Below, in pieces: positions 1-64,000 of a stretch of DNA of 64,000 nucleotides (position 1 is the first letter of the stretch; each line of letters opens with the position of its first letter). The position numbers were made by a program, and so were the translations under genes. Under the pieces are notes generated by a model. It saw nothing but the letters and a program-made list of their open reading frames with translations, ran no database searches and had not been told where the DNA came from. This DNA comes from Mycobacterium colombiense CECT 3035 (GTDB lineage Bacteria > Actinomycetota > Actinomycetes > Mycobacteriales > Mycobacteriaceae). The stretch is taken from the NCBI RefSeq assembly GCF_002105755.1, contig NZ_CP020821.1, positions 2,046,001 to 2,110,000 of the forward strand, written 5' to 3'.

Positions 1-1429
1 CGCGGCGGGCAGCCTTGGGCGGGGAACCGCCGCGGGCCTGGGTGTGGGAGCTCTTGGCCTGGCTGCGCACCCGGTCGATCACCTGGGCGACGTCGTCCCA
101 GCCGACCCACCCGGCCAGCTGCCGGGCGTACTCGTCGCGCAGCGTCGGGTCCTTGATCTGGCTCACCATCGGCACGCAGCGGCGCAGCGCGGCGACGCGG
201 CCCTCGGCGCTGTCCAGGTCCATCTCCGCGAGCGCCGAACGGATCGCGAATTCGAACAGCGGGGTTCGCCGCGCCACCAAGTCGCGCAGCGCCCCGTCGC
301 CGGACTTCAGCCGTAGATCGCACGGGTCCATGCCGTCCGGCGCGACGGCCACGAACGACTGCCCCGCCAGGTTCTGCTCGCCGCCGAAGGCCTTGAGGGC
401 GGCGGCCCGCCCGGCCGCGTCACCGTCGAAAACGTAGATCAGTTCGCCGCGAAAGAAGCTGTCGTCCATCATCAGTCGGCGCAGCATCGACAGGTGCTCG
501 TCGCCGAACGCGGTGCCGCACGAGGCGACGGCGGTGGTGACCCCGCTCAGGTGCATCGCCATCACGTCGGTGTAGCCCTCGACGACGACCGCCTGATGCC
601 CCTTGGCGATGTCGCGTTTGGCCAAGTCGATGCCGAACATCACGTTGGACTTCTTGTACAGCAGCGTCTCGGGGGTGTTGATGTACTTGGCTTCCATCGG
701 ATCGTCATCGAACAGCCGCCGGGCGCCGAAACCGATCACCTCGCCGGCCGAACTCCGGATGGGCCAGAGCAATCGGCGATGGAACCGGTCCATCGGTCCG
801 CGCCGCCCCTGCCGCGACAGGCCGGCCGCCTCCAGCTCCTTGAACTCAAAACCCTTGCGCACCAAGTGCTTGGTCAACGAATCCCAGCCCGAGGGCGCGA
901 AGCCACAACCGAAACGACGGGCCGCCTCGGCGTCGAAGTTCCGCTCGGTCAGGTACTGGCGGGCCGGTGCGGCCTCGGCGGATTCCAACGCCGCCGCGTA
1001 GAACTCCGCCGCGGCGGCGTTGGCCGCGACGAGCCGGCTGCGGCTCCCGCGGTCGCGCTGCACGCTGGTCGCCGGGCCGGAGTAGTTGATGGTGTGCCCG
1101 ATCCGGTCGGCGAGCAGTTCGACCGCCTCGACGAAGCTGACGTGTTCGATCTTCTGGATGAAGGCGTACACGTCGCCGCCCTCACCACAGCCGAAGCAGT
1201 GGAAGTGGCCGTGATTGGGGCGGACGTGAAACGACGGCGACTTCTCGTCGTGGAACGGACACAGGCCCTTGAGCGAATCGGCGCCGGCACGCCGCAATTG
1301 GACGTAATCGCCGATGACTTCGTCGATGCGCACCCGCTCGCGGATGGCCGCGATGTCGCGGTCGGGAATCCGGCCGCGCCCCCGGGCACGGCCGTCGCCC
1401 TCCGCGCGTGAACCTGCCGGGCTGGACAT
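1..1429 (-). CDS. dnaG: DNA primase DnaG (3' end cut by window edge)
   Basis: Makes RNA primers for the replication fork. Translation from ATG at 1429 (an in-frame TAG lies four codons upstream) gives an N-terminal CHC2 zinc-binding domain with CPFH followed by CFGC, then the primase catalytic core, and a TOPRIM segment containing VVVEGYTDVMAMH and later VFDGDAAGR, with the expected acidic residues. About 476 codons are present and the reading frame is open to base 1, so the C-terminal helicase-interaction region lies outside the window. The M. tuberculosis counterpart is Rv2343c. There dgt follows directly upstream; here a SodC-like gene sits between them. No frameshift was seen over the whole readable length. 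Confidence 0.97.
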   Translation of the reverse strand, partial: MSSPAGSRAEGDGRARGRGRIPDRDIAAIRERVRIDEVIGDYVQLRRAGADSLKGLCPFHDEKSPSFHVRPNHGHFHCFGCGEGGDVYAFIQKIEHVSFVEAVELLADRIGHTINYSGPATSVQRDRGSRSRLVAANAAAAEFYAAALESAEAAPARQYLTERNFDAEAARRFGCGFAPSGWDSLTKHLVRKGFEFKELEAAGLSRQGRRGPMDRFHRRLLWPIRSSAGEVIGFGARRLFDDDPMEAKYINTPETLLYKKSNVMFGIDLAKRDIAKGHQAVVVEGYTDVMAMHLSGVTTAVASCGTAFGDEHLSMLRRLMMDDSFFRGELIYVFDGDAAGRAAALKAFGGEQNLAGQSFVAVAPDGMDPCDLRLKSGDGALRDLVARRTPLFEFAIRSALAEMDLDSAEGRVAALRRCVPMVSQIKDPTLRDEYARQLAGWVGWDDVAQVIDRVRSQAKSSHTQARGGSPPKAARR

Positions 1430-1458
1430 CGGCTCAGTCTAAGGCGCGACGGCGAAAG

Positions 1459-2076
1459 CTAGCCGGTACCGATGACGCCGCAGGCGACCCGGTCCATCGC
1501 GTTCTCGGTGTCCTGGGCGCCGTGCAGCATCAGCGCGGTCTTGTTGCCCGCCAGCAGCTCGTCGCGGTTGAACGAATCGGTCGTGGTGACCAGGTACGCC
1601 GAGCCGTCCTGACGGACCTCAAGCGACGTCAGGTCGCCGCTTTCCGGCTTACCGGTGTGGCCGGGCGCCTGGTAGTGGCCGCCGGCGGACAGGAAGTTGC
1701 CCGGTGCGCCGCCGGTGGGAGCCACCGAGTTCGGCTCGCACTTGCCGATCTCGTGCACGTGCAGGCCGTGGATGCCGGGCGTGAGGATGCCGGGCGCCGT
1801 CGTCTTCACGGTGACGGTCACGTAGCCGCCGGTGAAGTCGAAGGTCGCGGTGGCCGCGGAGCGACCATCGGGTGTCTTCAGTTCCGCGCTGAGCGAGCCG
1901 CCCGCCGGTGCCGGGGTGGTGGTCTCGCCGGACGACGTCGGAGCGGCACTCTTCACCGGCGGGGTGGTGCCCGGCTGGGTGCTCGCATGCTGCGGTGAAC
2001 TGCAGGCAGTCATGGCGACGACGGGCAGTCCCATCAAGAAGGAGGCCACAAAGGGCGAGCCGCTGAATTTCTTCAT
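1459..2076 (-). CDS. Cu,Zn superoxide dismutase-like lipoprotein, short form
   Basis: A 205-residue exported protein of the SodC family, which converts superoxide to peroxide at the cell surface. The N-terminus is a lipoprotein signal ending VVAMTAC (Cys25), followed by a Pro/Thr/Ser-rich linker. Copper ligands are visible in GLHVHE (His106, His108), GGHY (His134) and LMLH (His185); the disulfide pair is probably Cys113 and Cys199, and the active-site Arg is in DRVACGVIG. Compared with M. tuberculosis SodC (Rv0432, from memory) the stretch between the last copper His and the terminal Arg-Val-Ala-Cys is much shorter, as if the electrostatic loop had been removed. The gene lies between dnaG and dgt, which are adjacent in M. 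tuberculosis. It may be a paralogue with altered activity; SOD activity is inferred, not certain. Confidence 0.85.
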
Positions 2077-2142
2077 GTCGGGCAGCCTAACTCGCGGCGG
2101 CCCCGCCGATTCCCGGACCGCACGACTTGATGCCCGCCGCGA

Positions 2143-3420
2143 CTACGGAGCGGCCTGGCGGACGTCGATCCGTTCGAGCCGCCCCTCGGTGAACGAGGCG
2201 ATCTGATCGACGATGACCCGCCACCTCGCGCCGTCGTCGGCCGCGGTGTTGAAGGCCGCAGCAAAGACCGGATCGAGCGTTCGGGGTGCCCCGGCATACA
2301 ACCAGTGCGCGACCCGGTGGATGCGTTCGCGCTGCCCGGCCTGGGTCTCCTGATGCCGCGGATCGGACATGATGAATTGCAGCGCCAGTATTTTCAGCAA
2401 GGCGACCTCGGCACGCACCAGGTCGGGAACCTGCAACTCGGCCCGGTAGCGCACCAGCGGCCCGGGTCCCGCCGCCGCGCGGGTGGTGGCAATGGCCGCC
2501 GAGGCGAACCTGCCGACCAGCTCACTGGTCAACCGCTTCAGCGCGACCGAAGCGGCGAGCGTGGCGTCGTACTTGCCGACGGCGGCGACCACCGGCAGGG
2601 CGGCGAGCCGCCGCGCGGCCGCCATGAAGTCGTCGGCCCGCACCCGGGAGAACTCGGTCTCGCCCAGTTTGGCCAACGCGGCGGCCTCGTCGTCGTCGGC
2701 GAGCACCCGCAGGTCGATGCGCTGGGACACCACGCCGTCCTCAACGTCGTGCACCGAATACGCCACATCGTCGGCCCAGTCCATGACCTGCGCCTCCAGG
2801 CACATCCGGCCCTCGGGTGCGCCCGCCCGAACCCACGCGGCCGGCTCTCGGTCGTCGTCGTAGAACCCGAACTTGCGCGTCCCGTTTCCGAGTCCTTCGC
2901 CGCGGCCCCACGGATACTTGGTGACGGCGTCCAGCGACGCGCGAGTCAGATTCAGTCCCGCGCTATTACCTTGTCCGTCAAGGACTTTGGGCTCCAGACT
3001 GGTCAGGATTCGAAAGTTCTGGGCGTTGCCCTCGAAGCCGCCGTAGTCCGCCGCGACCTCATCCAGCGCCCGTTCACCGTTGTGGCCGTAGGGCGGGTGG
3101 CCGATATCGTGGGCCAGTCCCGCCAGCTCGACCAGGTCGAGGTCGCAGCCCAGCCCGATCGCCATCCCCCGCCCGATCTGGGCGACCTCGAGCGAGTGCG
3201 TGAGCCGGGTGCGCGGCGTGTCACCTTCTCGCGGCCCGACCACCTGGGTCTTGTCGGCCAGCCTGCGCAGCGCGGCGCTGTGCAGGACGCGCGCGCGATC
3301 GCGGGCGAAGTCGGTGCGGTGCTGGCCCTCGGTGCCCGGCAGACCCGCAGTCTTCGGCGCTTCGGCCACGCGTCGCTCACGGTCGAAGTCGTCGTATGGG
3401 TCGTGCTGATTCCTGGTCAC
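2143..3420 (-). CDS. dgt: Deoxyguanosinetriphosphate triphosphohydrolase-like protein Dgt
   Basis: Hydrolyses dNTPs to deoxynucleoside and triphosphate, helping control nucleotide pools. The 425-residue protein is close to the usual mycobacterial length. The HD metal site is seen as His75 in RLTHSLEV, His104-Asp105 in [13 protein letters not shown], and a later conserved Asp-rich segment ([17 protein letters not shown]). The N-terminal [20 protein letters not shown] helix is typical of the family. It corresponds to Rv2344c. The start is an ATG in the expected place. It is transcribed in the same direction as dnaG and may share its transcript through the SodC-like gene; the 66-base gap to that gene has no obvious terminator. 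Confidence 0.95.
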
Positions 3421-3564
3421 CGACGCACAGTCTGCCAGGGAATGCCCGCCGAAGTCCGGCCCGGCTCAGGCCCGCCGGCGTGTGTCGCGGCGAGGCCGTG
3501 TCCGACCGCCCCGGCCCCTCATCAGGCCTATTGGCCTGCATCGTCGCCGGGCTAGATTGGCCCT

Positions 3565-5556
3565 ATGCGTTGCACCGCTCGACTGATCGCCGCGATCGCG
3601 ACGATCCTCACGGTCGGCTTCGGCGGCGGCCTGCTCCTGGCGCCAGCCGCCGGCGCGCAACCACCGTTCCGGTTGGCCGACTACATCACTGACCCCGCGG
3701 GAGCGCTGTCGGATTCCGGGCACAGCGCGGTCAGCTCCGCCCTCAACAAGCTGTACACCGACCGCCACATCCGGCTGTGGGTGGTCTACGTCGACAACTT
3801 CTCCGGGCAGACCCCGACCGGATGGGCACAACGCACCGCCAGCAGCAGCGACCTGGGCGACTACGACGCGTTGCTGGCCGTCGGCACCACCAGCCGCGAA
3901 TACGCCTTCCTGGTGCCCTCGACGATCAAGAGCATCAACGCAAACCAGGTCGACAACTTGCGGCGCAACAGGATCGAGCCCGCCCTGCACAACGGCGATT
4001 GGAGCGGCGCCGCCGTCGCGGCGGCCAACGGGCTCGACGCCTCGCCCGGTTCGTCCGGCCGGGTGGCGCTGCTGGCCGTGCTGGCGGGCATTCTTGTCTC
4101 GTTGGCGGTCCTGTTGCTGGTGATGCGCTATCGGGGTAAGCGCCGCAGGGCCGCGGCGCTGGCCGCGGCACGCCGAGTCGACCCCACCGACGCCGATGCG
4201 CTGGCCGCGGTGCCGCCGCAGGCACTCGACGACCTGTCCCGCGCGCTGGTGGTGGACGTCGACAACGCCGTACGCACCAGCGCCAACGAATTGGAGCTGG
4301 CGGTCAGTGAATTCGGTGAAGCCCGCACCCAGCCGTTCACCCAGGCCGTCACCAACGCGAAAGCCGCTCTGTCCCAAGCATTCACGATCCGGCAGCAGCT
4401 GGACGACGAGACACCGGAGACGCCGGCGCAGCGCCGCGAATTGCTCACCCAGGTGATCGTCTCGGCGGCGCGCGCCGACCGCGAACTGGAGTCACAGACC
4501 GAGGCGTTCGAGAAGCTGCGAGATCTGGTGATCAACGCCCCCACCCGGCTGGACTCGCTGACGCAGCAGTATGTGGAACTGACCAGCCGCATCGCGCCGG
4601 CCGAGGAGCGACTTGCCCTGCTGCACAAGGATTTCAGCGCTGTGGCACTGACTTCGGTGTCGGGCAACGTCACGGCCGCCAAGGAGCGCCTGGCCTTCGC
4701 GGACCGCAACATCGGCAGCGCCCGTGGACTTGCCGCCCAAGCAGTCAGCGGGCAGCAAGCCGGTCTGGTCGACGCGGTCCGCGCCGCCGAGTCGGCGCTG
4801 GGCCAGGCACGGGCGTTGCTCGACGCGGTGGACAACGCGGCCGGCGACATTCAGCACGCCATCGACCGGCTACCGTCGGCGATGACCGACATCCAGAACG
4901 ACATCGAGCGCGCGAACGAACTTCTGAAGAAGACGCCGAGCGCCAAAACCGCGCATGGCGGCGATCTGGTCGTGGCACGCGACGCGGCCGTCAGGGCCGT
5001 CGAGAGCGCGCGGGCCGGCGCATCCGACGATCCCCTGGGCGAATTCGGTCAGCTGACCAAGGCCGACGCCGGCCTCAACGGGCTGCTGGCCACGCTGGCC
5101 CAGGAGCAGGCCGCCGCCGAGCAGCTGAACCGGTCGATGGAGCAGGCGTTGTTCACCGCAACGTCGAGGGTGCGCGCGGTGTCGGACTACGTCGACACGC
5201 GCCGGGGCAGCATCGGGCCCGAGGCGCGCACCCGGCTGGCCGAGGCCAGGCGGCATCTGCAAGCTGCGGAGGACAAACGGTCGACGCTTCCGACCGAGGC
5301 GATCGCCCATGCCAATGCGGCGTCGACACTGGCCGCCACGGCGCAGGCCCTGGCCAACGATGACGTGCAGCTGGCGCAGCGCGCCTACATGGGCCGTGGC
5401 GGCAGCGACATGGGCGCGATGCTCGGCGGCATCATCATCGGCAACGTGCTCAGCGGAGGCATGCGGGGCGGATTCGGCGGCTGGAGCCCAACCTCGTTCG
5501 GCGGCAGCGCGGGTTCGTCCGGCGGCGGTTTCATGGGTGGCGGCGGCCGATTCTGA
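3565..5556 (+). CDS. TPM-domain membrane protein (Rv2345-like)
   Basis: A 663-residue envelope protein of unknown exact function. Residues 1-31 are a signal peptide ending AGAQ. Residues about 36-155 form a TPM domain (LADYITDPAGALS ... VVYVDNFSG ... YDALLAVGTTSREYAF), a fold described for phosphatase-like thylakoid and bacterial proteins. A single membrane helix follows at about 168-188 and ends in a basic RYRGKRRR stop-transfer. Residues about 200-610 are Ala/Glu/Leu/Arg-rich and look helical or coiled-coil. The last 50 residues are Gly/Ser/Met-rich and end FMGGGGRF. Orientation and position match M. tuberculosis Rv2345. It diverges from dgt; the 144-base gap should hold both promoters. Confidence 0.9.
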   Translation: MRCTARLIAAIATILTVGFGGGLLLAPAAGAQPPFRLADYITDPAGALSDSGHSAVSSALNKLYTDRHIRLWVVYVDNFSGQTPTGWAQRTASSSDLGDYDALLAVGTTSREYAFLVPSTIKSINANQVDNLRRNRIEPALHNGDWSGAAVAAANGLDASPGSSGRVALLAVLAGILVSLAVLLLVMRYRGKRRRAAALAAARRVDPTDADALAAVPPQALDDLSRALVVDVDNAVRTSANELELAVSEFGEARTQPFTQAVTNAKAALSQAFTIRQQLDDETPETPAQRRELLTQVIVSAARADRELESQTEAFEKLRDLVINAPTRLDSLTQQYVELTSRIAPAEERLALLHKDFSAVALTSVSGNVTAAKERLAFADRNIGSARGLAAQAVSGQQAGLVDAVRAAESALGQARALLDAVDNAAGDIQHAIDRLPSAMTDIQNDIERANELLKKTPSAKTAHGGDLVVARDAAVRAVESARAGASDDPLGEFGQLTKADAGLNGLLATLAQEQAAAEQLNRSMEQALFTATSRVRAVSDYVDTRRGSIGPEARTRLAEARRHLQAAEDKRSTLPTEAIAHANAASTLAATAQALANDDVQLAQRAYMGRGGSDMGAMLGGIIIGNVLSGGMRGGFGGWSPTSFGGSAGSSGGGFMGGGGRF

Positions 5557-5603
5557 GCAGCGCCGGACGCCGGCGATCGCGGTTGCTTCGGGTTTCTCCG
5601 GTG

Positions 5604-5891
5604 TCAGCCGGCTGCCGGCGAATGCGGTATCACGCCCGGGCTCCGCGGCACGGTGTCGCCGTCCCACCCGGTCCACACACCGTCGGCAACGGCCGTCGGG
5701 CGGGGAACGTCGGCCATTTCTTCGGGAGCTTCGGCACCGGCGTCCGGCTTCGGAGCCCAGTGGTCGTAGTCATCCGGTGGGACGACCACGCCCCACTTGA
5801 GTGGAACCGACAGGCCACCGAGCATGCCGGACTCACCTCGAACTGCCGACACCGTGTCATCCGGCAACGGCGAACCGAGAGGCAATAGCAC
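5604..5891 (-). CDS. Small SVP-motif mycobacterial protein (Rv2348c-like)
   Basis: A 95-residue protein with GMLGGLSVPLKWGVVVPPDDYDHWAP-type core in its middle (GGLSVP at about 25-30) and a VIPHSPAAG end. The GGxSVPxxW motif is the hallmark of PPE-SVP proteins, but there is no PPE domain. From memory it resembles M. tuberculosis Rv2348c, which sits in the same neighbourhood next to esxO/esxP; no esx genes are present here. The start is a GTG at 5891 with a strong ribosome site (GGAAGGGGG) just upstream. Function is unknown; export through a type VII system is conceivable but nothing in the sequence proves it. Confidence 0.65.
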   Translation of the reverse strand: MLLPLGSPLPDDTVSAVRGESGMLGGLSVPLKWGVVVPPDDYDHWAPKPDAGAEAPEEMADVPRPTAVADGVWTGWDGDTVPRSPGVIPHSPAAG

Positions 5892-6408
5892 CCCTGCCCC
5901 CTTCCACAGCCGATAGAGCGTTCGGGCGCTGTGGCGAATCTATTTACACCAACCGGTTCACATCGTAAGACAAAGTGAAGAAAATTTGCGGGAATTGCCA
6001 ATTTTCGTTTTTTGGCACGTGCCCAACAGCGGGCCGCCCATCGCCGGGTCCGCGACGGCAGCCACCGCGCGCCGCGCCCCGCGTCGTCGATGTCGCGTGC
6101 CGGCGCTCGACTCGAGGCGTGGTGCGACGCGATCGCCGAACCGATTCCGTTGGTGGGCAACGCTTTAACGCTGCCACCAAGCTGGCACGCCGACGAGTGG
6201 AAGAGGTTGCGCGGCGCGTCGCGACAGTCGGGCGCGGCGGTACCGCAGCCGACGGAGTGCGGCGGCCGGGAGTTTTTACCAGACGCATCGAATGAATTCG
6301 CGCGTCGCGATACAGCGCGTGTCGCCGCGCCTGCCCCGCATAACCGAAAGTATTGAATTCACGCTCCATTGCACAATATTCACGTCTGCAACAGCAGCAC
6401 CGCGGGCG
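5892..6408. other. Intergenic region between small SVP gene and PPE gene
   Basis: About 517 bases without a convincing gene. Several overlapping open frames exist on both strands, but they are Arg-rich, overlap one another and match nothing known. The left third (about 5935-6025) is clearly richer in A/T than its surroundings and contains a perfect 10-base palindrome GGCACGTGCC at 6014-6023 and, on the minus strand, a TAGATT hexamer at 5942-5937 that could be the -10 box of the downstream small gene. No terminator or RNA gene was recognised. Confidence 0.5.
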
Positions 6409-7635
6409 CTAGCCCGGGCGGTTGCGCGGAACGACCTTCGGGCGAGACCTCACCACCTGAGCGCGGGTTCCGCGGTCTTCGCCCTCGGGCTTCTTGTCGC
6501 CGACCGGCATCGCGGCCATCGGCACGCCGCTGCCCGACCCGGTACCCGCCGCGACGGCCGGCGTCCCGGCGCCCACACCCGACATCGCCGGGGTGGCAAT
6601 GTATGCCGGCATCGACCCTTCCCACGCGGCGGGCACCGACAACGACCCGATGAACCGCGCGCCACCCAGGCCCGCGGTCGCAACGCCCAAGGCGCCCAAC
6701 CCCCCACCGGCCAACGGCTGCAGGTCGGACAGCGCGCTGCCCGAACTGTGTGGCGCGCTCAGCGGCGCACTGGCCGCGTTGACCAACGCCGGTGCCAGCG
6801 TCGGTGCCGACGCCGGCGCCGCGGCGGGTCCGGCGGGGCCGGCGCTCTGGGCGAGCGTCACCATGGGCGTCATCAGCGCCGTCGCCGGGTACATCCCCGC
6901 CTGCGCCACCGTCGTCAAGGTCGCCACCGGCGTCGACGAAAGCAACGAGACGGCGGGCGAGAGCGCCCCCAGCACCGACTGCAGCTCGGAGGCGAACGCG
7001 GTCCCCAGTGAGGACAGGCCCTGGAAGAACTGCGACGCCAAACTCAGGGGCGCCGTCACCAATCCGGCCAGGCCCGCCAGGTCGGCGGTCGGTGCGCTAC
7101 CGCCGAGGGCCGCCGGTGGCACGCTGAAGTCCGGCAATGCCTGGGCCATCGATTGAGCCCCGGCGTGATAGCCCAGCATCGCCGCCACATCCTGCGCCCA
7201 CATCTCGACGTATTCGAGTTCGGTCTGTGCGATGGCCGCCGTGTTGATGCCGAAGAAGTTCGTCGCGATCAGCACGAGCAGCCGGGCCCGGTTGGCCAGC
7301 ACCTCCGGCAGCGGCACCGTCGCGACCAGAGCACCCTCGTAAGCCAGCGCCGCGATCCGGGCCTGCAGGGCCGCCACTTCCGCTTGTGCCGCAGCGATTA
7401 TCAGCCATTCGACGTAGGGCGCCGCGGCCGCCGTCATCGACATCGAGGACGGCCCCATCCAGGCGCCACCGGCCAAATCGGAAACCGTGGTGTGAAACGA
7501 CGAGGCCGAGGATGACAGCTCCACCGCCAGTCCATCCCACGCCGAGGCCGCCTCGAACAGAGGCCCGGCCCCCGGGCCGCCAATTATCAAGGCCGAGTTG
7601 ATTTCAGGAGGGAAGAACACAAACGCGGGAATCAT
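6409..7635 (-). CDS. PPE family protein, SVP subgroup
   Basis: A 408-residue PPE protein. The PPE motif is FFPPEINSALI near residue 10. A WxG-type turn (GAWMGPSS) and the conserved helix with [14 protein letters not shown] complete the N-terminal domain of about 170 residues. The subgroup motif GSLSVPAAW lies in the C-terminal third, which ends RPKVVPRNRPG as in other SVP members. PPE proteins normally pair with PE partners and leave by ESX secretion; no PE gene is adjacent. ATG at 7635 is preferred over a TTG four codons upstream because GGTTGGGG lies six bases before the ATG. It occupies the place of PPE40 (Rv2356c) beside glyS but belongs to a different subgroup, so it is a positional rather than a true counterpart. 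Confidence 0.9.
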   Translation of the reverse strand: MIPAFVFFPPEINSALIIGGPGAGPLFEAASAWDGLAVELSSSASSFHTTVSDLAGGAWMGPSSMSMTAAAAPYVEWLIIAAAQAEVAALQARIAALAYEGALVATVPLPEVLANRARLLVLIATNFFGINTAAIAQTELEYVEMWAQDVAAMLGYHAGAQSMAQALPDFSVPPAALGGSAPTADLAGLAGLVTAPLSLASQFFQGLSSLGTAFASELQSVLGALSPAVSLLSSTPVATLTTVAQAGMYPATALMTPMVTLAQSAGPAGPAAAPASAPTLAPALVNAASAPLSAPHSSGSALSDLQPLAGGGLGALGVATAGLGGARFIGSLSVPAAWEGSMPAYIATPAMSGVGAGTPAVAAGTGSGSGVPMAAMPVGDKKPEGEDRGTRAQVVRSRPKVVPRNRPG

Positions 7636-7886
7636 TTGCAACCCCAACCGACCGAGTCAACGGCTCCTACCCCGGACGGCCCGACATCCGCCCGCGGCCA
7701 TTAGCTATCTACTTATGCCCCACAGGGATCCTAAGGCACCCTCACCGCGAAGACCGGACTTTTAAACAAACCTTATTTCGGGAAATGCGGCGCGGGTGAT
7801 GGCGCATCGGCGCCCGTCCCAAACCGTCAGACGTGCGGCGGCGCAACGGGACAGACAATATACAAGACCGCGGCGCTGCCGGCCGA

Positions 7887-9278
7887 TTAACAGCCCTTCA
7901 GGCGCGCCGCCAGATAATCGGACACGGCATTCATCGCGACGCGCTCCTGGGACATGTCGTCGCGACGGCGCACCGTCACGGCGTTGTCCTCGAGGGAGTC
8001 GAAATCCACCGTGACGCAGAACGGCGTGCCAATCTCGTCCTGGCGCCGATAACGTCGCCCGATCGCGCCGGCGTCATCGAAATCGATATTCCAAAACTTG
8101 CGCAACTCGGCGGCCAGGTCGCGCGCCTTCGGACTCAGGTCGACGTGACGCGACAGCGGAAGGACCGCAGCCTTGACCGGAGACAGCCGCGGATCCAGGC
8201 GCAGAACCGTGCGTTTTTCCATCTTGCCCTTGGCGTTCGGGGCTTCGTCCTCCACGTACGCGTCGATCAGGAACGCCATGAACGACCGCGTCAGGCCGGC
8301 GGCCGGCTCGATGACATACGGGGTGTAGCGCGTGTCGGTGACCTGGTCGTAGAACGACAGATCGACGCCGGAATGCTTTGCGTGCGTCGACAAGTCGAAA
8401 TCCGTGCGGTTGGCGACACCTTCCAGCTCGCCCCACGGATTACCGGCGAAACCGAACTTGTACTCGATGTCCACGGTGCGATCGGAGTAGTGCGACAGCT
8501 TGTCGGCGGGGTGCTCGAATAACCGTAAGTTCTCCGGATCGATGCCCAGGTCGACATACCATTGCAGCCGGGTGTCGATCCAGTACTGATGCCATTCCTT
8601 CGCGGTCGACGGCTCCACGAAGAACTCCATTTCCATTTGTTCGAACTCGCGGGTTCGGAAAATGAAGTTGCCCGGCGTGATCTCGTTGCGAAAACTCTTG
8701 CCGATCTGGCCGATACCGAAAGGCGGCTTCTTGCGGGCGGTCGTCACCACGTTGGCGAAGTTGACGAAGATGCCCTGCGCCGTCTCCGGGCGCAGATAAT
8801 GCAGGCCCTCCTCGGTCTCGATCGGCCCCAGGTACGTCTTGAGCATCATGTTGAACTCGCGCGGCTCGGTCCACTGGCCCGGCTCGCCGGTCTCCGGGTC
8901 GCGGATGTCGGCCAGGCCGTTGGGCGGCGGGTGTCCGTGCTTGGCCTCGTAGGCCTCGATGAGATGGTCGGCGCGGTAGCGCTTGTGGGTGATCAACGAC
9001 TCGACCAGCGGGTCGTGGAACACCTCGACGTGACCGGAGGCCACCCACACCTGGCGCGGCAGGATGATCGACGAATCCAGGCCCACCACGTCGTCGCGAC
9101 CGCTGACCACCGAGCGCCACCACTGCCGCTTGATGTTCTCTTTGAACTCCACGCCCAGCGGGCCGTAATCCCAGGCCGACCGGGTGCCGCCGTAGATCTC
9201 CCCCGAGGGGAAGACGAAGCCACGCCGTTTGGCCAGGTTCACTACGGTGTCGATGACGGACGCCACGGGGCGGTGCAC
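7887..9278 (-). CDS. glyS: Glycyl-tRNA synthetase
   Basis: Charges tRNA-Gly in the cytoplasm; the homodimeric class II type. Class II features are visible: the motif 2 region [14 protein letters not shown] and the motif 3 region ending [10 protein letters not shown]; a long [10 protein letters not shown] segment precedes motif 2. The start chosen is GTG at 9278, giving 463 residues, the length of the M. tuberculosis enzyme (Rv2357c), with GGAAAGGGA just upstream. An in-frame ATG at 9371 would add 31 residues of non-homologous sequence and would lie inside the likely smtB operator. The gene diverges from smtB-zur as in M. tuberculosis. Confidence 0.96.
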
Positions 9279-9365
9279 TCCCTTTCCGGGTTCGGGCGGG
9301 CACGCGCGGCGGTCAACCGCGGTGCGCAGAGCATCAGTCATGGTAGCGATCGGCGCCGCGCTCTT

Positions 9366-9391
9366 TGACATGCGTCATCATGCATGTGACA
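9366..9391. promoter_or_regulatory. Candidate SmtB/ArsR-type operator
   Basis: An imperfect inverted repeat TGACATGC-N8-GCATGTgACA (one extra base in the right arm) lies in the glyS-smtB intergenic region, about 80 bases before the smtB start. ArsR/SmtB repressors usually bind such imperfect palindromes near their own promoter and release them on zinc binding. The assignment rests on position and symmetry only. Confidence 0.4.
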
Positions 9392-9469
9392 GTGGATGGC
9401 AGCCGATAACGATATTCAATGGCGGACACTTTCCCACTACCTGGCACTTCTCGAGGTGATGCCGCTCCC

Positions 9470-9898
9470 ATGATGACGTCCCCGTCACCTTCCGCATCGA
9501 TGCCGGCCGCCGACGACGGCGACTCGGACCCCGGCGCGGTCGCCCACGATCACGACGCGCTCGGCGCCGCCGGACACTCCGGGGTCACCGCCTACCCCGT
9601 CCCGCCGCCGCGAGACATCCTCGACGCCGCCGGTGAGCTGTTGCGCGCGCTGGCCGCACCCGTGCGGATCGCCATCGTGTTGCAGCTGCGGGAGTCCCAT
9701 CGCTGCGTGCACGAGCTGGTGGATGCGCTGGGCGTGCCCCAGCCGCTGGTCAGCCAGCACCTGAAGATCTTGAAGGCGGCCGGGGTGGTCACCGGGGAGC
9801 GGTCCGGTCGCGAGGTGCTCTACCGGCTCGCCGATCATCACCTCGCGCACATCGTGGTGGACGCCGTCGCGCACGCCAGTGAGGAGCCGCGCCCATGA
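9470..9898 (+). CDS. smtB: Zinc-responsive ArsR/SmtB-family repressor
   Basis: A 142-residue winged-helix repressor. The recognition region LVDALGVPQPLVSQHLKILKAAGVV is canonical, followed by the beta-wing GERSGREVLYRLAD and a C-terminal helix with metal-ligand candidates Asp and His (ADHHLAHIVVDAVAHASEE), the alpha5 zinc site of SmtB proteins. The variable N-terminal 45 residues are rich in Asp, His and Ala. ATG at 9470 is chosen because GAGGTG lies at 9454-9459 and the counterpart Rv2358 begins with the same MxTSPS pattern. The stop overlaps the zur start by four bases (ATGA), so the two are one operon. In M. tuberculosis zinc relieves SmtB repression of this operon. Confidence 0.95.
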   Translation: MMTSPSPSASMPAADDGDSDPGAVAHDHDALGAAGHSGVTAYPVPPPRDILDAAGELLRALAAPVRIAIVLQLRESHRCVHELVDALGVPQPLVSQHLKILKAAGVVTGERSGREVLYRLADHHLAHIVVDAVAHASEEPRP

Positions 9899-10290
9899 CC
9901 GGAACCAGCGTCCGCTCCACCCGGCAGCGCGCGGCGATCTCCACGTTGCTGGAGACGCTCGACGAGTTCCGCTCGGCCCAAGAGCTGCACGACGAGCTGC
10001 GCCGCCGCGGCGAGAACATCGGCCTGACGACCGTCTACCGCACGCTGCAGTCGATGGCCGCGGCCGGGATGATCGACACGTTGCGCACCGACACCGGTGA
10101 ATCGGTGTACCGCAGGTGTTCCGAGCACCATCACCACCATCTGGTGTGCCGCAGCTGCGGCGCCACCATCGAGGTGGGCGATCACGAGGTCGAGGAATGG
10201 GCGACGGAAGTGGCCGCCAAACACGGCTTCTCCGACGTCAGCCACACCATCGAGATCTTCGGCACCTGTTCGGACTGCGGGGGCCGGTAG
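9895..10290 (+). CDS. zur: Zinc uptake regulator Zur (FurB)
   Basis: A 131-residue Fur-family repressor that with zinc shuts off zinc uptake and ESX-3-type genes in M. tuberculosis (Rv2359, also called furB). Visible features: N-terminal winged helix with GLTTVYRTLQSMAAAGMI, a His-rich segment (EHHHHHLVC), and two CxxC pairs, CRSC at about 85-88 and CSDC near the C-terminus, forming the structural zinc site. It overlaps smtB by ATGA and is presumably translationally coupled to it. The next gene converges from the minus strand with only four bases between stops. Confidence 0.96.
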   Translation: MTGTSVRSTRQRAAISTLLETLDEFRSAQELHDELRRRGENIGLTTVYRTLQSMAAAGMIDTLRTDTGESVYRRCSEHHHHHLVCRSCGATIEVGDHEVEEWATEVAAKHGFSDVSHTIEIFGTCSDCGGR

Positions 10291-10294
10291 CCGG

Positions 10295-10723
10295 TCAGGC
10301 CGTCAGTTTCCGGCGTATCCCGGCGCCGGTGTCCAGCACCAACAGGATCAGCGTGCGCAGGGCATCGTCGGTGAGGCCGCCGCCGGGGAAGTTGTAGCGC
10401 AGCATCACATCGGCGCTCTTCGACGCACCCTTGCCCGAATTGCGTTGCACGGCCTTCTCATTGATCTTCTCGATCAGGCTGACGCTACCGAAATTGCTGT
10501 CCCGGGCCTCCTTGGCCACCTGCTCGCTGATCTTCTTGGTCAGCGGCAGGTCCCACGCCAATATCTGGGTGAGCGACACCAGATCGAGGCCCTCGGCGAT
10601 GTTCACCACCCGCAACGAGGCGATGGTGCCGTCGTGGCGCACCGTGACCGCGCCGTCGGCCTCCTCCTCGAGCGGGAGGACGTCGCCGAGTATCGACGCC
10701 AGGCGCTGCTGCAGCGAGGGCAC
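10295..10723 (-). CDS. Conserved YbjN-like protein (Rv2360c-like)
   Basis: A 142-residue cytoplasmic protein of unknown function, the same length as I recall for Rv2360c. It has the alternating beta/alpha pattern of the YbjN / type III chaperone-like fold (TVRHDGTIASLRVV ... LVSLTQILAWDLPL). No catalytic residues or membrane segment are evident. Its start codon overlaps the uppS stop by one base, so it is the last gene of a recO-uppS-Rv2360c transcription unit, as in other mycobacteria. Confidence 0.85.
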   Translation of the reverse strand: MPSLQQRLASILGDVLPLEEEADGAVTVRHDGTIASLRVVNIAEGLDLVSLTQILAWDLPLTKKISEQVAKEARDSNFGSVSLIEKINEKAVQRNSGKGASKSADVMLRYNFPGGGLTDDALRTLILLVLDTGAGIRRKLTA

Positions 10724-11639
10724 TACGCGCTCCCGAATCTGCGGTTGCGGGAAGCGTATTCCTCACACGCCGCCCATAGATCGCGGCGGTCGTAGTCGGG
10801 CCACAGCTTGTCCTGAAAGACGTATTCGGCGTACGCCGCCTGCCACAACATGAAATTGCTGGACCGGTGCTCCCCCGAGGTCCGCAAGAACAGATCCACG
10901 TCGGGAATGTCGGGCCGCTGCAGGTGATGCGACACCGTCGACTCGGTGATGCGCTCCGGATTCAGCCGACCGGCGGCGGCCAGCCGCGCGATTTCCTTTG
11001 TCGCCTCGGCGATTTCGGCACGACCACCATAGTTGACGCAATAGTTGACGGTGATGACGTCGTTGTCCTTGGTCATCTCCTCCGCGATCGCCAATTCGTT
11101 GATCACGCTGCGCCACAGGCGCGGCCGCGAACCCACCCACCGGATCTTGACCCCGATCGTCTTCAGGTTCACCCGGCGCATGCGCACCACGTCGCGGTTG
11201 AACCCCATCAGGAAGCGGACCTCCTCGGGGGAACGCTTCCAGTTTTCCGTGGAGAAGGCGTAGAGGCTGAGCCATTTGATGCCGAGTTCGATTGCGCCGC
11301 AGACGATGTCGATGACCACCGCCTCGCCGGCCTTGTGGCCGTCGGTGCGGGTCAATCCCTGTTGGGTGGCCCAGCGGCCGTTGCCGTCCATCACGATGGC
11401 CACGTGGTTGGGCAGTCGATCGGCCTCGATTTTGGGCGGGCCGCCTTGGAGATGTGCTGCGGCGGCCGGGACGGCCCGCCGTCGGGGGACGGCGGCAGCT
11501 CCGGAAAGACCACCGGCCAGGTCGACTTGTCGGGAAACACCGGATAGTCGTCGGGGGCGGGGGGCAGCTGCGGGAAATCGGCTGATGCCGTGGCACGCTC
11601 GGCCTTTCGGGCGGAGCCGCCGGCCCAGAGTTTAGCCAC
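10723..11639 (-). CDS. uppS: Decaprenyl diphosphate synthase UppS, with apparent frameshift
   Basis: Cis-prenyltransferase that makes the polyprenyl diphosphate carrier for cell wall synthesis (Rv2361c family). The catalytic core reads from GTG 11403 as [12 protein letters not shown], then FSTENWKR and FLRTSGE. The mycobacterial N-terminal extension is present in another frame from GTG 11639 ([35 protein letters not shown]). That GTG overlaps the recO stop, so 11639 is clearly the true start. The two frames join if one A is added to the AAAA run (+ strand TTTT, 11430-11433), giving about 305 residues, close to the family length. As written, the core could start only at GTG 11403, directly at the catalytic loop. 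The gene should be essential, so a sequencing or assembly deletion is likely. Confidence 0.9.
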
Positions 11640-12429
11640 AGTCCATATCCTGCCCGATCAGCGCCGCGCGCTGGTCGGCGATGGTCCGGTCGACGTGATA
11701 CGTCCGTTCCACGAGCGGCAGCGTCTTGAGTTGCCGCTCCAGATGCCACTGCAGGTGCGCGGCCACCAGGCCGCTGACGTAGTTGCGGTGCGATTGCGGC
11801 GTCTTCTCGGCGAAGTCCCAATCGCCGTCGTGCAGCGCGGACATCAGATCCAGCACCCCCGGCGGCGGCGTCGTCGAACCGGCCGGGCGGCAGTGCGTGC
11901 AGACGCTGCCGCCGGCGCCGACGTGGAACGCCCGGTGGGGACCGGGTGTGGCGCAGCGGGCGCACTCATTGAGCGCGGGCGCCCACCCGGCGATGCCCAT
12001 CGCGCGCAGCAGGTAGGCGTCCAGCAGCAGGTCCCGGGACCGGCGGCCGTCGGCCACCGCCCGCAACGCGCTCACCGTGAGCCCGTGCAGGGCCGGGGCG
12101 GGCGCGCGCTCCTCACCGGCGAGGCGCTCGGCGGTTTCCAGCATGGCGCAGCCGCAGGTGTAACGGCCGTAATCGTTGACGATGTCGGTGGCGAACGCGT
12201 CAATGGAGACGACCTGGGTGACGATGTCGAGGTTGCGGCCGGGATGCAGCTGCGCGTCGATGTGCGCGAACGGCTCCAGCCGCGCACCGAATTTGCTGCG
12301 GGTGCGGCGCACGCCCTTGGCCACCGCGCGGACCAGCCCGTGATCACGAGTCAGCAAGGTGACGATCCGGTCGGCTTCGCCGAGCTTGTGCTGGCGCAGC
12401 ACAACAGCTCGGTCTCGGTATAGCCGCAT
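11632..12429 (-). CDS. recO: DNA repair protein RecO
   Basis: Recombination mediator that loads RecA at gaps together with RecR. From ATG 12429 the protein is 265 residues, as recalled for Rv2362c, and begins MRLYRDRAVVLRQHKLGEADRI with the OB-fold domain. A four-Cys zinc motif is visible: ECARCATPG and later VCTHCRPAG. An upstream in-frame start would add 44 residues of unrelated sequence and run into the divergent amiA2 promoter, so it was not used. The stop overlaps the GTG of uppS (TGTGGCTAA), indicating translational coupling. Confidence 0.95.
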   Translation of the reverse strand: MRLYRDRAVVLRQHKLGEADRIVTLLTRDHGLVRAVAKGVRRTRSKFGARLEPFAHIDAQLHPGRNLDIVTQVVSIDAFATDIVNDYGRYTCGCAMLETAERLAGEERAPAPALHGLTVSALRAVADGRRSRDLLLDAYLLRAMGIAGWAPALNECARCATPGPHRAFHVGAGGSVCTHCRPAGSTTPPPGVLDLMSALHDGDWDFAEKTPQSHRNYVSGLVAAHLQWHLERQLKTLPLVERTYHVDRTIADQRAALIGQDMDCG

Positions 12430-12490
12430 CACAATAGTTTTGCACCCCGCCGCGACATTATGGGTATCCGCGCCGTTAGTCTCGTACCCC

Positions 12491-13969
12491 GTGATTGGCG
12501 CTTCTGGGTCGGGTCCCGGGTCCATTTCCGGATCCGGCCACCGGCGCCTGCCCACACTCACTGACCTGCTCTATCAGCTGGCCAGCCGCTCGGTGACATC
12601 CACCACACTGGTGGGTCGCTCCCTGCACGCCATCCACGCCAGCCAGCCCACGCTGAACGCCTTCCGGGTGGTGCTCACCGAATCGGCGCTGGCCGACGCG
12701 GCGGAGGCCGACCGGCGCCGCGCGGCCGGTGACACCGCCCCGCTGCTGGGAGTCCCGATCGCCGTCAAAGACGACGTCGACATCGCCGGGGTGCCCACCG
12801 CCTTCGGGACCGAGGGCTCGGTCGCGCCCGCCACGCACGACGCCGAGGTGGTGCGCCGCCTCAAGGCGGCCGGCGCGGTGATCGTCGGCAAGACGAACAC
12901 CTGCGAACTCGGGCAATGGCCGTTCACCAGCGGGCCCGGTTTCGGCCACACCCGCAACCCGTGGTCGCGCCGGCACACCCCCGGCGGATCGTCGGGCGGC
13001 AGCGCGGCCGCGGTGGCGGCCGGGCTGGTCACCGCGGCGATCGGCTCCGACGGCGCCGGCAGCATCCGCATCCCGGCGGCGTGGACGCACCTGGTGGGCA
13101 TCAAGCCGCAACGCGGACGCATCTCGACCTGGCCGTTGCCGGAGGCATTCAACGGCATCACGGTCAACGGCGTGCTCGCCCGGACCGTGGCCGATGCGGC
13201 GCTGGTGCTCGACGCCGCCTCCGGCAACGTCGAGGGCGACCGGCACAAGCCGCCGCCGCTGACCGCGTCCGACTATGTGGGCAAGGCGCCCGGCCCCTTG
13301 AACATCGCGCTGTCCACCCGGTTCCCGTACACCGGCTTCCGGCCGAAGCTGCACCCGGAGATCCTGGCCGCGACGCGGGCCGTCGGCAAGCAACTCGAGT
13401 TGCTCGGCCACACCGTGGTGCCCGGCAACCCCGACTACGGCATGCGGCTGTCGTGGGACTTCCTCGCCCGCTCCACGTCGGGCCTCCGCGATTGGGAGGA
13501 GCGGCTGGGCGACGGCGTCGTGCTGGACCCCCGAACCCTGTCCAACCTTCGTCTGGGCGCGGTGCTGGGACAGGCGATCCTGCGCAGCGCCCGCCGCCAC
13601 GAAGCGGCCGACCAGCGCCGGGTGGGGTCGATCTTCGACATCGTCGACGTGGTGCTGGCGCCGACCACGGCGCAACCGCCGCCGCTGGCGCGCGCCTTCG
13701 ACCGGTTGAGTGGCTTCGGCACCGACCGCGCCATGATCGCGGCGTGCCCGCTGACCTTTCCGTGGAACGTGCTGGGCTGGCCGTCGATCAACGTCCCGGC
13801 GGGCTTCACGTCCGAGGGCCTGCCGATCGGTGTGCAGCTGATGGGTCCGGCGAACAGCGAGGGCATGCTGATTTCGCTGGCCGCCGAGCTGGAAGCCGTC
13901 TGCGGGTGGGCGAGCGAACAGCCCCAGTCGTGGTGGGACCAGACCACCGATGCGCCCGGCGTCAATTAA
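12491..13969 (+). CDS. amiA2: Amidase signature family protein AmiA2
   Basis: A 492-residue hydrolase of carboxylic amides. The Ser-cisSer-Lys triad context is visible: IAVKDDVD carries the Lys, TPGGSSGGSAAAVAAG the glycine/serine loop with the cis-Ser, and GSDGAGSIRIPA the nucleophile loop (the usual DTGGS is DGAGS, also in the M. tuberculosis protein as I recall). GTG at 12491 is chosen to match the start of Rv2363; earlier in-frame codons overlap recO on the other strand. The natural substrate is unknown. Only 61 bases separate it from divergent recO. Confidence 0.93.
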   Translation: MIGASGSGPGSISGSGHRRLPTLTDLLYQLASRSVTSTTLVGRSLHAIHASQPTLNAFRVVLTESALADAAEADRRRAAGDTAPLLGVPIAVKDDVDIAGVPTAFGTEGSVAPATHDAEVVRRLKAAGAVIVGKTNTCELGQWPFTSGPGFGHTRNPWSRRHTPGGSSGGSAAAVAAGLVTAAIGSDGAGSIRIPAAWTHLVGIKPQRGRISTWPLPEAFNGITVNGVLARTVADAALVLDAASGNVEGDRHKPPPLTASDYVGKAPGPLNIALSTRFPYTGFRPKLHPEILAATRAVGKQLELLGHTVVPGNPDYGMRLSWDFLARSTSGLRDWEERLGDGVVLDPRTLSNLRLGAVLGQAILRSARRHEAADQRRVGSIFDIVDVVLAPTTAQPPPLARAFDRLSGFGTDRAMIAACPLTFPWNVLGWPSINVPAGFTSEGLPIGVQLMGPANSEGMLISLAAELEAVCGWASEQPQSWWDQTTDAPGVN

Positions 13970-13997
13970 CCGCCGATAACCGGGGTACCCGTCCGTC

Positions 13998-15455
13998 ATG
14001 GACCAATCGACCGCACCCCTGCTCGATGCGCTGGCCGATTATCGGGACAAGAACCGGTACGGATTCACGCCGCCGGGCCACCGGCAAGGCCGCGGCGTCG
14101 ACGATCGCGTCCTGGCGGTCCTGGGACGCGAGCCGTTCCTGGACGACGTGCTGGCCAGCGGCGGGCTCGATGACCGCAGAACCAGCAACGGATACCTCAA
14201 GGACGCCGAAGGCCTGATGGCCGACGCCGTGGGCGCGAAGGCCGCCTGGTTCTCCACCTGCGGCAGTTCACTGTCGGTCAGGGCGGCGATGATGGCCGTC
14301 GCCGGCGGCGACGGCAGCCTCCTGGTCAGCCGCGACAGCCACAAGTCGATCGTGGCGGGGCTGATCTTCTCCGGTGTGCAGCCGCGCTGGATCACGCCCC
14401 GGTGGGATGCCGAGCACCACTTTTCGCATCCGCCCTCGCCGCGGCAGGTCGAGCAAGCCTGGGACAAGCACCCCGAGGCCGCCGGTGCGCTCGTCGTCAG
14501 CCCCAGCCCCTACGGCACCTGCGCCGACATCGCCGGCATCGCCGAGGTGTGCCATCGGCGGGGAAAGCCGTTGATCATCGATGAGGCGTGGGGTGCGCAC
14601 CTGCCGTTTCATCAGGACCTGCCGACCTGGGCGATGGATGCGGGCGCGGACGTCTGTGTGGTGAGCGTGCACAAGATGGGCGCGGGTTTCGAGCAGGGCT
14701 CGGTGTTCCACCTGCAGGGCGACCTGATCGATCAGGACCGGCTTTCCGGCTGCGCGGATCTGCTGATGACCACCAGCCCCAACGTCCTGCTGTATGCGGC
14801 CATGGACGGGTGGCGCAGGCAGATGGTGCAGCATGGTCACGAATTACTCGGTGCCGCACTGGATTTGACAAGGCGGGTGCGCGAGGAGATCGAACTCATT
14901 CCCGACGTGCAGGTGCTCGACGAGGAACTGCTCGGTGCGCAGGCCTCCCATGACCTGGACCGGATGCAGGTGCTGATCGACGTATCGGCCACGGGCACAT
15001 CGGGTTACCAGGCCGCCGACTGGCTGCGCGCGCACGCGCACATCGACACGGGCATGAGCGATCACCGTCGCATCCTGGCCACTTTGTCCATGGCCGACGA
15101 CAAGGAAACGCTCGGACGTCTCACCGATGCCCTGCGGGCATGGCGAACCGCGGCCGACGACTTCGAACCGCCGCCGCGCATCGCACTGCCCTCGCCGGCG
15201 GAGCTGCAATTGGAGACCGTCGAGCTGCCGCGGGATGCGTTCTTCGGGCGGGTCGAGGTGATACCCGCCGAGAGCGCCGCCGGCCGGATCGCCGCCGAAC
15301 AGATGACGCCCTATCCCCCGGGCATTCCCGCCGTCGTCCCCGGCGAACGTCTCAATGACGCCGTGCTCGAGTACCTGTGCTCGGGCGTCAACGCCGGCAT
15401 GAACGTTCCCGACGCCGCGGATCCGTCGCTGCAAACCGTCCGGGTGCTGGCCTGA
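13998..15455 (+). CDS. PLP-dependent Orn/Lys/Arg decarboxylase-family protein
   Basis: A 485-residue fold-type I PLP enzyme of the ornithine/lysine/arginine decarboxylase group. The PLP lysine is in VSVHKMGAG (SxHK), the cofactor Asp in LIIDEAWGAHLPFH, and the phosphate-binding turn in TCGSSLSVRAAMM. The short C-terminal domain PYPPGIPAVVPGERL is diagnostic of this family. It lacks the N-terminal wing domain of the large enterobacterial decarboxylases. It starts 28 bases after amiA2 and is probably co-transcribed with it. In M. tuberculosis amiA2 and era are neighbours, so this gene is an insertion at this locus. Its substrate amino acid cannot be read from sequence. Confidence 0.88.
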   Translation: MDQSTAPLLDALADYRDKNRYGFTPPGHRQGRGVDDRVLAVLGREPFLDDVLASGGLDDRRTSNGYLKDAEGLMADAVGAKAAWFSTCGSSLSVRAAMMAVAGGDGSLLVSRDSHKSIVAGLIFSGVQPRWITPRWDAEHHFSHPPSPRQVEQAWDKHPEAAGALVVSPSPYGTCADIAGIAEVCHRRGKPLIIDEAWGAHLPFHQDLPTWAMDAGADVCVVSVHKMGAGFEQGSVFHLQGDLIDQDRLSGCADLLMTTSPNVLLYAAMDGWRRQMVQHGHELLGAALDLTRRVREEIELIPDVQVLDEELLGAQASHDLDRMQVLIDVSATGTSGYQAADWLRAHAHIDTGMSDHRRILATLSMADDKETLGRLTDALRAWRTAADDFEPPPRIALPSPAELQLETVELPRDAFFGRVEVIPAESAAGRIAAEQMTPYPPGIPAVVPGERLNDAVLEYLCSGVNAGMNVPDAADPSLQTVRVLA

Positions 15456-15543
15456 CGAGCGATCCCGCGCAGTTCATGGTATGTGGCCTTTCCCTGATGC
15501 GCTGGCACCGGCGCTAGCACGCTGCGCGCAACGGCTGCACCCG

Positions 15544-16443
15544 CTAAAAGCCCAGTCGGCCAAGCTGTTTGGGGTCGCTCTGCCAGTTCTTGGCGACCTT
15601 GACGCGCAGGTCGAGATAAATCTTTGTGCCCAGCAGCTTTTCGATCTGGGCGCGCGCGGCGGTGCCGACCTCCCGCAGCCGGGCACCACCCTTGCCGATG
15701 ACGATCCCCTTCTGGCTGTCGCGCTCGACGTAGAGCAGGGCGTGCACGTCGACCAGGTCGTCGCGATCCTCCCGCGGAGTGACCTCGTCGATGACCACCG
15801 CCAGCGAGTGCGGCAGCTCGTCGCGGACGCCCTCGAGCGCGGCCTCCCGGATCAGCTCGGCCATCAGGACCTCTTCGGGTTCGTCGGTCAGCTCCCCGTC
15901 TGGGTAGTACGCCGGGCCGGGCGGCAGCGCGGCGGCCAGCACCTCGATCAAGATGTCGACCTGCGCGCCGGTCACCGCCGACACCGGCACGATCTCGGCC
16001 GAGTCGCCGACCAGCTCGCTGACCGCCACCAACTGCGCGGCCACCCGGTCCCTGGGCGTCTTGTCGATCTTGGTGACGATGGCGACCAACGTCGTCTTCG
16101 GCGCGGTCGCGCGGATCTGTTCGACGATCCACCGGTCTCCCGGACCGATCGCCTCGTCGGCCGGTATGCACAACCCGATCACGTCGACCTCGGAATAGGT
16201 GTCGCGCACCAGGTCATTGAGCCGCTTGCCCAGCAGGGTGCGCGGCCGGTGCAGGCCCGGCGTGTCGACGAGGATGATCTGGAAGTCGTCGCGGTGCACG
16301 ATGCCGCGGATGGTGTGCCGGGTGGTCTGTGGCCGCATCGACGTGATCGCGACCTTGGTCCCCACCAGGGCGTTCGTCAGTGTCGACTTCCCGGTGTTGG
16401 GACGGCCGACCAAACACACGAAACCGGAACGGAATTCAGTCAT
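15544..16443 (-). CDS. era: GTPase Era
   Basis: Ribosome assembly GTPase that binds the 3' end of 16S rRNA. G1 is [10 protein letters not shown]3 DTPG, G4 TKID (Thr instead of Asn, as in mycobacterial Era), and the C-terminal KH domain carries [15 protein letters not shown]. Length is 299 residues, typical. Its ATG start lies inside the end of the upstream CBS/CorC gene (8-base overlap), so the two are translationally coupled in a phoH-ybeY-X-corC-era string. It converges with the decarboxylase-like gene. Confidence 0.97.
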
Positions 16444-17746
16444 GCTGCTCGGATTCCTCGCCGTCGGATGAACCGTTGGAGTCGACCGGGCTGAGCAGCA
16501 CGGTGTTGATCCGCACCCTGCCCCGGTGGTCGGTGCCGCCTTCGGCCTGCAGCCGCAGACCGTGTGACACCACCTCGGCGCCCGGCAGCGGCACCCGGCC
16601 CAATTCCAGGGCGAGCAGGCCGCCGACGGTGTCGACGTCGAGATCGTCGTCGAACTCCACGTCGTACAGTTCGCCCAGGTCCTCGATCGGCAGCCGCGCC
16701 GATACCCGGAAGTGCTTGTCGCCCAAGTCTTCTACCGGCGCCGTCTCCGCCTGGTCGTACTCGTCGGCGATCTCGCCGACGATTTCTTCCAGCACGTCTT
16801 CGATGCTGACCAGGCCGGCGATCGCGCCGTACTCGTCGACGAGCAGCGCCATGTGGTTGCGGTCGCGCTGCATCTCCCGCAGCAGCGAGTCCAGGGGCTT
16901 GGAGTCCGGCACGAAGACCGCCGGCCGCATCACCTTGGACACCGGCGGGGTCCGGCCACCGTCGCCGGACAAAACCGTCTGCTGGACAAGGTCTTTCAAG
17001 TACACGACGCCGACGATGTCGTCGACGTTCTCGCCGATCACCGGGATGCGGGAATGCCCGCTGCGCACCGCCAGATTGATGGCCTGGCTGGCGAACTTGT
17101 CGCTTTCGATCCAGATCATCTCGGTGCGCGGCACCATCACCTCGCGGGCCGGGGTGTCACCGAGCTCGAAGACGGACTGGATCATCCGGCGCTCTTCCGC
17201 GGCGACCACGCCGCGCTGCTGGGCCAGGTCGACGACCTCACGCAATTCGATCTCGGAGGCGAACGGCCCGTTCCGCAGCCCGCGCCCGGGAGTGACCGCG
17301 TTACCCAGCACCACCAGCAACCGGCTGATCGGCATCAACAGCCACGAGATCGCCTGCAGCGGAAGCACCGTCGTCAACGCGATGGAGTAGGCGTTTTGCC
17401 GGCCGAGGGTGCGCGGACCCACCCCCATTACGACGAAGCTGGTCACCACCATGATCGCCGCGGCGCCGAACAGGCCCCAGCGCAGCCCGAAGTTGTCGTA
17501 GAGGAACACCACCAGCAGCACCGTCGCGGTGATCTCGCAGGTGATCCGCAGCAGCACCACCAGGTTGATGTAGCGGGGCCGCTCCGACATCACCTTGGAC
17601 AACGCCACCGCGCCGGGCCGCTCGTCGCGCACCAACTCCTGGACCCGGGCCAGCGACACCGTGCTGATAGCCGCGTCGATCGCCGCGAACAGGCCGCCCA
17701 GCGCGATCAGCGCGACCGCGCCGAGCAGCTCAGACCAGCCCGTCAA
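16436..17746 (-). CDS. CBS/CorC-HlyC transporter-associated membrane protein (Rv2366c-like)
   Basis: A 436-residue membrane protein. Residues about 1-165 are a DUF21/CNNM-type domain with three to four hydrophobic helices ([56 protein letters not shown]). Two CBS domains follow ([12 protein letters not shown] to [23 protein letters not shown] to [18 protein letters not shown]), then the small CorC/HlyC domain. Related proteins handle Mg or Co ions; the role here is unproven. The start is TTG at 17746, inside a short sequence that repeats the ybeY end (see the repeat entry). It overlaps era by 8 bases. Confidence 0.92.
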
Positions 17747-17760
17747 TTGTCGACATACCT
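17743..17760. repeat. Direct repeat copy 2: vestigial ybeY end before the CBS gene
   Basis: The 18 bases on the minus strand read AGGTATGTCGACAATTGA. They match the end of ybeY (19024-19041, AGGTATTTCGACAATTGA) with one mismatch. In the ybeY frame this copy still encodes Arg-Tyr-Val-Asp-Asn-stop, like the genuine Arg-Tyr-Phe-Asp-Asn-stop. In both copies a TTG start overlaps the TGA. Confidence 0.85.
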
Positions 17761-19027
17761 AGGCGTCAGCGTCCTGCTCCTCGGTCCGGCTGCGGCGCGC
17801 GAGCAGCCAGGCGATCAGGCCCACCACCACGGCGAAGCCCCCGAAGCGCAGCGCCAACGTCCAGCCGGACTGGTTGGGTTGGTTGGGCTCCTGGTGGTGC
17901 ACGGCGAGCAGCACCAAGAAGCTGCCGTCGTCGGTCGGGCCGACACCCGGCGTCGGCTGGGTCTTGATCACTCGGATCTGCGCGGGGGCGCTGCTGGAGT
18001 TGTCGATCTGCCCCCAGGCCAGGGTGGAGTCGTCGAGCAGGAAGGTGTCCTGGCCGCCCGCGGGCTGGCTGCCGTCGTGACCCACCACCGACACATGACC
18101 CACTTCGACGGTCTCGCCCTTGGCGGGGACGAACACCGTGACGTTCTCATACAGCTTCGGGGGCGCCGGCGGCTTGTAATCGGGTGGCGGCGGGCCGTTG
18201 TATCCGTTCAGCGGTATCGAGCCCCCGCCATAAAAGCTGCCGGCCGCCACGTAGCTGTCGCCGACCGCGGTGAACGGGACGACGCCGACGGTCGTCGCGT
18301 CGAGCACCATCCGCGCTCCGCGCGGCAGGTAGGCCTGCTGGTAGGCGCCGTTGTAGAAGTAGCGGAACGTGATCGGCTGATTCAGCGGGTTATAGATGGT
18401 CGGGCGGCGGTAGGCGTCGTCGTAGTCCAGGTAGTCCCAGTGCCGCGGGCGGACGAACTTCTGATCGTCGACCTTGAGGATGTCGACGTTCTCCCGGTGC
18501 GAACTCACGACGTTCTGCACCTGCTGGTTGAAATCGATCTGGGTGGGCGGCTTCGGCGGGTTGGCAGGGTCGACGCGCGTCACCGGGGCGGCCTTGGCCG
18601 CCGCGATCGCCAGCGACGGCGCCTCCAGCCCGCGTGGCGGTGCCACCACCGGGGCGTTCCGTGGTGCGTCCGGGCCCGGCGGCGGGATCTCGAGCACCGG
18701 GACGTTCTGACCCGCGTTGGGCGGCGGCAGGACAAGCGGGTTCTGCGCCGGCGGCGGCATCGGCGGGGGCTCGTAGACCGGTATGGGGACTTCCGGCGCC
18801 CGCGTCGGCGCGTTGCTCGGTGGCCCCGCCACCCCGCGGTGATCCTCGTTGCACACGTTCGCGGTGTGGTAGGCGTTCACGTAGAACATGCAGTGCTGGC
18901 AGGCAACCGGGTTCGATCCCGCGCCCGCACACGGCGCCGCCTGCGCCGCCGAATCGGTGGTGGTGACCAACACCGCCAACGGTGCGAAGGCGATGGCGGC
19001 GGCCGCGAGAATCTTGAGTGCCCTCAA
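17759..19027 (-). CDS. Exported proline-rich, membrane-anchored protein (unknown function)
   Basis: I do not recognise a named family. From TTG at 19027 (overlapping the ybeY TGA) the protein has 422 residues. A signal peptide at about 1-31 ends AAQAAP. A short Cys-rich segment follows (PCAGAG, ACQHC, NVCNEDH), then a proline-rich region ([15 protein letters not shown] and similar) to about residue 150, a globular middle with many Tyr/Asn/Gly, and a C-terminal membrane helix ([20 protein letters not shown]) with an acidic tail. This suggests an envelope protein anchored at its C-terminus. It sits between ybeY and the CBS gene, which adjoin in M. tuberculosis, and is flanked by an 18-base direct repeat, so it looks inserted while keeping translational coupling on both sides. 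Confidence 0.82.
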
Positions 19028-19041
19028 TTGTCGAAATACCT
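19024..19041. repeat. Direct repeat copy 1: ybeY 3' end
   Basis: The last codons of ybeY (minus strand AGGTATTTCGACAATTGA). The same 18 bases with one change recur at 17743-17760 at the other end of the inserted proline-rich gene. The repeat unit is 1281 bases long. Confidence 0.85.
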
Positions 19042-19557
19042 TGACTTGTCGAGCAATCGGCGGTCCCGCTCCTCTTGGCGGTCCTGGCGGTAGGCCTCGA
19101 CCTGATCGGCGACCCACTCTTCGAGCAGCCGGTCTTGCAGTGCGAACATCTCCTTCTCCTCGTCCGGCTCGCCGTGGTCGTAGCCGATCAGGTGCAGCAC
19201 CCCGTGGATGGTCAGCAGCGCCAGCTCGTGGCCCAGGCTGTGTCCCGCCGAGGCGGCCTGGCCGGCGGCGAATTCCGGGCACAGCACGATGTCGCCCAGC
19301 ATCGAGGGGCCGGGCTCGGGGGCGTCCGGACGTCCGCCCGGCTCCAGCTCGTCCATCGGAAAGCTCATCACGTCGGTCGGGCCGGGCAGATCCATCCAGC
19401 GCATGTGCAGGTCGGCCATCGCGGCGGTGTCCAGCAGCACCATCGACAACTCGGCCGCCGGGTTGACGTCCATCTTGGCGATGACGAACCGCGCGACGCT
19501 GATCAGTTCGGCTTCGGAGACGTCGATACCCGACTCGTTGGACACCTCAATGCTCAT
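19024..19557 (-). CDS. ybeY: Endoribonuclease YbeY
   Basis: A 177-residue metal-dependent RNase for 16S rRNA maturation and ribosome quality control. The zinc motif [13 protein letters not shown] (HGxLHLxGYDH) is intact. It follows phoH by 20 bases, an association conserved across bacteria (phoH-ybeY-corC-era). ATG at 19557 is the start. The C-terminus ends SRYFDN, whose codons form one copy of the direct repeat. Matches Rv2367c. Confidence 0.95.
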
Positions 19558-19577
19558 AAAACCCGCTCACCGCACCA

Positions 19578-20636
19578 TCATCGACGACCGCGCGAGCCCG
19601 TCGCCCGGCGCGACGCCCGGTTCATCGTCAGACCGGGCTCTTCAAACTTCGCATAGGCGTCGACGATCTCCGAGACCAGCCGGTGGCGGACCACATCCAC
19701 GCTGGTCAGCTCCGAGACGTGGATGTCGTCCACGCGGTCCAGGATTTCCATCGCCGAGCGCAGCCCCGACTTGGCGCCGCCGGGCAGGTCGACCTGCGTG
19801 ATGTCGCCGGTGACAACGATCTTCGATCCGAAGCCGAGCCGGGTCAGGAACATCTTCATCTGCTCGGCCGTGGTGTTCTGCGCCTCGTCGAGGACGATGA
19901 ACGCGGAATTCAACGTCCTACCACGCATGTAGGCCAGGGGGGCCACCTCGATGACGCCGGCGGTCATCAGTTTGGGGATCAGCTCGGGATCCATCATGTC
20001 GTACAGCGCGTCATACAACGGCCGCAGATACGGGTCGATCTTCTCGCTGAGCGTGCCGGGCAAAAAGCCAAGGCGCTCACCGGCTTCCACGGCCGGGCGG
20101 GTCAAGATGATGCGGCTGACCTGTTTGGTCTGCAGGGCGTTGACCGCCTTGGCCATGGCCAGATAGGTCTTGCCGGTGCCGGCCGGTCCGACCCCGAAGA
20201 CGATGGTGTTGGCGTCGATGGCGTCGACATAGCGCTTCTGGTTGAGCGTCTTGGGCCGGATCGTCTTTCCGCGCCGGGACAGGATGTCGAGCGTCAGCAC
20301 TTCGGCCGGTGACTCGTTGTCGGTGCCGGCCAGCATGGCGACGCTGTGCCGGACCACCTCCGGGGTCAACGACTGTCCCCCGGCGACGATGGCGACCAGC
20401 TCGGAGATCACCCGCTCGGCGAGCGCGACGTCGGCGGGCTCACCGGCGACGGTGAGTGCATTGCCACGCACGTGCAGGTCGGCGTTCAGGCTGCGCTCCA
20501 GGGCCCGTAGGTTCTGGTCCGCCGAACCCAGCAGGCCCATGACGACATCGGGCGGAACGTCGATGCTGCTGCGAACCTGAGCAGAGGCCGGGACGGCGCC
20601 GGCTGCGTCAGCAGCGCTGGTCTCGCGGGGCGTCAC
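19578..20636 (-). CDS. phoH: PhoH-family ATPase
   Basis: A 352-residue cytoplasmic ATPase, the length I recall for PhoH1 (Rv2368c). Walker A is GPAGTGKTYLAMA, Walker B FIVLDEAQNTT, with downstream TGDITQVDLP. An N-terminal KH-like region (DLHVRGNALTVAGE) precedes the P-loop domain. The start is GTG at 20636. It heads the phoH-ybeY-X-corC-era string. The RNA or phosphate-stress role of the family is not settled. Confidence 0.94.
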   Translation of the reverse strand: MTPRETSAADAAGAVPASAQVRSSIDVPPDVVMGLLGSADQNLRALERSLNADLHVRGNALTVAGEPADVALAERVISELVAIVAGGQSLTPEVVRHSVAMLAGTDNESPAEVLTLDILSRRGKTIRPKTLNQKRYVDAIDANTIVFGVGPAGTGKTYLAMAKAVNALQTKQVSRIILTRPAVEAGERLGFLPGTLSEKIDPYLRPLYDALYDMMDPELIPKLMTAGVIEVAPLAYMRGRTLNSAFIVLDEAQNTTAEQMKMFLTRLGFGSKIVVTGDITQVDLPGGAKSGLRSAMEILDRVDDIHVSELTSVDVVRHRLVSEIVDAYAKFEEPGLTMNRASRRATGSRGRR

Positions 20637-20692
20637 GTGGCTCTCGATGCCTGCTTTCTCGGCTTGTCGGTGGGTTGCTGGGCCGTCTCAGT

Positions 20693-21541
20693 CTACGCCG
20701 AGGGCCCGGGTTGGTCAGTGTTCAGCAACGTACTCGACGACGGGCCGGTGTCGCGAACCTGCAGCGTGTGGCCGTTTGCCGGAATGTCGCCGCGCCGGTC
20801 CCAGCGCGGCGTCAGGACGCCGAGCGCGCCCAGGGCCACCGCCGCCGCTGTCGACGTCCGCAGCACCTGGGGACCGAGCCGCACGGCCGCCGCTCCCGCG
20901 TCGGACAGCGCCGCCATCTCGTCGTCGGCGATCCCACCTTCGGGGCCGACGACGAGCAGCAGCGATTTCGCTTGTGCCAGCCCGATATCGGCCAGCCGGT
21001 CGGTCGCCGACTCGTGCAGGGCCAGCGCCGTCGCCCCGGCGGCCACCTCGTCGCGGATACGCCGCGTCAGCTCCGCGGTGGACAGCACGCCGTCGACCGG
21101 CGGGATGTGGGCCCGGCGGGATTGCCGGGCCGCGGACCGGACGACGGCACGCCAGCGACGCAACCCCTTGTCCACCCGGTTGCCCTGCCAGTTGGCCACG
21201 CACCGCGCGGCCTGCCACGCCAGGAACGCGTCGGCTCCGGCCTCGGTGGCCAGCTCGATGGCCAGCTCCGAACGTTCCGACTTGGGCAGCGCCTGCACGA
21301 CCGTCACGGCCGGGGACCCCGGCGGGACGTTCCAGCGCTGCAGCACCCGAGCGCGCAGGCCGTCGCGCCCGGCGTGCTCCACCTCGCAGTGGGCCAGGGC
21401 TCCGGCGCCGTCACCCAGCACGAGTTGCTCGCCGGGACGGAGCCGCCGCACGGTGGCGGCGTGAAAGCCCTCGTCACCGCCCAGCACGGCGAGCGAGCCG
21501 GGCTGCGGCAGATCGTCGAGGTAGAACAGGGTCGCGACCAT
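20693..21541 (-). CDS. rsmE: 16S rRNA m3U1498 methyltransferase RsmE
   Basis: SPOUT-family enzyme that methylates U1498 of 16S rRNA using SAM. The knot motifs are [15 protein letters not shown] and [14 protein letters not shown]; the N-terminal PUA-like domain starts [15 protein letters not shown] at 21541 gives 282 residues. The C-terminal tail after [11 protein letters not shown] is some 20 residues longer than in Rv2372c as I recall it. It begins 16 bases after dnaJ2 ends, so hrcA-dnaJ2-rsmE is a likely operon. Genes Rv2369c-Rv2371 of M. tuberculosis are missing: phoH follows after only 56 bases. Confidence 0.94.
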
Positions 21542-21557
21542 GCGCGCGCCTTCGCGG

Positions 21558-22706
21558 CTAGCGTCCGGTGAAGGTTTCGCGGAGTCGGCTGAACAGGCCG
21601 CCGCCGGCGTGGGTCGAGCGGACCTCGGGCACGTCGCGGCTGCGGCGCGTCTTGAACTCGCGCAGCAATTCGGTGTCGCGGTGATCGAGCCGGGCCGGAA
21701 CCACCACTTCCACGTGCACATGCAGATCGCCGCGGGTGCCGGACCGCAGGTGCGGCATGCCGTGGCCGCGCAGCGTGATGACCGACGCCGGTTGGGTGCC
21801 GGGCGGGATGGTGATCTCGCTGACGCCGTCCAGGATGGCGTCGACGGTGACGGTGGCGCCCAGCGCCGCGTCGGCCATCGGCACCGAGACGGTGCAATGC
21901 AGGTCGTCGCCCTCGCGGACGAACACGTCGTGGGGCTGTTCGTGCACCTCGACGTAGAGGTCACCGGCCGGCCCGCCGCCGGGCCCGACCTCGCCCTGGG
22001 CGGCCAGCCGCACGCGCATCCCGTCGCCGACACCGGCGGGGATCTTGACGCTGATCTCGCGACGGGCCCGCACCCGGCCGTCGCCCATGCACTGATGACA
22101 CGGGTCGGGGATGACGACGCCGACGCCGCGACAGGTCGGGCACGGCCGCGAGGTCATCACCTGTCCCAGCAGCGAGCGCTGCACGGTTTGGACCTCGCCG
22201 CGGCCGCCGCAGGTGTCGCACGGCACCGGCGCCGAATCGCCGTTGGTGCCCTTGCCCTGGCATCGGTCGCACAGCACCGCGGTGTCGACGGTGACCTGCT
22301 TGGTGACGCCGGTGGCGCACTCCTCGAGGTCGAGCCGCATCCGCAGCAGCGAGTCCGAGCCCGGCCGCACCCGCCCGATCGGGCCGCGAGAGGTCCCGCC
22401 GCCGCTGAAGCCGCCGCCGAAGAAGGCCTCGAACACGTCGCCCAGGCCGCCGAAGCCGGCGCCGAAGCCGCCGCCCGCCGCGGCCGCGCCCTCCATCGGG
22501 TCGCCGCCCAGGTCGACGACCCGCCGCTTCTCGGGGTCGCTCAGCACCTCGTAGGCGACGCTGATCTCCTGGAATTTCGCCTGCGCGGCCGCGTCAGGGT
22601 TGACGTCGGGATGCAGTTCGCGCGCCATCTTGCGATACGCGCGCTTGATCTCCGCGTCGCTGGCGTTTCTGCTCACGCCGAGTAGCCCGTAGTAATCGCG
22701 TGCCAC
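21558..22706 (-). CDS. dnaJ2: Chaperone protein DnaJ2
   Basis: Hsp40 co-chaperone of DnaK, 382 residues. The J domain carries HPD ([10 protein letters not shown]) near residue 34, followed by a Gly/Phe-rich linker ([23 protein letters not shown]), four CxxCxGxG zinc repeats ([32 protein letters not shown]), and the C-terminal substrate domain. The start is GTG at 22706 with GGAGAG upstream. It follows hrcA by 57 bases, as in M. tuberculosis (Rv2373c). Confidence 0.97.
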
Positions 22707-22763
22707 GCTTGACTCTCCTATACCTGGTCTTTCCCCGCGCCTACCGACCCTGCGGGTGCGCGT

Positions 22764-23831
<1,068 letters not shown>

Positions 23832-24032
23832 TCATTTTACGGGCTCTTGCGGCGCCGACCGTTATCAGCGGCGGTTCGGCGGACTCGGCGGCCGCGGGGT
23901 CGTCGGCGCGGAAAGGGCGGCGGCGCCCGGACGACTTTCTTCGCACGCATCGGTGCTGTCGAACGCCGCTGCCGCTAGCCTTTCCAGAATGAACCGGTCG
24001 GGCCGCAGCAATGAGTCGGGAAGGGCCGGCCG

Positions 24033-24347
24033 ATGATTTTCAAGGGCGTACGCGACGGCAAGCCGTATCCCGAACACAACCTGTCCTACCGGGATTGGTC
24101 CCAGATCCCGCCGCAGCAGATCCGGCTCGACGAATTGGTCACCACCACAACGGTGCTCGCACTGGACCGCCTGCTCTCCGAGGACTCCACCTTCTACGGC
24201 GATCTCTTCCCGCACGCGGTGCGGTGGAAGGGCATCACCTATCTCGAAGACGGCCTGCATCGTGCGGTGCGCGCCGCGCTGCGGAACCGCACCGTGCTGC
24301 ACGCCCGCGTGTACGACATGGATATGCCGCTGGGCGCGCCCGGCTAA
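24033..24347 (+). CDS. Conserved mycobacterial protein (Rv2375-like)
   Basis: A 104-residue cytoplasmic protein without a known role, matching Rv2375 in size, position and orientation. The sequence is well structured (GKPYPEHNLSYRDWSQIPPQQI near the N-terminus; a helical middle LDELVTTTTVLALDRLLSED) with no catalytic motif, signal or membrane helix. ATG at 24033 follows GGAAGG. It diverges from hrcA across a 237-base gap. Confidence 0.85.
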   Translation: MIFKGVRDGKPYPEHNLSYRDWSQIPPQQIRLDELVTTTTVLALDRLLSEDSTFYGDLFPHAVRWKGITYLEDGLHRAVRAALRNRTVLHARVYDMDMPLGAPG

Positions 24348-24424
24348 CGGTCACGTTCGGGCTTCGTCGCGTGTCGACCTAGTAGGGACGTTGGTCAACG
24401 ACACGACTTGCCAGGAGGATCGCC

Positions 24425-25021
24425 ATGCCACGGCTGCAAGGAGTCTCCGACCGCGACGCCGGCCTCGGCGCCAAGATCGCCTTCTTTTTCACCAAGCGCA
24501 AGCTCGCGCAGATGACCGGGCTGGAAACCGCGGGGATGCTGGAGCCGCTGCGGATGTATGCGCACATCCCGCGATTGCTCAACGCCTACGGCAAGTTGGA
24601 GCAGGCCGAATCGAAGCTGGACGTCCTCAGTCCCCGCCAGCGGGCGCTGGCCGAGTTGAAGGCGGCGACGACGGTGCGCTGCGAATACTGCATCGACCTC
24701 GGCTCACAGATCGCGCGGCGCTGGGGCATGACCGACGAAGAGCTGTTGGCCCTCGCCGATTATCAGAACGCGGCGTGCTTTTCCGACGTCGACAAGCTGA
24801 TCCTGCGGTACGCCACCGCGATCAGCCGCACTCCGGTGGAGGTGAGCGACGAACTGTTCGACGCGCTGCGCGCGCACTTCGACGCCGCGCAGCTCGTCGG
24901 CCTGACGCACGTGATCACGCTGGGCAACCTTCGGGCCCGGTTCAACATCGCACTCGACATCGGGTCGTCGGGCTTTTCTGGTGACCGGGTGTGTGCCTTA
25001 CCCGAGACCGATCGGCCGTGA
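24425..25021 (+). CDS. Carboxymuconolactone decarboxylase/AhpD-family protein
   Basis: A 198-residue alpha-helical protein of the CMD/AhpD family. The redox-type motif is CEYC (Cys86, Cys89) in TTVRCEYCIDLGSQIARR; the His that usually follows the second Cys is not in its usual place, so a classical AhpD proton relay is doubtful. CCAGGAGG stands just before the ATG. Its stop overlaps the GTG of the sigma factor (GTGA), so the two are coupled. CMD proteins are the commonest genetic partners of ECF41 sigma factors and are typically their regulatory target. The substrate is unknown. Confidence 0.88.
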   Translation: MPRLQGVSDRDAGLGAKIAFFFTKRKLAQMTGLETAGMLEPLRMYAHIPRLLNAYGKLEQAESKLDVLSPRQRALAELKAATTVRCEYCIDLGSQIARRWGMTDEELLALADYQNAACFSDVDKLILRYATAISRTPVEVSDELFDALRAHFDAAQLVGLTHVITLGNLRARFNIALDIGSSGFSGDRVCALPETDRP

Positions 25022-25926
25022 CGAAGCCGGACGCGTCACTGGCGGCACTGTCGGCACGCTTCGAGGCGGCCCGACCGCAGCTGGGCGCTATCGCCTACCG
25101 GATGCTGGGCTCGATCGACGACGCCCAGGATGCGGTGCAGGAGGCGTGGCTGCGGTTGAGCCGCACCGCCGGATCCGGCGGCGGGGACGGCATCGCCAAC
25201 CTGGACGCCTGGCTGACCACGGTGGTGGCGCGCATCTGCCTGAACCTGTTGCGCGACCGCCGGACTCACGGCGGCGAGGAGTTGGTCGGTCATGTGCCGG
25301 ATCCGGTCGTGGAGGCCGAGGGCGAATTCGATCCCGAGCACCGCGCGATGCTGGCCGACGCCGTGGGGCTGGCGCTGTTCGTGGTGCTGGATACCTTGCC
25401 GCCGGCCGAGCGGCTGGCGTTCGTGCTGCACGACGTCTTCACCGTGCCGTTCGATCAGATCGCGGCCATCGTCGACCGGACGCCGGAGTCGGCCCGCAAG
25501 CTGGCGAGCCGGGCACGACGCCGCATCGAGCAGGCCGAGCCGGTGCCCGACGGCGGGTTGGCCGCGCAACGCGAGGTGGTCGACGCGTTCTTCGCGGCGG
25601 GGCGCAGCGGCGACTTCGACCGCCTCGTCGCGGTGCTCCATCCCGACGTGGAGTTGCGGGGTGATTTCGGCGCCGCCGCGGCCGTCTTCCGCGCCCGGGG
25701 CGCGGCCTCGGTGGCCAAGCTGGCCCGCGGTTACGCGGGCCCGGAGCGGGAGGTGCGTGCGGCGATCGTCAACGGCGCCGCCGGCGCGGTGATTTTCATC
25801 GCCGGCCGGGCGGCGTCCGTCATGGGTTTCGTGGTGCGCGACGGCCGGATCCGCGCGATCGATGTGCTCGCGGATCCGGCCCGCATCGCCCGGTTAGACC
25901 TGCGCGCCGTGCGCGCAGGTCACTGA
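25018..25926 (+). CDS. ECF41-type RNA polymerase sigma factor with SnoaL-like C-terminal domain
   Basis: A 302-residue extracytoplasmic-function sigma factor. Region 2 ([22 protein letters not shown]) and region 4 ([38 protein letters not shown]) are clear. The linker has the [10 protein letters not shown] version of the ECF41 WLPEP motif, and residues about 190-300 form a fused NTF2/SnoaL-like domain ([30 protein letters not shown]). In the ECF41 group this extension acts as a built-in regulator in place of an anti-sigma factor. GTG at 25018 was chosen for its GTGA overlap with the CMD gene. The stop runs a few bases past the convergent cfp2 stop. Confidence 0.9.
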
Positions 25927-26441
25927 CCGGCGGCCTGCAGCAGCTCCATCGCCGACGCGCGCGACAGCACCCAACCGCCCTGATTGACGAAGGTGACGTT
26001 CTGCGTGACCGGCGACGGCAGCTTGGGGCCGGACACCGCGACGTCGGCCGTCGCCGAACCGGCCGCGGCCGGCTGGATGTTCGTGACGTCGAACGACAGC
26101 GGCAGGTCGCCGTTCTTGGCGGCCTTCTGCAGCTTCTTGTCCGCGACGTGCGCTTCCATGCCACTGATGCCGCCCTGGACCAGGTTGCCCTTGCTGTTGA
26201 ACGAGACGTTCGGGTCGGCGAGGCTGTTCAGCACGCCCGTCAGCTGATCGGGTGTCGGCACGTTGGCACCGGCAACCGGCTGCGCCGGCGGCGGATCCTG
26301 CGGAAGCGGCGCACCGACAGTGGCGAGCCGCACCCCGGCAACCAGCGAACTCGGCGTCGCGACGGAGGCCACGCCGGCGGCGGCGCCCCCGACGATGGCC
26401 AGCGCCGCCACCCCGGTGGCAATGGTCTTAACGGTCTTCAT
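25920..26441 (-). CDS. cfp2: Low molecular weight secreted antigen Cfp2/MTB12, copy 1
   Basis: A 173-residue secreted protein, the clear counterpart of Rv2376c: the C-terminal half with [19 protein letters not shown] and [20 protein letters not shown] is nearly the same. The signal peptide spans about 1-30 ([10 protein letters not shown] followed by an Ala/Gly/Val stretch), then a short Pro-rich linker ([11 protein letters not shown]). ATG at 26441 follows GAAGGGGG. Function is unknown; the family is known as a T-cell antigen in culture filtrate. A second copy lies immediately upstream. Its 3' end overlaps that of the sigma factor gene. Confidence 0.93.
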
Positions 26442-26540
26442 GGTTCCCCCTTCGGTGGGCACGGATTCGACGCAAGGTTGGCAATCCGCACCGCCTGTCA
26501 CGGCGGCGCGGACGGTGTTGGTGTGCCCGTTGCGTCTGGT

Positions 26541-26574
26541 ATTTCGTGTCTCGGCATCGATACGTTACGGCGAC
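26541..26574 (-). promoter_or_regulatory. Conserved upstream block of cfp2 copy 1
   Basis: About 100 bases before the cfp2 start, the + strand reads TTCGTGTCTCG then ACGTTACGGCGAC. Nearly the same pair of blocks occurs about 110 bases before copy 2. Conservation outside the coding region suggests a shared promoter or regulator site. It lies in a 309-base gap between the two genes; the rest of the gap holds the terminator at 26675-26707. Confidence 0.5.
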
Positions 26575-26674
26575 CCGATGTGGAAAAAACCAGAGCACAC
26601 TGTGCGCCCGCTGTGCGGGGACGTGGGTGGGTGCGCCGGCAGGCGACAGGTCACCAGGGGAACTGAAAGGCAAA

Positions 26675-26707
26675 ACCCCATGCGCCGCCTTGCGGGGCGC
26701 ATGGGGT
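26675..26707 (-). terminator. Intrinsic terminator after cfp2 copy 2
   Basis: A perfect 12-base stem (ACCCCATGCGCC / GGCGCATGGGGT) with a nine-base loop, followed on the minus strand by a short T run (TTTTG). It lies 44 bases beyond the stop of the 26751-27287 gene and separates the two antigen genes. Confidence 0.8.
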
Positions 26708-26750
26708 CTGCTTGAACTGTCGCTGCTGCTCGGCGAATTCGCCGAACCGC

Positions 26751-27287
26751 CTAGTTCATCGCCGTCGCCGCCTGAATCAGCGCGATCGCCGCGTCGTGCT
26801 GCAAAACCCAGTTTCCGTTCTGGTTGACGAACACCAGGTGCTTGTTGACCGGCCCGGCGAACTTCGGGCCCGTGATGCCGACGTCGGCCTGGGCCATGTT
26901 CGGGCCCGCCGGCGCGATGTTCGTCACGTTGAACTGCTCGGGGAAGTTCCCGTTCCGGTAGGCCTTCCGCAGGTCGTGGTCGGCCACCATACCCTCGTTT
27001 TGAGGGATGCCGTTTTCAACGAGGTTGTTCTTGTCCCGGTAGTTGACGCCGGGGTCGGTTACCTGGTTGCAGAGGTTGGCCAGTTGATCCGCCGCCGGCA
27101 ACTGCCCCGGCGCACCCGGCGGCGGGGGCGGAGGCGGCGGCGGGTCCTGCGGCAGTGGCGCGCCGACCGCAGCCAGTTGCACCTGATCCAGACCGATCGG
27201 TGCTGCAATGGAAGCCACACCGGCGGCGGCGCCGCCAATGACGGTCAGTGCCGCCACGCCCGTGGCAATGGACTTCACGGATTTCAC
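26751..27287 (-). CDS. Cfp2/MTB12-like secreted protein, divergent copy 2
   Basis: A 178-residue paralogue of the neighbouring Cfp2. Shared features: signal peptide beginning VKSVKSIATG, the [10 protein letters not shown] linker, and a C-terminal domain with FNVTNIAPAGPNMAQADV and NKHLVFVNQNGNWVLQHDAA. It differs by a run of nine prolines after LPQD, two Cys-free substitutions in the core, and a changed Asn/Asp-rich middle. The GTG start at 27287 follows GAAGGGGG, as in copy 1. I recall only one member at this site in M. tuberculosis, so this is a tandem duplication followed by divergence. Function unknown. Confidence 0.9.
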   Translation of the reverse strand: MKSVKSIATGVAALTVIGGAAAGVASIAAPIGLDQVQLAAVGAPLPQDPPPPPPPPPGAPGQLPAADQLANLCNQVTDPGVNYRDKNNLVENGIPQNEGMVADHDLRKAYRNGNFPEQFNVTNIAPAGPNMAQADVGITGPKFAGPVNKHLVFVNQNGNWVLQHDAAIALIQAATAMN

Positions 27288-27396
27288 AGGTCCCCCTTCG
27301 ATGCACATGGACCGGGGCGGAAATCCTGCGGACGGCCGCACACGGTCACACGTCTCCATGGTTGAAGATGGTGTAAGTGTGCCCTGTGACTCGGCG

Positions 27397-27429
27397 TTTT
27401 GTGTCTCGAGTCGGTCACGTTACGACGAC
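27397..27429 (-). promoter_or_regulatory. Conserved upstream block of cfp2 copy 2
   Basis: Plus strand TTTGTGTCTCGA then CACGTTACGACGAC, matching the block upstream of copy 1 in sequence, order and spacing. It lies in the 227-base gap between mbtH and copy 2. Confidence 0.5.
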
Positions 27430-27514
27430 GCTACGGTCGCGACGTGTGAAAACGCGGTAATTGTTTTGTGCCGCAAGTGGGTAGCGACGAATTGACGCCC
27501 GCGCAGACCCCCTG

Positions 27515-27730
27515 TTACTCCGCGGCGAGCGCCTGGATCAAACTCTTGGGCCGGATGTCCGACCAGTTCTGTTCCACGTACTGCAGGCAGTCCGCGCGGC
27601 CGGCCTCACCGAACGCCACCCGCCAGCCGGCCGGTGTGTCAGCGAAGGCCGGCCACAGGCTGTGCTGGTCCTCGTCGTTGACCAGCACTACGAAGGTCGC
27701 GTTGTCGTCGTCAAAGGGGTTGGCGCTCAT
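27515..27730 (-). CDS. mbtH: MbtH protein, NRPS adenylation-domain activator
   Basis: A 71-residue founding-type MbtH-like protein that binds NRPS adenylation domains and supports their folding and activity. The family pattern is intact: FVVLVNDEDQHSLWPAF with its Ser-Leu-Trp-Pro, then PAGW and the terminal WSDIRPKSL. It is the last gene of the minus-strand mbt operon and its start lies 20 bases inside mbtG. Same length as Rv2377c. Confidence 0.97.
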   Translation of the reverse strand: MSANPFDDDNATFVVLVNDEDQHSLWPAFADTPAGWRVAFGEAGRADCLQYVEQNWSDIRPKSLIQALAAE

Positions 27731-28993
27731 CGTGTCTCCTTCTCACGGGATACTTGGACGGGCTGACGGTGGATCCCAACACCCGGTCGGATAGCAGTCC
27801 AAGGCAGCTCAGGTTCGGAAACCCGGGGCCCTGGGTGAGTCCTGACAGGTTCGGCAGGAACAACTTCGGTGTCACGTCGGTGACGGCCAGGTCATAACCT
27901 ATCGCCTCCTGCAGCCGTTCCGAAGTCAGGGGCCCGCCCAGACCGAGTTCCAGCAGATCGAGCGCGTCTTGGCTGAATAGCGGTGCGAACCAGAGCGAGT
28001 CGGCGCCGGAGCCATCGATGACGAGATCGAACCCGTGTACCGTCTCCAGATTCTCGCTGCCGCGGTTGGTGGACAGCGTCAACCGGATCTGCCCCTCCTT
28101 GCCCACCGCGTGGGCGACGCGGCCACGCAGGTGGTGGATGCGATCGTCGGCCAGCAACGCTTCCTGCACGTTGGACGAAAACACCCCGCGGTCGGTGCGG
28201 GCCAACGCGTCGCGGCGTTCGGCAAGCGTGAGGGCGGGCCAGTTGGTGGGATCGGAGAACAGCGAGTTCTCGAAGAATCCCTCGCCGCGGGTGAACAATG
28301 TGGCCTGCGGCGAAATCACGGTGATGCTGGAAACCCGGTGCCGGAACAGCTCATAGAGCATCGCCGCCGCCGTCTCGCCGCCGCCGACCACCGCGACGCG
28401 CTCCGCATTGATCCGGTCGTGGTTGGCGGCGCGGTCCCAGAACTGGGCGATCGACAGCATGCGGGGATTGCCGGGAAGCAAGGACTTTTCGGCCTGACCG
28501 GGGCCGGTGATCATCAACGCATCGGCGTGCACGGTGGTCTCGTGCGTGTGCAGCGCCCAGCGGTCGCCGGTGATCGCCAATCGTTCGACGTCACCGTGCA
28601 CGACGCTCATGCCGACGTGGTGCGCGACCCAATTCAGGTACTGGCTCCACCGGCGATGCGTCGGCGCCGGCCTGCCGCGGTCGATCCACTCGGCGAACGA
28701 CGCCGTCGCGATCAGATAGGACTGCCAGCTGTAGCGGGTCATCCGCTCATCGAGCTCGGCGTTACGGCGCGGCACCAGCGCCGAGCGGTACGGAAATCCG
28801 ACGTCTTTTTCCGGGCTGGTGCCGAGCCGGTGCGCGCCGTCGGTCCACCCGCCGCTGGCTTGCCAGTTCGCCGCGACGCCGATCCGCTCCACGGCGACCA
28901 CGTCGGGAACTTCGACGCCCATTTCGCGCAGCGCGAAGGCCTTGGCCGCCACGGCCACCGCCTTGGCGCCCGCGCCCACGATCGCAAGTGTGC

Positions 28994-28997
<4 letters not shown>
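27711..28997 (-). CDS. mbtG: L-lysine N6-monooxygenase MbtG
   Basis: Flavin-dependent hydroxylase that installs the hydroxamate oxygens on the lysine residues of mycobactin. The FAD site is [16 protein letters not shown] at the N-terminus and the NADPH site [14 protein letters not shown] near residue 200; ATGYD-type C-terminal region is represented by [13 protein letters not shown] at 28997 overlaps the mbtF stop (ATGA), giving 428 residues. The central region is very close to Rv2378c; only the last 15 residues diverge. Confidence 0.96.
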
Positions 28998-33429
<4,432 letters not shown>

Positions 33430-33433
<4 letters not shown>

Positions 33434-36400
33434 GTCGTGCCTTCGCGCGACGACGAGAAGAGTTGCGTCACCGCGGCCAGGTCCGAGGGCGACAACCCGG
33501 AGGTGCTCATCGGTTCGAAACGGGTGTCGGCCGTTCCCTCGTCCTGTTCGATGACCGCCCCTTCGTCGCCCATTGCATCGAGCGCGGCGGCCAACTGCTG
33601 CACCGTCGGGTTCTCGAAGATCATGCGCGGGCTCACGGCCAGGCCGGCCGCCCGGGCCCGCGAGGCGAGCTGCACGGACAGGATGCTGTCGCCGCCGAGG
33701 GTGAAGAAGTCGTCGAAGCGACCGACGTCGGGGGTCGCGAGCAGTTCCGCGAACACCGTGGCCAGCGCCCGTTCGGTGTCGGTGCGCGCCGGTTCGGTCA
33801 GCCCGCCGGTGCTGACCGACGGAGGCGGCAGGCCGGGTCGATTCAGCTTGCCCGACTCGGTTTTGGGCAGAACGTCGAGCACGGTCAGCGACGACGGCAG
33901 CATGTAGCCGGGCAGGGTCGTGGCGATCGCCGCGCGCACCTGCCCCGCGAACGCCGCCTTCGCGGCCTCGTCGGCGAGCGGACGTTGCGGCACAACGTAT
34001 CCGGCCAGCGAGGTGCCGCCGTGCATCTCCCAGGTGCGGGCCGCCGCGGCGGCGACACCGCCGGCGCCCGCCAGGGCCGCCTCCACCTCGGCCAACTCGA
34101 CGCGGAAGCCGCGCACCTGTACCTGGTGGTCGGAGCGTCCGACGAACTCGAGCCGGCCGTCCTCGGTCCACCGGGCCAGGTCGCCGCTGCGGTACAACCG
34201 CGAACCGGGCTCGGCGCCAAAGGGATTGGCGACGAACCGGGCGGCGGTCAGCCCCGGGCGTTTCCAATATCCTCGAGCGAGCTGGTCACCGGCGTAATAC
34301 AGCTCGCCCACCACGCCGACCGGCACAGGACGCAGCCCGTCATCGAGCAGGTAGGCCTGCGCCCCGGAACCGGCCTACCGACAAGCGGATTCGGCGGGCC
34401 CAGCCGCCCACGGGACACCGCTCCCGACGTCTCGGTGGAACCGATGTTGTTCAGCAGCTCGGTGCCGGCGCCGTCCTGGTCGGCGCACACCGACACCAGG
34501 CGCTGCAGCAGCGCCGTGCTCACCGGCTCCCCTCCGCACACCAGCCGCGACAACGCGCGCACGGACTCGGGCCGGCTGTCCACCAGCGCCGAGACCAGGC
34601 TGGGCACCGCGGTCACCTGGGCCACCGAATGCCGGCTCATCAAGTCCCCGAGGGCTTCCGGGTCGCGGTGTTCGGCATCGTCGGCCAGGATCATCGTCGC
34701 GCCGGCCGCCAGGCCGGCCAGCATCTCCATGCCGCCTTCGAGAAAGGTGATCGAGGCCTGCGCCAGCCGAACGTCATCGGTTCGTGGCGGGTAGTGCCGC
34801 AGCTGCCAGCCGAGCCGCGCGGCCATCGAGCGATGCGTTCCCACCGCGCCTTTCGGCTTGCCGGTGGACCCGGAGGTGAAGACCAGATACATCGGGTCAT
34901 CGGGGTGCGGCAGTCGCGCATCCGTCGACAGCGGATCCACGTCGTCGCTGTCGACCACAGCGCATACCTGTGGATCGTCCAGCGAGATCAATTCGACCCC
35001 GGGCACCTGCGGCATGGTCTCCACGGCTTCGACCGTCGCGACCACGACCGGAGGTCGCACGTCATCGAGCATGAATTGCTTTCGCGCCGAAGGGTATCCG
35101 GGATCGATGGGGAAGTATCCGGCGCCGGCTTTCATGATGGCCACCAGCGCCACCACCAGCTCGATGCCGCGCCGGGTCGACAGTCCGACCAGCGACCCGG
35201 GGCCCACCCCGTTCTTGACGAGCAGCGCGGCCAGGTTGTCCGAACGGCGGTGCAGCGCGGGGTAATCGATGTGCTGCGCGCCGCACCGCACCGCGATGCG
35301 GTCGGCGCCCAACGCCCGGCTGGGTTCCAGCAGTTCCGGAATGGTGCGCGGCCGGTCGTGCGGCGGCCGCTCGCCGCGGCTCCAGTCCTGCAGAATGTGG
35401 TGCTCTTCGGTGGCATCGATCAGGCGGACGTCTCGCAGCGTCTGATCGATGTCCCCGGCGAATTCGGTGAGTACGCGGGCCAGCCAGTCGGCCAGCCGCT
35501 CGATGGTGGTCCTCGCGTAAAGCTCGGTGCGGTAGATGACATTGCAGTTGTAGCCGATGTCACCGGAGCCGTCGGTGCCGAAGAAGTTGACGCTCAGATC
35601 GGCATGGGCCATGTCGAAGACGGGGTCCAGCGAGGTGCACACCGTGTCCTGCTCGCCACTGCCCGGGGCCGCGGTCTCGATGACCCGGGTGGCAGACAGG
35701 TGATCCCGGACGTGCACCACAACCTGGAACAGCGGGTTGCGGGACAGTGAGCGCACCGGGCTGACGCTGTCGACGACGCGGTCGAACGGCAGGTCCTGGT
35801 GGGCGTAGGCGGCCAGTGCGGTCTCCCGGGCCCGCTTGAGCAGCTCGCGCAGCGTCGGGTTGCCGTCCATGTCGTTGCGCAGCACCAGAATGTTGACGAA
35901 GAATCCGATCAACTGGTCCAGCTCGGCCTCGGTGCGCCCGGCCACCGGCGTGCCCAGCGGAATGTCTGTTCCCCCACCGGCTTTGTGCAAGACCACGGCG
36001 ACGGCCGTTTGCAGCAGCATGAATTCGGTGATGCCGAGCTCGCGACACAGCTCGCCGAGCTTGGCACGGGTGGCCGAGTCGATCTGGAAGTCGACGGACT
36101 CCCCTTCGCCGCTGGGCACCGGTTGGCGGGGAAAGTCCGGGCGCAGACCGGTGTCCTCCGGCATCCCGGCCAGCTGACGGGTCCAGTACTCCCGCTGGTC
36201 GGCGGCGATGGCGGATTCCTGGCCGCTCGCTTCGGAATCCAGGCCCAGGAACGTGCGCTGCCACGCCGCATAGTCGGCGTATTGCACACGAAGCGGCGCC
36301 CAGGATGGCGCCTCTCCGCCACGCCGGGCCCGGTAGGCCGTCATGACGTCGGAGAACAGCACGCCCGCCGACCAATGGTCGGAGGCGATGTGGTGCACGA

Positions 36401-39400
36401 CCAGCGACAGCACGTGCTCGGCTGTGTTCGCGATGCGCAGCACCGCGACCCGGATCGGCAGTTCAGCGTCCAGTTCGAAGCAGTGGCACCGCTCGACGTC
36501 GAGCTGCCGCTGCAGCCAGGCGTCGTCGGGTCCCTCCTCGCGGCGCACCGGAACCGCGACGCCGGCCGGTTCAACGACCTGATAGGGCACGCCGTCCAGC
36601 TCGACGTAGCTGGTGCGCAGGATTTCGTGCCGGGCAACGACATCGCCGACGGCGGCGATCAACGTATCGATGTCCCACGGTCCGGTCAGCCTGGCCGCAA
36701 ACGGAATGTTGTTGACCCGGCTGGGGCCGTCCACGCGGTAGGCGAACCAGCTGCGCAGCTGCGACGCCGAGAGCGGCATGGGTTCGTCGTGCGCCGTGGT
36801 GATCAACCTGGGCCGCGAGGGCGTCAGTGCGCCCGCACTCAGTTGGTCGATCCGCTCGGCCAACGCCCCGACCGTCGCGAGTTCGAACACGTCGCGGATG
36901 CCGATCTCCACGCCGCACTCCGCGCGGATCGCGGTGACCAGCTTGGTGGCGACCAGCGAGTGGCCGCCCAGTTCGAAGAACGAGTCGTCGACGCCCACGC
37001 GTTCGTGGCCGAGCAAACCGGAAAACAGTTGCGCGATGCGCCGTTCGGTGGGCGTGGTGGGGTCGCGGTACTCGGTGCCCGCCGCGATCTGGGGTTGTGG
37101 CAGCGCGGCGCGGTCGATCTTCTGGTGCGCGGTGATCGGGATCTCCTCGAGCACCACGTAAGCGGCCGGGGTCATGTAGTCGGGCAGCGCGGCGGCCACC
37201 CGGGCCCGGATGCGCTCCACCTCAACGGTTTCCGTGCCCGCGCCCTGAGCCGGCGTCACGTATCCGACCAGGCTCTTGCCCAACTGGGGCAGGTCCATGG
37301 CCAGCACGACCGCCTGCCCGACGCTGGGGTCGACCGAGATGGCGGCCGCGATCTCGCCCAGCTCGATGCGGAAACCGCGGATCTTCACCTGCTCGTCGGC
37401 GCGACCGACGAACTCGATGTCGCCGTTGGCGTTGCGGCGGGCCAGATCACCGGAGCGGTACATCCGGCCACCGGGCGTGAACGGGTCGGCGACGAACCGC
37501 TCGGCCGTCAACTGCGGCCTGCGGTGATAGCCGTGCGCGACATGTGTTCCGGCGATATAGATCTCGCCGATCACGCCCACGGGCACCGGCTGCAGCGCGT
37601 TGTCGAGCAGATAGACCTGCGTGTTGATCTTGGGCCGGCCGATCGGCACCACCCGGGTGCCCTGAGCACCTTCGACCGGGTAGCTGGTGCAGTTCACCAC
37701 CGTCTCGGTCGGTCCGTAGAAGTTGTGCAGCGACGCGTCGAAGGTGGCGTGGAACTTGTCGGCGATCTCGCCGGGCAGCGCCTCCCCGCCGATGGGCACG
37801 CGCCGCAGGGTCCGCCACTGGCTGACGCCGGGCAACGACAGGAACAGTCCCAGCAGCGACGGCACGAAGTGCATCGAGGTGATGCCCTCGCGGGCCAGTA
37901 AGTCAGTGAGGTAGCCGATGTCGCGCAGGCCGTCGGGCCGCGGAATCACCAAGCGTGCGCCCATGATCAGCGTGCCGAAAATCTCGCCCATCGACACGTC
38001 GAAGCTGGGCGAGGCGACCTGCAGCAGCCGATCGGTGTCGTCGATGCGGTATTCGTCGCCGAACCAGACGAAGTACTCGGCGATGGGTGCGTGCGGCACC
38101 GGCACGCCCTTGGGCAGCCCGGTGGAACCCGAGGTGTAGATCAGGTAGGCGGTGTTGTGCGGGCTCAGCGGTCGGATCAGCGCGGTGGGCGCGCTCGCCG
38201 GATAGCGCGCCGCATCGGTAACCGGTTCGCGCAGCACCAGTTTCGCGTCCGCGTCCTCGAGAATGAAGCTCAGCCGGTCTTGCGGGTAGGTGGGATCCAC
38301 CGGCAGGTAGACGCCGCCCGCTTTGAGCACCCCGAGCGCGGTGATGACCAGTTCGGGGGACTTGTCCAGCAGCACCGCGACGCGATCCTCGGTGCCGATT
38401 CCCTGCTCGATCAGCCAGTGCGCCAACCGGTTCGACTCTTCGTCGATTTCCCGGTAGGGGTAGGCGCGCCCCTCGTACACCACGGCGACGGCCTCGGGCG
38501 TCAGCCTTGCCCGGCGGCTGACCAGCGCGGGCAACGTGCTGGCCGGGGTGACGAATTTCTCGCCGGTCGACACCGCGCGCAACCACTCGGCGTCGTCATC
38601 GCTCATCAAGGCGCACGCCGAGATGTTCGCGTCGGGGTCGGACAGCAGGCCGTCCAGCAAGGCGGCGTAGTGGCGCAGCAGTTGCTCGACCAACTGCTGA
38701 TCCATCACCTCGACCAGGTACTCGGCCTCGACCAAGCCGGCTCCGGAGCCGTCCGGGGTCCGGTCCAGCTCGACCATCAGGCTCAACGGCAATTGGTTGA
38801 AATGGCCGCGCAATTCGCCGCGCTCGCACCGCACGCCCGGCGGGCAGAAGCCGGCGCCGTCGGGCTCGCGTTGTCCGAAGCTCACCCGGGTCATCCGGTC
38901 CGCGCCATGCCGGCGATCGGGATTCGACTCGCGCACCAGCCAGTCCAGGTCCGCGCGCGAATGAGCGAAGGCGCCCACCGCGTCCTCCCGGGTTTCGGCC
39001 AGCAACTCGCGGAACGTCTGGTGCGGGCGCGGCCGCAGCCGGATCACCACGGTGTTGCCGTAATACCCGATGACATCCTCGGTGCCGAGGCCGCGGTTGA
39101 GCACCGGGGCCGCCACCAGGAAGTCGGTCGACTGCGTGTACCGGTGCACCAGCGCGGCGAACGCGGCCATCAACACCATGTACGGCGTGGCGCCCGTCTC
39201 GCGGGCCAGCGCCGCCGTCCGCGCGACGGTGTCCGCCGACAACTGCGCGACGGCGCGCTGCGCGCGCCAGGCGGTGGGCACCACCGAACCGTTGGGCCCG
39301 GGCAGCTCGAGGGGCTCCGGGAGGTCGGCCATCCGCGGTCGCCAATAGTCCAGGTCCGCCTGACGAATGGCGGTCGCATCCGCGGCAGTGTCCCTGCGCA

Positions 39401-40019
39401 CCTCGCCGTGCGCGAAACCGGCGGGGTCGGTGTATGCGCGGGTCAGGTCGGCGAAGAAGGGCGCCCACGAGCCGTCGTCCCAGGCGATGTGGTGCGCGGT
39501 GATCAGCAGCATCAGTTCGTCGTCGGCCAGTCGCGCCACCGTGACCCGCAGCGGTGAATCTTTGCTCAGGTCGAATGGCCGGCGAAAGTCTCGCTGCGCC
39601 AGCACATCCAGTCGTAGCCGGCGCGCCTGGTCGGCCAACCGGGCCAGGTCGTGTTCGGCCCATTCGGGCCGCAGGTCCGCGCGCATCACCGGGTGCGGGT
39701 CGCCCTCGCCGTCGGTGGCGTAGGTCGTATGGAGCACCGGGTGTCGCGCGGCGACGGCGTCGACCGCGCGGTGCAACCGCGCGATGTCGACGGTGCCGGA
39801 TAGACGGTAGGAAACGCAGATGTTGAGCAGCGCGCTGTCGGGATCGACGGACTGCACGAACCACATCCGGTGCTGGCCGACCGACATGCGTGGCTGGTCG
39901 TCGGTGGCGACGCTCGAAGCGGCCGTCGCCTTGGCCAGGCCGCGCTCGGCGAGCTTGCGGCGCAGCAGTTCCAGCCGCTCATCGTCCAGACGGGTGCTGA
40001 CGCCGGTGGTGTCTGTCAC
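33430..40019 (-). CDS. mbtE: Mycobactin NRPS MbtE, two C-A-PCP modules, apparent frameshift
   Basis: About 2196 residues if the frame is restored. Domain order: C1 ([11 protein letters not shown], His176-177); A1 ([20 protein letters not shown] with Asp235-equivalent, FYGPTE); PCP1 (FELGGHSL); C2 ([10 protein letters not shown]); A2 ([40 protein letters not shown]); PCP2 (FTLGGDSIL, Ser near 2112). The frame breaks at 34362-34365 (+ strand CCCC): before it VGRPVPG, after it [16 protein letters not shown] in another frame. One extra G in the minus-strand GGGG run joins them. GTG at 40019 starts one base after the mbtD stop. Rv2380c is about 1682 residues as I recall, so a whole A domain looks additional here. 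A2 has Leu where the amino-anchoring Asp is expected. Confidence 0.9.
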
Positions 40020-40020
40020 G

Positions 40021-43000
40021 CTAGGTGTCCAACCTTTCTAGCATCGCGAGCGTTGATTGGTGCGCACCATTGGCGGCTCCGGTGCGCTCGAAGGACGGCG
40101 GCGCCGCCGGGGCGCCGGTTGAGTCGGCACACAGCGCGTCGATCAGCTCGGCCATCGTGATGCCGCCGAGCATGCGGGAGACCGGAACCGAGTTGCCCAC
40201 GGTGCGGCGCAGCCGCTTACGTAAATCGAGTGCGAGCAACGAGTCCACGCCCAGGTCGATCAGCGGCGTGCCCGGGTCGATCGCCGGCGAGTCCCCCAGG
40301 TGCAATGTCGCGGCCAATTCGGCTCGCACGATGTCGGCGAGGGGCTTCGCCGCCGCACCCTCGCGGTCCCCGGCGTCGTCCGCGCGTGTCACGGCGAATG
40401 GCATTGGCATGCCCTGGCTTTCGAAGAACACCTGCAGCCGCTCGAAGTCCGCGTCGAAAATCAGTGGATCGCCCTCGTAGCGATACAGGCTGGCCTCGAT
40501 GGCCCGTTGCGGCTCCATCGCCACCAGGCCGGAGCGCTCGGTGCGGGTGATCTCGTTACCCACCACCACCCCGGCGCCGTGCCACAGGCCCCACCGGATC
40601 GCCGTGCAGTCGCGGCCCGTAGCGCGCAGCTGGGCGGCCAACACGTCGAGCATCCGGTTGGACGCCGCGTACGCCGCGTGGGTGTAGCCGCCCCAGACGC
40701 CGAATACCGAGGAGCAGGCCAGGATCCGGCAGTCCGGCCGCAGCGGCCACACGTCGGCCAGCATCGCCAGTCCGCGGACCTTGGCCGCGCAGACCGCCGC
40801 CACATCCGAGCCGGTGAGTTCCGCGCGCGAACGGGCCTGGGCGATGCCCGCGGTGTGGATCAGCAGCGACGCGCCCGCTGGATGCTCGGCGGCGACGGCG
40901 GCCAGCGCGGCGCGATCGGTGATATCGCACTGCGGCGCCCGCACTTCGGCGCGGTACCGGTCGGCGAGCTGCCGCAGCACTGTCGGGTCGACGCCGTTGC
41001 GGCTCAACAGGGTGACGGCCCGGGCGCCGCGTTCCAGGCAGTACCGGGCGTACTGCAGGCCGATGGCCCCGCTGCCGCCGGTGATCACCACGTCGGCCAT
41101 GGCGGCGGCATCGAGGGGCCGCGGGGTCGCCGGTACGCGAGACGCGCGGAACGTCCGGAGGTGGCGTCGCGGTGATTCGTTGCCCCGCAACGCGACCTCG
41201 GCCGGCTCGCCGAGCAGCACCTCGACGACGGCTTGTGCCGTGGCGGCGTCGACATCGCGGCGCGCGAGGTCCAGATGCCCGAATGCCTGGTCCGGGAACT
41301 CGAAGCCGACGCTGCGGTGCATGCCCGCCAGCGCCGCCTGTGCCGGAGAGACGCTGGCGTCATGGCCGTCGACCTGTTCTGCACCAACGGTGAGCAACCA
41401 GACGGCGCGGCATCGCGGCCCGATGAGCGCGGGGTAATCGGCTAGGCCCGCATCGGGCCGGCCGGCGATCTGCTCGATCGCGGCGGTGGCGTCGAGCTGA
41501 TCGAGTTCCGGGGCGATCACCACGAGGACTTCCGCCTCACTCGGTGACACCAGTCGGCAGCCGTCCTGTGCCGCAACGGCATCGACGAGCCGCTGCGTCG
41601 GTGCGCCCTCGCCGAAGAAGCCGACGTCCACGGGGCTCGCGCTCGGTGTGATCGGCTCCGCCGCCGGCTGCCAGTCCTCGACGGCGACGGTGAGCGCCGG
41701 TGTCGGCGCCGGTTCGTTTGGTTGTTCGGGTGCCGCCCACAGGTGCACCGCCCGCATCGGCGCGTTCGGGAATCCCCGCAGCGCCGCCCGGTCGGCCATC
41801 GGGAGCGCGTCGGCCCACCGGCAGCCGGGGTCAGCGGCCGCGACGGCGACGATGCTCGCGGACAGCGAATCGGTGATGGGTCGGTCGCGATGCCCCGAGC
41901 CGACGATGACTATCGACTCGTCGTCGACGATGTCGCCCAGCGGGTAGAGCAAGGACGGGTGGGCGGAGAGCTCCACGAAGGTGTCGGCCCCGCGGGCGCG
42001 GGCATGTTGCACTGCGAGGTCGAATCGCACGGTGCCACAGAGGTTTTCATACCAGTAGGCAGAGAAGTCGGTGCCATCGCCCAGTTCGGTGCCCAGCGTG
42101 GAGCCGATGAACCGCACCGGGCCGTCCCGGAACACCGACTTCGGCGTCAGCGCGGCCAGAGCCGCCCGCAACGGTCGTAGCGCACTGGTGTGACCGGGAT
42201 AGTCCACGGACAGTTGTTGGCTGAAGATCCCGCGCTGTTGGGCCAGCGCCGCCGCGGCGGCCACCGCCTCGTGATCGCCGGCGACCACGGTCGACGACGG
42301 CCCGTTGACCGCCGAGACCTCCAACCAGCCGGGTGTGTCGGCCAGCAGCGCTTCCGCGATGTCGAGGCCGGTGCCGAGGACCGCCATCGCGTAGCGGCCG
42401 GTCAGCTGGTCGACGACGCTGGCGCGGGCCACCACCAGGGCGACCGCGTCCGGCAGCGAGATCGCTTCCGCCACATAGGCCGCCGCCACCTCGCCGAGGC
42501 TGTGCCCGATGGTCATGTCGGGCAGCAACCCACAGGATCGCCACGCTTCGGCCAGGCTCACCGCGTGGGTGAACTGTGCACCCTGGATCTCGGGGCGCGA
42601 CCAGACGCGCTCCCCGTCCCCGACCAGATAGGGCAGCGGAGAAGGGAATCCGCCGGATGTGAACGCCTGCGCGCAGCGGTCGGCCGCCTCGCGGTAGGCC
42701 GGCAGCCGCCGGTAGGCCTCGGCGCCCATCGCCTGCCACTGGTTGCCCTGGCCCGGGAAGACGAACGCGATGCGCGGCGGTGTCGTCTTGGCGGAGCGCG
42801 AGACCAGCTGGTGTTCGTCGCCGCGCGCGATCGCGGACAGCGCCGCCACGAGTTCGGTGCGGTCGGCGGCTCGCAGCACCGCGCGGTGGCGTCGCATCCG
42901 TCGCAACCGCAGCAGGGTGGAGGCGACCGCGGCGGTCGGGTCCGCCGAGTCGTCGATGCGGCCCACGTAGTCGGCGATCGCCGCGGCGTCCCGGCGGATC

Positions 43001-43068
43001 AGCTCGGGGTCGTGCGCGCTGAGCGTCACCGGGACGCGCCCGTCCGGCAGCCCATGGGTAAGCATCAT
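40021..43068 (-). CDS. mbtD: Mycobactin polyketide synthase MbtD (AT-KR-ACP)
   Basis: Works with MbtC to make the beta-hydroxy acyl unit between the two lysine residues. The 1015-residue protein has an acyltransferase domain (FVFPGQGNQW; nucleophile Ser190 in GHSLGEVAAAY), a ketoreductase (VITGGSGAIGLQYARY; SSVFGVWGGYTHAAYAASN with the catalytic Ser and Tyr), and an acyl carrier domain (IDLGVDSLLALDL). No KS or DH is present, as expected because MbtC supplies KS. ATG at 43068 overlaps the mbtC stop (ATGA). Similar in size to Rv2381c. Confidence 0.95.
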   Translation of the reverse strand: MMLTHGLPDGRVPVTLSAHDPELIRRDAAAIADYVGRIDDSADPTAAVASTLLRLRRMRRHRAVLRAADRTELVAALSAIARGDEHQLVSRSAKTTPPRIAFVFPGQGNQWQAMGAEAYRRLPAYREAADRCAQAFTSGGFPSPLPYLVGDGERVWSRPEIQGAQFTHAVSLAEAWRSCGLLPDMTIGHSLGEVAAAYVAEAISLPDAVALVVARASVVDQLTGRYAMAVLGTGLDIAEALLADTPGWLEVSAVNGPSSTVVAGDHEAVAAAAALAQQRGIFSQQLSVDYPGHTSALRPLRAALAALTPKSVFRDGPVRFIGSTLGTELGDGTDFSAYWYENLCGTVRFDLAVQHARARGADTFVELSAHPSLLYPLGDIVDDESIVIVGSGHRDRPITDSLSASIVAVAAADPGCRWADALPMADRAALRGFPNAPMRAVHLWAAPEQPNEPAPTPALTVAVEDWQPAAEPITPSASPVDVGFFGEGAPTQRLVDAVAAQDGCRLVSPSEAEVLVVIAPELDQLDATAAIEQIAGRPDAGLADYPALIGPRCRAVWLLTVGAEQVDGHDASVSPAQAALAGMHRSVGFEFPDQAFGHLDLARRDVDAATAQAVVEVLLGEPAEVALRGNESPRRHLRTFRASRVPATPRPLDAAAMADVVITGGSGAIGLQYARYCLERGARAVTLLSRNGVDPTVLRQLADRYRAEVRAPQCDITDRAALAAVAAEHPAGASLLIHTAGIAQARSRAELTGSDVAAVCAAKVRGLAMLADVWPLRPDCRILACSSVFGVWGGYTHAAYAASNRMLDVLAAQLRATGRDCTAIRWGLWHGAGVVVGNEITRTERSGLVAMEPQRAIEASLYRYEGDPLIFDADFERLQVFFESQGMPMPFAVTRADDAGDREGAAAKPLADIVRAELAATLHLGDSPAIDPGTPLIDLGVDSLLALDLRKRLRRTVGNSVPVSRMLGGITMAELIDALCADSTGAPAAPPSFERTGAANGAHQSTLAMLERLDT

Positions 43069-44384
43069 GCGACCTCGGGGACGGAGACGATCAGGTGTGC
43101 ATTGGTGCCGGCGATCCCGAAGGCGGACGCCGCGGCGGTGCGCTGCCCCTCGATGGCCGGCCACGGCGTCAAGGTCTGCGCCAGCCGCAAACCCTGTTTC
43201 TCCCAATCGATTTCGGGGCTGGCGTCGCCAGCGTGCAATGTGGGCGGCACGGCGCCGCGTTCGGCGGAGACCAGCACCTTGGCCAGGCCCAGCGCACCCG
43301 CGGCGGCCAGCGAGTGGCCCACGTTGGACTTCACCGAGCCCAGCAGTGCACCGGAGCCGGGTTCGGTATCGCCGTAGGTCTGGGCCAGCGAGCGCAACTC
43401 GGTCCGGTCGCCGAGCCGGGTGCCCGTGCCGTGCCCCTCGATCATCCCCACCTCGTCGGGCTTGATCCCGGCCTGGCTGATGGCCCGCTGGAACAGCCGC
43501 ACCTGGGCATCGCCGCTGGGCGCGCTCAGACCGGCGCTGCGCCCGTCCTGATTCATGGCGCTGGCCCGCACCTCGGCGAGGATCTGACGGCCGGCCCGCA
43601 GCGCCGCCGACTTCCGTTGCAGCACAAACATCGCCGCTCCCTCGGCCCACACGGTTCCGCTGGCCTGCGCGCTGTAGGGGCGGCAGTATCCGTCGTCGGA
43701 GAGCGCGTGTTGTTTCGAGAACTCGACGAAGAAGCCCGGCGAGCCCAGCACGTTGACGCCACCCGCGATGGCCAGATCGCAGTCGTCGTTCTGCAGCGAG
43801 CGCACCGCGACATGGAAGGCCACCAGGGCCGACGCGCACGACGAGTCCAGGGTCAGCGCCGGCCCGGTCAATCCCAGGGTGTAGGCGATGCGGCCCGAGA
43901 TCACGCTGAGCGCGGTGCCGGCCAGCAGATGACCGCTGTGTTCGGAGAACTTGGCCATCTGGGGCCCGTATCCCGTGGCCGAGGCGCCGACGAAACAGCC
44001 CACATCGTGCCCGGCCAGGTCGTCGGGATTGATGCCGCTGTTCTCGCACGCACGCCAGGCCACCCGGAGCGCGACCCGCTGCTGCGGATCCATGACGACA
44101 GCCTCGCGGGGCGAGATGCCGAAGAACTCGGGATCGAATGTGGTTGCCCCGGTGAGGAAACCGCCTCGGTCGTGGATCTCCTTGAAACCGCTGCGGCGCG
44201 AGCCGGCAAGCAGTTCGCGCACCGCCCAACCGCGGTCGGTGGGAAACGGGCCCAGCGCCTCGCGGCCGTGCGCCAGCAGATCCCAATAGTCGTCGGCGGT
44301 TTCGATGCCGCCGGGCGCTTCGACGCCCATGCCCACGATCACGACCGGGTCGGCGCGCTGCGCGTCGAACCCGCCCTCAGACAT
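43065..44384 (-). CDS. mbtC: Mycobactin ketosynthase MbtC
   Basis: Stand-alone beta-ketoacyl synthase, 439 residues from ATG 44384. The catalytic triad is Cys183 (TLDSSCASAL), His318 (IEGHGTGT) and His357 (KSNVGHSLA). It condenses the acyl unit later reduced by the MbtD ketoreductase. An alternative GTG at 44393 overlaps the thioesterase stop (GTGA) and would add three residues; the ATG fits the N-terminus of Rv2382c better. It overlaps mbtD by four bases. Confidence 0.95.
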   Translation of the reverse strand: MSEGGFDAQRADPVVIVGMGVEAPGGIETADDYWDLLAHGREALGPFPTDRGWAVRELLAGSRRSGFKEIHDRGGFLTGATTFDPEFFGISPREAVVMDPQQRVALRVAWRACENSGINPDDLAGHDVGCFVGASATGYGPQMAKFSEHSGHLLAGTALSVISGRIAYTLGLTGPALTLDSSCASALVAFHVAVRSLQNDDCDLAIAGGVNVLGSPGFFVEFSKQHALSDDGYCRPYSAQASGTVWAEGAAMFVLQRKSAALRAGRQILAEVRASAMNQDGRSAGLSAPSGDAQVRLFQRAISQAGIKPDEVGMIEGHGTGTRLGDRTELRSLAQTYGDTEPGSGALLGSVKSNVGHSLAAAGALGLAKVLVSAERGAVPPTLHAGDASPEIDWEKQGLRLAQTLTPWPAIEGQRTAAASAFGIAGTNAHLIVSVPEVA

Positions 44385-44389
44385 TGGTA

Positions 44390-45151
44390 TCACCCGGCAT
44401 TCACCTGCGCGGCGATCGCATCGACATGGTCATAGACGTAGAAGTGGCCGCCGTCGTACAGCGACACGGCGAAGGAGCCGGCGGTGTGCCTCTCCCACTG
44501 CCGCAGCACGCCGGTGGCGATGCGGTGGTCGTCATGGCCGCCCAGCACGTGAATGTCGGCGCCGACGCGGACGTCGGGGCTGGGCGCATAGCCATTGAAG
44601 GCCTGGTAGTCGGCGCGCACCGCGGTGGTCAGCAGTTCGGAGAACTCTTCGTCGGCAAGCAGTTCGGGGTCGGTGCCCCCCAAATCGGCGATATCGGCCA
44701 GCAGCCCGTCGTCGCTGGTCGGCAGGTCGGGCATGTCGGCGACGACGCATGGCGGCGGACCGGCCGACACCCACAGTTTCTGCACGGCCGTGCCGTGCGT
44801 TTCGGCGACGCGGGCGAACTCGAAGGCGACGACGGCGCCCATGCTGTGCCCGAACAGCCTCAGCGGCGCAACGCCGGGCCATGGCGCGGCCTGGAAGAGG
44901 CTGACGGCCAGGTCGTGCACGCTGTCGTGAGCGGGTTCGCCGAGGCGGTCCGCCCGCTGCGGGTACTGCACGATGTACGTGTCGCCGCCCGCGGCCAGCG
45001 CCGCGGCCAGCACCCGATAGCTCGCGGCCGCCGCCCCCGCGTGCGGAAAGACTACGGTGGCACCGGTGGATGGTCCGCCATTGCGGCCCGGGGTCAGTTT
45101 GATCCAGGACGGGAACGTGGCAGACACGGCGATCAGATTATTCAAGGTCAT
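44390..45151 (-). CDS. mbtT: Mycobactin thioesterase, encoded apart from MbtB
   Basis: A 253-residue alpha/beta hydrolase of the type II thioesterase family. The nucleophile is in LFGHSMGAVVAFEFARV (GHSMG), the N-terminal motif is VVFPHAGAAAASY, and the catalytic His is in DGGHFYVYDH. In M. tuberculosis the homologous domain is fused to the MbtB C-terminus as I recall; here MbtB stops with TAG at 45160-45162 and this ATG follows eight bases later in another frame. No clear ribosome site is visible, so coupling to mbtB translation is likely. Homology to the linker (FPSWIK versus FKPWVK) extends before the hydrolase core, so a third frameshift cannot be excluded. The symbol mbtT is used in some mycobacteria for such a gene. 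Confidence 0.85.
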   Translation of the reverse strand: MTLNNLIAVSATFPSWIKLTPGRNGGPSTGATVVFPHAGAAAASYRVLAAALAAGGDTYIVQYPQRADRLGEPAHDSVHDLAVSLFQAAPWPGVAPLRLFGHSMGAVVAFEFARVAETHGTAVQKLWVSAGPPPCVVADMPDLPTSDDGLLADIADLGGTDPELLADEEFSELLTTAVRADYQAFNGYAPSPDVRVGADIHVLGGHDDHRIATGVLRQWERHTAGSFAVSLYDGGHFYVYDHVDAIAAQVNAG

Positions 45152-45159
45152 TGCGCTAT

Positions 45160-48100
45160 CTACGATTTCGCGGTTTGCTGAGAGGCGGCCAGGACCGATT
45201 CGGCGTCCATGCCGATCACTTCGAGGTACAGCTCGGCGACCTGCTCGAGCCGGTCGGGGTCGTTCTCGCCGGCGCTGAGCACGGCGGCCAGCGCGGCCAC
45301 GGTTCGGTTGGCGAAAACGTCGGCGACCATGATGCCCGGCGCGTCCAGCCAGGCCCGAATCCTCGCCACCGCCTGGGTGGCGAGCACCGAATCGCCGCCG
45401 AGGGCGAAGAAGTCGTCGTCGACTCCGACGTTGTCCCGGCCGAGCAGGTCGCCGAGGATCATTGCCAGCGCGGATTCCAACGGGCTCGACGGTGCGCGGT
45501 GGCCGGGCCGCTGTGCCTGCGAGACGGCCGCCTCCAATTCGCGTGCGACGGAACGGCGGTCGAGCTTTCCGGCATCGGTGAAACCGATTCGCTCCACCAC
45601 CGCGATGTGACGCGGGATCATGTGCGCCGGGACCAGGTCGTCAAGACACCGCCGAATCCGCTCGCCGGTCAGGGTCATGTCGTCGGTACACACCTGCGCA
45701 GCCAGCACGTCGGATTCCCCGGACCCGGCGATCAGGGCGGCCACCGCGGTCCGCACCCCGGGCACGCGCCGCAACGCGGTCTCGATCTCACCCAGCTCGA
45801 CCCGATACCCGCTGATCTTGACGCGGTGGTCGGCGCGGCCGACGAATTCGAGGGTGCCGTCCGGCCAATAGCGCACCAGATCGCCGGTGCGGTACCAGAG
45901 TCTGCCGCCATGCTCGACGAAGCGCTCCGCGGTGAGATCGGGACGTCCGCGATAGCCGCGCGCGATGCCGCGCCCGGACACCCAATATTCGCCGGGGACC
46001 CAGTCGGGGCAGTCGGCGCCGTTGTCGTCGACGACGCGGCAGGCGTTGTTGGGCAGCGGGACGCCGAAGGGCAGGGCGGTCCAGTCCTCCGGTATCGCCT
46101 CGGTGACCTCGAAAATGGTGTTGTGCACCGGGGTTTCGGTCGCACCGCCCAGTCCCGCGAAGCGCAGGTTGGGTGCCTCGGCTTGGAGGCGGCGCACCAC
46201 CTCGGGTCGAACCCAGTCGCCTCCGGTGGGGATCACCCGCACCGAGGACAGCCGCCCGCGGCCGACCTCGATCAGCATCTCCAGCCAGCCGGGCATGAAG
46301 TGGAGCACCGTGACCTTGTGCGCGTCGATCAGCCGGGCCCAGGCGTCGGGATCACGGCGCTGTGCCTCGTCGACCACCACGATGGCCCCGCCGGTGCGCA
46401 GGGTGACGAACACGTCCATCACCGAGATGTCGCCTTCCAGCGTCGACAGCGCCAGGCATCGATCCGCGGGGCCGATCTCGAAGTGGCGGCCGATGAATTC
46501 GACCGTGTTCATGGCCGCGTCGTGGGTGACCTCGACGCCTTTGGGCTCGCCGGTGGAGCCCGAGGTGAACAACACGTAGGCCAGATCGCTGGGATCGACT
46601 CGCGCTGAGGAGATTTCGGCGCCGGGACGAATGTTGCCCAGCACGTCGGCGAGGACCAGTTCGGGCACCGGCAAGGACAACGGTTGTCCGCCGCACACCA
46701 GGGCAAGGCTCACCGCACCGGTGTCGAGGATCCGCTCGGCGCGATCGCGCGGCTGGTCGACGCCGATCGGCAGGTACACGGCGCCGACGGACAGGATGCC
46801 CAGCAACGCCGGAATCTGCTCGGCGGTCTTGGGACCCATCACCGCAACGGTGTCGCCGGCCGCGATGCCGGCGGTGCGCAACGCCGCGGCCACGGCCAGC
46901 GCCTGGTCGCGCAGCTGCGCGTAGCTGAGGTCGCCGGAACTCGCGAACACCGCGGGGGCGTCCGGCTGCCGCTCGGCCTGCCGGAAGAACCCGTCGTGCA
47001 AGGCTTCCCCGCTGGGTTCGGCGGTGCGGGCGTTGGCCGCCTCGCGCACCCCGCGCTGCGCCTCCGGCAGTGCCGCGGGGCCCGGGGCGTCCCAGGAGTC
47101 TTCGGCGTAGGCCAGCTGGAGCAGCTCGTCGATGTGGTAGCCGAACATGGCGTCGATGACGCCCGGTGGGAACATGCCTTCGCGCACATCCCAATTCACC
47201 AGGACGCCGCCGTTGAACTCGGTGACCTGCGCGTCGAGCAGCACCTGCGGCCCCTGGGAGATGATCCAGCCGGGGGTGCCGAATTGGTCGGTCACGTTGC
47301 GGCCGAACAGTTCTCCAAGCCCGAGTGCGCTGGTGAAAACCACGGGCGCGAGCACCTGGGTACCGCGGTGACGGCTCAGGTCGCGCAGGACCGAGAGCCC
47401 GGGATAGGCGGAATGTGCTGCGGCCGTGCGCATCGCGGCCTGCACCACCTGCGCCCGAGCGGCCGCGGTGCGCGCGCCGACGAGATCGATGTCGAGCAGC
47501 AGCGAGGAGGTGAAGTCGCCGACCAACGAGTCGACGTCCGGGTGCAGAGGCTGGCGCCCGAACAGCGGGACGTTCAACAGAAAGCGCGAGGTGGTCGACC
47601 AACGCGCCAGGGTGTTGGCGAAACCCGCGGCCAACGCCATCGCCGGGGTGATGCCGCGCCGCTGGGCGCGGGCAAACAGCGCATCGCGGGTTTGCGGGTC
47701 CAGCCAGTGCCAGCGCCGGGTGCTGTGGTTGCAGCCCCGGGCACCGATCGACGGCAACGCCGGCGGGTCCGGCAGCTCCGGGAGGCGCTGCTCCCACCAC
47801 GCCCGGTCCGCCTCGCGCGCGGGTTGTGGCTGTGCGGCTTCGGCCTCGACGGCTTGACGGTACTGCCGGTAGGTGTAGTTCAGCTCCGGCAGATCCTGGC
47901 CGCCGTAGACGGCCGCCAGATCGGCCATCAGGGTGCGGTAGCTCATCGCATCGGCGGCCTGCATGTCCAAATCGACGTGCAGCCGCGACCGCCCGCCCGG
48001 CAGCAGCGTCACGGCCAGTTCGAACACCGCGCCGTCGAGCTGCTGGTGGGATTTGGCGTCGCGGATCGCGGCCAACCGCCGCTCGACGTCGTCGGCGCTC

Positions 48101-48663
48101 AGCGAGCGCAGATCCTCGACGCTGACCGCGAACTCGCCGCTCTCGTCGGCCGGGGTGATGCGCTGGGTGCCGTCGGGGAGGAATCGGACCCGCAGCATCG
48201 GGTGGCGACGCGCGAGCTCGGTGGCCGCCGCGCGTAGCCTCTCGGGGTCGATCGGGCCGCCGTCGAACTCCACGTAGAGGTGCCCGGCGACCCCGCCCAG
48301 CTGCTGGTTGTCCTGGCGGCCGACCCACATCGCGTGCTGCATCGGGGCGAGGGGAAACGGCTCGTACGCGCCGGACGGCTCGGCGCCGCCGGGCGCCGCG
48401 GCGGGAAGGGCTTGCCGGTCGGTGGCCTGCCCGCCGGCGGAGACCAACCGGGCCCAAGCCTCGACCGTCGGGGTTTCGGCGAGCGTCGCGAAGTCGACGT
48501 CGATGCCCTGGCGGCGCCAGCGCCCGGCCAACGTCATGATCCGGATGGAGTCCAGGCCCTGGCCGATGAGGTTGCTACCCGGCTGAACTGCATCGACGTC
48601 GACGCCGAGCAATTCGGCCACCTCCGCCCGGATGTCCTCCGAGCGTGCCGAGGCGTGCACCAC
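45160..48663 (-). CDS. mbtB: Mycobactin NRPS MbtB (ArCP-Cy-A-PCP), phenyloxazoline synthase
   Basis: Receives salicylate from MbtA on its N-terminal aryl carrier domain (GQGLDSIRI, Ser39), condenses it with Ser or Thr and cyclises to the oxazoline. Domains: ArCP about 1-75; cyclization domain with DxxxxDxxS (DLDMQAADAMS); adenylation domain (FTSGSTGEPKGVEV, GLGGATET, YRTGDL, GRADHRVKISGYR); PCP (FALGGDSVLA). The length is 1167 residues from the first of two GTG codons at 48663, with GGGAGGG upstream; the MVHA start matches Rv2383c. The C-terminal thioesterase of the M. tuberculosis protein is absent and is encoded separately. First gene of the IdeR-controlled minus-strand operon. Confidence 0.95.
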   Translation of the reverse strand: MVHASARSEDIRAEVAELLGVDVDAVQPGSNLIGQGLDSIRIMTLAGRWRRQGIDVDFATLAETPTVEAWARLVSAGGQATDRQALPAAAPGGAEPSGAYEPFPLAPMQHAMWVGRQDNQQLGGVAGHLYVEFDGGPIDPERLRAAATELARRHPMLRVRFLPDGTQRITPADESGEFAVSVEDLRSLSADDVERRLAAIRDAKSHQQLDGAVFELAVTLLPGGRSRLHVDLDMQAADAMSYRTLMADLAAVYGGQDLPELNYTYRQYRQAVEAEAAQPQPAREADRAWWEQRLPELPDPPALPSIGARGCNHSTRRWHWLDPQTRDALFARAQRRGITPAMALAAGFANTLARWSTTSRFLLNVPLFGRQPLHPDVDSLVGDFTSSLLLDIDLVGARTAAARAQVVQAAMRTAAAHSAYPGLSVLRDLSRHRGTQVLAPVVFTSALGLGELFGRNVTDQFGTPGWIISQGPQVLLDAQVTEFNGGVLVNWDVREGMFPPGVIDAMFGYHIDELLQLAYAEDSWDAPGPAALPEAQRGVREAANARTAEPSGEALHDGFFRQAERQPDAPAVFASSGDLSYAQLRDQALAVAAALRTAGIAAGDTVAVMGPKTAEQIPALLGILSVGAVYLPIGVDQPRDRAERILDTGAVSLALVCGGQPLSLPVPELVLADVLGNIRPGAEISSARVDPSDLAYVLFTSGSTGEPKGVEVTHDAAMNTVEFIGRHFEIGPADRCLALSTLEGDISVMDVFVTLRTGGAIVVVDEAQRRDPDAWARLIDAHKVTVLHFMPGWLEMLIEVGRGRLSSVRVIPTGGDWVRPEVVRRLQAEAPNLRFAGLGGATETPVHNTIFEVTEAIPEDWTALPFGVPLPNNACRVVDDNGADCPDWVPGEYWVSGRGIARGYRGRPDLTAERFVEHGGRLWYRTGDLVRYWPDGTLEFVGRADHRVKISGYRVELGEIETALRRVPGVRTAVAALIAGSGESDVLAAQVCTDDMTLTGERIRRCLDDLVPAHMIPRHIAVVERIGFTDAGKLDRRSVARELEAAVSQAQRPGHRAPSSPLESALAMILGDLLGRDNVGVDDDFFALGGDSVLATQAVARIRAWLDAPGIMVADVFANRTVAALAAVLSAGENDPDRLEQVAELYLEVIGMDAESVLAASQQTAKS

Positions 48664-48677
48664 AGACCCTCCCTGAA

Positions 48678-48696
48678 TTAGCACAGGCTGCCCTAA
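48678..48696. promoter_or_regulatory. IdeR iron box 1 (mbtB side)
   Basis: TTAGCACAGGCTGCCCTAA matches 14 of 19 positions of the IdeR consensus TTAGGTTAGGCTAACCTAA, including both TTAG/CTAA ends and the AGGCT core. It lies 15 bases before the mbtB GTG. Iron-loaded IdeR should block both divergent promoters. Confidence 0.85.
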
Positions 48697-48699
48697 TTT

Positions 48700-48718
48700 T
48701 TTGGTTACCCTATCCTTA
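48700..48718. promoter_or_regulatory. IdeR iron box 2 (mbtA side)
   Basis: On the minus strand TAAGGATAGGGTAACCAAA matches 15 of 19 consensus positions. Its centre is 22 bases from box 1, about two helical turns, so two IdeR dimer pairs could sit side by side. It also overlaps TATCCT/TACCCT, possible -10 hexamers for mbtA. Confidence 0.8.
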
Positions 48719-48768
48719 CTCCCTGCGTCCCCGCTACTAGCCCCGTTCGAAGCCCCGCTGAAGGAGCC

Positions 48769-50415
48769 ATGAGCCCGAACACATCGCAGCCGCCGGCCGA
48801 CGTTCTCGACGGGTTCGTGCCGTTCCCCGCTGATCGGGCCGCCGCCTACCGGGCGGCCGGCTACTGGGCGGGACGGCCCCTGGACGCGATCCTGACCGAC
48901 GCGGCCCAGCAATGGCCCGACCGAACTGCCGTCGTCGACGCGATGGGCGACACTGGCCTCAGTTACGCGGACCTCGACGACCAGGCTAACCGCGCGGCCA
49001 GCGGACTGCGGGGCGCGGGTATCGCGCCGGGCGACCGGGTGTTGGTGCAGTTGCCGAATGGCTGCCAGTTCGCGGTGGCGTTGTTCGGGCTGTTGCGCGC
49101 GGGGGCGATCCCGGTGATGTGCCTGCCCGGTCACCGGGCCGCCGAGATGGGGCATTTCGCCGCGGTGAGCGGGGCCACCGCGCTGCTGATCGCCGATACC
49201 GCAGGCGGATTCGACTACCGGACGATGGCGCGGGGGCTCGTCGAGCGATGCACCGCGCTCGAGCACGTCATCGTCGACGGCGACCCGGGACCGTTCACCT
49301 CGTGGGCGCAACTGCGCGATCGGGCGGTCACCGGCGCGCCGCTGTCGGCACCCGACCCGGGATCGCCTGCGCTGCTGCTGGTTTCGGGCGGTACCACGGG
49401 CATGCCGAAGCTCATCCCGCGCACCCACGACGATTACGTCTTCAACGCGAGGGCCAGCGCCGAACTGTGCGGGCTGACCGGTGAGGACGTGTATTTGGCG
49501 GTGCTGTCGGCGGGCCACAACTTCCCGCTCGCCTGCCCGGGTCTGCTCGGCGCGATGACCGCCGGCGCCACCACCGTTTTCGGCACCGATCCCAGCCCCG
49601 AGGCGGCCTTTGCCGCCGTCGCGCGCCACGGTGTCACGGTGACCGCCCTGGTGCCGGCGCTGGCCAAGTTGTGGGCCCAAGCGTGCGACTGGGAACCCGT
49701 GACACCGAAGACGCTGCGGCTCTTACAGATTGGTGGCGCCAGGCTGGAACCCGAAGACGCCCGTTTGGTGCGTGCCGCCTTGACCCCCGGTCTTCAGCAG
49801 GTGTTCGGGATGGCCGAGGGGCTGCTGAACTACACCCGGCTCGATGATCCCGCGGAACTCACCGAGCACACCCAGGGGCGACCGTTGTGTCCAGCCGACG
49901 AACTGCGCGTCGTCGATGCGGAGGGCAAGCCGGTGCCTCAGGGCGAAGAAGGCGAACTTCTGGTTCGCGGGCCGTACACGTTCAACGGCTACTTTCGTGC
50001 CGATCGCGACAACGAACGCAGCTTCGACCCCGACGGCTTCTTCCGCAGCGGCGACGTGGTAAGGCTGCGCAACGACGGCTATCTGGTGGTCACCGGTCGG
50101 GTCAAAGACGTGATTTGCCGTGGCGGGGAGACGATTTCGGCGGCGGATCTGGAAGAGCAGTTGCACGGCCACCCGGCGATCTTCTCGGCCGCCGCGGTCG
50201 CGCTGCCCGACCGCTACCTGGGCGAGAAGATCTGTGCGGCGGTCGTTTTCAACGGTCCCGAACTGACGCTCGCGGAGGTCAACGGCTATCTGGACCAGCG
50301 TGGCGTGGCTGCGCATGCCCGCCCCGACGTCCTGGTGGCGATGACGTCACTGCCCACCACCCCGATCGGCAAGATCGATAAAAAGGCGATCGCCGGCCAG
50401 GTTTCCGCGCGATAA
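48769..50415 (+). CDS. mbtA: Salicyl-AMP ligase MbtA
   Basis: Activates salicylate and loads it on the MbtB aryl carrier domain. The 548-residue protein is an intact stand-alone adenylation enzyme: A3 loop LLLVSGGTTGMPKLIPRTH at about 202-220, GMAEGLLNYTR as the A5 region, RSGDVVRL, and the C-terminal catalytic Lys535 in PIGKIDKKAI. It is transcribed away from mbtB from the shared IdeR-controlled region; AAGGAG stands just before ATG 48769. The protein is slightly shorter than Rv2384 at both ends. In M. tuberculosis mbtJ and mbtI follow; here a TetR gene converges instead. Confidence 0.96.
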   Translation: MSPNTSQPPADVLDGFVPFPADRAAAYRAAGYWAGRPLDAILTDAAQQWPDRTAVVDAMGDTGLSYADLDDQANRAASGLRGAGIAPGDRVLVQLPNGCQFAVALFGLLRAGAIPVMCLPGHRAAEMGHFAAVSGATALLIADTAGGFDYRTMARGLVERCTALEHVIVDGDPGPFTSWAQLRDRAVTGAPLSAPDPGSPALLLVSGGTTGMPKLIPRTHDDYVFNARASAELCGLTGEDVYLAVLSAGHNFPLACPGLLGAMTAGATTVFGTDPSPEAAFAAVARHGVTVTALVPALAKLWAQACDWEPVTPKTLRLLQIGGARLEPEDARLVRAALTPGLQQVFGMAEGLLNYTRLDDPAELTEHTQGRPLCPADELRVVDAEGKPVPQGEEGELLVRGPYTFNGYFRADRDNERSFDPDGFFRSGDVVRLRNDGYLVVTGRVKDVICRGGETISAADLEEQLHGHPAIFSAAAVALPDRYLGEKICAAVVFNGPELTLAEVNGYLDQRGVAAHARPDVLVAMTSLPTTPIGKIDKKAIAGQVSAR

Positions 50416-50418
50416 GCA

Positions 50419-50437
50419 TCAGCCCGGCCCGGGCTGA
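50419..50437. terminator. Hairpin between convergent mbtA and tetR genes
   Basis: A perfect 8-base stem TCAGCCCG / CGGGCTGA with a 3-base loop begins four bases after the mbtA stop, in the 37-base gap between convergent genes. There is no T run, so a bidirectional but weak terminator is the most that can be said. Confidence 0.5.
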
Positions 50438-50452
50438 CCACGTCTGCCGGCG

Positions 50453-51040
50453 CTAGTCGAGGAGCTCGCCAACGATCCGGACGAGTTCGGCCGTGGCCTG
50501 ATCGAGGGGCTCGATGGTGCGCTGGGCGCGACACATCGCGACCGTGCCTTCGACGGCCGCAACGACAAGCGTGGCAACGCGTTGCGCGTCGAGCGCGCTG
50601 GCGCCGTGTTGCTGCATCGATGTGGCCAGCAGCGCAGTCCAATTGCCGAAGGCGGCAGCCGCGGCCTCACGCGGCGCGGACTGTTCCTCAGGAAGGTCTT
50701 CCACCGAGACCGCCAGCACCGGACAGCCGGCATGAAAATCGCTATCGAGCACCACTTTTCGCCATATCGCGAGGAACGCCTGCAGTCCGGCCAGCGGCCC
50801 CGCGCTCAGCTCTTTGGTCAGGATCCCCGTGGTGATCTCGTCGGTCCATCGCACGGCCTCGGTTGCCAGATCGTATTTGCCGCCCGGGAAGTAATGATAG
50901 GTCGAGCCCAGCGGGGCCCGGGTGTGCTTGGCCAGTTCGCGGACACTGGTCGCGTTCAGCCCGCGGCGGCTGATCATATCGGCGGCCCCGGCAACCATTC
51001 GTGCGCGGGAGCCCGATGTGTTCTCGGCCACTGTTGGCAC
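50453..51040 (-). CDS. TetR-family transcriptional regulator
   Basis: A 195-residue repressor-type protein. The N-terminal DNA-binding helix-turn-helix is SVRELAKHTRAPLGSTYHYFPGGKYDL; the C-terminal ligand domain (LAIWRKVVLDSDFHAGCPVLAVSVED) resembles the LmrA/YxaF-type subgroup. It is divergent from the alcohol dehydrogenase gene across 188 bases that contain three GTTATA sites, so it most likely represses itself and that gene. Start ATG at 51040. The inducer is unknown. Confidence 0.88.
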   Translation of the reverse strand: MPTVAENTSGSRARMVAGAADMISRRGLNATSVRELAKHTRAPLGSTYHYFPGGKYDLATEAVRWTDEITTGILTKELSAGPLAGLQAFLAIWRKVVLDSDFHAGCPVLAVSVEDLPEEQSAPREAAAAAFGNWTALLATSMQQHGASALDAQRVATLVVAAVEGTVAMCRAQRTIEPLDQATAELVRIVGELLD

Positions 51041-51060
51041 CCCTCCTTGCTATGACGACC

Positions 51061-51102
51061 GTTATAGCTTAGCGTGGGTCGCGTTATAGCGAGTGTTATA
51101 AC
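51061..51102. promoter_or_regulatory. Candidate TetR operator sites
   Basis: GTTATAGC occurs at 51061-51068 and 51083-51090, and the self-palindromic GTTATAAC at 51095-51102. The last two form GTTATAGCGAGTGTTATAAC. The block lies 20-60 bases before the tetR start and is markedly A/T-rich for this genome. Confidence 0.5.
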
Positions 51103-51228
51103 TGGCGCGCCAGCCGGCCGCCAGAAGAAGGGCGGGCCCGATCACAGGGGAAGCCTTGCCCCCCAAGGCATTCGGCCAGTGATCGCCAGTAAACGCCCGC
51201 GTGCGCCAGCCAATTGCAAGGAGCCTTT

Positions 51229-52248
51229 GTGAAGAGTCTGATGTTCGTCGGATCCCGGCAGCTTCGCTTCGACGAGGTCGATGCGCCCACAATTGTCGAC
51301 GCGGCTGATGCCTTGGTGCGTCCACTCGCGGCCACCACCTGTGACCTCGATCATGAGGTGATCGCCGGCAAAACGCCATTCTCAAACGTCGGCCCATTCC
51401 CGCTGGGCCACGAATGTGTAGGCACCGTCGTCGAAGTCGGCCCCGAGTGCACCACTGTCGCCGTGGGAGACATCGTCGGCGTGGCCTGGCACATCGCCTG
51501 CGGCGCCTGCGCGCAATGCAAACTCGGCCATCCCGCCCGGTGCCTGCACCACGGTGACGCTCAGTACGGCCTTCCTGTCAACGGTTTCTGGGGCGGCACG
51601 TTCTCCGAGCTGATCAGGGTCCCCTACGCCGATTACAACCTGGCGCCGCTGCCCACCGGGATCGACCCGGTCCACCTGGCCTCCATAGGCGACAACCTCG
51701 CGCTGGGGTGGGAGACCGTGATGCCGACCATCACCGGGATCGCCGACCCACAAATCGCAGTCTTCGGCGGGACACGATCGATCGGCCTGTACTGCGTGGA
51801 CGTGGCCGTGCACTGCGCGGGCGCACGAACGGTCTACTACGACGACGACTGCGAGCGGATGGCCATCGCCGAGAAACTCGGCGCCGTGGTCCACGACATC
51901 AACGGCAAGCGCGAGAAAGACTTTCACCTCGCAGTGGATGCTTCGGCAGATCCCGACCGGCTCCGCAAAGCTCTGCTATCCGTGGTCCCCGAAGGACACG
52001 TCAACAGCGTCGGCATCTACTTTCAAGACCTGGCATTGCCAATGCTCCAGCTCTACCTGCGCGGTGTGCACTTCCACAACGGCAAGGGTCACGCCCGGCC
52101 CAACATGACTCCCACGCTCGACGCCGTCGCCGCCGGGATACTGCACCCCGAACTGATCACCAGCGGAACCTACAACTGGGGCGAGATCCCGGAGGTCCTG
52201 ACTTCCAGGGATGCGGGCAGCAAACCGGTCTTCGTGCTGGACGACTGA
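51229..52248 (+). CDS. Zinc-dependent alcohol dehydrogenase (MDR family)
   Basis: A 339-residue medium-chain dehydrogenase. The catalytic zinc site is seen in ATTCDLDHEVIAG and PLGHECVGTVVEVG (GHE motif), and the structural zinc Cys cluster in ACGACAQCKLGHPARCLHHG. The nucleotide-binding region is unusual: AVFGGTRSIGLYCVDVA in place of GxGxxG, followed by an Asp-rich strand end (VYYDDD), which would favour NAD. GTG at 51229 is preferred because AAGGAG lies five bases upstream. Likely controlled by the divergent TetR. The substrate is unknown. Confidence 0.88.
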   Translation: MKSLMFVGSRQLRFDEVDAPTIVDAADALVRPLAATTCDLDHEVIAGKTPFSNVGPFPLGHECVGTVVEVGPECTTVAVGDIVGVAWHIACGACAQCKLGHPARCLHHGDAQYGLPVNGFWGGTFSELIRVPYADYNLAPLPTGIDPVHLASIGDNLALGWETVMPTITGIADPQIAVFGGTRSIGLYCVDVAVHCAGARTVYYDDDCERMAIAEKLGAVVHDINGKREKDFHLAVDASADPDRLRKALLSVVPEGHVNSVGIYFQDLALPMLQLYLRGVHFHNGKGHARPNMTPTLDAVAAGILHPELITSGTYNWGEIPEVLTSRDAGSKPVFVLDD

Positions 52249-52260
52249 CCTCGCCGGCGG

Positions 52261-53322
52261 TCAGCCCATCGCCGCGTACAGGTCCGTAAGCAGGCCGGCC
52301 GTGGTCGGGAAGTCCATGCACTGATCGGTCACGGATTGGCCATAGGTCAGCTCGCCGCCGAGCGACTGCGCGCCTGCCACCAGGAAGCTCTCCAGCATCA
52401 GACCGGCGATACCGCGCTCGCCGGCGCCCAAGCGCGCGGCCACCTCGGCGGTGACTTCGGCCTGCCGCACATGGTCTTTGGCGGAGTTGGCGTGCGAGCA
52501 GTCGAGCATGACCTGCGCGGAAAGCCCGGCCTTCCCCAGCCGGTCAATGGCGCCGGCCACCGACGCCGCATCGTAGTTAGGCCCCGCAGTGCCGCCCCGA
52601 AGGATCACATGGCAGTCGGGATTGCCCATGGTCTGCACGACGGCCGCGCGACCGACGTTGTCGGTGCCGAAGAAATGGTGCGGTGCCGCAGCGGCTTTGA
52701 CGCCGTCGATGGCGACCTGGATGTTGCCGTCGGTGCCGTTCTTGAATCCGACTGGCATCGACAGCCCGGACGCCAACTGACGGTGCACCTGCGACTCGGT
52801 GGTCCGGGCACCGATGGCGCCCCAGGCGACGGCGTCGGCGATGTATTGCGGACTGGTGGGCTCCAGGAATTCGCATCCGACCGGCAGGCCCACGTCGATG
52901 ATGTCAAGCAGCAAACCGCGCGCGATCCGGATGCCACGTTCGACGTCGAAGCTGCCGTCCATGTTGGGATCGTTGATCAAGCCCTTCCAGCCGATGGTGG
53001 TACGCGGCTTCTCGAAGTAGACCCGCATCACGATCTTCAGCCGATCGGCGTACTCGGCCGCGAGCGGCGCAAGCCGGCGCGCGTAGTCGAGCGCGGCGAC
53101 GGGATCATGCACCGAGCACGGACCGACCACCAGTAACAGCCGGTCGTCACCACCGGCCAGGATCGCCGAGATCTCCTCGCGATCGCGCTGCACGGCCTGG
53201 GCACGCCGGGCCGTCAGCGGCAGCTCGGTGCGGATCACGGCCGGCGCCGAGAGCTCCCGGAACGAAACGATCCGATGATCGGACGTATCGATGGTCGCCG
53301 TCTCACAATTGGTGATGGACAT
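52261..53322 (-). CDS. Type I DAHP synthase (AroF/G/H family)
   Basis: First enzyme of the shikimate pathway, joining PEP and erythrose-4-phosphate. The 353-residue protein is of the E. coli AroFGH class: VVGPCSVHDP, MRVYFEKPRTTIGWKG, INDPNMDGSF, GARTTESQVHRQLASG, VGFKNGTDG, LRGGTAGPNYD and MLDCSHANSAKD are all present, so metal (Cys, His) and PEP ligands are intact. M. tuberculosis relies on a type II enzyme (Rv2178c), so this is an additional or alternative enzyme. Its product leads to chorismate, the precursor of aromatic amino acids and of mycobactin salicylate. An attenuator-like leader precedes it. The ATG at 53322 has only a distant AAAGG upstream. Confidence 0.93.
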   Translation of the reverse strand: MSITNCETATIDTSDHRIVSFRELSAPAVIRTELPLTARRAQAVQRDREEISAILAGGDDRLLLVVGPCSVHDPVAALDYARRLAPLAAEYADRLKIVMRVYFEKPRTTIGWKGLINDPNMDGSFDVERGIRIARGLLLDIIDVGLPVGCEFLEPTSPQYIADAVAWGAIGARTTESQVHRQLASGLSMPVGFKNGTDGNIQVAIDGVKAAAAPHHFFGTDNVGRAAVVQTMGNPDCHVILRGGTAGPNYDAASVAGAIDRLGKAGLSAQVMLDCSHANSAKDHVRQAEVTAEVAARLGAGERGIAGLMLESFLVAGAQSLGGELTYGQSVTDQCMDFPTTAGLLTDLYAAMG

Positions 53323-53383
53323 GGAGGGTGTGTGCCTTTCTCTGCTGGCTCCCAGGGCACGCCCGCTGGTTCCCGATGCCCTG

Positions 53384-53416
53384 AAAAACGAAAAGCAGCG
53401 ACCTTGCGGTCACTGC
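53384..53416 (-). terminator. Attenuator terminator upstream of DAHP synthase
   Basis: On the minus strand GCAGTGACC, a GCAA tetraloop, then GGTCGCTGC (nine pairs including one G-U), directly followed by TTTTCGTTTTT. This is a standard intrinsic terminator placed 62 bases before the DAHP synthase start and 31 bases after the leader peptide stop. Just upstream, GGCTCCGGG (53483-53475) can pair with GGAGCC (53473-53468) or with CCCGGAGCC (53427-53419), and GCAGCG (53461-53456) can pair with the terminator 3' arm, so alternative folds exist. Confidence 0.85.
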
Positions 53417-53446
53417 CGGGCTCCGGGTATCAGTCGTGCGGTTGCG

Positions 53447-53521
53447 TCAACCAGACGCTGCATCGCTGGCTCCACCCGGAGCCACGATAAAGCGCCAATA
53501 CGCGCGCACGCCGATATTCAC
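53447..53521 (-). CDS. Leader peptide with Tyr-Trp-Arg-Phe (aromatic attenuator)
   Basis: A 24-residue mini-ORF from GTG 53521: residues 5-13 are VRAYWRFIV, with Tyr8, Trp9 and Phe11 as the only aromatic residues, followed by an Ala/Gly/Ser-rich tail. Its stop precedes the terminator. There is no ribosome site, but a TATCTT -10 hexamer lies seven bases before the GTG, so transcription would begin at or next to the G and translation would be leaderless, a common mode in mycobacteria. An in-frame GTG at 53509 is the alternative start (20 residues). Ribosome stalling at the Tyr/Trp/Phe codons when charged tRNAs are scarce would alter folding of the downstream stems. Confidence 0.75.
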   Translation of the reverse strand: MNIGVRAYWRFIVAPGGASDAASG

Positions 53522-53528
53522 GCCCGCA

Positions 53529-53534
53529 AAGATA
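53529..53534 (-). promoter_or_regulatory. -10 hexamer for the leader/DAHP synthase transcript
   Basis: TATCTT (TAnnnT pattern) on the minus strand, with TGCGGGC between it and the GTG of the leader peptide. That spacing puts the transcription start at about 53521-53522. No convincing -35 box was seen. Confidence 0.55.
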
Positions 53535-53606
53535 CCACGCGGCGCTGGCACGCCTGACAGCTGCCCGTTTTCGGCCCTCAGTCATCGCCGCGCACGTGGC
53601 GACGGA

Positions 53607-54224
53607 CTAGCCAACTCCGTTGGCGCGCAACGCTTCGAGCAGTCTGTCCATCACCGCGCCGGCGTCCGCACGCGCCTGGCGTTGATCGTCGGCGCGGGCG
53701 ATGTAGAGCGTCGCCTCGCGCAGTGCGCCCATGATCGTCAGCGCTGTCGCCTCGACGGGCTGGCGGGGGATGCTGCCGGACTCGATGGCGTCGGCGAGCA
53801 GCCCGGTGACGAATCCGATGTTGTAGCGGTGCCCGATGTCGCTCCAGCGTTCCCATCCCAGCACCGCCAGGGCCTCGAGCAACACGATGCGCTGGATCTC
53901 GGGTTCGGCGCATGCGTCCAGCCACAGCCCCGAACACAATCGCATGATCTCGACCGGATCCGAGTGCCCCGCGGCGGCGACGGCCTCCCCCATCCGGGCT
54001 GCCATCTCCCCCTCCACCTGCTCGAAGACCGCCGCGAACAGCTCCGTCTTGTCGGCGAAGTGGTGGTACAGGGCTCCGCGCGTTACCCCCGCGTCGCGGA
54101 CGATGGTTTCCAGGGACGCGTCGGCGAATCCCACCGACGCGAACAACGGCCGGGCGGCACCGATCAGCGCATCCCGCGTCTCCGCCGCGCGTTCCGCTTG
54201 CGTGCGGCGACCGCCCTTCGCCAT
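53607..54224 (-). CDS. TetR-family transcriptional regulator
   Basis: A 205-residue TetR protein with a clear helix-turn-helix (SLETIVRDAGVTRGALYHHFADKTELF, residues about 33-59) after a basic N-terminal arm. The C-terminal ligand domain contains SGLWLDACAEPEIQRIVLLEA. ATG at 54224 follows GGTAAGGG. ATACATAC-type sequences stand before this gene and twice before the next gene upstream (54316-55062), so it probably represses both. Its transcript would run toward the DAHP synthase leader. The ligand is unknown. Confidence 0.88.
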   Translation of the reverse strand: MAKGGRRTQAERAAETRDALIGAARPLFASVGFADASLETIVRDAGVTRGALYHHFADKTELFAAVFEQVEGEMAARMGEAVAAAGHSDPVEIMRLCSGLWLDACAEPEIQRIVLLEALAVLGWERWSDIGHRYNIGFVTGLLADAIESGSIPRQPVEATALTIMGALREATLYIARADDQRQARADAGAVMDRLLEALRANGVG

Positions 54225-54258
54225 CGACCCTTACCTTTCACACCGCCCCGCGCATTGT

Positions 54259-54277
54259 CATACATACCGCATGCAGG
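54259..54277. promoter_or_regulatory. Candidate TetR autoregulatory site
   Basis: CATACATACCGCATGCAGG, related to the ATACATACTGTATGTAT sites at 55079-55116 in its left half, lies 35 bases before the tetR start. Confidence 0.45.
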
Positions 54278-54315
54278 TGGTGGATTACGGTACCGGCGCG
54301 GCGGTGTGCGTCTTC

Positions 54316-55062
54316 TCAGAACACCCTGAGCCGGCGCACGATGTCCAGCGCTGACGGGTCTCCCTCGGCCCGCACGCCCAAGCCCTCCCAGGCGCCGCGC
54401 TGGGTGACCCACCGCACGAAGGCCTGGGAATCGGACGTGATGCGTGCCGCGGTGTCGGGCTGGCCGCCAAGACGCAGGGTCCGGGCGCACAGCCCGTCGA
54501 GGCAGATCTCGACGCCCGCGGGTAAGTCGTTGAGCAGGTCGACATTCTGCTGGGGCAGTGCCGCTTCGATCCAGTCGAGCGTGGGTGCGAGTCGCAGTTC
54601 GTCGACCGGTGGCGGGGCTCCCTCCAATGGCCCATTTGGAGGAAACAGATCGTATCGAGTGTGAATGAACGCCTCGAAGACGAACGTTGTCGGCACCACC
54701 GAGGCCGGGTAGGTACCGACGTCTCCTATCGGTATGTCGACGTCCTGGCCCTCGATCGCCGCGAGCACCTCCAGCCCTCGCGCGCTGACCGATTCATAGT
54801 CCGCCACAACCTCTTTGGGGGTCATCGAGCGCCGCGAGTCGACATAGAGATCCGCCGCGCGTTCGGCGGGCATTCCGCCGGGGCTGGGCAGCGTCGACGG
54901 GTCGACCGCTAACCAGAAGCTGCATGCCATGTGCGACACCAGGTCCTGCACCGACCAGCCGGGGCAGCCACTTTCCTTCGCCCACAACTGATCCGGCATT
55001 CGCGAGCAAAGTTCCAACACGATTCGGCGTTCTTCCGCTATGGCGTCGAGCGTGGCACTCAT
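54316..55062 (-). CDS. Mycothiol-dependent maleylpyruvate isomerase-family protein (DinB-like)
   Basis: A 248-residue protein of the actinobacterial MDMPI/DinB-like group. The N-terminal four-helix metal-binding domain is recognised by CPGWSVQDLVSHMA (with its His) and the later FEAFIHTRYDLF (HTxD-type His), which together with a Glu/Asp would hold zinc. Members use mycothiol for isomerisation or thiol transfer; the substrate here is unknown. ATG at 55062 with GAGGGG upstream. Two palindromic operators lie 17-54 bases before the start, pointing to control by the neighbouring TetR. Confidence 0.85.
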   Translation of the reverse strand: MSATLDAIAEERRIVLELCSRMPDQLWAKESGCPGWSVQDLVSHMACSFWLAVDPSTLPSPGGMPAERAADLYVDSRRSMTPKEVVADYESVSARGLEVLAAIEGQDVDIPIGDVGTYPASVVPTTFVFEAFIHTRYDLFPPNGPLEGAPPPVDELRLAPTLDWIEAALPQQNVDLLNDLPAGVEICLDGLCARTLRLGGQPDTAARITSDSQAFVRWVTQRGAWEGLGVRAEGDPSALDIVRRLRVF

Positions 55063-55078
55063 GAGACCCCTCTTCCAG

Positions 55079-55116
55079 ATACATACTGTATGTATGAACA
55101 TACACACTGTATGTAT
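55079..55116. promoter_or_regulatory. Two tandem palindromic TetR operators
   Basis: ATACATACTGTATGTAT at 55079-55095 is a perfect odd palindrome around 55087. ATACACACTGTATGTAT at 55100-55116 is the same with one mismatch. Centres are 21 bases apart, about two helical turns. They lie just upstream of the 54316-55062 gene. Confidence 0.75.
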
Positions 55117-55169
55117 GAAGTCAAGGCCGAGCCAATGACCGGTGGCGACGGGATTTGGCCGCGTCCGGG

Positions 55170-56507
55170 TCAACCGGTACCGAGGAGGCGTTGCTTTTGT
55201 TCGGCGAACTCGGTGTCGGTCAGCGCGCCGGTGGCTCGCAGTTCGGCGAGCTTTCCTAGCACGTCGGTGATTTCGCGTAGCTCGGCGGCGGTTCCGGTCG
55301 AGGCGTGCCGCTGCGGTTGCCCGCTCTCTGGTGCGGTCGCTCCCACGGGGACCGGGCGGCCGGTCGTGTCGCCCACGCCGGCCGGTTGGCGACCCCGGGA
55401 ATCGGGTGTGCCGCGGCCGGACATCGCCATCAGTGGCGCACCACCGAACAGCGGCATCTGGCCGCTGAACAGCCCGGAACCCGCACGACCCGCCGGAACG
55501 GCGCCGGCGGCGGGCGACTCGAGCGCGGTGAGGCGCACCTCCGGCGCCGCCGTGGACCAACCCTGCGGCACCGACATGCCGCCCAACGAGTTCGCCCGTC
55601 CCATGCCCGCGGATACCGTCGTCGCTTTTCCGGGCGAGCGCGAAACAGCCGGGGCTTCCGGCTTTTCCGGCGCGGCCTTCAACTTCGTGCCCGGCTCCAC
55701 GATTTTGTGTTCGGTGTCGGAAATGAAGCCCGCCGCCCCGGATACCCCGATCAGCCCGGTGCCATTGCCAAGGAATGCGGAGCCGAGCGACACCAGGTTG
55801 TACGGGTTCATGAAACTCGACAAGTCGCTCAGCCCCGAAGAGGCCGTCGAGGACGTCGTGAGGCTCTGCAGCGCGTTCGGCACCGCGGACATCGCATTGC
55901 CCGACAGCGCCGACTGCACGCGCCCGGCCGAGGTGCCGGCGGCCTGTGTCGTCGCGGCCGTCTGCGCGGCCAGCCCGCCCTGGTTGGTCGTCTGCTGAGG
56001 CGGGGTGAACGGTGTCACCTGCGAGGCCGCCTGCGAGGCACCGGCGTAGCCGTACATCGCGGCGACGTCCTGGGCCCACATTTCGCCGTAGGCGACCTCT
56101 GTGGCCGCGATCGCCGGGGTGTTCTGGCCCAGCAGATTGGTCGCGACCAGGGACGACAGCTGGGAACGGTTGGCCGCGATCACCGACGGGTGCACCGTCG
56201 CCGCGTACGCCGACTCATAGGCCGTCGCAGCGGCTTTGGCCTGAGCGCCGGCCTGCGTGGCCTGCTCAGCGGTGGCGTTCAGCCAGGCCACCTGCGGTGC
56301 GGCCGCGGCCGCGGTGGCCGCCGCGGACGGCCCCTGCCACGGCTCGGCGGTAAGTCCCGAGATCACCGACTCGATGTTGGCCGCCGCGGTGTGCAGCTCG
56401 CTGGCGAGCTCATCCCACGCCGCCGCTGCGGACAACAGCGACCCCGCGCCGGGGCCTGCATACATGCGGCCGGAATTGACCTCCGGCGGCAATACCGCGA
56501 AGTGCAT
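55170..56507 (-). CDS. PPE-SVP protein with C-terminal SHOCT-like domain
   Basis: A 445-residue PPE protein. [20 protein letters not shown] carries the PPE motif; PWQGPS is the WxG turn; [14 protein letters not shown] ends the PPE domain near 175. GGMSVPQGW marks the SVP subgroup. Unlike ordinary SVP proteins it continues through a Gly/Pro-rich linker to a final 36-residue segment, [20 protein letters not shown] then [13 protein letters not shown], which has the SHOCT pattern (a short helical domain usually at protein C-termini). ATG at 56507 follows AGAGGAA. No PE or esx partner is adjacent. The SHOCT role here is unknown; it may mediate oligomerisation. Confidence 0.88.
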
Positions 56508-56866
56508 CGAGTTCCTCTGGGATCGTGGGGGCATCGGTCATCTGACCCCCGCTCACGTTCCCTTTGGTACCACGCGCTTTCAATTCTCAATCCTTCAGCA
56601 CAACATCGGCGCGGGCAGCGACGCTCCCCCACACGATGTGCCGATTGCGCTGCTGCGCTGGCCTTTCCATGCGGCGGCCAAAGTCATTGCCCACGGCCAG
56701 GACTGGTGCATAGGCGGAAAGTGAACATCCTCACACCGCAGTCCGGTACCCGCGACCGGCGGTACGTCGCTTCGACAGTCGAAGTGATCGCCGGATGAGA
56801 CTCACGTGGCAAGGGGTGGCGGATCGACTCGATTGCGGGCGTCACGTTCGCACGAGGCGCGGTCGT
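56508..56866. other. Gap between malic enzyme end and PPE-SHOCT start
   Basis: About 359 bases with no credible gene. It should carry the PPE promoter and the end of the malic enzyme transcript. A run of A/T-richer sequence (CAATTCTCAATCCTTCAG region, about 56578-56605) may be part of the promoter. No strong hairpin with a T run was seen. Confidence 0.5.
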
Positions 56867-58534
56867 TCACGGCGTCGCGGATGGGGGGTATTCGGGGACC
56901 CACCGCACCTGCGCGATGCGCTCGGTGAGTTCGGCGTCGCTGCGCCTCGGGGCGACGCCGTCCGCGACGGCCTGCGCGGCGACGGCCTGCGCGATCCGCA
57001 CCGCGACATCGGGCACGTCCGACCATGCGGGCAGCAGCGGCTGGTCGGGGTCGGAGAGGGCCGGCGAGGCCTCGCCCAGGGTTTCGGCGGCGACCCGCAT
57101 CATCTCGTCGGTGACACGCGTCGCCTGAGCCGCGGTCACCGCCAGCCCCATCGCGGGGAAGATATAAACGTTATTGCATTGGGCCACCGGGCGTTCCACG
57201 CCGTTCCGGTGAAGCGGCGCGAACGGTGAGCCGGTGGCGATCAGGGCCCGCCCGTCGGTCCACTGATCCAACTCCGCCGGGTGCGCCTCGGCGCGGCTCG
57301 TCGGGTTGGAGAGCGGGAAGATGATCGGCCGCTCGGTCTTGCCGGCGAGCTCGCGCACGATGCCCTCGGTGAAGGCGCCCGCCGCGGTCGACAGGCCGAG
57401 CAGCACACCCGCGTCGACACGGTGCACGACGTCGGCGAGCTGGGCGGGTCCCGAAAGACCCCAATCCGCGACGCGGTCGGCCGGCTGGGCGAATCCGCGC
57501 TGCGCGTCGGACAGGTCGGTGCGGTCATCGGTGAGTAGCCCGACCACGTCGACAACCCAAATACGCTGGGAAGCATCCTTTTCGGACAAACCTTCGGTCA
57601 TCATCTGCCGTCGGATCATGTCGAGCACTCCGATGCCGGCCGAGCCGGCGCCGAGCATGATGACCTGTTGCTGCGACAGCGGGCGGCCGGCGACTTTGGC
57701 GGCGCCGTGCAGCGCTCCGACGGTGACGGCGGCCGTCCCCTGGATGTCGTCGTTGAAGGTGAGGAGCTGGTCGCGGTAGCGGGCCAGGATGGGCAGCGCG
57801 TGCGTCGTGGCGAAGTCCTCCCACTGCAGCAGCACATTGGGCAGCTGCTTGCGCACCGCGGTGACGAACTTGTCGATGAACGCGTAGTAATCGTCGTCGT
57901 CGATGCGCCGGTGCCGCCAGCCCAGGTATTGGGGATCGTCGAGAAGTTCGCTGTTGTCGGTGCCCACGTCGAGCACGATCGGCAGGGTGCGCGCGGGATC
58001 GATCCCCCCGATCAGGGTGTACAGGGAAAGCTTTCCGATCGGGATGCCCATCCCGCCGATGCCCTGATCGCCCAGGCCGAGGATGCGCTGCCCATCGGTC
58101 ACCACGATCACGTCGACGTCGCGCTGTGGCCGGTTGTCCAGCACCTCGTCCAGACAGTCGCCCTCCGCGTAGGAAACGAACAGCCCTCGGGGCCGCCGGT
58201 AGATCTCGCTGAAACGCTGGCAAGCCTCGCCCACTGTGGGGGTGTAGACGATCGGCAGCGCCTCGGGGATGTGATCATGCAACACCCGGTAGAACAGCGT
58301 TTCGTTGCGGTCCTGCAATGCCCGCAGGTAGATGTGTTTGTCGAGATCATCGCGCCGAGTGGAGAATTCGTGCCAGCAGTGCTCGGCTTGCTGCTCCAGG
58401 GTCTTCACGGTCGTGGGCAGCAGACCCAAGAGCCCCAGCCGCCGGCGCTCGGATTCGGTGAAGGCCGTGCCTTTGGTGGTCAACGCATCGAACAGCCTGG
58501 CCGTACCGCGGAGCTCATCGGGCATCGTCGGCAT
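56867..58534 (-). CDS. mez: NAD-dependent malic enzyme
   Basis: Oxidative decarboxylation of malate to pyruvate. The 555-residue protein matches the SfcA/MaeA type and M. tuberculosis Mez (Rv2332). Signature segments: VYTPTVGEACQRFSEI with the substrate Tyr, VVTDGQRILGLGDQGIGGMGIPIGKLSLY, FNDDIQGTAAVT with metal-binding Asp, GAGSAGIGVLDM for NAD, and IIFPLSNPTSRAEA near the C-terminal third. ATG at 58534 is used; a second ATG three codons later is possible. It stands alone on the minus strand. Its position near mbtA differs from M. tuberculosis, where mez is at Rv2332. Confidence 0.95.
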   Translation of the reverse strand: MPTMPDELRGTARLFDALTTKGTAFTESERRRLGLLGLLPTTVKTLEQQAEHCWHEFSTRRDDLDKHIYLRALQDRNETLFYRVLHDHIPEALPIVYTPTVGEACQRFSEIYRRPRGLFVSYAEGDCLDEVLDNRPQRDVDVIVVTDGQRILGLGDQGIGGMGIPIGKLSLYTLIGGIDPARTLPIVLDVGTDNSELLDDPQYLGWRHRRIDDDDYYAFIDKFVTAVRKQLPNVLLQWEDFATTHALPILARYRDQLLTFNDDIQGTAAVTVGALHGAAKVAGRPLSQQQVIMLGAGSAGIGVLDMIRRQMMTEGLSEKDASQRIWVVDVVGLLTDDRTDLSDAQRGFAQPADRVADWGLSGPAQLADVVHRVDAGVLLGLSTAAGAFTEGIVRELAGKTERPIIFPLSNPTSRAEAHPAELDQWTDGRALIATGSPFAPLHRNGVERPVAQCNNVYIFPAMGLAVTAAQATRVTDEMMRVAAETLGEASPALSDPDQPLLPAWSDVPDVAVRIAQAVAAQAVADGVAPRRSDAELTERIAQVRWVPEYPPSATP

Positions 58535-59228
58535 CCGTTCTTTCGAAGATTCACGGTGACGAGAAACGACGGGTTGTCCCGACCATCATCGGTCATCGCA
58601 GGACGCCCTGTCTGCGCGTCGGGACGGTGTGCCCCCGACGTCGTCGCGGCGGTCTGAGCTCACCGTGAAGGCAACGGCGTGCCGAACACCGGCCTTCGCC
58701 GCTGATCCATCTGACGCGCAAAGATTTCCACGGTGCTGGGAATTCGAGCTCGCGGTTACCGCGTAGCGCGCACGTGACAAGGTTCACCACGTCGGGCCGA
58801 ACGGATAGCAGTTTGCTGCCGGGGCCGGGGTCATCGCCGGACCGGCGCACTCAGGTTGGCATTAGCAGGGCCGTAGGGCCCAGTCTCGCTGCCCTTTTGG
58901 TAATCGATTGGTCGTTTGCCCGGATCACCGGTGCGAGGAATCTTTCGTTGACACTATTCCAATACCGACATACATCACGATATGGTAACTGAGGCGCCGT
59001 TTTGGCAGGCCTGGCAGCGTCAGGCGAGGTCTCCCCAAGATGGCGCTCGCTCTACGGGTGGGAATCGACAGGTTGGGTCGTCACGTCGAGATAAATGGTT
59101 GTTTGACTGGTCGTTCCGTGTTAATGAAGCGCGCATTAAATGACCATGGATTGTCGACTACCTCACGCGAGCACACATTCGGTTGACAGAACTTGTTGAT
59201 GGTAACTCCGGCCCGAAAGGGGAATTTC
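58535..59228. other. Intergenic region upstream of the papA-like operon
   Basis: About 690 bases with no credible gene; small minus-strand open frames near 58586-58850 are Arg-rich and unlike known proteins. From about 58890 the base composition becomes clearly A/T-richer. A promoter-like pair TTGACA (58948-58953), 17-base spacer, TACATC (58971-58976) points to the right, and another TTGACA is at 59183-59188. The motif ATGGTAACT occurs twice (near 58982 and 59200). This is the probable control region of the 59.5-64 kb operon. Confidence 0.45.
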
Positions 59229-59468
59229 ATGATTGCGCCGCGGGATCGCCGGCAAGTCATTTATTTGCCCTGCTCGACAGCGTGGCGACCGCCGACTGAA
59301 ACTCCAACGAGCTCAATCTCCGGCGTGTCTGGATCCTCGCCGCACGCCGTAGACCACTTGCTGGGCCCGCGGAACTCGATCGCTTCGGCAACCGACTTAC
59401 TCAGCGATTCACGCGCGTTGCCGTTAAGGTCATCCGAACCGGTGTCGCCAGCTGACGGAGAAAGGTAG
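59229..59468 (+). CDS. Possible small leader ORF before the papA-like gene
   Basis: A 79-codon open frame with a strong ribosome site (GAAAGGGG) six bases before its ATG. Its TAG stop lies inside the ribosome site of the next gene, three bases before that gene's ATG, an arrangement that would couple translation. The product is Ser/Pro-rich (TPTSSISGVSGSSPHAVD) with no recognisable domain, and codon choice is less GC-biased than in neighbours, so it may not encode a stable protein. An antisense frame over the same bases reads at least as plausibly. Confidence 0.3.
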   Translation: MIAPRDRRQVIYLPCSTAWRPPTETPTSSISGVSGSSPHAVDHLLGPRNSIASATDLLSDSRALPLRSSEPVSPADGER

Positions 59469-59471
59469 CGC

Positions 59472-60863
59472 ATGTTCTTGGGCACGGTTGAGGACTGGAC
59501 AGCCGAGGGCACAGTCGTCTCCTGGTATCCCACGGCCGCCACGTATCGGCGCGCCGCCGAAGCGCAGCACCACCCCGCCCCGGTGAGTTATCAGCAGGCG
59601 CAGCATCTCCGCTATTACCGACGCCAGGTCAGCCGGGGCCGTGACATCCCCCGGTTGTGCATCGGGGCGTGGGAGATCAGCGGCATCTGCGATATCGATG
59701 CGATGACCCAAGCCGTGAACAGTCACCTGCGGCGGCACGATACTTACCACGACCGTTTTGCCTTCGGGGATGACGACGAGGTCCTTCGCTATGTCATCCC
59801 CGACCCGGAGGCCATCACCCTGGCACCGACCGATCTCGGCAGGATGGCGCCGAACCAGATCCGCAAACTGCTTCTCGATACGCCCGACCCGCTGCAATGG
59901 GACTGCTTTACCTTCGGCATCATTCAGGCCCAGGACCGGTTCACCATCTTCATCGCCGTCGACCACCTGCGTGCCGATGGCATGTCGGCGGGCGTGATCT
60001 TTCTCGACATCCAGACGATGTACTTCGCCGCGCTGCAGCGGACGGAAAACCCGCTGCCGCCCGCCCCCAGCCATCGCGAATACAGCGCGAACCAGCACGC
60101 CTACACCCGAGGACTGAGCGAGGACTCGCCCGAGATCCAGTCGTGGCGGGCCTTTCTCGCGGCGAACGGTGGGGCGCTACCGAAATTTCCGCTGGAACTG
60201 GGTGAGTCGAACGCCGACACGCCTGGCGCCATCGACGTATTCGACCTGATCGATGACGACCAGGGCCGCCGGTTCGAAGCGGTGTGCCGTGCGGCGGGCG
60301 CGCGTTTCAGCGGTGGCGTGTTCGCCTGCGCCGCGCTGACCGAGCACCGATTGACGGGCGCCGCAACGTATTTCGGCCTCACACCGTTCGACAATCGGCG
60401 GGAGCCCACGTACGCCACCGCGGTGGGCTGGCTGGCCAGTTTCGTCCCGTTGGCGATTCCGACCGCCGGCGCGTCCTTCGACGAGGTGGTCAGCGCCGCG
60501 CAGGCGTCTTTCGACGGCAACACCGCCTTGGGCGCCGTGCCCTACTACCACCTGCTCGAATCCACCGATCCGTCGTCGAGCCCCATCGAGGTCCCGGACC
60601 GTCCGGTCCCCATGCTGTCCTACATCGACATCCGGAAGTTGCCGTTCGGTGACTACTTCGACGGCTTGCGCGCCGGCGTGTGGGGCGATAACCGGCTATC
60701 GGAGACGGTGTGCATGTGGGTCAATCGCATGCACGACAAAACACAGCTGGTGGTCGCCTACCCGGGCACCGACGTCGCCCGCAGCTCCGTCCTGCGCTAC
60801 GTCGAGACGATGCGTGCCGAGTTCACCCGGGTGTCCGACGCCGGTCTGCGCATCGATGCGTGA
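59472..60863 (+). CDS. PapA-type polyketide-associated acyltransferase
   Basis: A 463-residue condensation-fold acyltransferase close to PapA1/PapA2/PapA3, which acylate trehalose-based or other surface glycolipids. The N-terminal pattern VVSWYPT ... PVSYQQAQHLRYYR and the segment AMTQAVNSHLRRHDTYHDRF are typical; the catalytic HxxxDG is His165-Leu-Arg-Ala-Asp-Gly170 (AVDHLRADGMSAG). YFGLTPFDNR and GWLASFVPLAIP match later conserved parts. GGAGAAAGG precedes ATG 59472. It is the first clear gene of a three-gene string with an ABC permease and a second acyltransferase-like protein. The lipid acceptor is unknown. Confidence 0.88.
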   Translation: MFLGTVEDWTAEGTVVSWYPTAATYRRAAEAQHHPAPVSYQQAQHLRYYRRQVSRGRDIPRLCIGAWEISGICDIDAMTQAVNSHLRRHDTYHDRFAFGDDDEVLRYVIPDPEAITLAPTDLGRMAPNQIRKLLLDTPDPLQWDCFTFGIIQAQDRFTIFIAVDHLRADGMSAGVIFLDIQTMYFAALQRTENPLPPAPSHREYSANQHAYTRGLSEDSPEIQSWRAFLAANGGALPKFPLELGESNADTPGAIDVFDLIDDDQGRRFEAVCRAAGARFSGGVFACAALTEHRLTGAATYFGLTPFDNRREPTYATAVGWLASFVPLAIPTAGASFDEVVSAAQASFDGNTALGAVPYYHLLESTDPSSSPIEVPDRPVPMLSYIDIRKLPFGDYFDGLRAGVWGDNRLSETVCMWVNRMHDKTQLVVAYPGTDVARSSVLRYVETMRAEFTRVSDAGLRIDA

Positions 60864-60893
60864 TGTAGTTCCCATCCCGCCCTGGGTCTCGGT

Positions 60894-62540
60894 ATGAGTG
60901 CCCTGGTGGCACTGACTTTGCGGACGGTGTCAGCCTCTCGGCGCGACGCCGACCTACTCTTTGCGGCGCTGGCACCGGTGGGCTGTTTCCTGGGCTTCAC
61001 CCTGGTGCTCGGCGGCCTCATCCACACCGGACCGATGAGCTATCCGCAGTACGTCGTTCCGGTGGTCATCGTGCAGGCGATGCTGTTCGGGGCCATGACC
61101 ACGGCCGACCGGGCCGCACGAGACCGGTTGTCCGGCTTCGGTTCCCGACTTCGCACCCTGCCGGTTTCCGCGGCGGTGCCGCTGGGCGCGCGGATGCTCT
61201 ATTGCCTGACACGCGCGATCGTCGCGTTGGTCGCGGCCATCGCGGTCGGATGGTTGTTCGACTTCCGGATGGAAGGCGGCCCGGGCGACACGGTGCTGTT
61301 CGTGATCATCGTGGTGGCATTCGCGATGGCGGTCTGCCTCGGCGCGGACGCCTTGGGTTCCCGGGCCGGCTCCGTCGAGTCATCGAGCCAATTGCTGCTT
61401 CTCCCCCAACTGGTCCTGGTCTTGTTGTCCACCGGCATCGCTCCGGCGGAATCGTTCCCGACATGGCTCGGTCCGTTCATTCGCAACCAACCGGTGTCTC
61501 AGGTCACCGAGACGCTCCGCGGTCTTGCCACCGGTCATGTCACCGGCCGGGATCTGGCGGTGACATCGGCGTGGTGTCTTGGCCTGCTCGGACTCTTCGG
61601 CGTTCTCGCGGTGCGGATGCAGCGGCGCGTCAGCGCAGGACGCTCCGGCTCACCGCTGATCGTTCGCAGGGCGCGTCACGACGAGTTGCCGGGTCGCGAT
61701 GCGCCCACGGATCGCACCCGGCCGACCGTCAGCGCCGTTACACGGCAAGAGATCCCGTGTGCTACATCGCTGACCGCCTTCGTCAGCCATAGCGCTTCTG
61801 AGGCGGGACGGCTGCTGCGCCGCTGGCGCCGCGACCCGATTGTCGCAGTGCAAGCGCTGCTGTTTCCGACCTTTCTCCTCATCATCTACAAACTGCTGGT
61901 CGGCAAATCCGTCCTGGCCACCACCGGACACGACAGCCTGTACGGGCTGGTCCCGATGTGCGCGGTGGTCGGCGCGGTGTTCGGAACCCTCGGCGCGGGT
62001 TTGGCTTTGCCGTCGGAGCGCGAGGCCGGCGTGCTGACCAGGCTGTGGGTGCAGCCGGTTCATCGGGCCAGCACCGTGGCCGGGCGACTGGTCGCCGAGG
62101 CCGCGCGGACTATCATGTCCGCCCTCGTTCTGACCGCCTTCGGAATCGCATTGGGTCTGCGCTTCAACTACGGATGGATCGCGATGCTGGGTTTCATCCT
62201 GATGCCCGTGGCGATTTCGGCCGGCATGGCGACATTGGTCATCGCCGTCGCTGCCCGCGCGGACGGCAAGGCGATGGTGACCTGGCTGGGTGCGGGGTGC
62301 GTGGTGCTGCTCTTCCTGAACACCGGTGTGGCGCCCGCCGAGGTGTTTCCGGGCTGGCTACAACCGGTGGTGCGGTTCTCGCCCATCTCTCCGACGATCG
62401 AGGCGATGCGCGCGCTCGCGGAGGGCGGTCCGGTGCTCTCGCCGCTGTGGCAGGCGGCTTTATGGGGCGGCGTTCTCGTCGCGGTGTTCGCGCCGGTGGC
62501 GGTGCGCGGGTATCGCGCCGCCGCCGAGGCGGGGTGCTAG
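60894..62540 (+). CDS. Fused ABC-2 type permease (DrrB-DrrC-like tandem)
   Basis: A 548-residue membrane protein made of two homologous halves, each with about six hydrophobic helices. The ABC-2 family signature occurs twice: TGIAPAESFPTWLGPF near residue 180 and TGVAPAEVFPGWLQPV near residue 477, each followed by a related xQVTETLRGLA / PTIEAMRALA segment. In DrrB/DrrC lipid exporters these halves are separate proteins; here they are joined by an Arg-rich linker (about 245-275). No ATPase partner is encoded in the window; it may lie beyond the right edge. Linkage to PapA-type enzymes suggests export of an acylated lipid. It ends overlapping the next start. Confidence 0.85.
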   Translation: MSALVALTLRTVSASRRDADLLFAALAPVGCFLGFTLVLGGLIHTGPMSYPQYVVPVVIVQAMLFGAMTTADRAARDRLSGFGSRLRTLPVSAAVPLGARMLYCLTRAIVALVAAIAVGWLFDFRMEGGPGDTVLFVIIVVAFAMAVCLGADALGSRAGSVESSSQLLLLPQLVLVLLSTGIAPAESFPTWLGPFIRNQPVSQVTETLRGLATGHVTGRDLAVTSAWCLGLLGLFGVLAVRMQRRVSAGRSGSPLIVRRARHDELPGRDAPTDRTRPTVSAVTRQEIPCATSLTAFVSHSASEAGRLLRRWRRDPIVAVQALLFPTFLLIIYKLLVGKSVLATTGHDSLYGLVPMCAVVGAVFGTLGAGLALPSEREAGVLTRLWVQPVHRASTVAGRLVAEAARTIMSALVLTAFGIALGLRFNYGWIAMLGFILMPVAISAGMATLVIAVAARADGKAMVTWLGAGCVVLLFLNTGVAPAEVFPGWLQPVVRFSPISPTIEAMRALAEGGPVLSPLWQAALWGGVLVAVFAPVAVRGYRAAAEAGC

Positions 62541-63883
62541 TGGCGCGGCTGGCCCTGCTGGACCAGGCCGCCTTCCTGCGGTTGCGCGCCACCGGTCAGG
62601 GCAGCACCGTGCAATCCACGTGGATCTACGACCGCGACGTGAACATCGACGAACTGCGGACCTTCAACGACAATCTCGGGGCCGGCCTGCTCGGACGCCG
62701 AATCGAGCGCTCGCCGCTGCCGTTCGGGCGTCATCGCTGGGTGCTCGACAGCCGCTCGCCCGACATCGCGTGGGAAGCGCGGCGACCGCGGGGCGAGATC
62801 GGCGCATGGCTCGAGCGTCGCGCACAGGTGGGCGTCGATCCCGAGCGCGGCCCGGCGTTTCATCTCGGTGTCCTGCCGTTGGACGACGGCGGCGCGGCGG
62901 TCACCCTGGTGGCATCGCACTGCGTGGTCGACGGCCTCGGGCTGGTATTGGCCGTCGCCGAAGCGGTCAAGGGTGAACGACGCAATCTTGGCTATTCGCA
63001 GCCGAATTCGCGTGGGCGGGGGCGCGCCGTGCTGGAGGATCTCGTCGACGCCGTTCGCGCCCTGCCGGCGGCGATCCGAGCGCTCATCGCGACGCTGCTG
63101 CTTTTGCTCAGGGTCTCCTCCGATCAGCGGGGGCAGCCTCGGGCGCCGCGGACCGGCGGCCCTGTCCCGGTTGACGACGACCCGAATACCTCGCCGTCGG
63201 TGACGATCCAGACCGACGCCGCGGTGTGGGAGGCGCGAGCGCGCACGCTGAACGGAAGCGGCAACGCACTTTTCGTCGCTTTCGCCGCTCGCCTGGCTTA
63301 CCGGATGGGCAGGGTGCTGCCCGACGGGAACTCCGTGACCGTGGTGCTTCCGGTCAGCGACCGCACCCCCGGCGACGACCGCGCCAATGCGCTGACCTCG
63401 ATCACGCTGACCGTCGACGGCGCCGCGGTGGCCAGAGACTTGAGCGGCGTCCGCGCCGACGTCAAGAGATCGCTGACCGCCCTGGAGCGCCAGCCCAACG
63501 AAATGCTCGCCGGACTGCCGCTGATCCCGTTCACGCCACGCTGGTTGGTGCGGCGCGCCGAAGGCATCGCCATGTCGTCCGGCCAGCTGCCGGTGGGGTG
63601 TTCCAATCTCGGGAGCCTCGACAGCGCCGTTGGGCGCATCGACGGCGCGGACGCCGCCGAGGTCTCCATGCGCCTCGCGGACCAGGGCATCACCCCGGCC
63701 CGCATCGAGCAGGCACGGGGCCAATTGTTCTGCGGCACAGGCACCGTCAACGGCAGCCGGTTTCTCACCATCGTTGCGTATCAGAGCGGCGCCGGCGGCG
63801 CGACGGCCACCCGCGAGCTGGCGTGCGCCGCGCTCGCCGACCTGCAGCTGTCCGCCACCACCGTGCATGAGGGCCGGATCTGA
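62540..63883 (+). CDS. Condensation/WSD-like acyltransferase-family protein
   Basis: A 447-residue protein of the chloramphenicol-acetyltransferase/condensation superfamily, distinct from the first PapA-like protein. The catalytic motif is SHCVVDGLGL (His127, Asp131, Gly132). A hydrophobic segment (ALPAAIRALIATLLLLLRV, about 175-193) suggests membrane contact, as in wax-ester/DGAT-type acyltransferases. Later segments SITLTVDG and PVGCSNLGSLDS fit that group. GTG at 62540 overlaps the permease stop by one base and has GAGGCGGGG upstream; an in-frame GTG at 62534 is possible. Its substrate is unknown; it probably acts on the lipid handled by the same operon. Confidence 0.75.
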   Translation: MARLALLDQAAFLRLRATGQGSTVQSTWIYDRDVNIDELRTFNDNLGAGLLGRRIERSPLPFGRHRWVLDSRSPDIAWEARRPRGEIGAWLERRAQVGVDPERGPAFHLGVLPLDDGGAAVTLVASHCVVDGLGLVLAVAEAVKGERRNLGYSQPNSRGRGRAVLEDLVDAVRALPAAIRALIATLLLLLRVSSDQRGQPRAPRTGGPVPVDDDPNTSPSVTIQTDAAVWEARARTLNGSGNALFVAFAARLAYRMGRVLPDGNSVTVVLPVSDRTPGDDRANALTSITLTVDGAAVARDLSGVRADVKRSLTALERQPNEMLAGLPLIPFTPRWLVRRAEGIAMSSGQLPVGCSNLGSLDSAVGRIDGADAAEVSMRLADQGITPARIEQARGQLFCGTGTVNGSRFLTIVAYQSGAGGATATRELACAALADLQLSATTVHEGRI

Positions 63884-63885
63884 CG

Positions 63886-64000
63886 GTGAACGTAGGCGTT
63901 ATGGTGGATCCCCGTGCCCTGAACCGACTGGTGGGTATCGGCGCCGCCATCGCGGCGTGGACCGCACTCGTGTTGTGGTGCGCGGTCAAGGTCGTTCCGC
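63886..64000 (+). CDS. N-terminus of a membrane protein (cut by window edge)
   Basis: An open frame starts with GTG at 63886 (or ATG at 63901), two bases after the acyltransferase stop, and runs off the window. The visible part contains a hydrophobic helix (LVGIGAAIAAWTALVLWCAV) after a short polar N-terminus, so it is likely an inner-membrane protein of the same operon. Too little is visible to name it. Confidence 0.6.
   Translation, partial: MNVGVMVDPRALNRLVGIGAAIAAWTALVLWCAVKVVP

Follow-up and report, generated by a model that had tools for sequence, protein, structure and literature searches.

The leader locus upstream of a type I DAHP synthase gene

The window analysed here, a 64,000-nucleotide stretch of the Mycobacterium colombiense CECT 3035 genome, carries on its minus strand a gene (52261..53322) encoding a type I DAHP synthase of 353 amino acids, an assignment made in an earlier sequence-only reading and confirmed by matches to TIGR00034 (505.9 bits; cut-off 173.2) and PF00793. 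The ATG of this putatively regulated gene, at 53322, lies 199 nt past the GTG of a short leader ORF. A single type I match was found in the host genome, which also encodes a type II DAHP synthase at another site; among the genome contigs searched, the closest relative of the 353-residue enzyme, at locus L002, shares 97% identity with it. Upstream, a gene for a TetR-family regulator (53607-54224, minus strand) lies in the same orientation, with about 85 nt separating its end from the leader GTG. In the vicinity of the DAHP synthase gene, the region 45160-50415 of the window contains an NRPS-like gene, recognised by eye from its translation, and a gene resembling 2,3-dihydroxybenzoate-AMP ligase (TIGR02275, 577.7 bits, below its cut-off); these genes perhaps constitute a chorismate-derived siderophore cluster.

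All features of the leader lie on the minus strand. The -10 hexamer TATCTT (53529..53534) precedes the GTG (53521-53519) by exactly 7 nt, and the 24-codon frame that begins there (VNIGVRAYWRFIVAPGGASDAASG, followed by a stop; 53447..53521) has Tyr8, Trp9 and Phe11 as its sole aromatic residues, both as first described from the sequence. The sensor codons TAT TGG CGC TTT (Tyr8, Trp9, Arg10 and Phe11; 53489..53500) show little or no variation across 38 Mycobacterium leaders. A scan of 371 bases found no sigma-70-type promoter with both hexamers. The same scan revealed five terminator-like sites, compared with a mean of 0.3 in shuffled sequences, the longest being hairpin T (53394..53417), with 10 pairs and the loop GCAA. 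No second copy of the element was found in the host genome, in which the sensor motif TAYTGGCGCTWY is present once.

Between the sensor codons and the gene lies a series of segments, several of which have two possible partners. Segment 1 (GGCUCCGGGU; 53474..53483) can pair with segment 2 (GGAGCC; 53468..53473) or with segment 3 (ACCCGGAGCCC; 53418..53428), so that the mutually exclusive pairing seen earlier, of GGCTCCGGGT (53483-53474) with GGAGCC (53473-53468) or with ACCCGGAGCC (53428-53419; 10 bp), was borne out. Segment 3 can alternatively pair with segment 6 (GGGCAUCGGG; 53372..53381), segment 6 with segment 7 (53350..53364), and segment 7 with segment 8, the Shine-Dalgarno region of the DAHP synthase gene (AGAAAGGCAC; 53332..53341). 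Between segments 3 and 6 lies the predicted intrinsic terminator (53417-53384), comprising the hairpin GGCAGTGACC-GCAA-GGTCGCTGCT and the T-rich TTTCGTTTTT, with the U-rich tail UUUUCGUUUUU placed by the terminator scan at 53384..53394. The hairpin and tail thus stood as first read but the GNRA loop is not a family-wide feature, since the loop varies (ACCA, ATCA, ACAA and others) and GCAA is particular to this genome. The element also extends past the terminator up to the start codon at 53322, which corrects the extent given earlier.

The leader folds at -98.2 kcal/mol, compared with a mean of -78.9 kcal/mol for 200 shuffled sequences (z -4.0, none as good). In its minimum-energy fold, an outer stem P0 (53505..53516 with 53428..53440) accompanies a long hairpin P1, which contains the 1:2 pairing and has a lower stem (53484..53496 with 53454..53466) that includes the Phe codon; segment 3 pairs with segment 6, enclosing the terminator hairpin, and segment 7 lies on GGCAC within the Shine-Dalgarno region. 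The folds listed for other leaders showed either this OFF-type state or an alternative, ON, with 1:3 and often 6:7.

Conservation of the leader ORF, promoter spacing and sensor codons

Of 198 genomes in a sample of the genus, 73 had a type I DAHP synthase gene, and 72 of these were read upstream (G173, with the gene near a contig end, was left out). The core GGCGCTTTA...GGCTCCGGG and segment 3 were retained in all 72 loci. For the alignment, 67 leaders were reduced to 39 by removing L094, L096, L098 and near-duplicates, and then to 38 by removing L202; these 38 non-redundant leaders show no variation in the Trp codon, in the stretch CGC TTT A, or in nine bases each of segments 1 and 3. Comparison of orthologous leaders, which the sequence-only reading had proposed as a check, showed that the aromatic residues are conserved: in the 71 Mycobacterium leaders parsed, Trp and Phe were present in all, Tyr in 69, and all three together in 69. 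This set includes two leaders from a separate search for relatives (L005 and L006) and excludes L016, which has no stop within reach; three others (L175, L182 and L196), missed by the script and recognised by eye and by the core motif, are outside the codon counts. The choice of sensor codons was also skewed, with TAT 66 times against TAC 4 and TTT 71 times against TTC 3, whereas seven gene stretches of the window contain TAT 7 and TAC 45 times, and TTT 7 and TTC 71 times. The leaders therefore mostly write Tyr and Phe with codons that are rare in the host genome.

A few natural variants were seen in the genus. Tyr is replaced by His in L091 and by Met in L202, and Trp by Arg in L196 (read by eye, outside the 71), with the RNA kept in all three and with matching changes in the terminator stem of L196. 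In L096 (2534-2718, minus strand), a natural deletion places segment 1 almost directly next to segment 3, removing segment 2 and the usual stop codon but retaining the sensor codons and the terminator.

Beyond the genus, we compared 198 DAHP synthase upstream regions, a set from which L116 and L117 were dropped, as was L002, seemingly the same contig as L082, and in which L162 and L163 lack a recognised DAHP synthase motif; L163 nevertheless holds a leader ORF. An aromatic short ORF, defined by three aromatics in five codons, occurred on the gene strand in 153 of the 198 regions and on the opposite strand in 26. This bias, together with the retention of the core and segment 3 in every Mycobacterium locus read and the stability of the fold (z -4.0), makes it extremely improbable that the locus is just a constant terminator or intergenic hairpin beside a chance ORF, with no regulation. 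A TAnnnT box was present 5-9 nt before the start of the aromatic ORF in 123 of the 198 regions, at exactly 7 nt in 101, whereas 194 of the 4712 possible starts in the same regions have such a box at 6-8 nt, the rate for the leaders being somewhat favoured because each ORF start was picked from a small number of in-frame candidates. The gap between box and start is 6-8 nt in 121 of the 123 leaders with a box, which leaves no room for a Shine-Dalgarno site. Sorted by record title or kinship, 148 loci were actinobacterial; 123 of these were parsed by the script and three more by eye, and 22 had no recognised leader, 15 of them in family f18 and one partly masked. The proposal of leaderless-type promoter spacing and an aromatic leader ORF ahead of a type I DAHP synthase gene is thus supported by the sequences.

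Nucleotide conservation in the leaders is very high, including at third codon positions, and resembles that of a structured RNA; the conserved RNA could instead sense something else, such as a metabolite, a tRNA or a protein, with the putative short ORF being incidental or serving to keep the RNA open. We consider this quite improbable. The aromatic residues persist in other actinobacteria while their order and codons change between clades (YFWF, YPYF, WYAYF, SYRWF and WYWRF, compared with YWRF here), which makes a constraint on the RNA alone unlikely, although most of the non-Mycobacterium leaders were picked for their aromatic clusters. For the same reason, the presence of at least two aromatics in all 51 non-Mycobacterium actinobacterial leaders is not an independent figure. 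In addition, neither the window nor any of 20 related loci gave an Rfam match at the gathering cut-off; the region 53300-53620 gave two weak matches far below it. The reading of the ORF as an aromatic sensor is well supported at the level of sequence.

Alternative helices, the terminator and ribosome position

In the 38 Mycobacterium leaders, the pairs of the OFF structure formed in 97.4% of cells (29-47% in slid controls) and those of the ON structure in 97.0% (38-54% when slid). Three OFF pairs were changed on both sides, a number reached by 9 of 500 shuffles, but the ON helices showed no covariation beyond shuffles, 1:3 being invariant in the 38 sequences. In 13 leaders of the Streptomyces/Micromonospora type, five pairs of the ON structure were changed on both sides (0 of 500 shuffles), with 6:7 as drawn pairing in only 60% of cells. 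In 12 leaders of the Nocardia/Rhodococcus type, 92.1% of cells paired in the ON structure, and no two-sided changes were found in it.

We also compared the pairing energy of segments within their own leader with that obtained after swapping leaders, using 56 leaders in eight hand-made clades and shuffling within clades. Segments 1 and 3 paired better with their own partner (-30.99 kcal/mol, compared with -29.39 kcal/mol when swapped; z -5.2), as did 3:6 (z -3.1), 6:7 (z -2.6), 7:8 (z -4.0) and the arms of the terminator (z -8.6), whereas seven other pairings were not significantly better within the leader (p 0.129 or more). An earlier swap test with partly overlapping windows, from which L016 was also left out, gave the same picture, and its weak signal for 6:8 (p 0.01) disappeared without the overlap. 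These results support a relay of helices, 1:3, 3:6, 6:7 and 7:8. The co-adaptation of 7:8 shows that the alternative helices reach the downstream Shine-Dalgarno region, as in translational attenuators.

The terminator hairpin itself was kept in the 38 aligned Mycobacterium leaders and in 45 mixed leaders, the latter having been picked for such a hairpin. Its conservation, with a T-rich tail, would be expected under classical transcription attenuation, in which a stalled ribosome would free a segment that disrupts the terminator, read-through would set the level of DAHP synthase, and the antiterminator would be one not yet recognised; terminator attenuation has been described, in the text available, for M. 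tuberculosis ilvB1 (PMC13236596). However, the hairpin had a mean probability of 0.97-0.99 at every modelled ribosome position, and the upstream segments showed zero pairing with either of its arms in the same folding. Nor did the swap tests reveal a competitor: the segment 2 region gave z -0.8 and 0.1 with the two arms (p 0.23 or more, within clades), and the segment 1 region gave z -1.5 with the 3' arm (p 0.07) and z 1.0 with the 5' arm (p 0.85) in the earlier test. A segment 2 antiterminator acting on either arm, suggested by eye from the Mycobacterium leaders, was rejected on the basis of the folding and the swap test. Leaders of the Nocardia/Rhodococcus type, moreover, had no terminator hairpin on reading the alignment, yet kept segments 1, 3, 6 and 7. 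Neither folding nor swap tests thus found an antiterminator exclusive with the terminator, the mark of trp/phe/his-type attenuators, and the transcription antitermination to which the sequence-only reading had pointed was not supported. We regard classical transcription attenuation as unlikely here, and think it more probable that the hairpin acts as a partial terminator at a constant level, or as a pause site where the ribosome may gain time to decide. In these models, the hairpin between segments 3 and 6 is not a competitor in the relay.

The effect of a ribosome on the relay was modelled by keeping all bases of its footprint (A site -15 to +12) out of any helix and recomputing the pairing, in equilibrium models without transcription kinetics, for 37 Mycobacterium leaders (L179 was dropped). 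Placing the A site at the first aromatic codon lowered the probability of 1:2 from 0.74 to 0.09, raised that of 1:3 from 0.23 to 0.83, and lowered that of 3:6 from 0.54 to 0.07; a ribosome past the Phe codon covered segment 1, and 3:6 returned to 0.64-0.71. A ribosome at codon 2 gave an intermediate state in Mycobacterium, with P(1:3) 0.40. Mean accessibility of the Shine-Dalgarno site, tried as proof of the switch, failed as such in 38 Mycobacterium leaders (0.53-0.57 with the ribosome near the aromatic codons, compared with 0.54 for the free RNA), and the helix-by-helix pair counts are a second look at the same question after that measure had stayed flat. By these counts, the ribosome on the first aromatic codon reduced the expected 7:8 pairs from 5.96 to 2.22 in the 37 Mycobacterium leaders; in the window leader, 3:6 went from 7.9 to 0.6 expected pairs, 6:7 from 0.9 to 11.2 and 7:8 from 6.3 to 1.8. 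The total pairing of the ribosome-binding region fell only from 10.4 to 9.1 pairs in Mycobacterium, and from 8.9 to 6.9 in the window leader, because other partners replace segment 7.

The other clades behaved differently from one another in these models. In 12 Nocardia/Rhodococcus-type leaders, Shine-Dalgarno accessibility rose from 0.42 in the free RNA to 0.63 when the ribosome was placed at the first aromatic codon, and was 0.37 when it was placed at the stop codon. A stall had a weak effect on accessibility in 13 Streptomyces/Micromonospora-type leaders; the free RNA of these leaders already leans towards ON (P(1:3) 0.62, P(3:6) 0.32), so that a stall adds less. A ribosome on the stop codon was predicted to leave the leader ON, with P(1:3) 0.67 in Mycobacterium and 0.80 in the 13 Streptomyces/Micromonospora-type leaders, and the OFF state would therefore need quick release of the ribosome.

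The contribution of the individual aromatic codons depended on the footprint. With its edge at +9, Phe switched the fold and Tyr8 of the window leader hardly did so, whereas the reverse was seen with the edge at +13, the main setting (12 leaders). With the two shortest footprints, Tyr8 of the window leader hardly switched (P(1:3) 0.29-0.30), and Phe11 switched only with a short footprint. Of the earlier claim that Tyr, Trp and Phe are sensed together, the part concerning Tyr and Trp agrees with the models at the main setting, in which a ribosome on Tyr/Trp flips the fold, but that concerning Phe depends on the footprint assumed.

Taken as a mechanism, these data may be explained as follows. 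Transcription probably starts at or beside the GTG, and translation of the 24-codon leader would therefore not use a Shine-Dalgarno site. Under an ample supply of aromatic amino acids, the ribosome would pass through and leave, and the leader would close into a long rod (P0 and P1, with 1:2); segment 3, thus freed, would join segment 6, enclosing the terminator hairpin, while segment 7 would mask part of the DAHP synthase Shine-Dalgarno region (OFF). When charged tRNA for Tyr or Trp, and perhaps Phe, is short, the ribosome would wait at codons 8-11, holding the base of P1 open, and segment 3 would displace segment 2 via the GGGU loop to form 1:3; segment 6 would then be released to pair with segment 7, which would quit the Shine-Dalgarno region (ON). 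We consider it moderately probable that the element is such a ribosome-mediated, aromatic-sensing attenuator, working by a translation-level relay and containing a terminator to which the model assigns no role. Our confidence is no higher because the total pairing falls little, accessibility is flat in Mycobacterium, and the free RNA of the Streptomyces/Micromonospora type leans ON.

Distribution, known relatives and possible significance

A covariance model, R1, combining the ORF, 1:3 and the terminator, was built from 45 leaders and scanned against 296 genomes of the class. It matched 46 of them, once each, in seven families; six of 296 genomes in a sample of the phylum also matched, all six being already in the class search. 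Thirty-six of the 46 matches lie 58-174 nt ahead of the type I DAHP synthase gene of the same genome, a position partly expected because some of those leaders built the model. The other ten, all in family f18 (L234-L243), have the same leader and terminator and precede a gene with a chorismate mutase domain; in nine of the ten, the target also matched DAHP_synth_1 (one of the nine below the Pfam cut-off), and in one it was a chorismate mutase alone. These ten genomes are absent from the list of 58 type I DAHP synthase matches. All 46 matches thus precede genes of the aromatic pathway, a further point against an RNA sensing something else. Another 22 genomes of the class have a type I gene but no model match, among them L152, L153, L155 and L163, with a YFWF-type leader that R1 does not describe.

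Aromatic leader ORFs also precede type I DAHP synthase genes in Bradyrhizobium, Mesorhizobium, Devosia, Xanthomonas, Burkholderia-type and other bacteria (for example, L015, L042, L045 and L067 among the proteobacterial leaders). Several proteobacterial loci have a TAT-like box shortly upstream of an ATG, and only 6 of 50 non-actinobacterial loci passed the TAnnnT test. In the proteobacterial leaders, a stretch that follows the aromatic codons (in many cases CCGCTGGCGG) can base-pair with the 5' arm of a strong terminator. In a set of 30 loci, of which one yielded no leader and another (L034) was read in a frame other than that of the likely leader, the segment 1 region paired better with the 5' arm of its own leader (-13.65 kcal/mol, compared with -12.80 kcal/mol when swapped; z -4.5, p 0.0002; 29 of 30 loci, not clade-controlled), and the 3' arm also gave a signal (z -2.3, p 0.01, likewise not clade-controlled). 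No Rfam match was found in nine proteobacterial leader loci scanned. The proteobacterial leaders are thus likely, as modelled, to use a classical antiterminator, which lends some weight to transcription attenuation of the same gene in actinobacteria. By these models, however, the two groups appear similar in layout and different in read-out.

The translation-level relay that we favour for the actinobacterial leaders would resemble the erm/cat type of translational attenuator, in which a ribosome stalled on a leader peptide exposes a downstream Shine-Dalgarno site through a cascade of helices. Those systems sense antibiotics, whereas the M. colombiense element would sense amino-acid supply and carries a terminator.

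The sequence-only reading presented the element as the aromatic counterpart of mycobacterial cysteine attenuators; the aromatic leader ORF is present, but this view overlooks aroR of Corynebacterium glutamicum, a leader already known to have aromatic codons and to precede a DAHP synthase gene. In the text available of the sources, aroR, with Phe-Tyr-Phe, precedes aroF (PMC4046766, PMC11802643, PMC7356990), is described as stalling-dependent (Neshat 2014, cited in PMC11802643 and PMC7356990), and is termed a translational regulatory leader peptide (PMC7356990); according to the accessible part of a review, it responds to Phe limitation, and Tyr does not matter. Like the M. colombiense element, as far as these descriptions go, it consists of a short leader ORF with aromatic codons located ahead of a DAHP synthase gene; judged by description and not by alignment, it differs in having Phe-Tyr-Phe where we found Tyr-Trp-Arg-Phe and an intrinsic terminator in the middle of the relay.

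Within the mycobacteria, leaderless short ORFs responsive to cysteine have been reported in M. smegmatis (Canestrari 2020, cited in PMC9031893 and PMC9094748), with control of the cysteine genes at the level of translation (PMC9031893, PMC13236596). In the passages available, they share with the proposed reading of the present element a leaderless short ORF as amino-acid sensor, but have contiguous cysteine codons and precede cysteine genes, and no aromatic sensor is described there. The ilvB1 attenuator of M. tuberculosis (2026, PMC13236596), in a source seen in part, similarly has, in the same genus, sensor codons within a leader ORF and an intrinsic terminator, both ahead of a biosynthetic gene; it uses branched-chain codons and has mutually exclusive terminator and antiterminator structures, whereas no antiterminator was found in the M. 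colombiense leader. The main text of PMC13236596 does not contain aroG, DAHP, aromatic or trpE. PMC4974804 names some M. abscessus uORFs, and aroF, DAHP and heptulosonate are absent from its main text as available.

A 2005 survey of actinobacterial leaders, as far as its available text goes, reported elements for Trp, Cys, Leu and ileS and found conserved structures in none of the other pathways (PMC1262725), and work on Streptomyces lividans, in the passages available, described leaders for Leu, Trp, Ala, Ile, Met and Thr, none of the eight leaders named preceding a DAHP synthase gene (PMC8079986). The trp and trpS leaders of Streptomyces and Corynebacterium in these two sources are likewise actinobacterial leader peptides with terminators, leaderless in S. 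lividans, but have Trp codons only and precede other genes. In the open-licence literature as available to us, we found no account of a leader preceding a DAHP synthase gene in mycobacteria or Streptomyces, which is weak evidence of absence. What looks new, with aroR of C. glutamicum as the known precedent in the texts available, is relay-type control of DAHP synthase by way of a leaderless ORF with three aromatic residues, across actinomycetes.

We tentatively suggest that a pan-aromatic leaderless attenuator may be an old control of entry into the shikimate pathway and of its branch point. In actinomycetes it would work through a helix relay from the leader ORF to the Shine-Dalgarno region, with a terminator in the loop; in one family it would stand before chorismate mutase, mostly in a DAHP-synthase-like fusion; and in proteobacteria a similar layout of promoter and aromatic ORF would be read out by ordinary antitermination. 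DAHP synthase sets the flow of carbon into all aromatic compounds, which in actinomycetes include many antibiotics and salicylate siderophores. For annotation, the element adds a new family, and it is a natural example of one leader apparently combining a terminator with control of translation. If the proposed reading is true, a sensor of Tyr, Trp and Phe, read by the ribosome at the entry to the shikimate pathway, would be a simple and testable control point.
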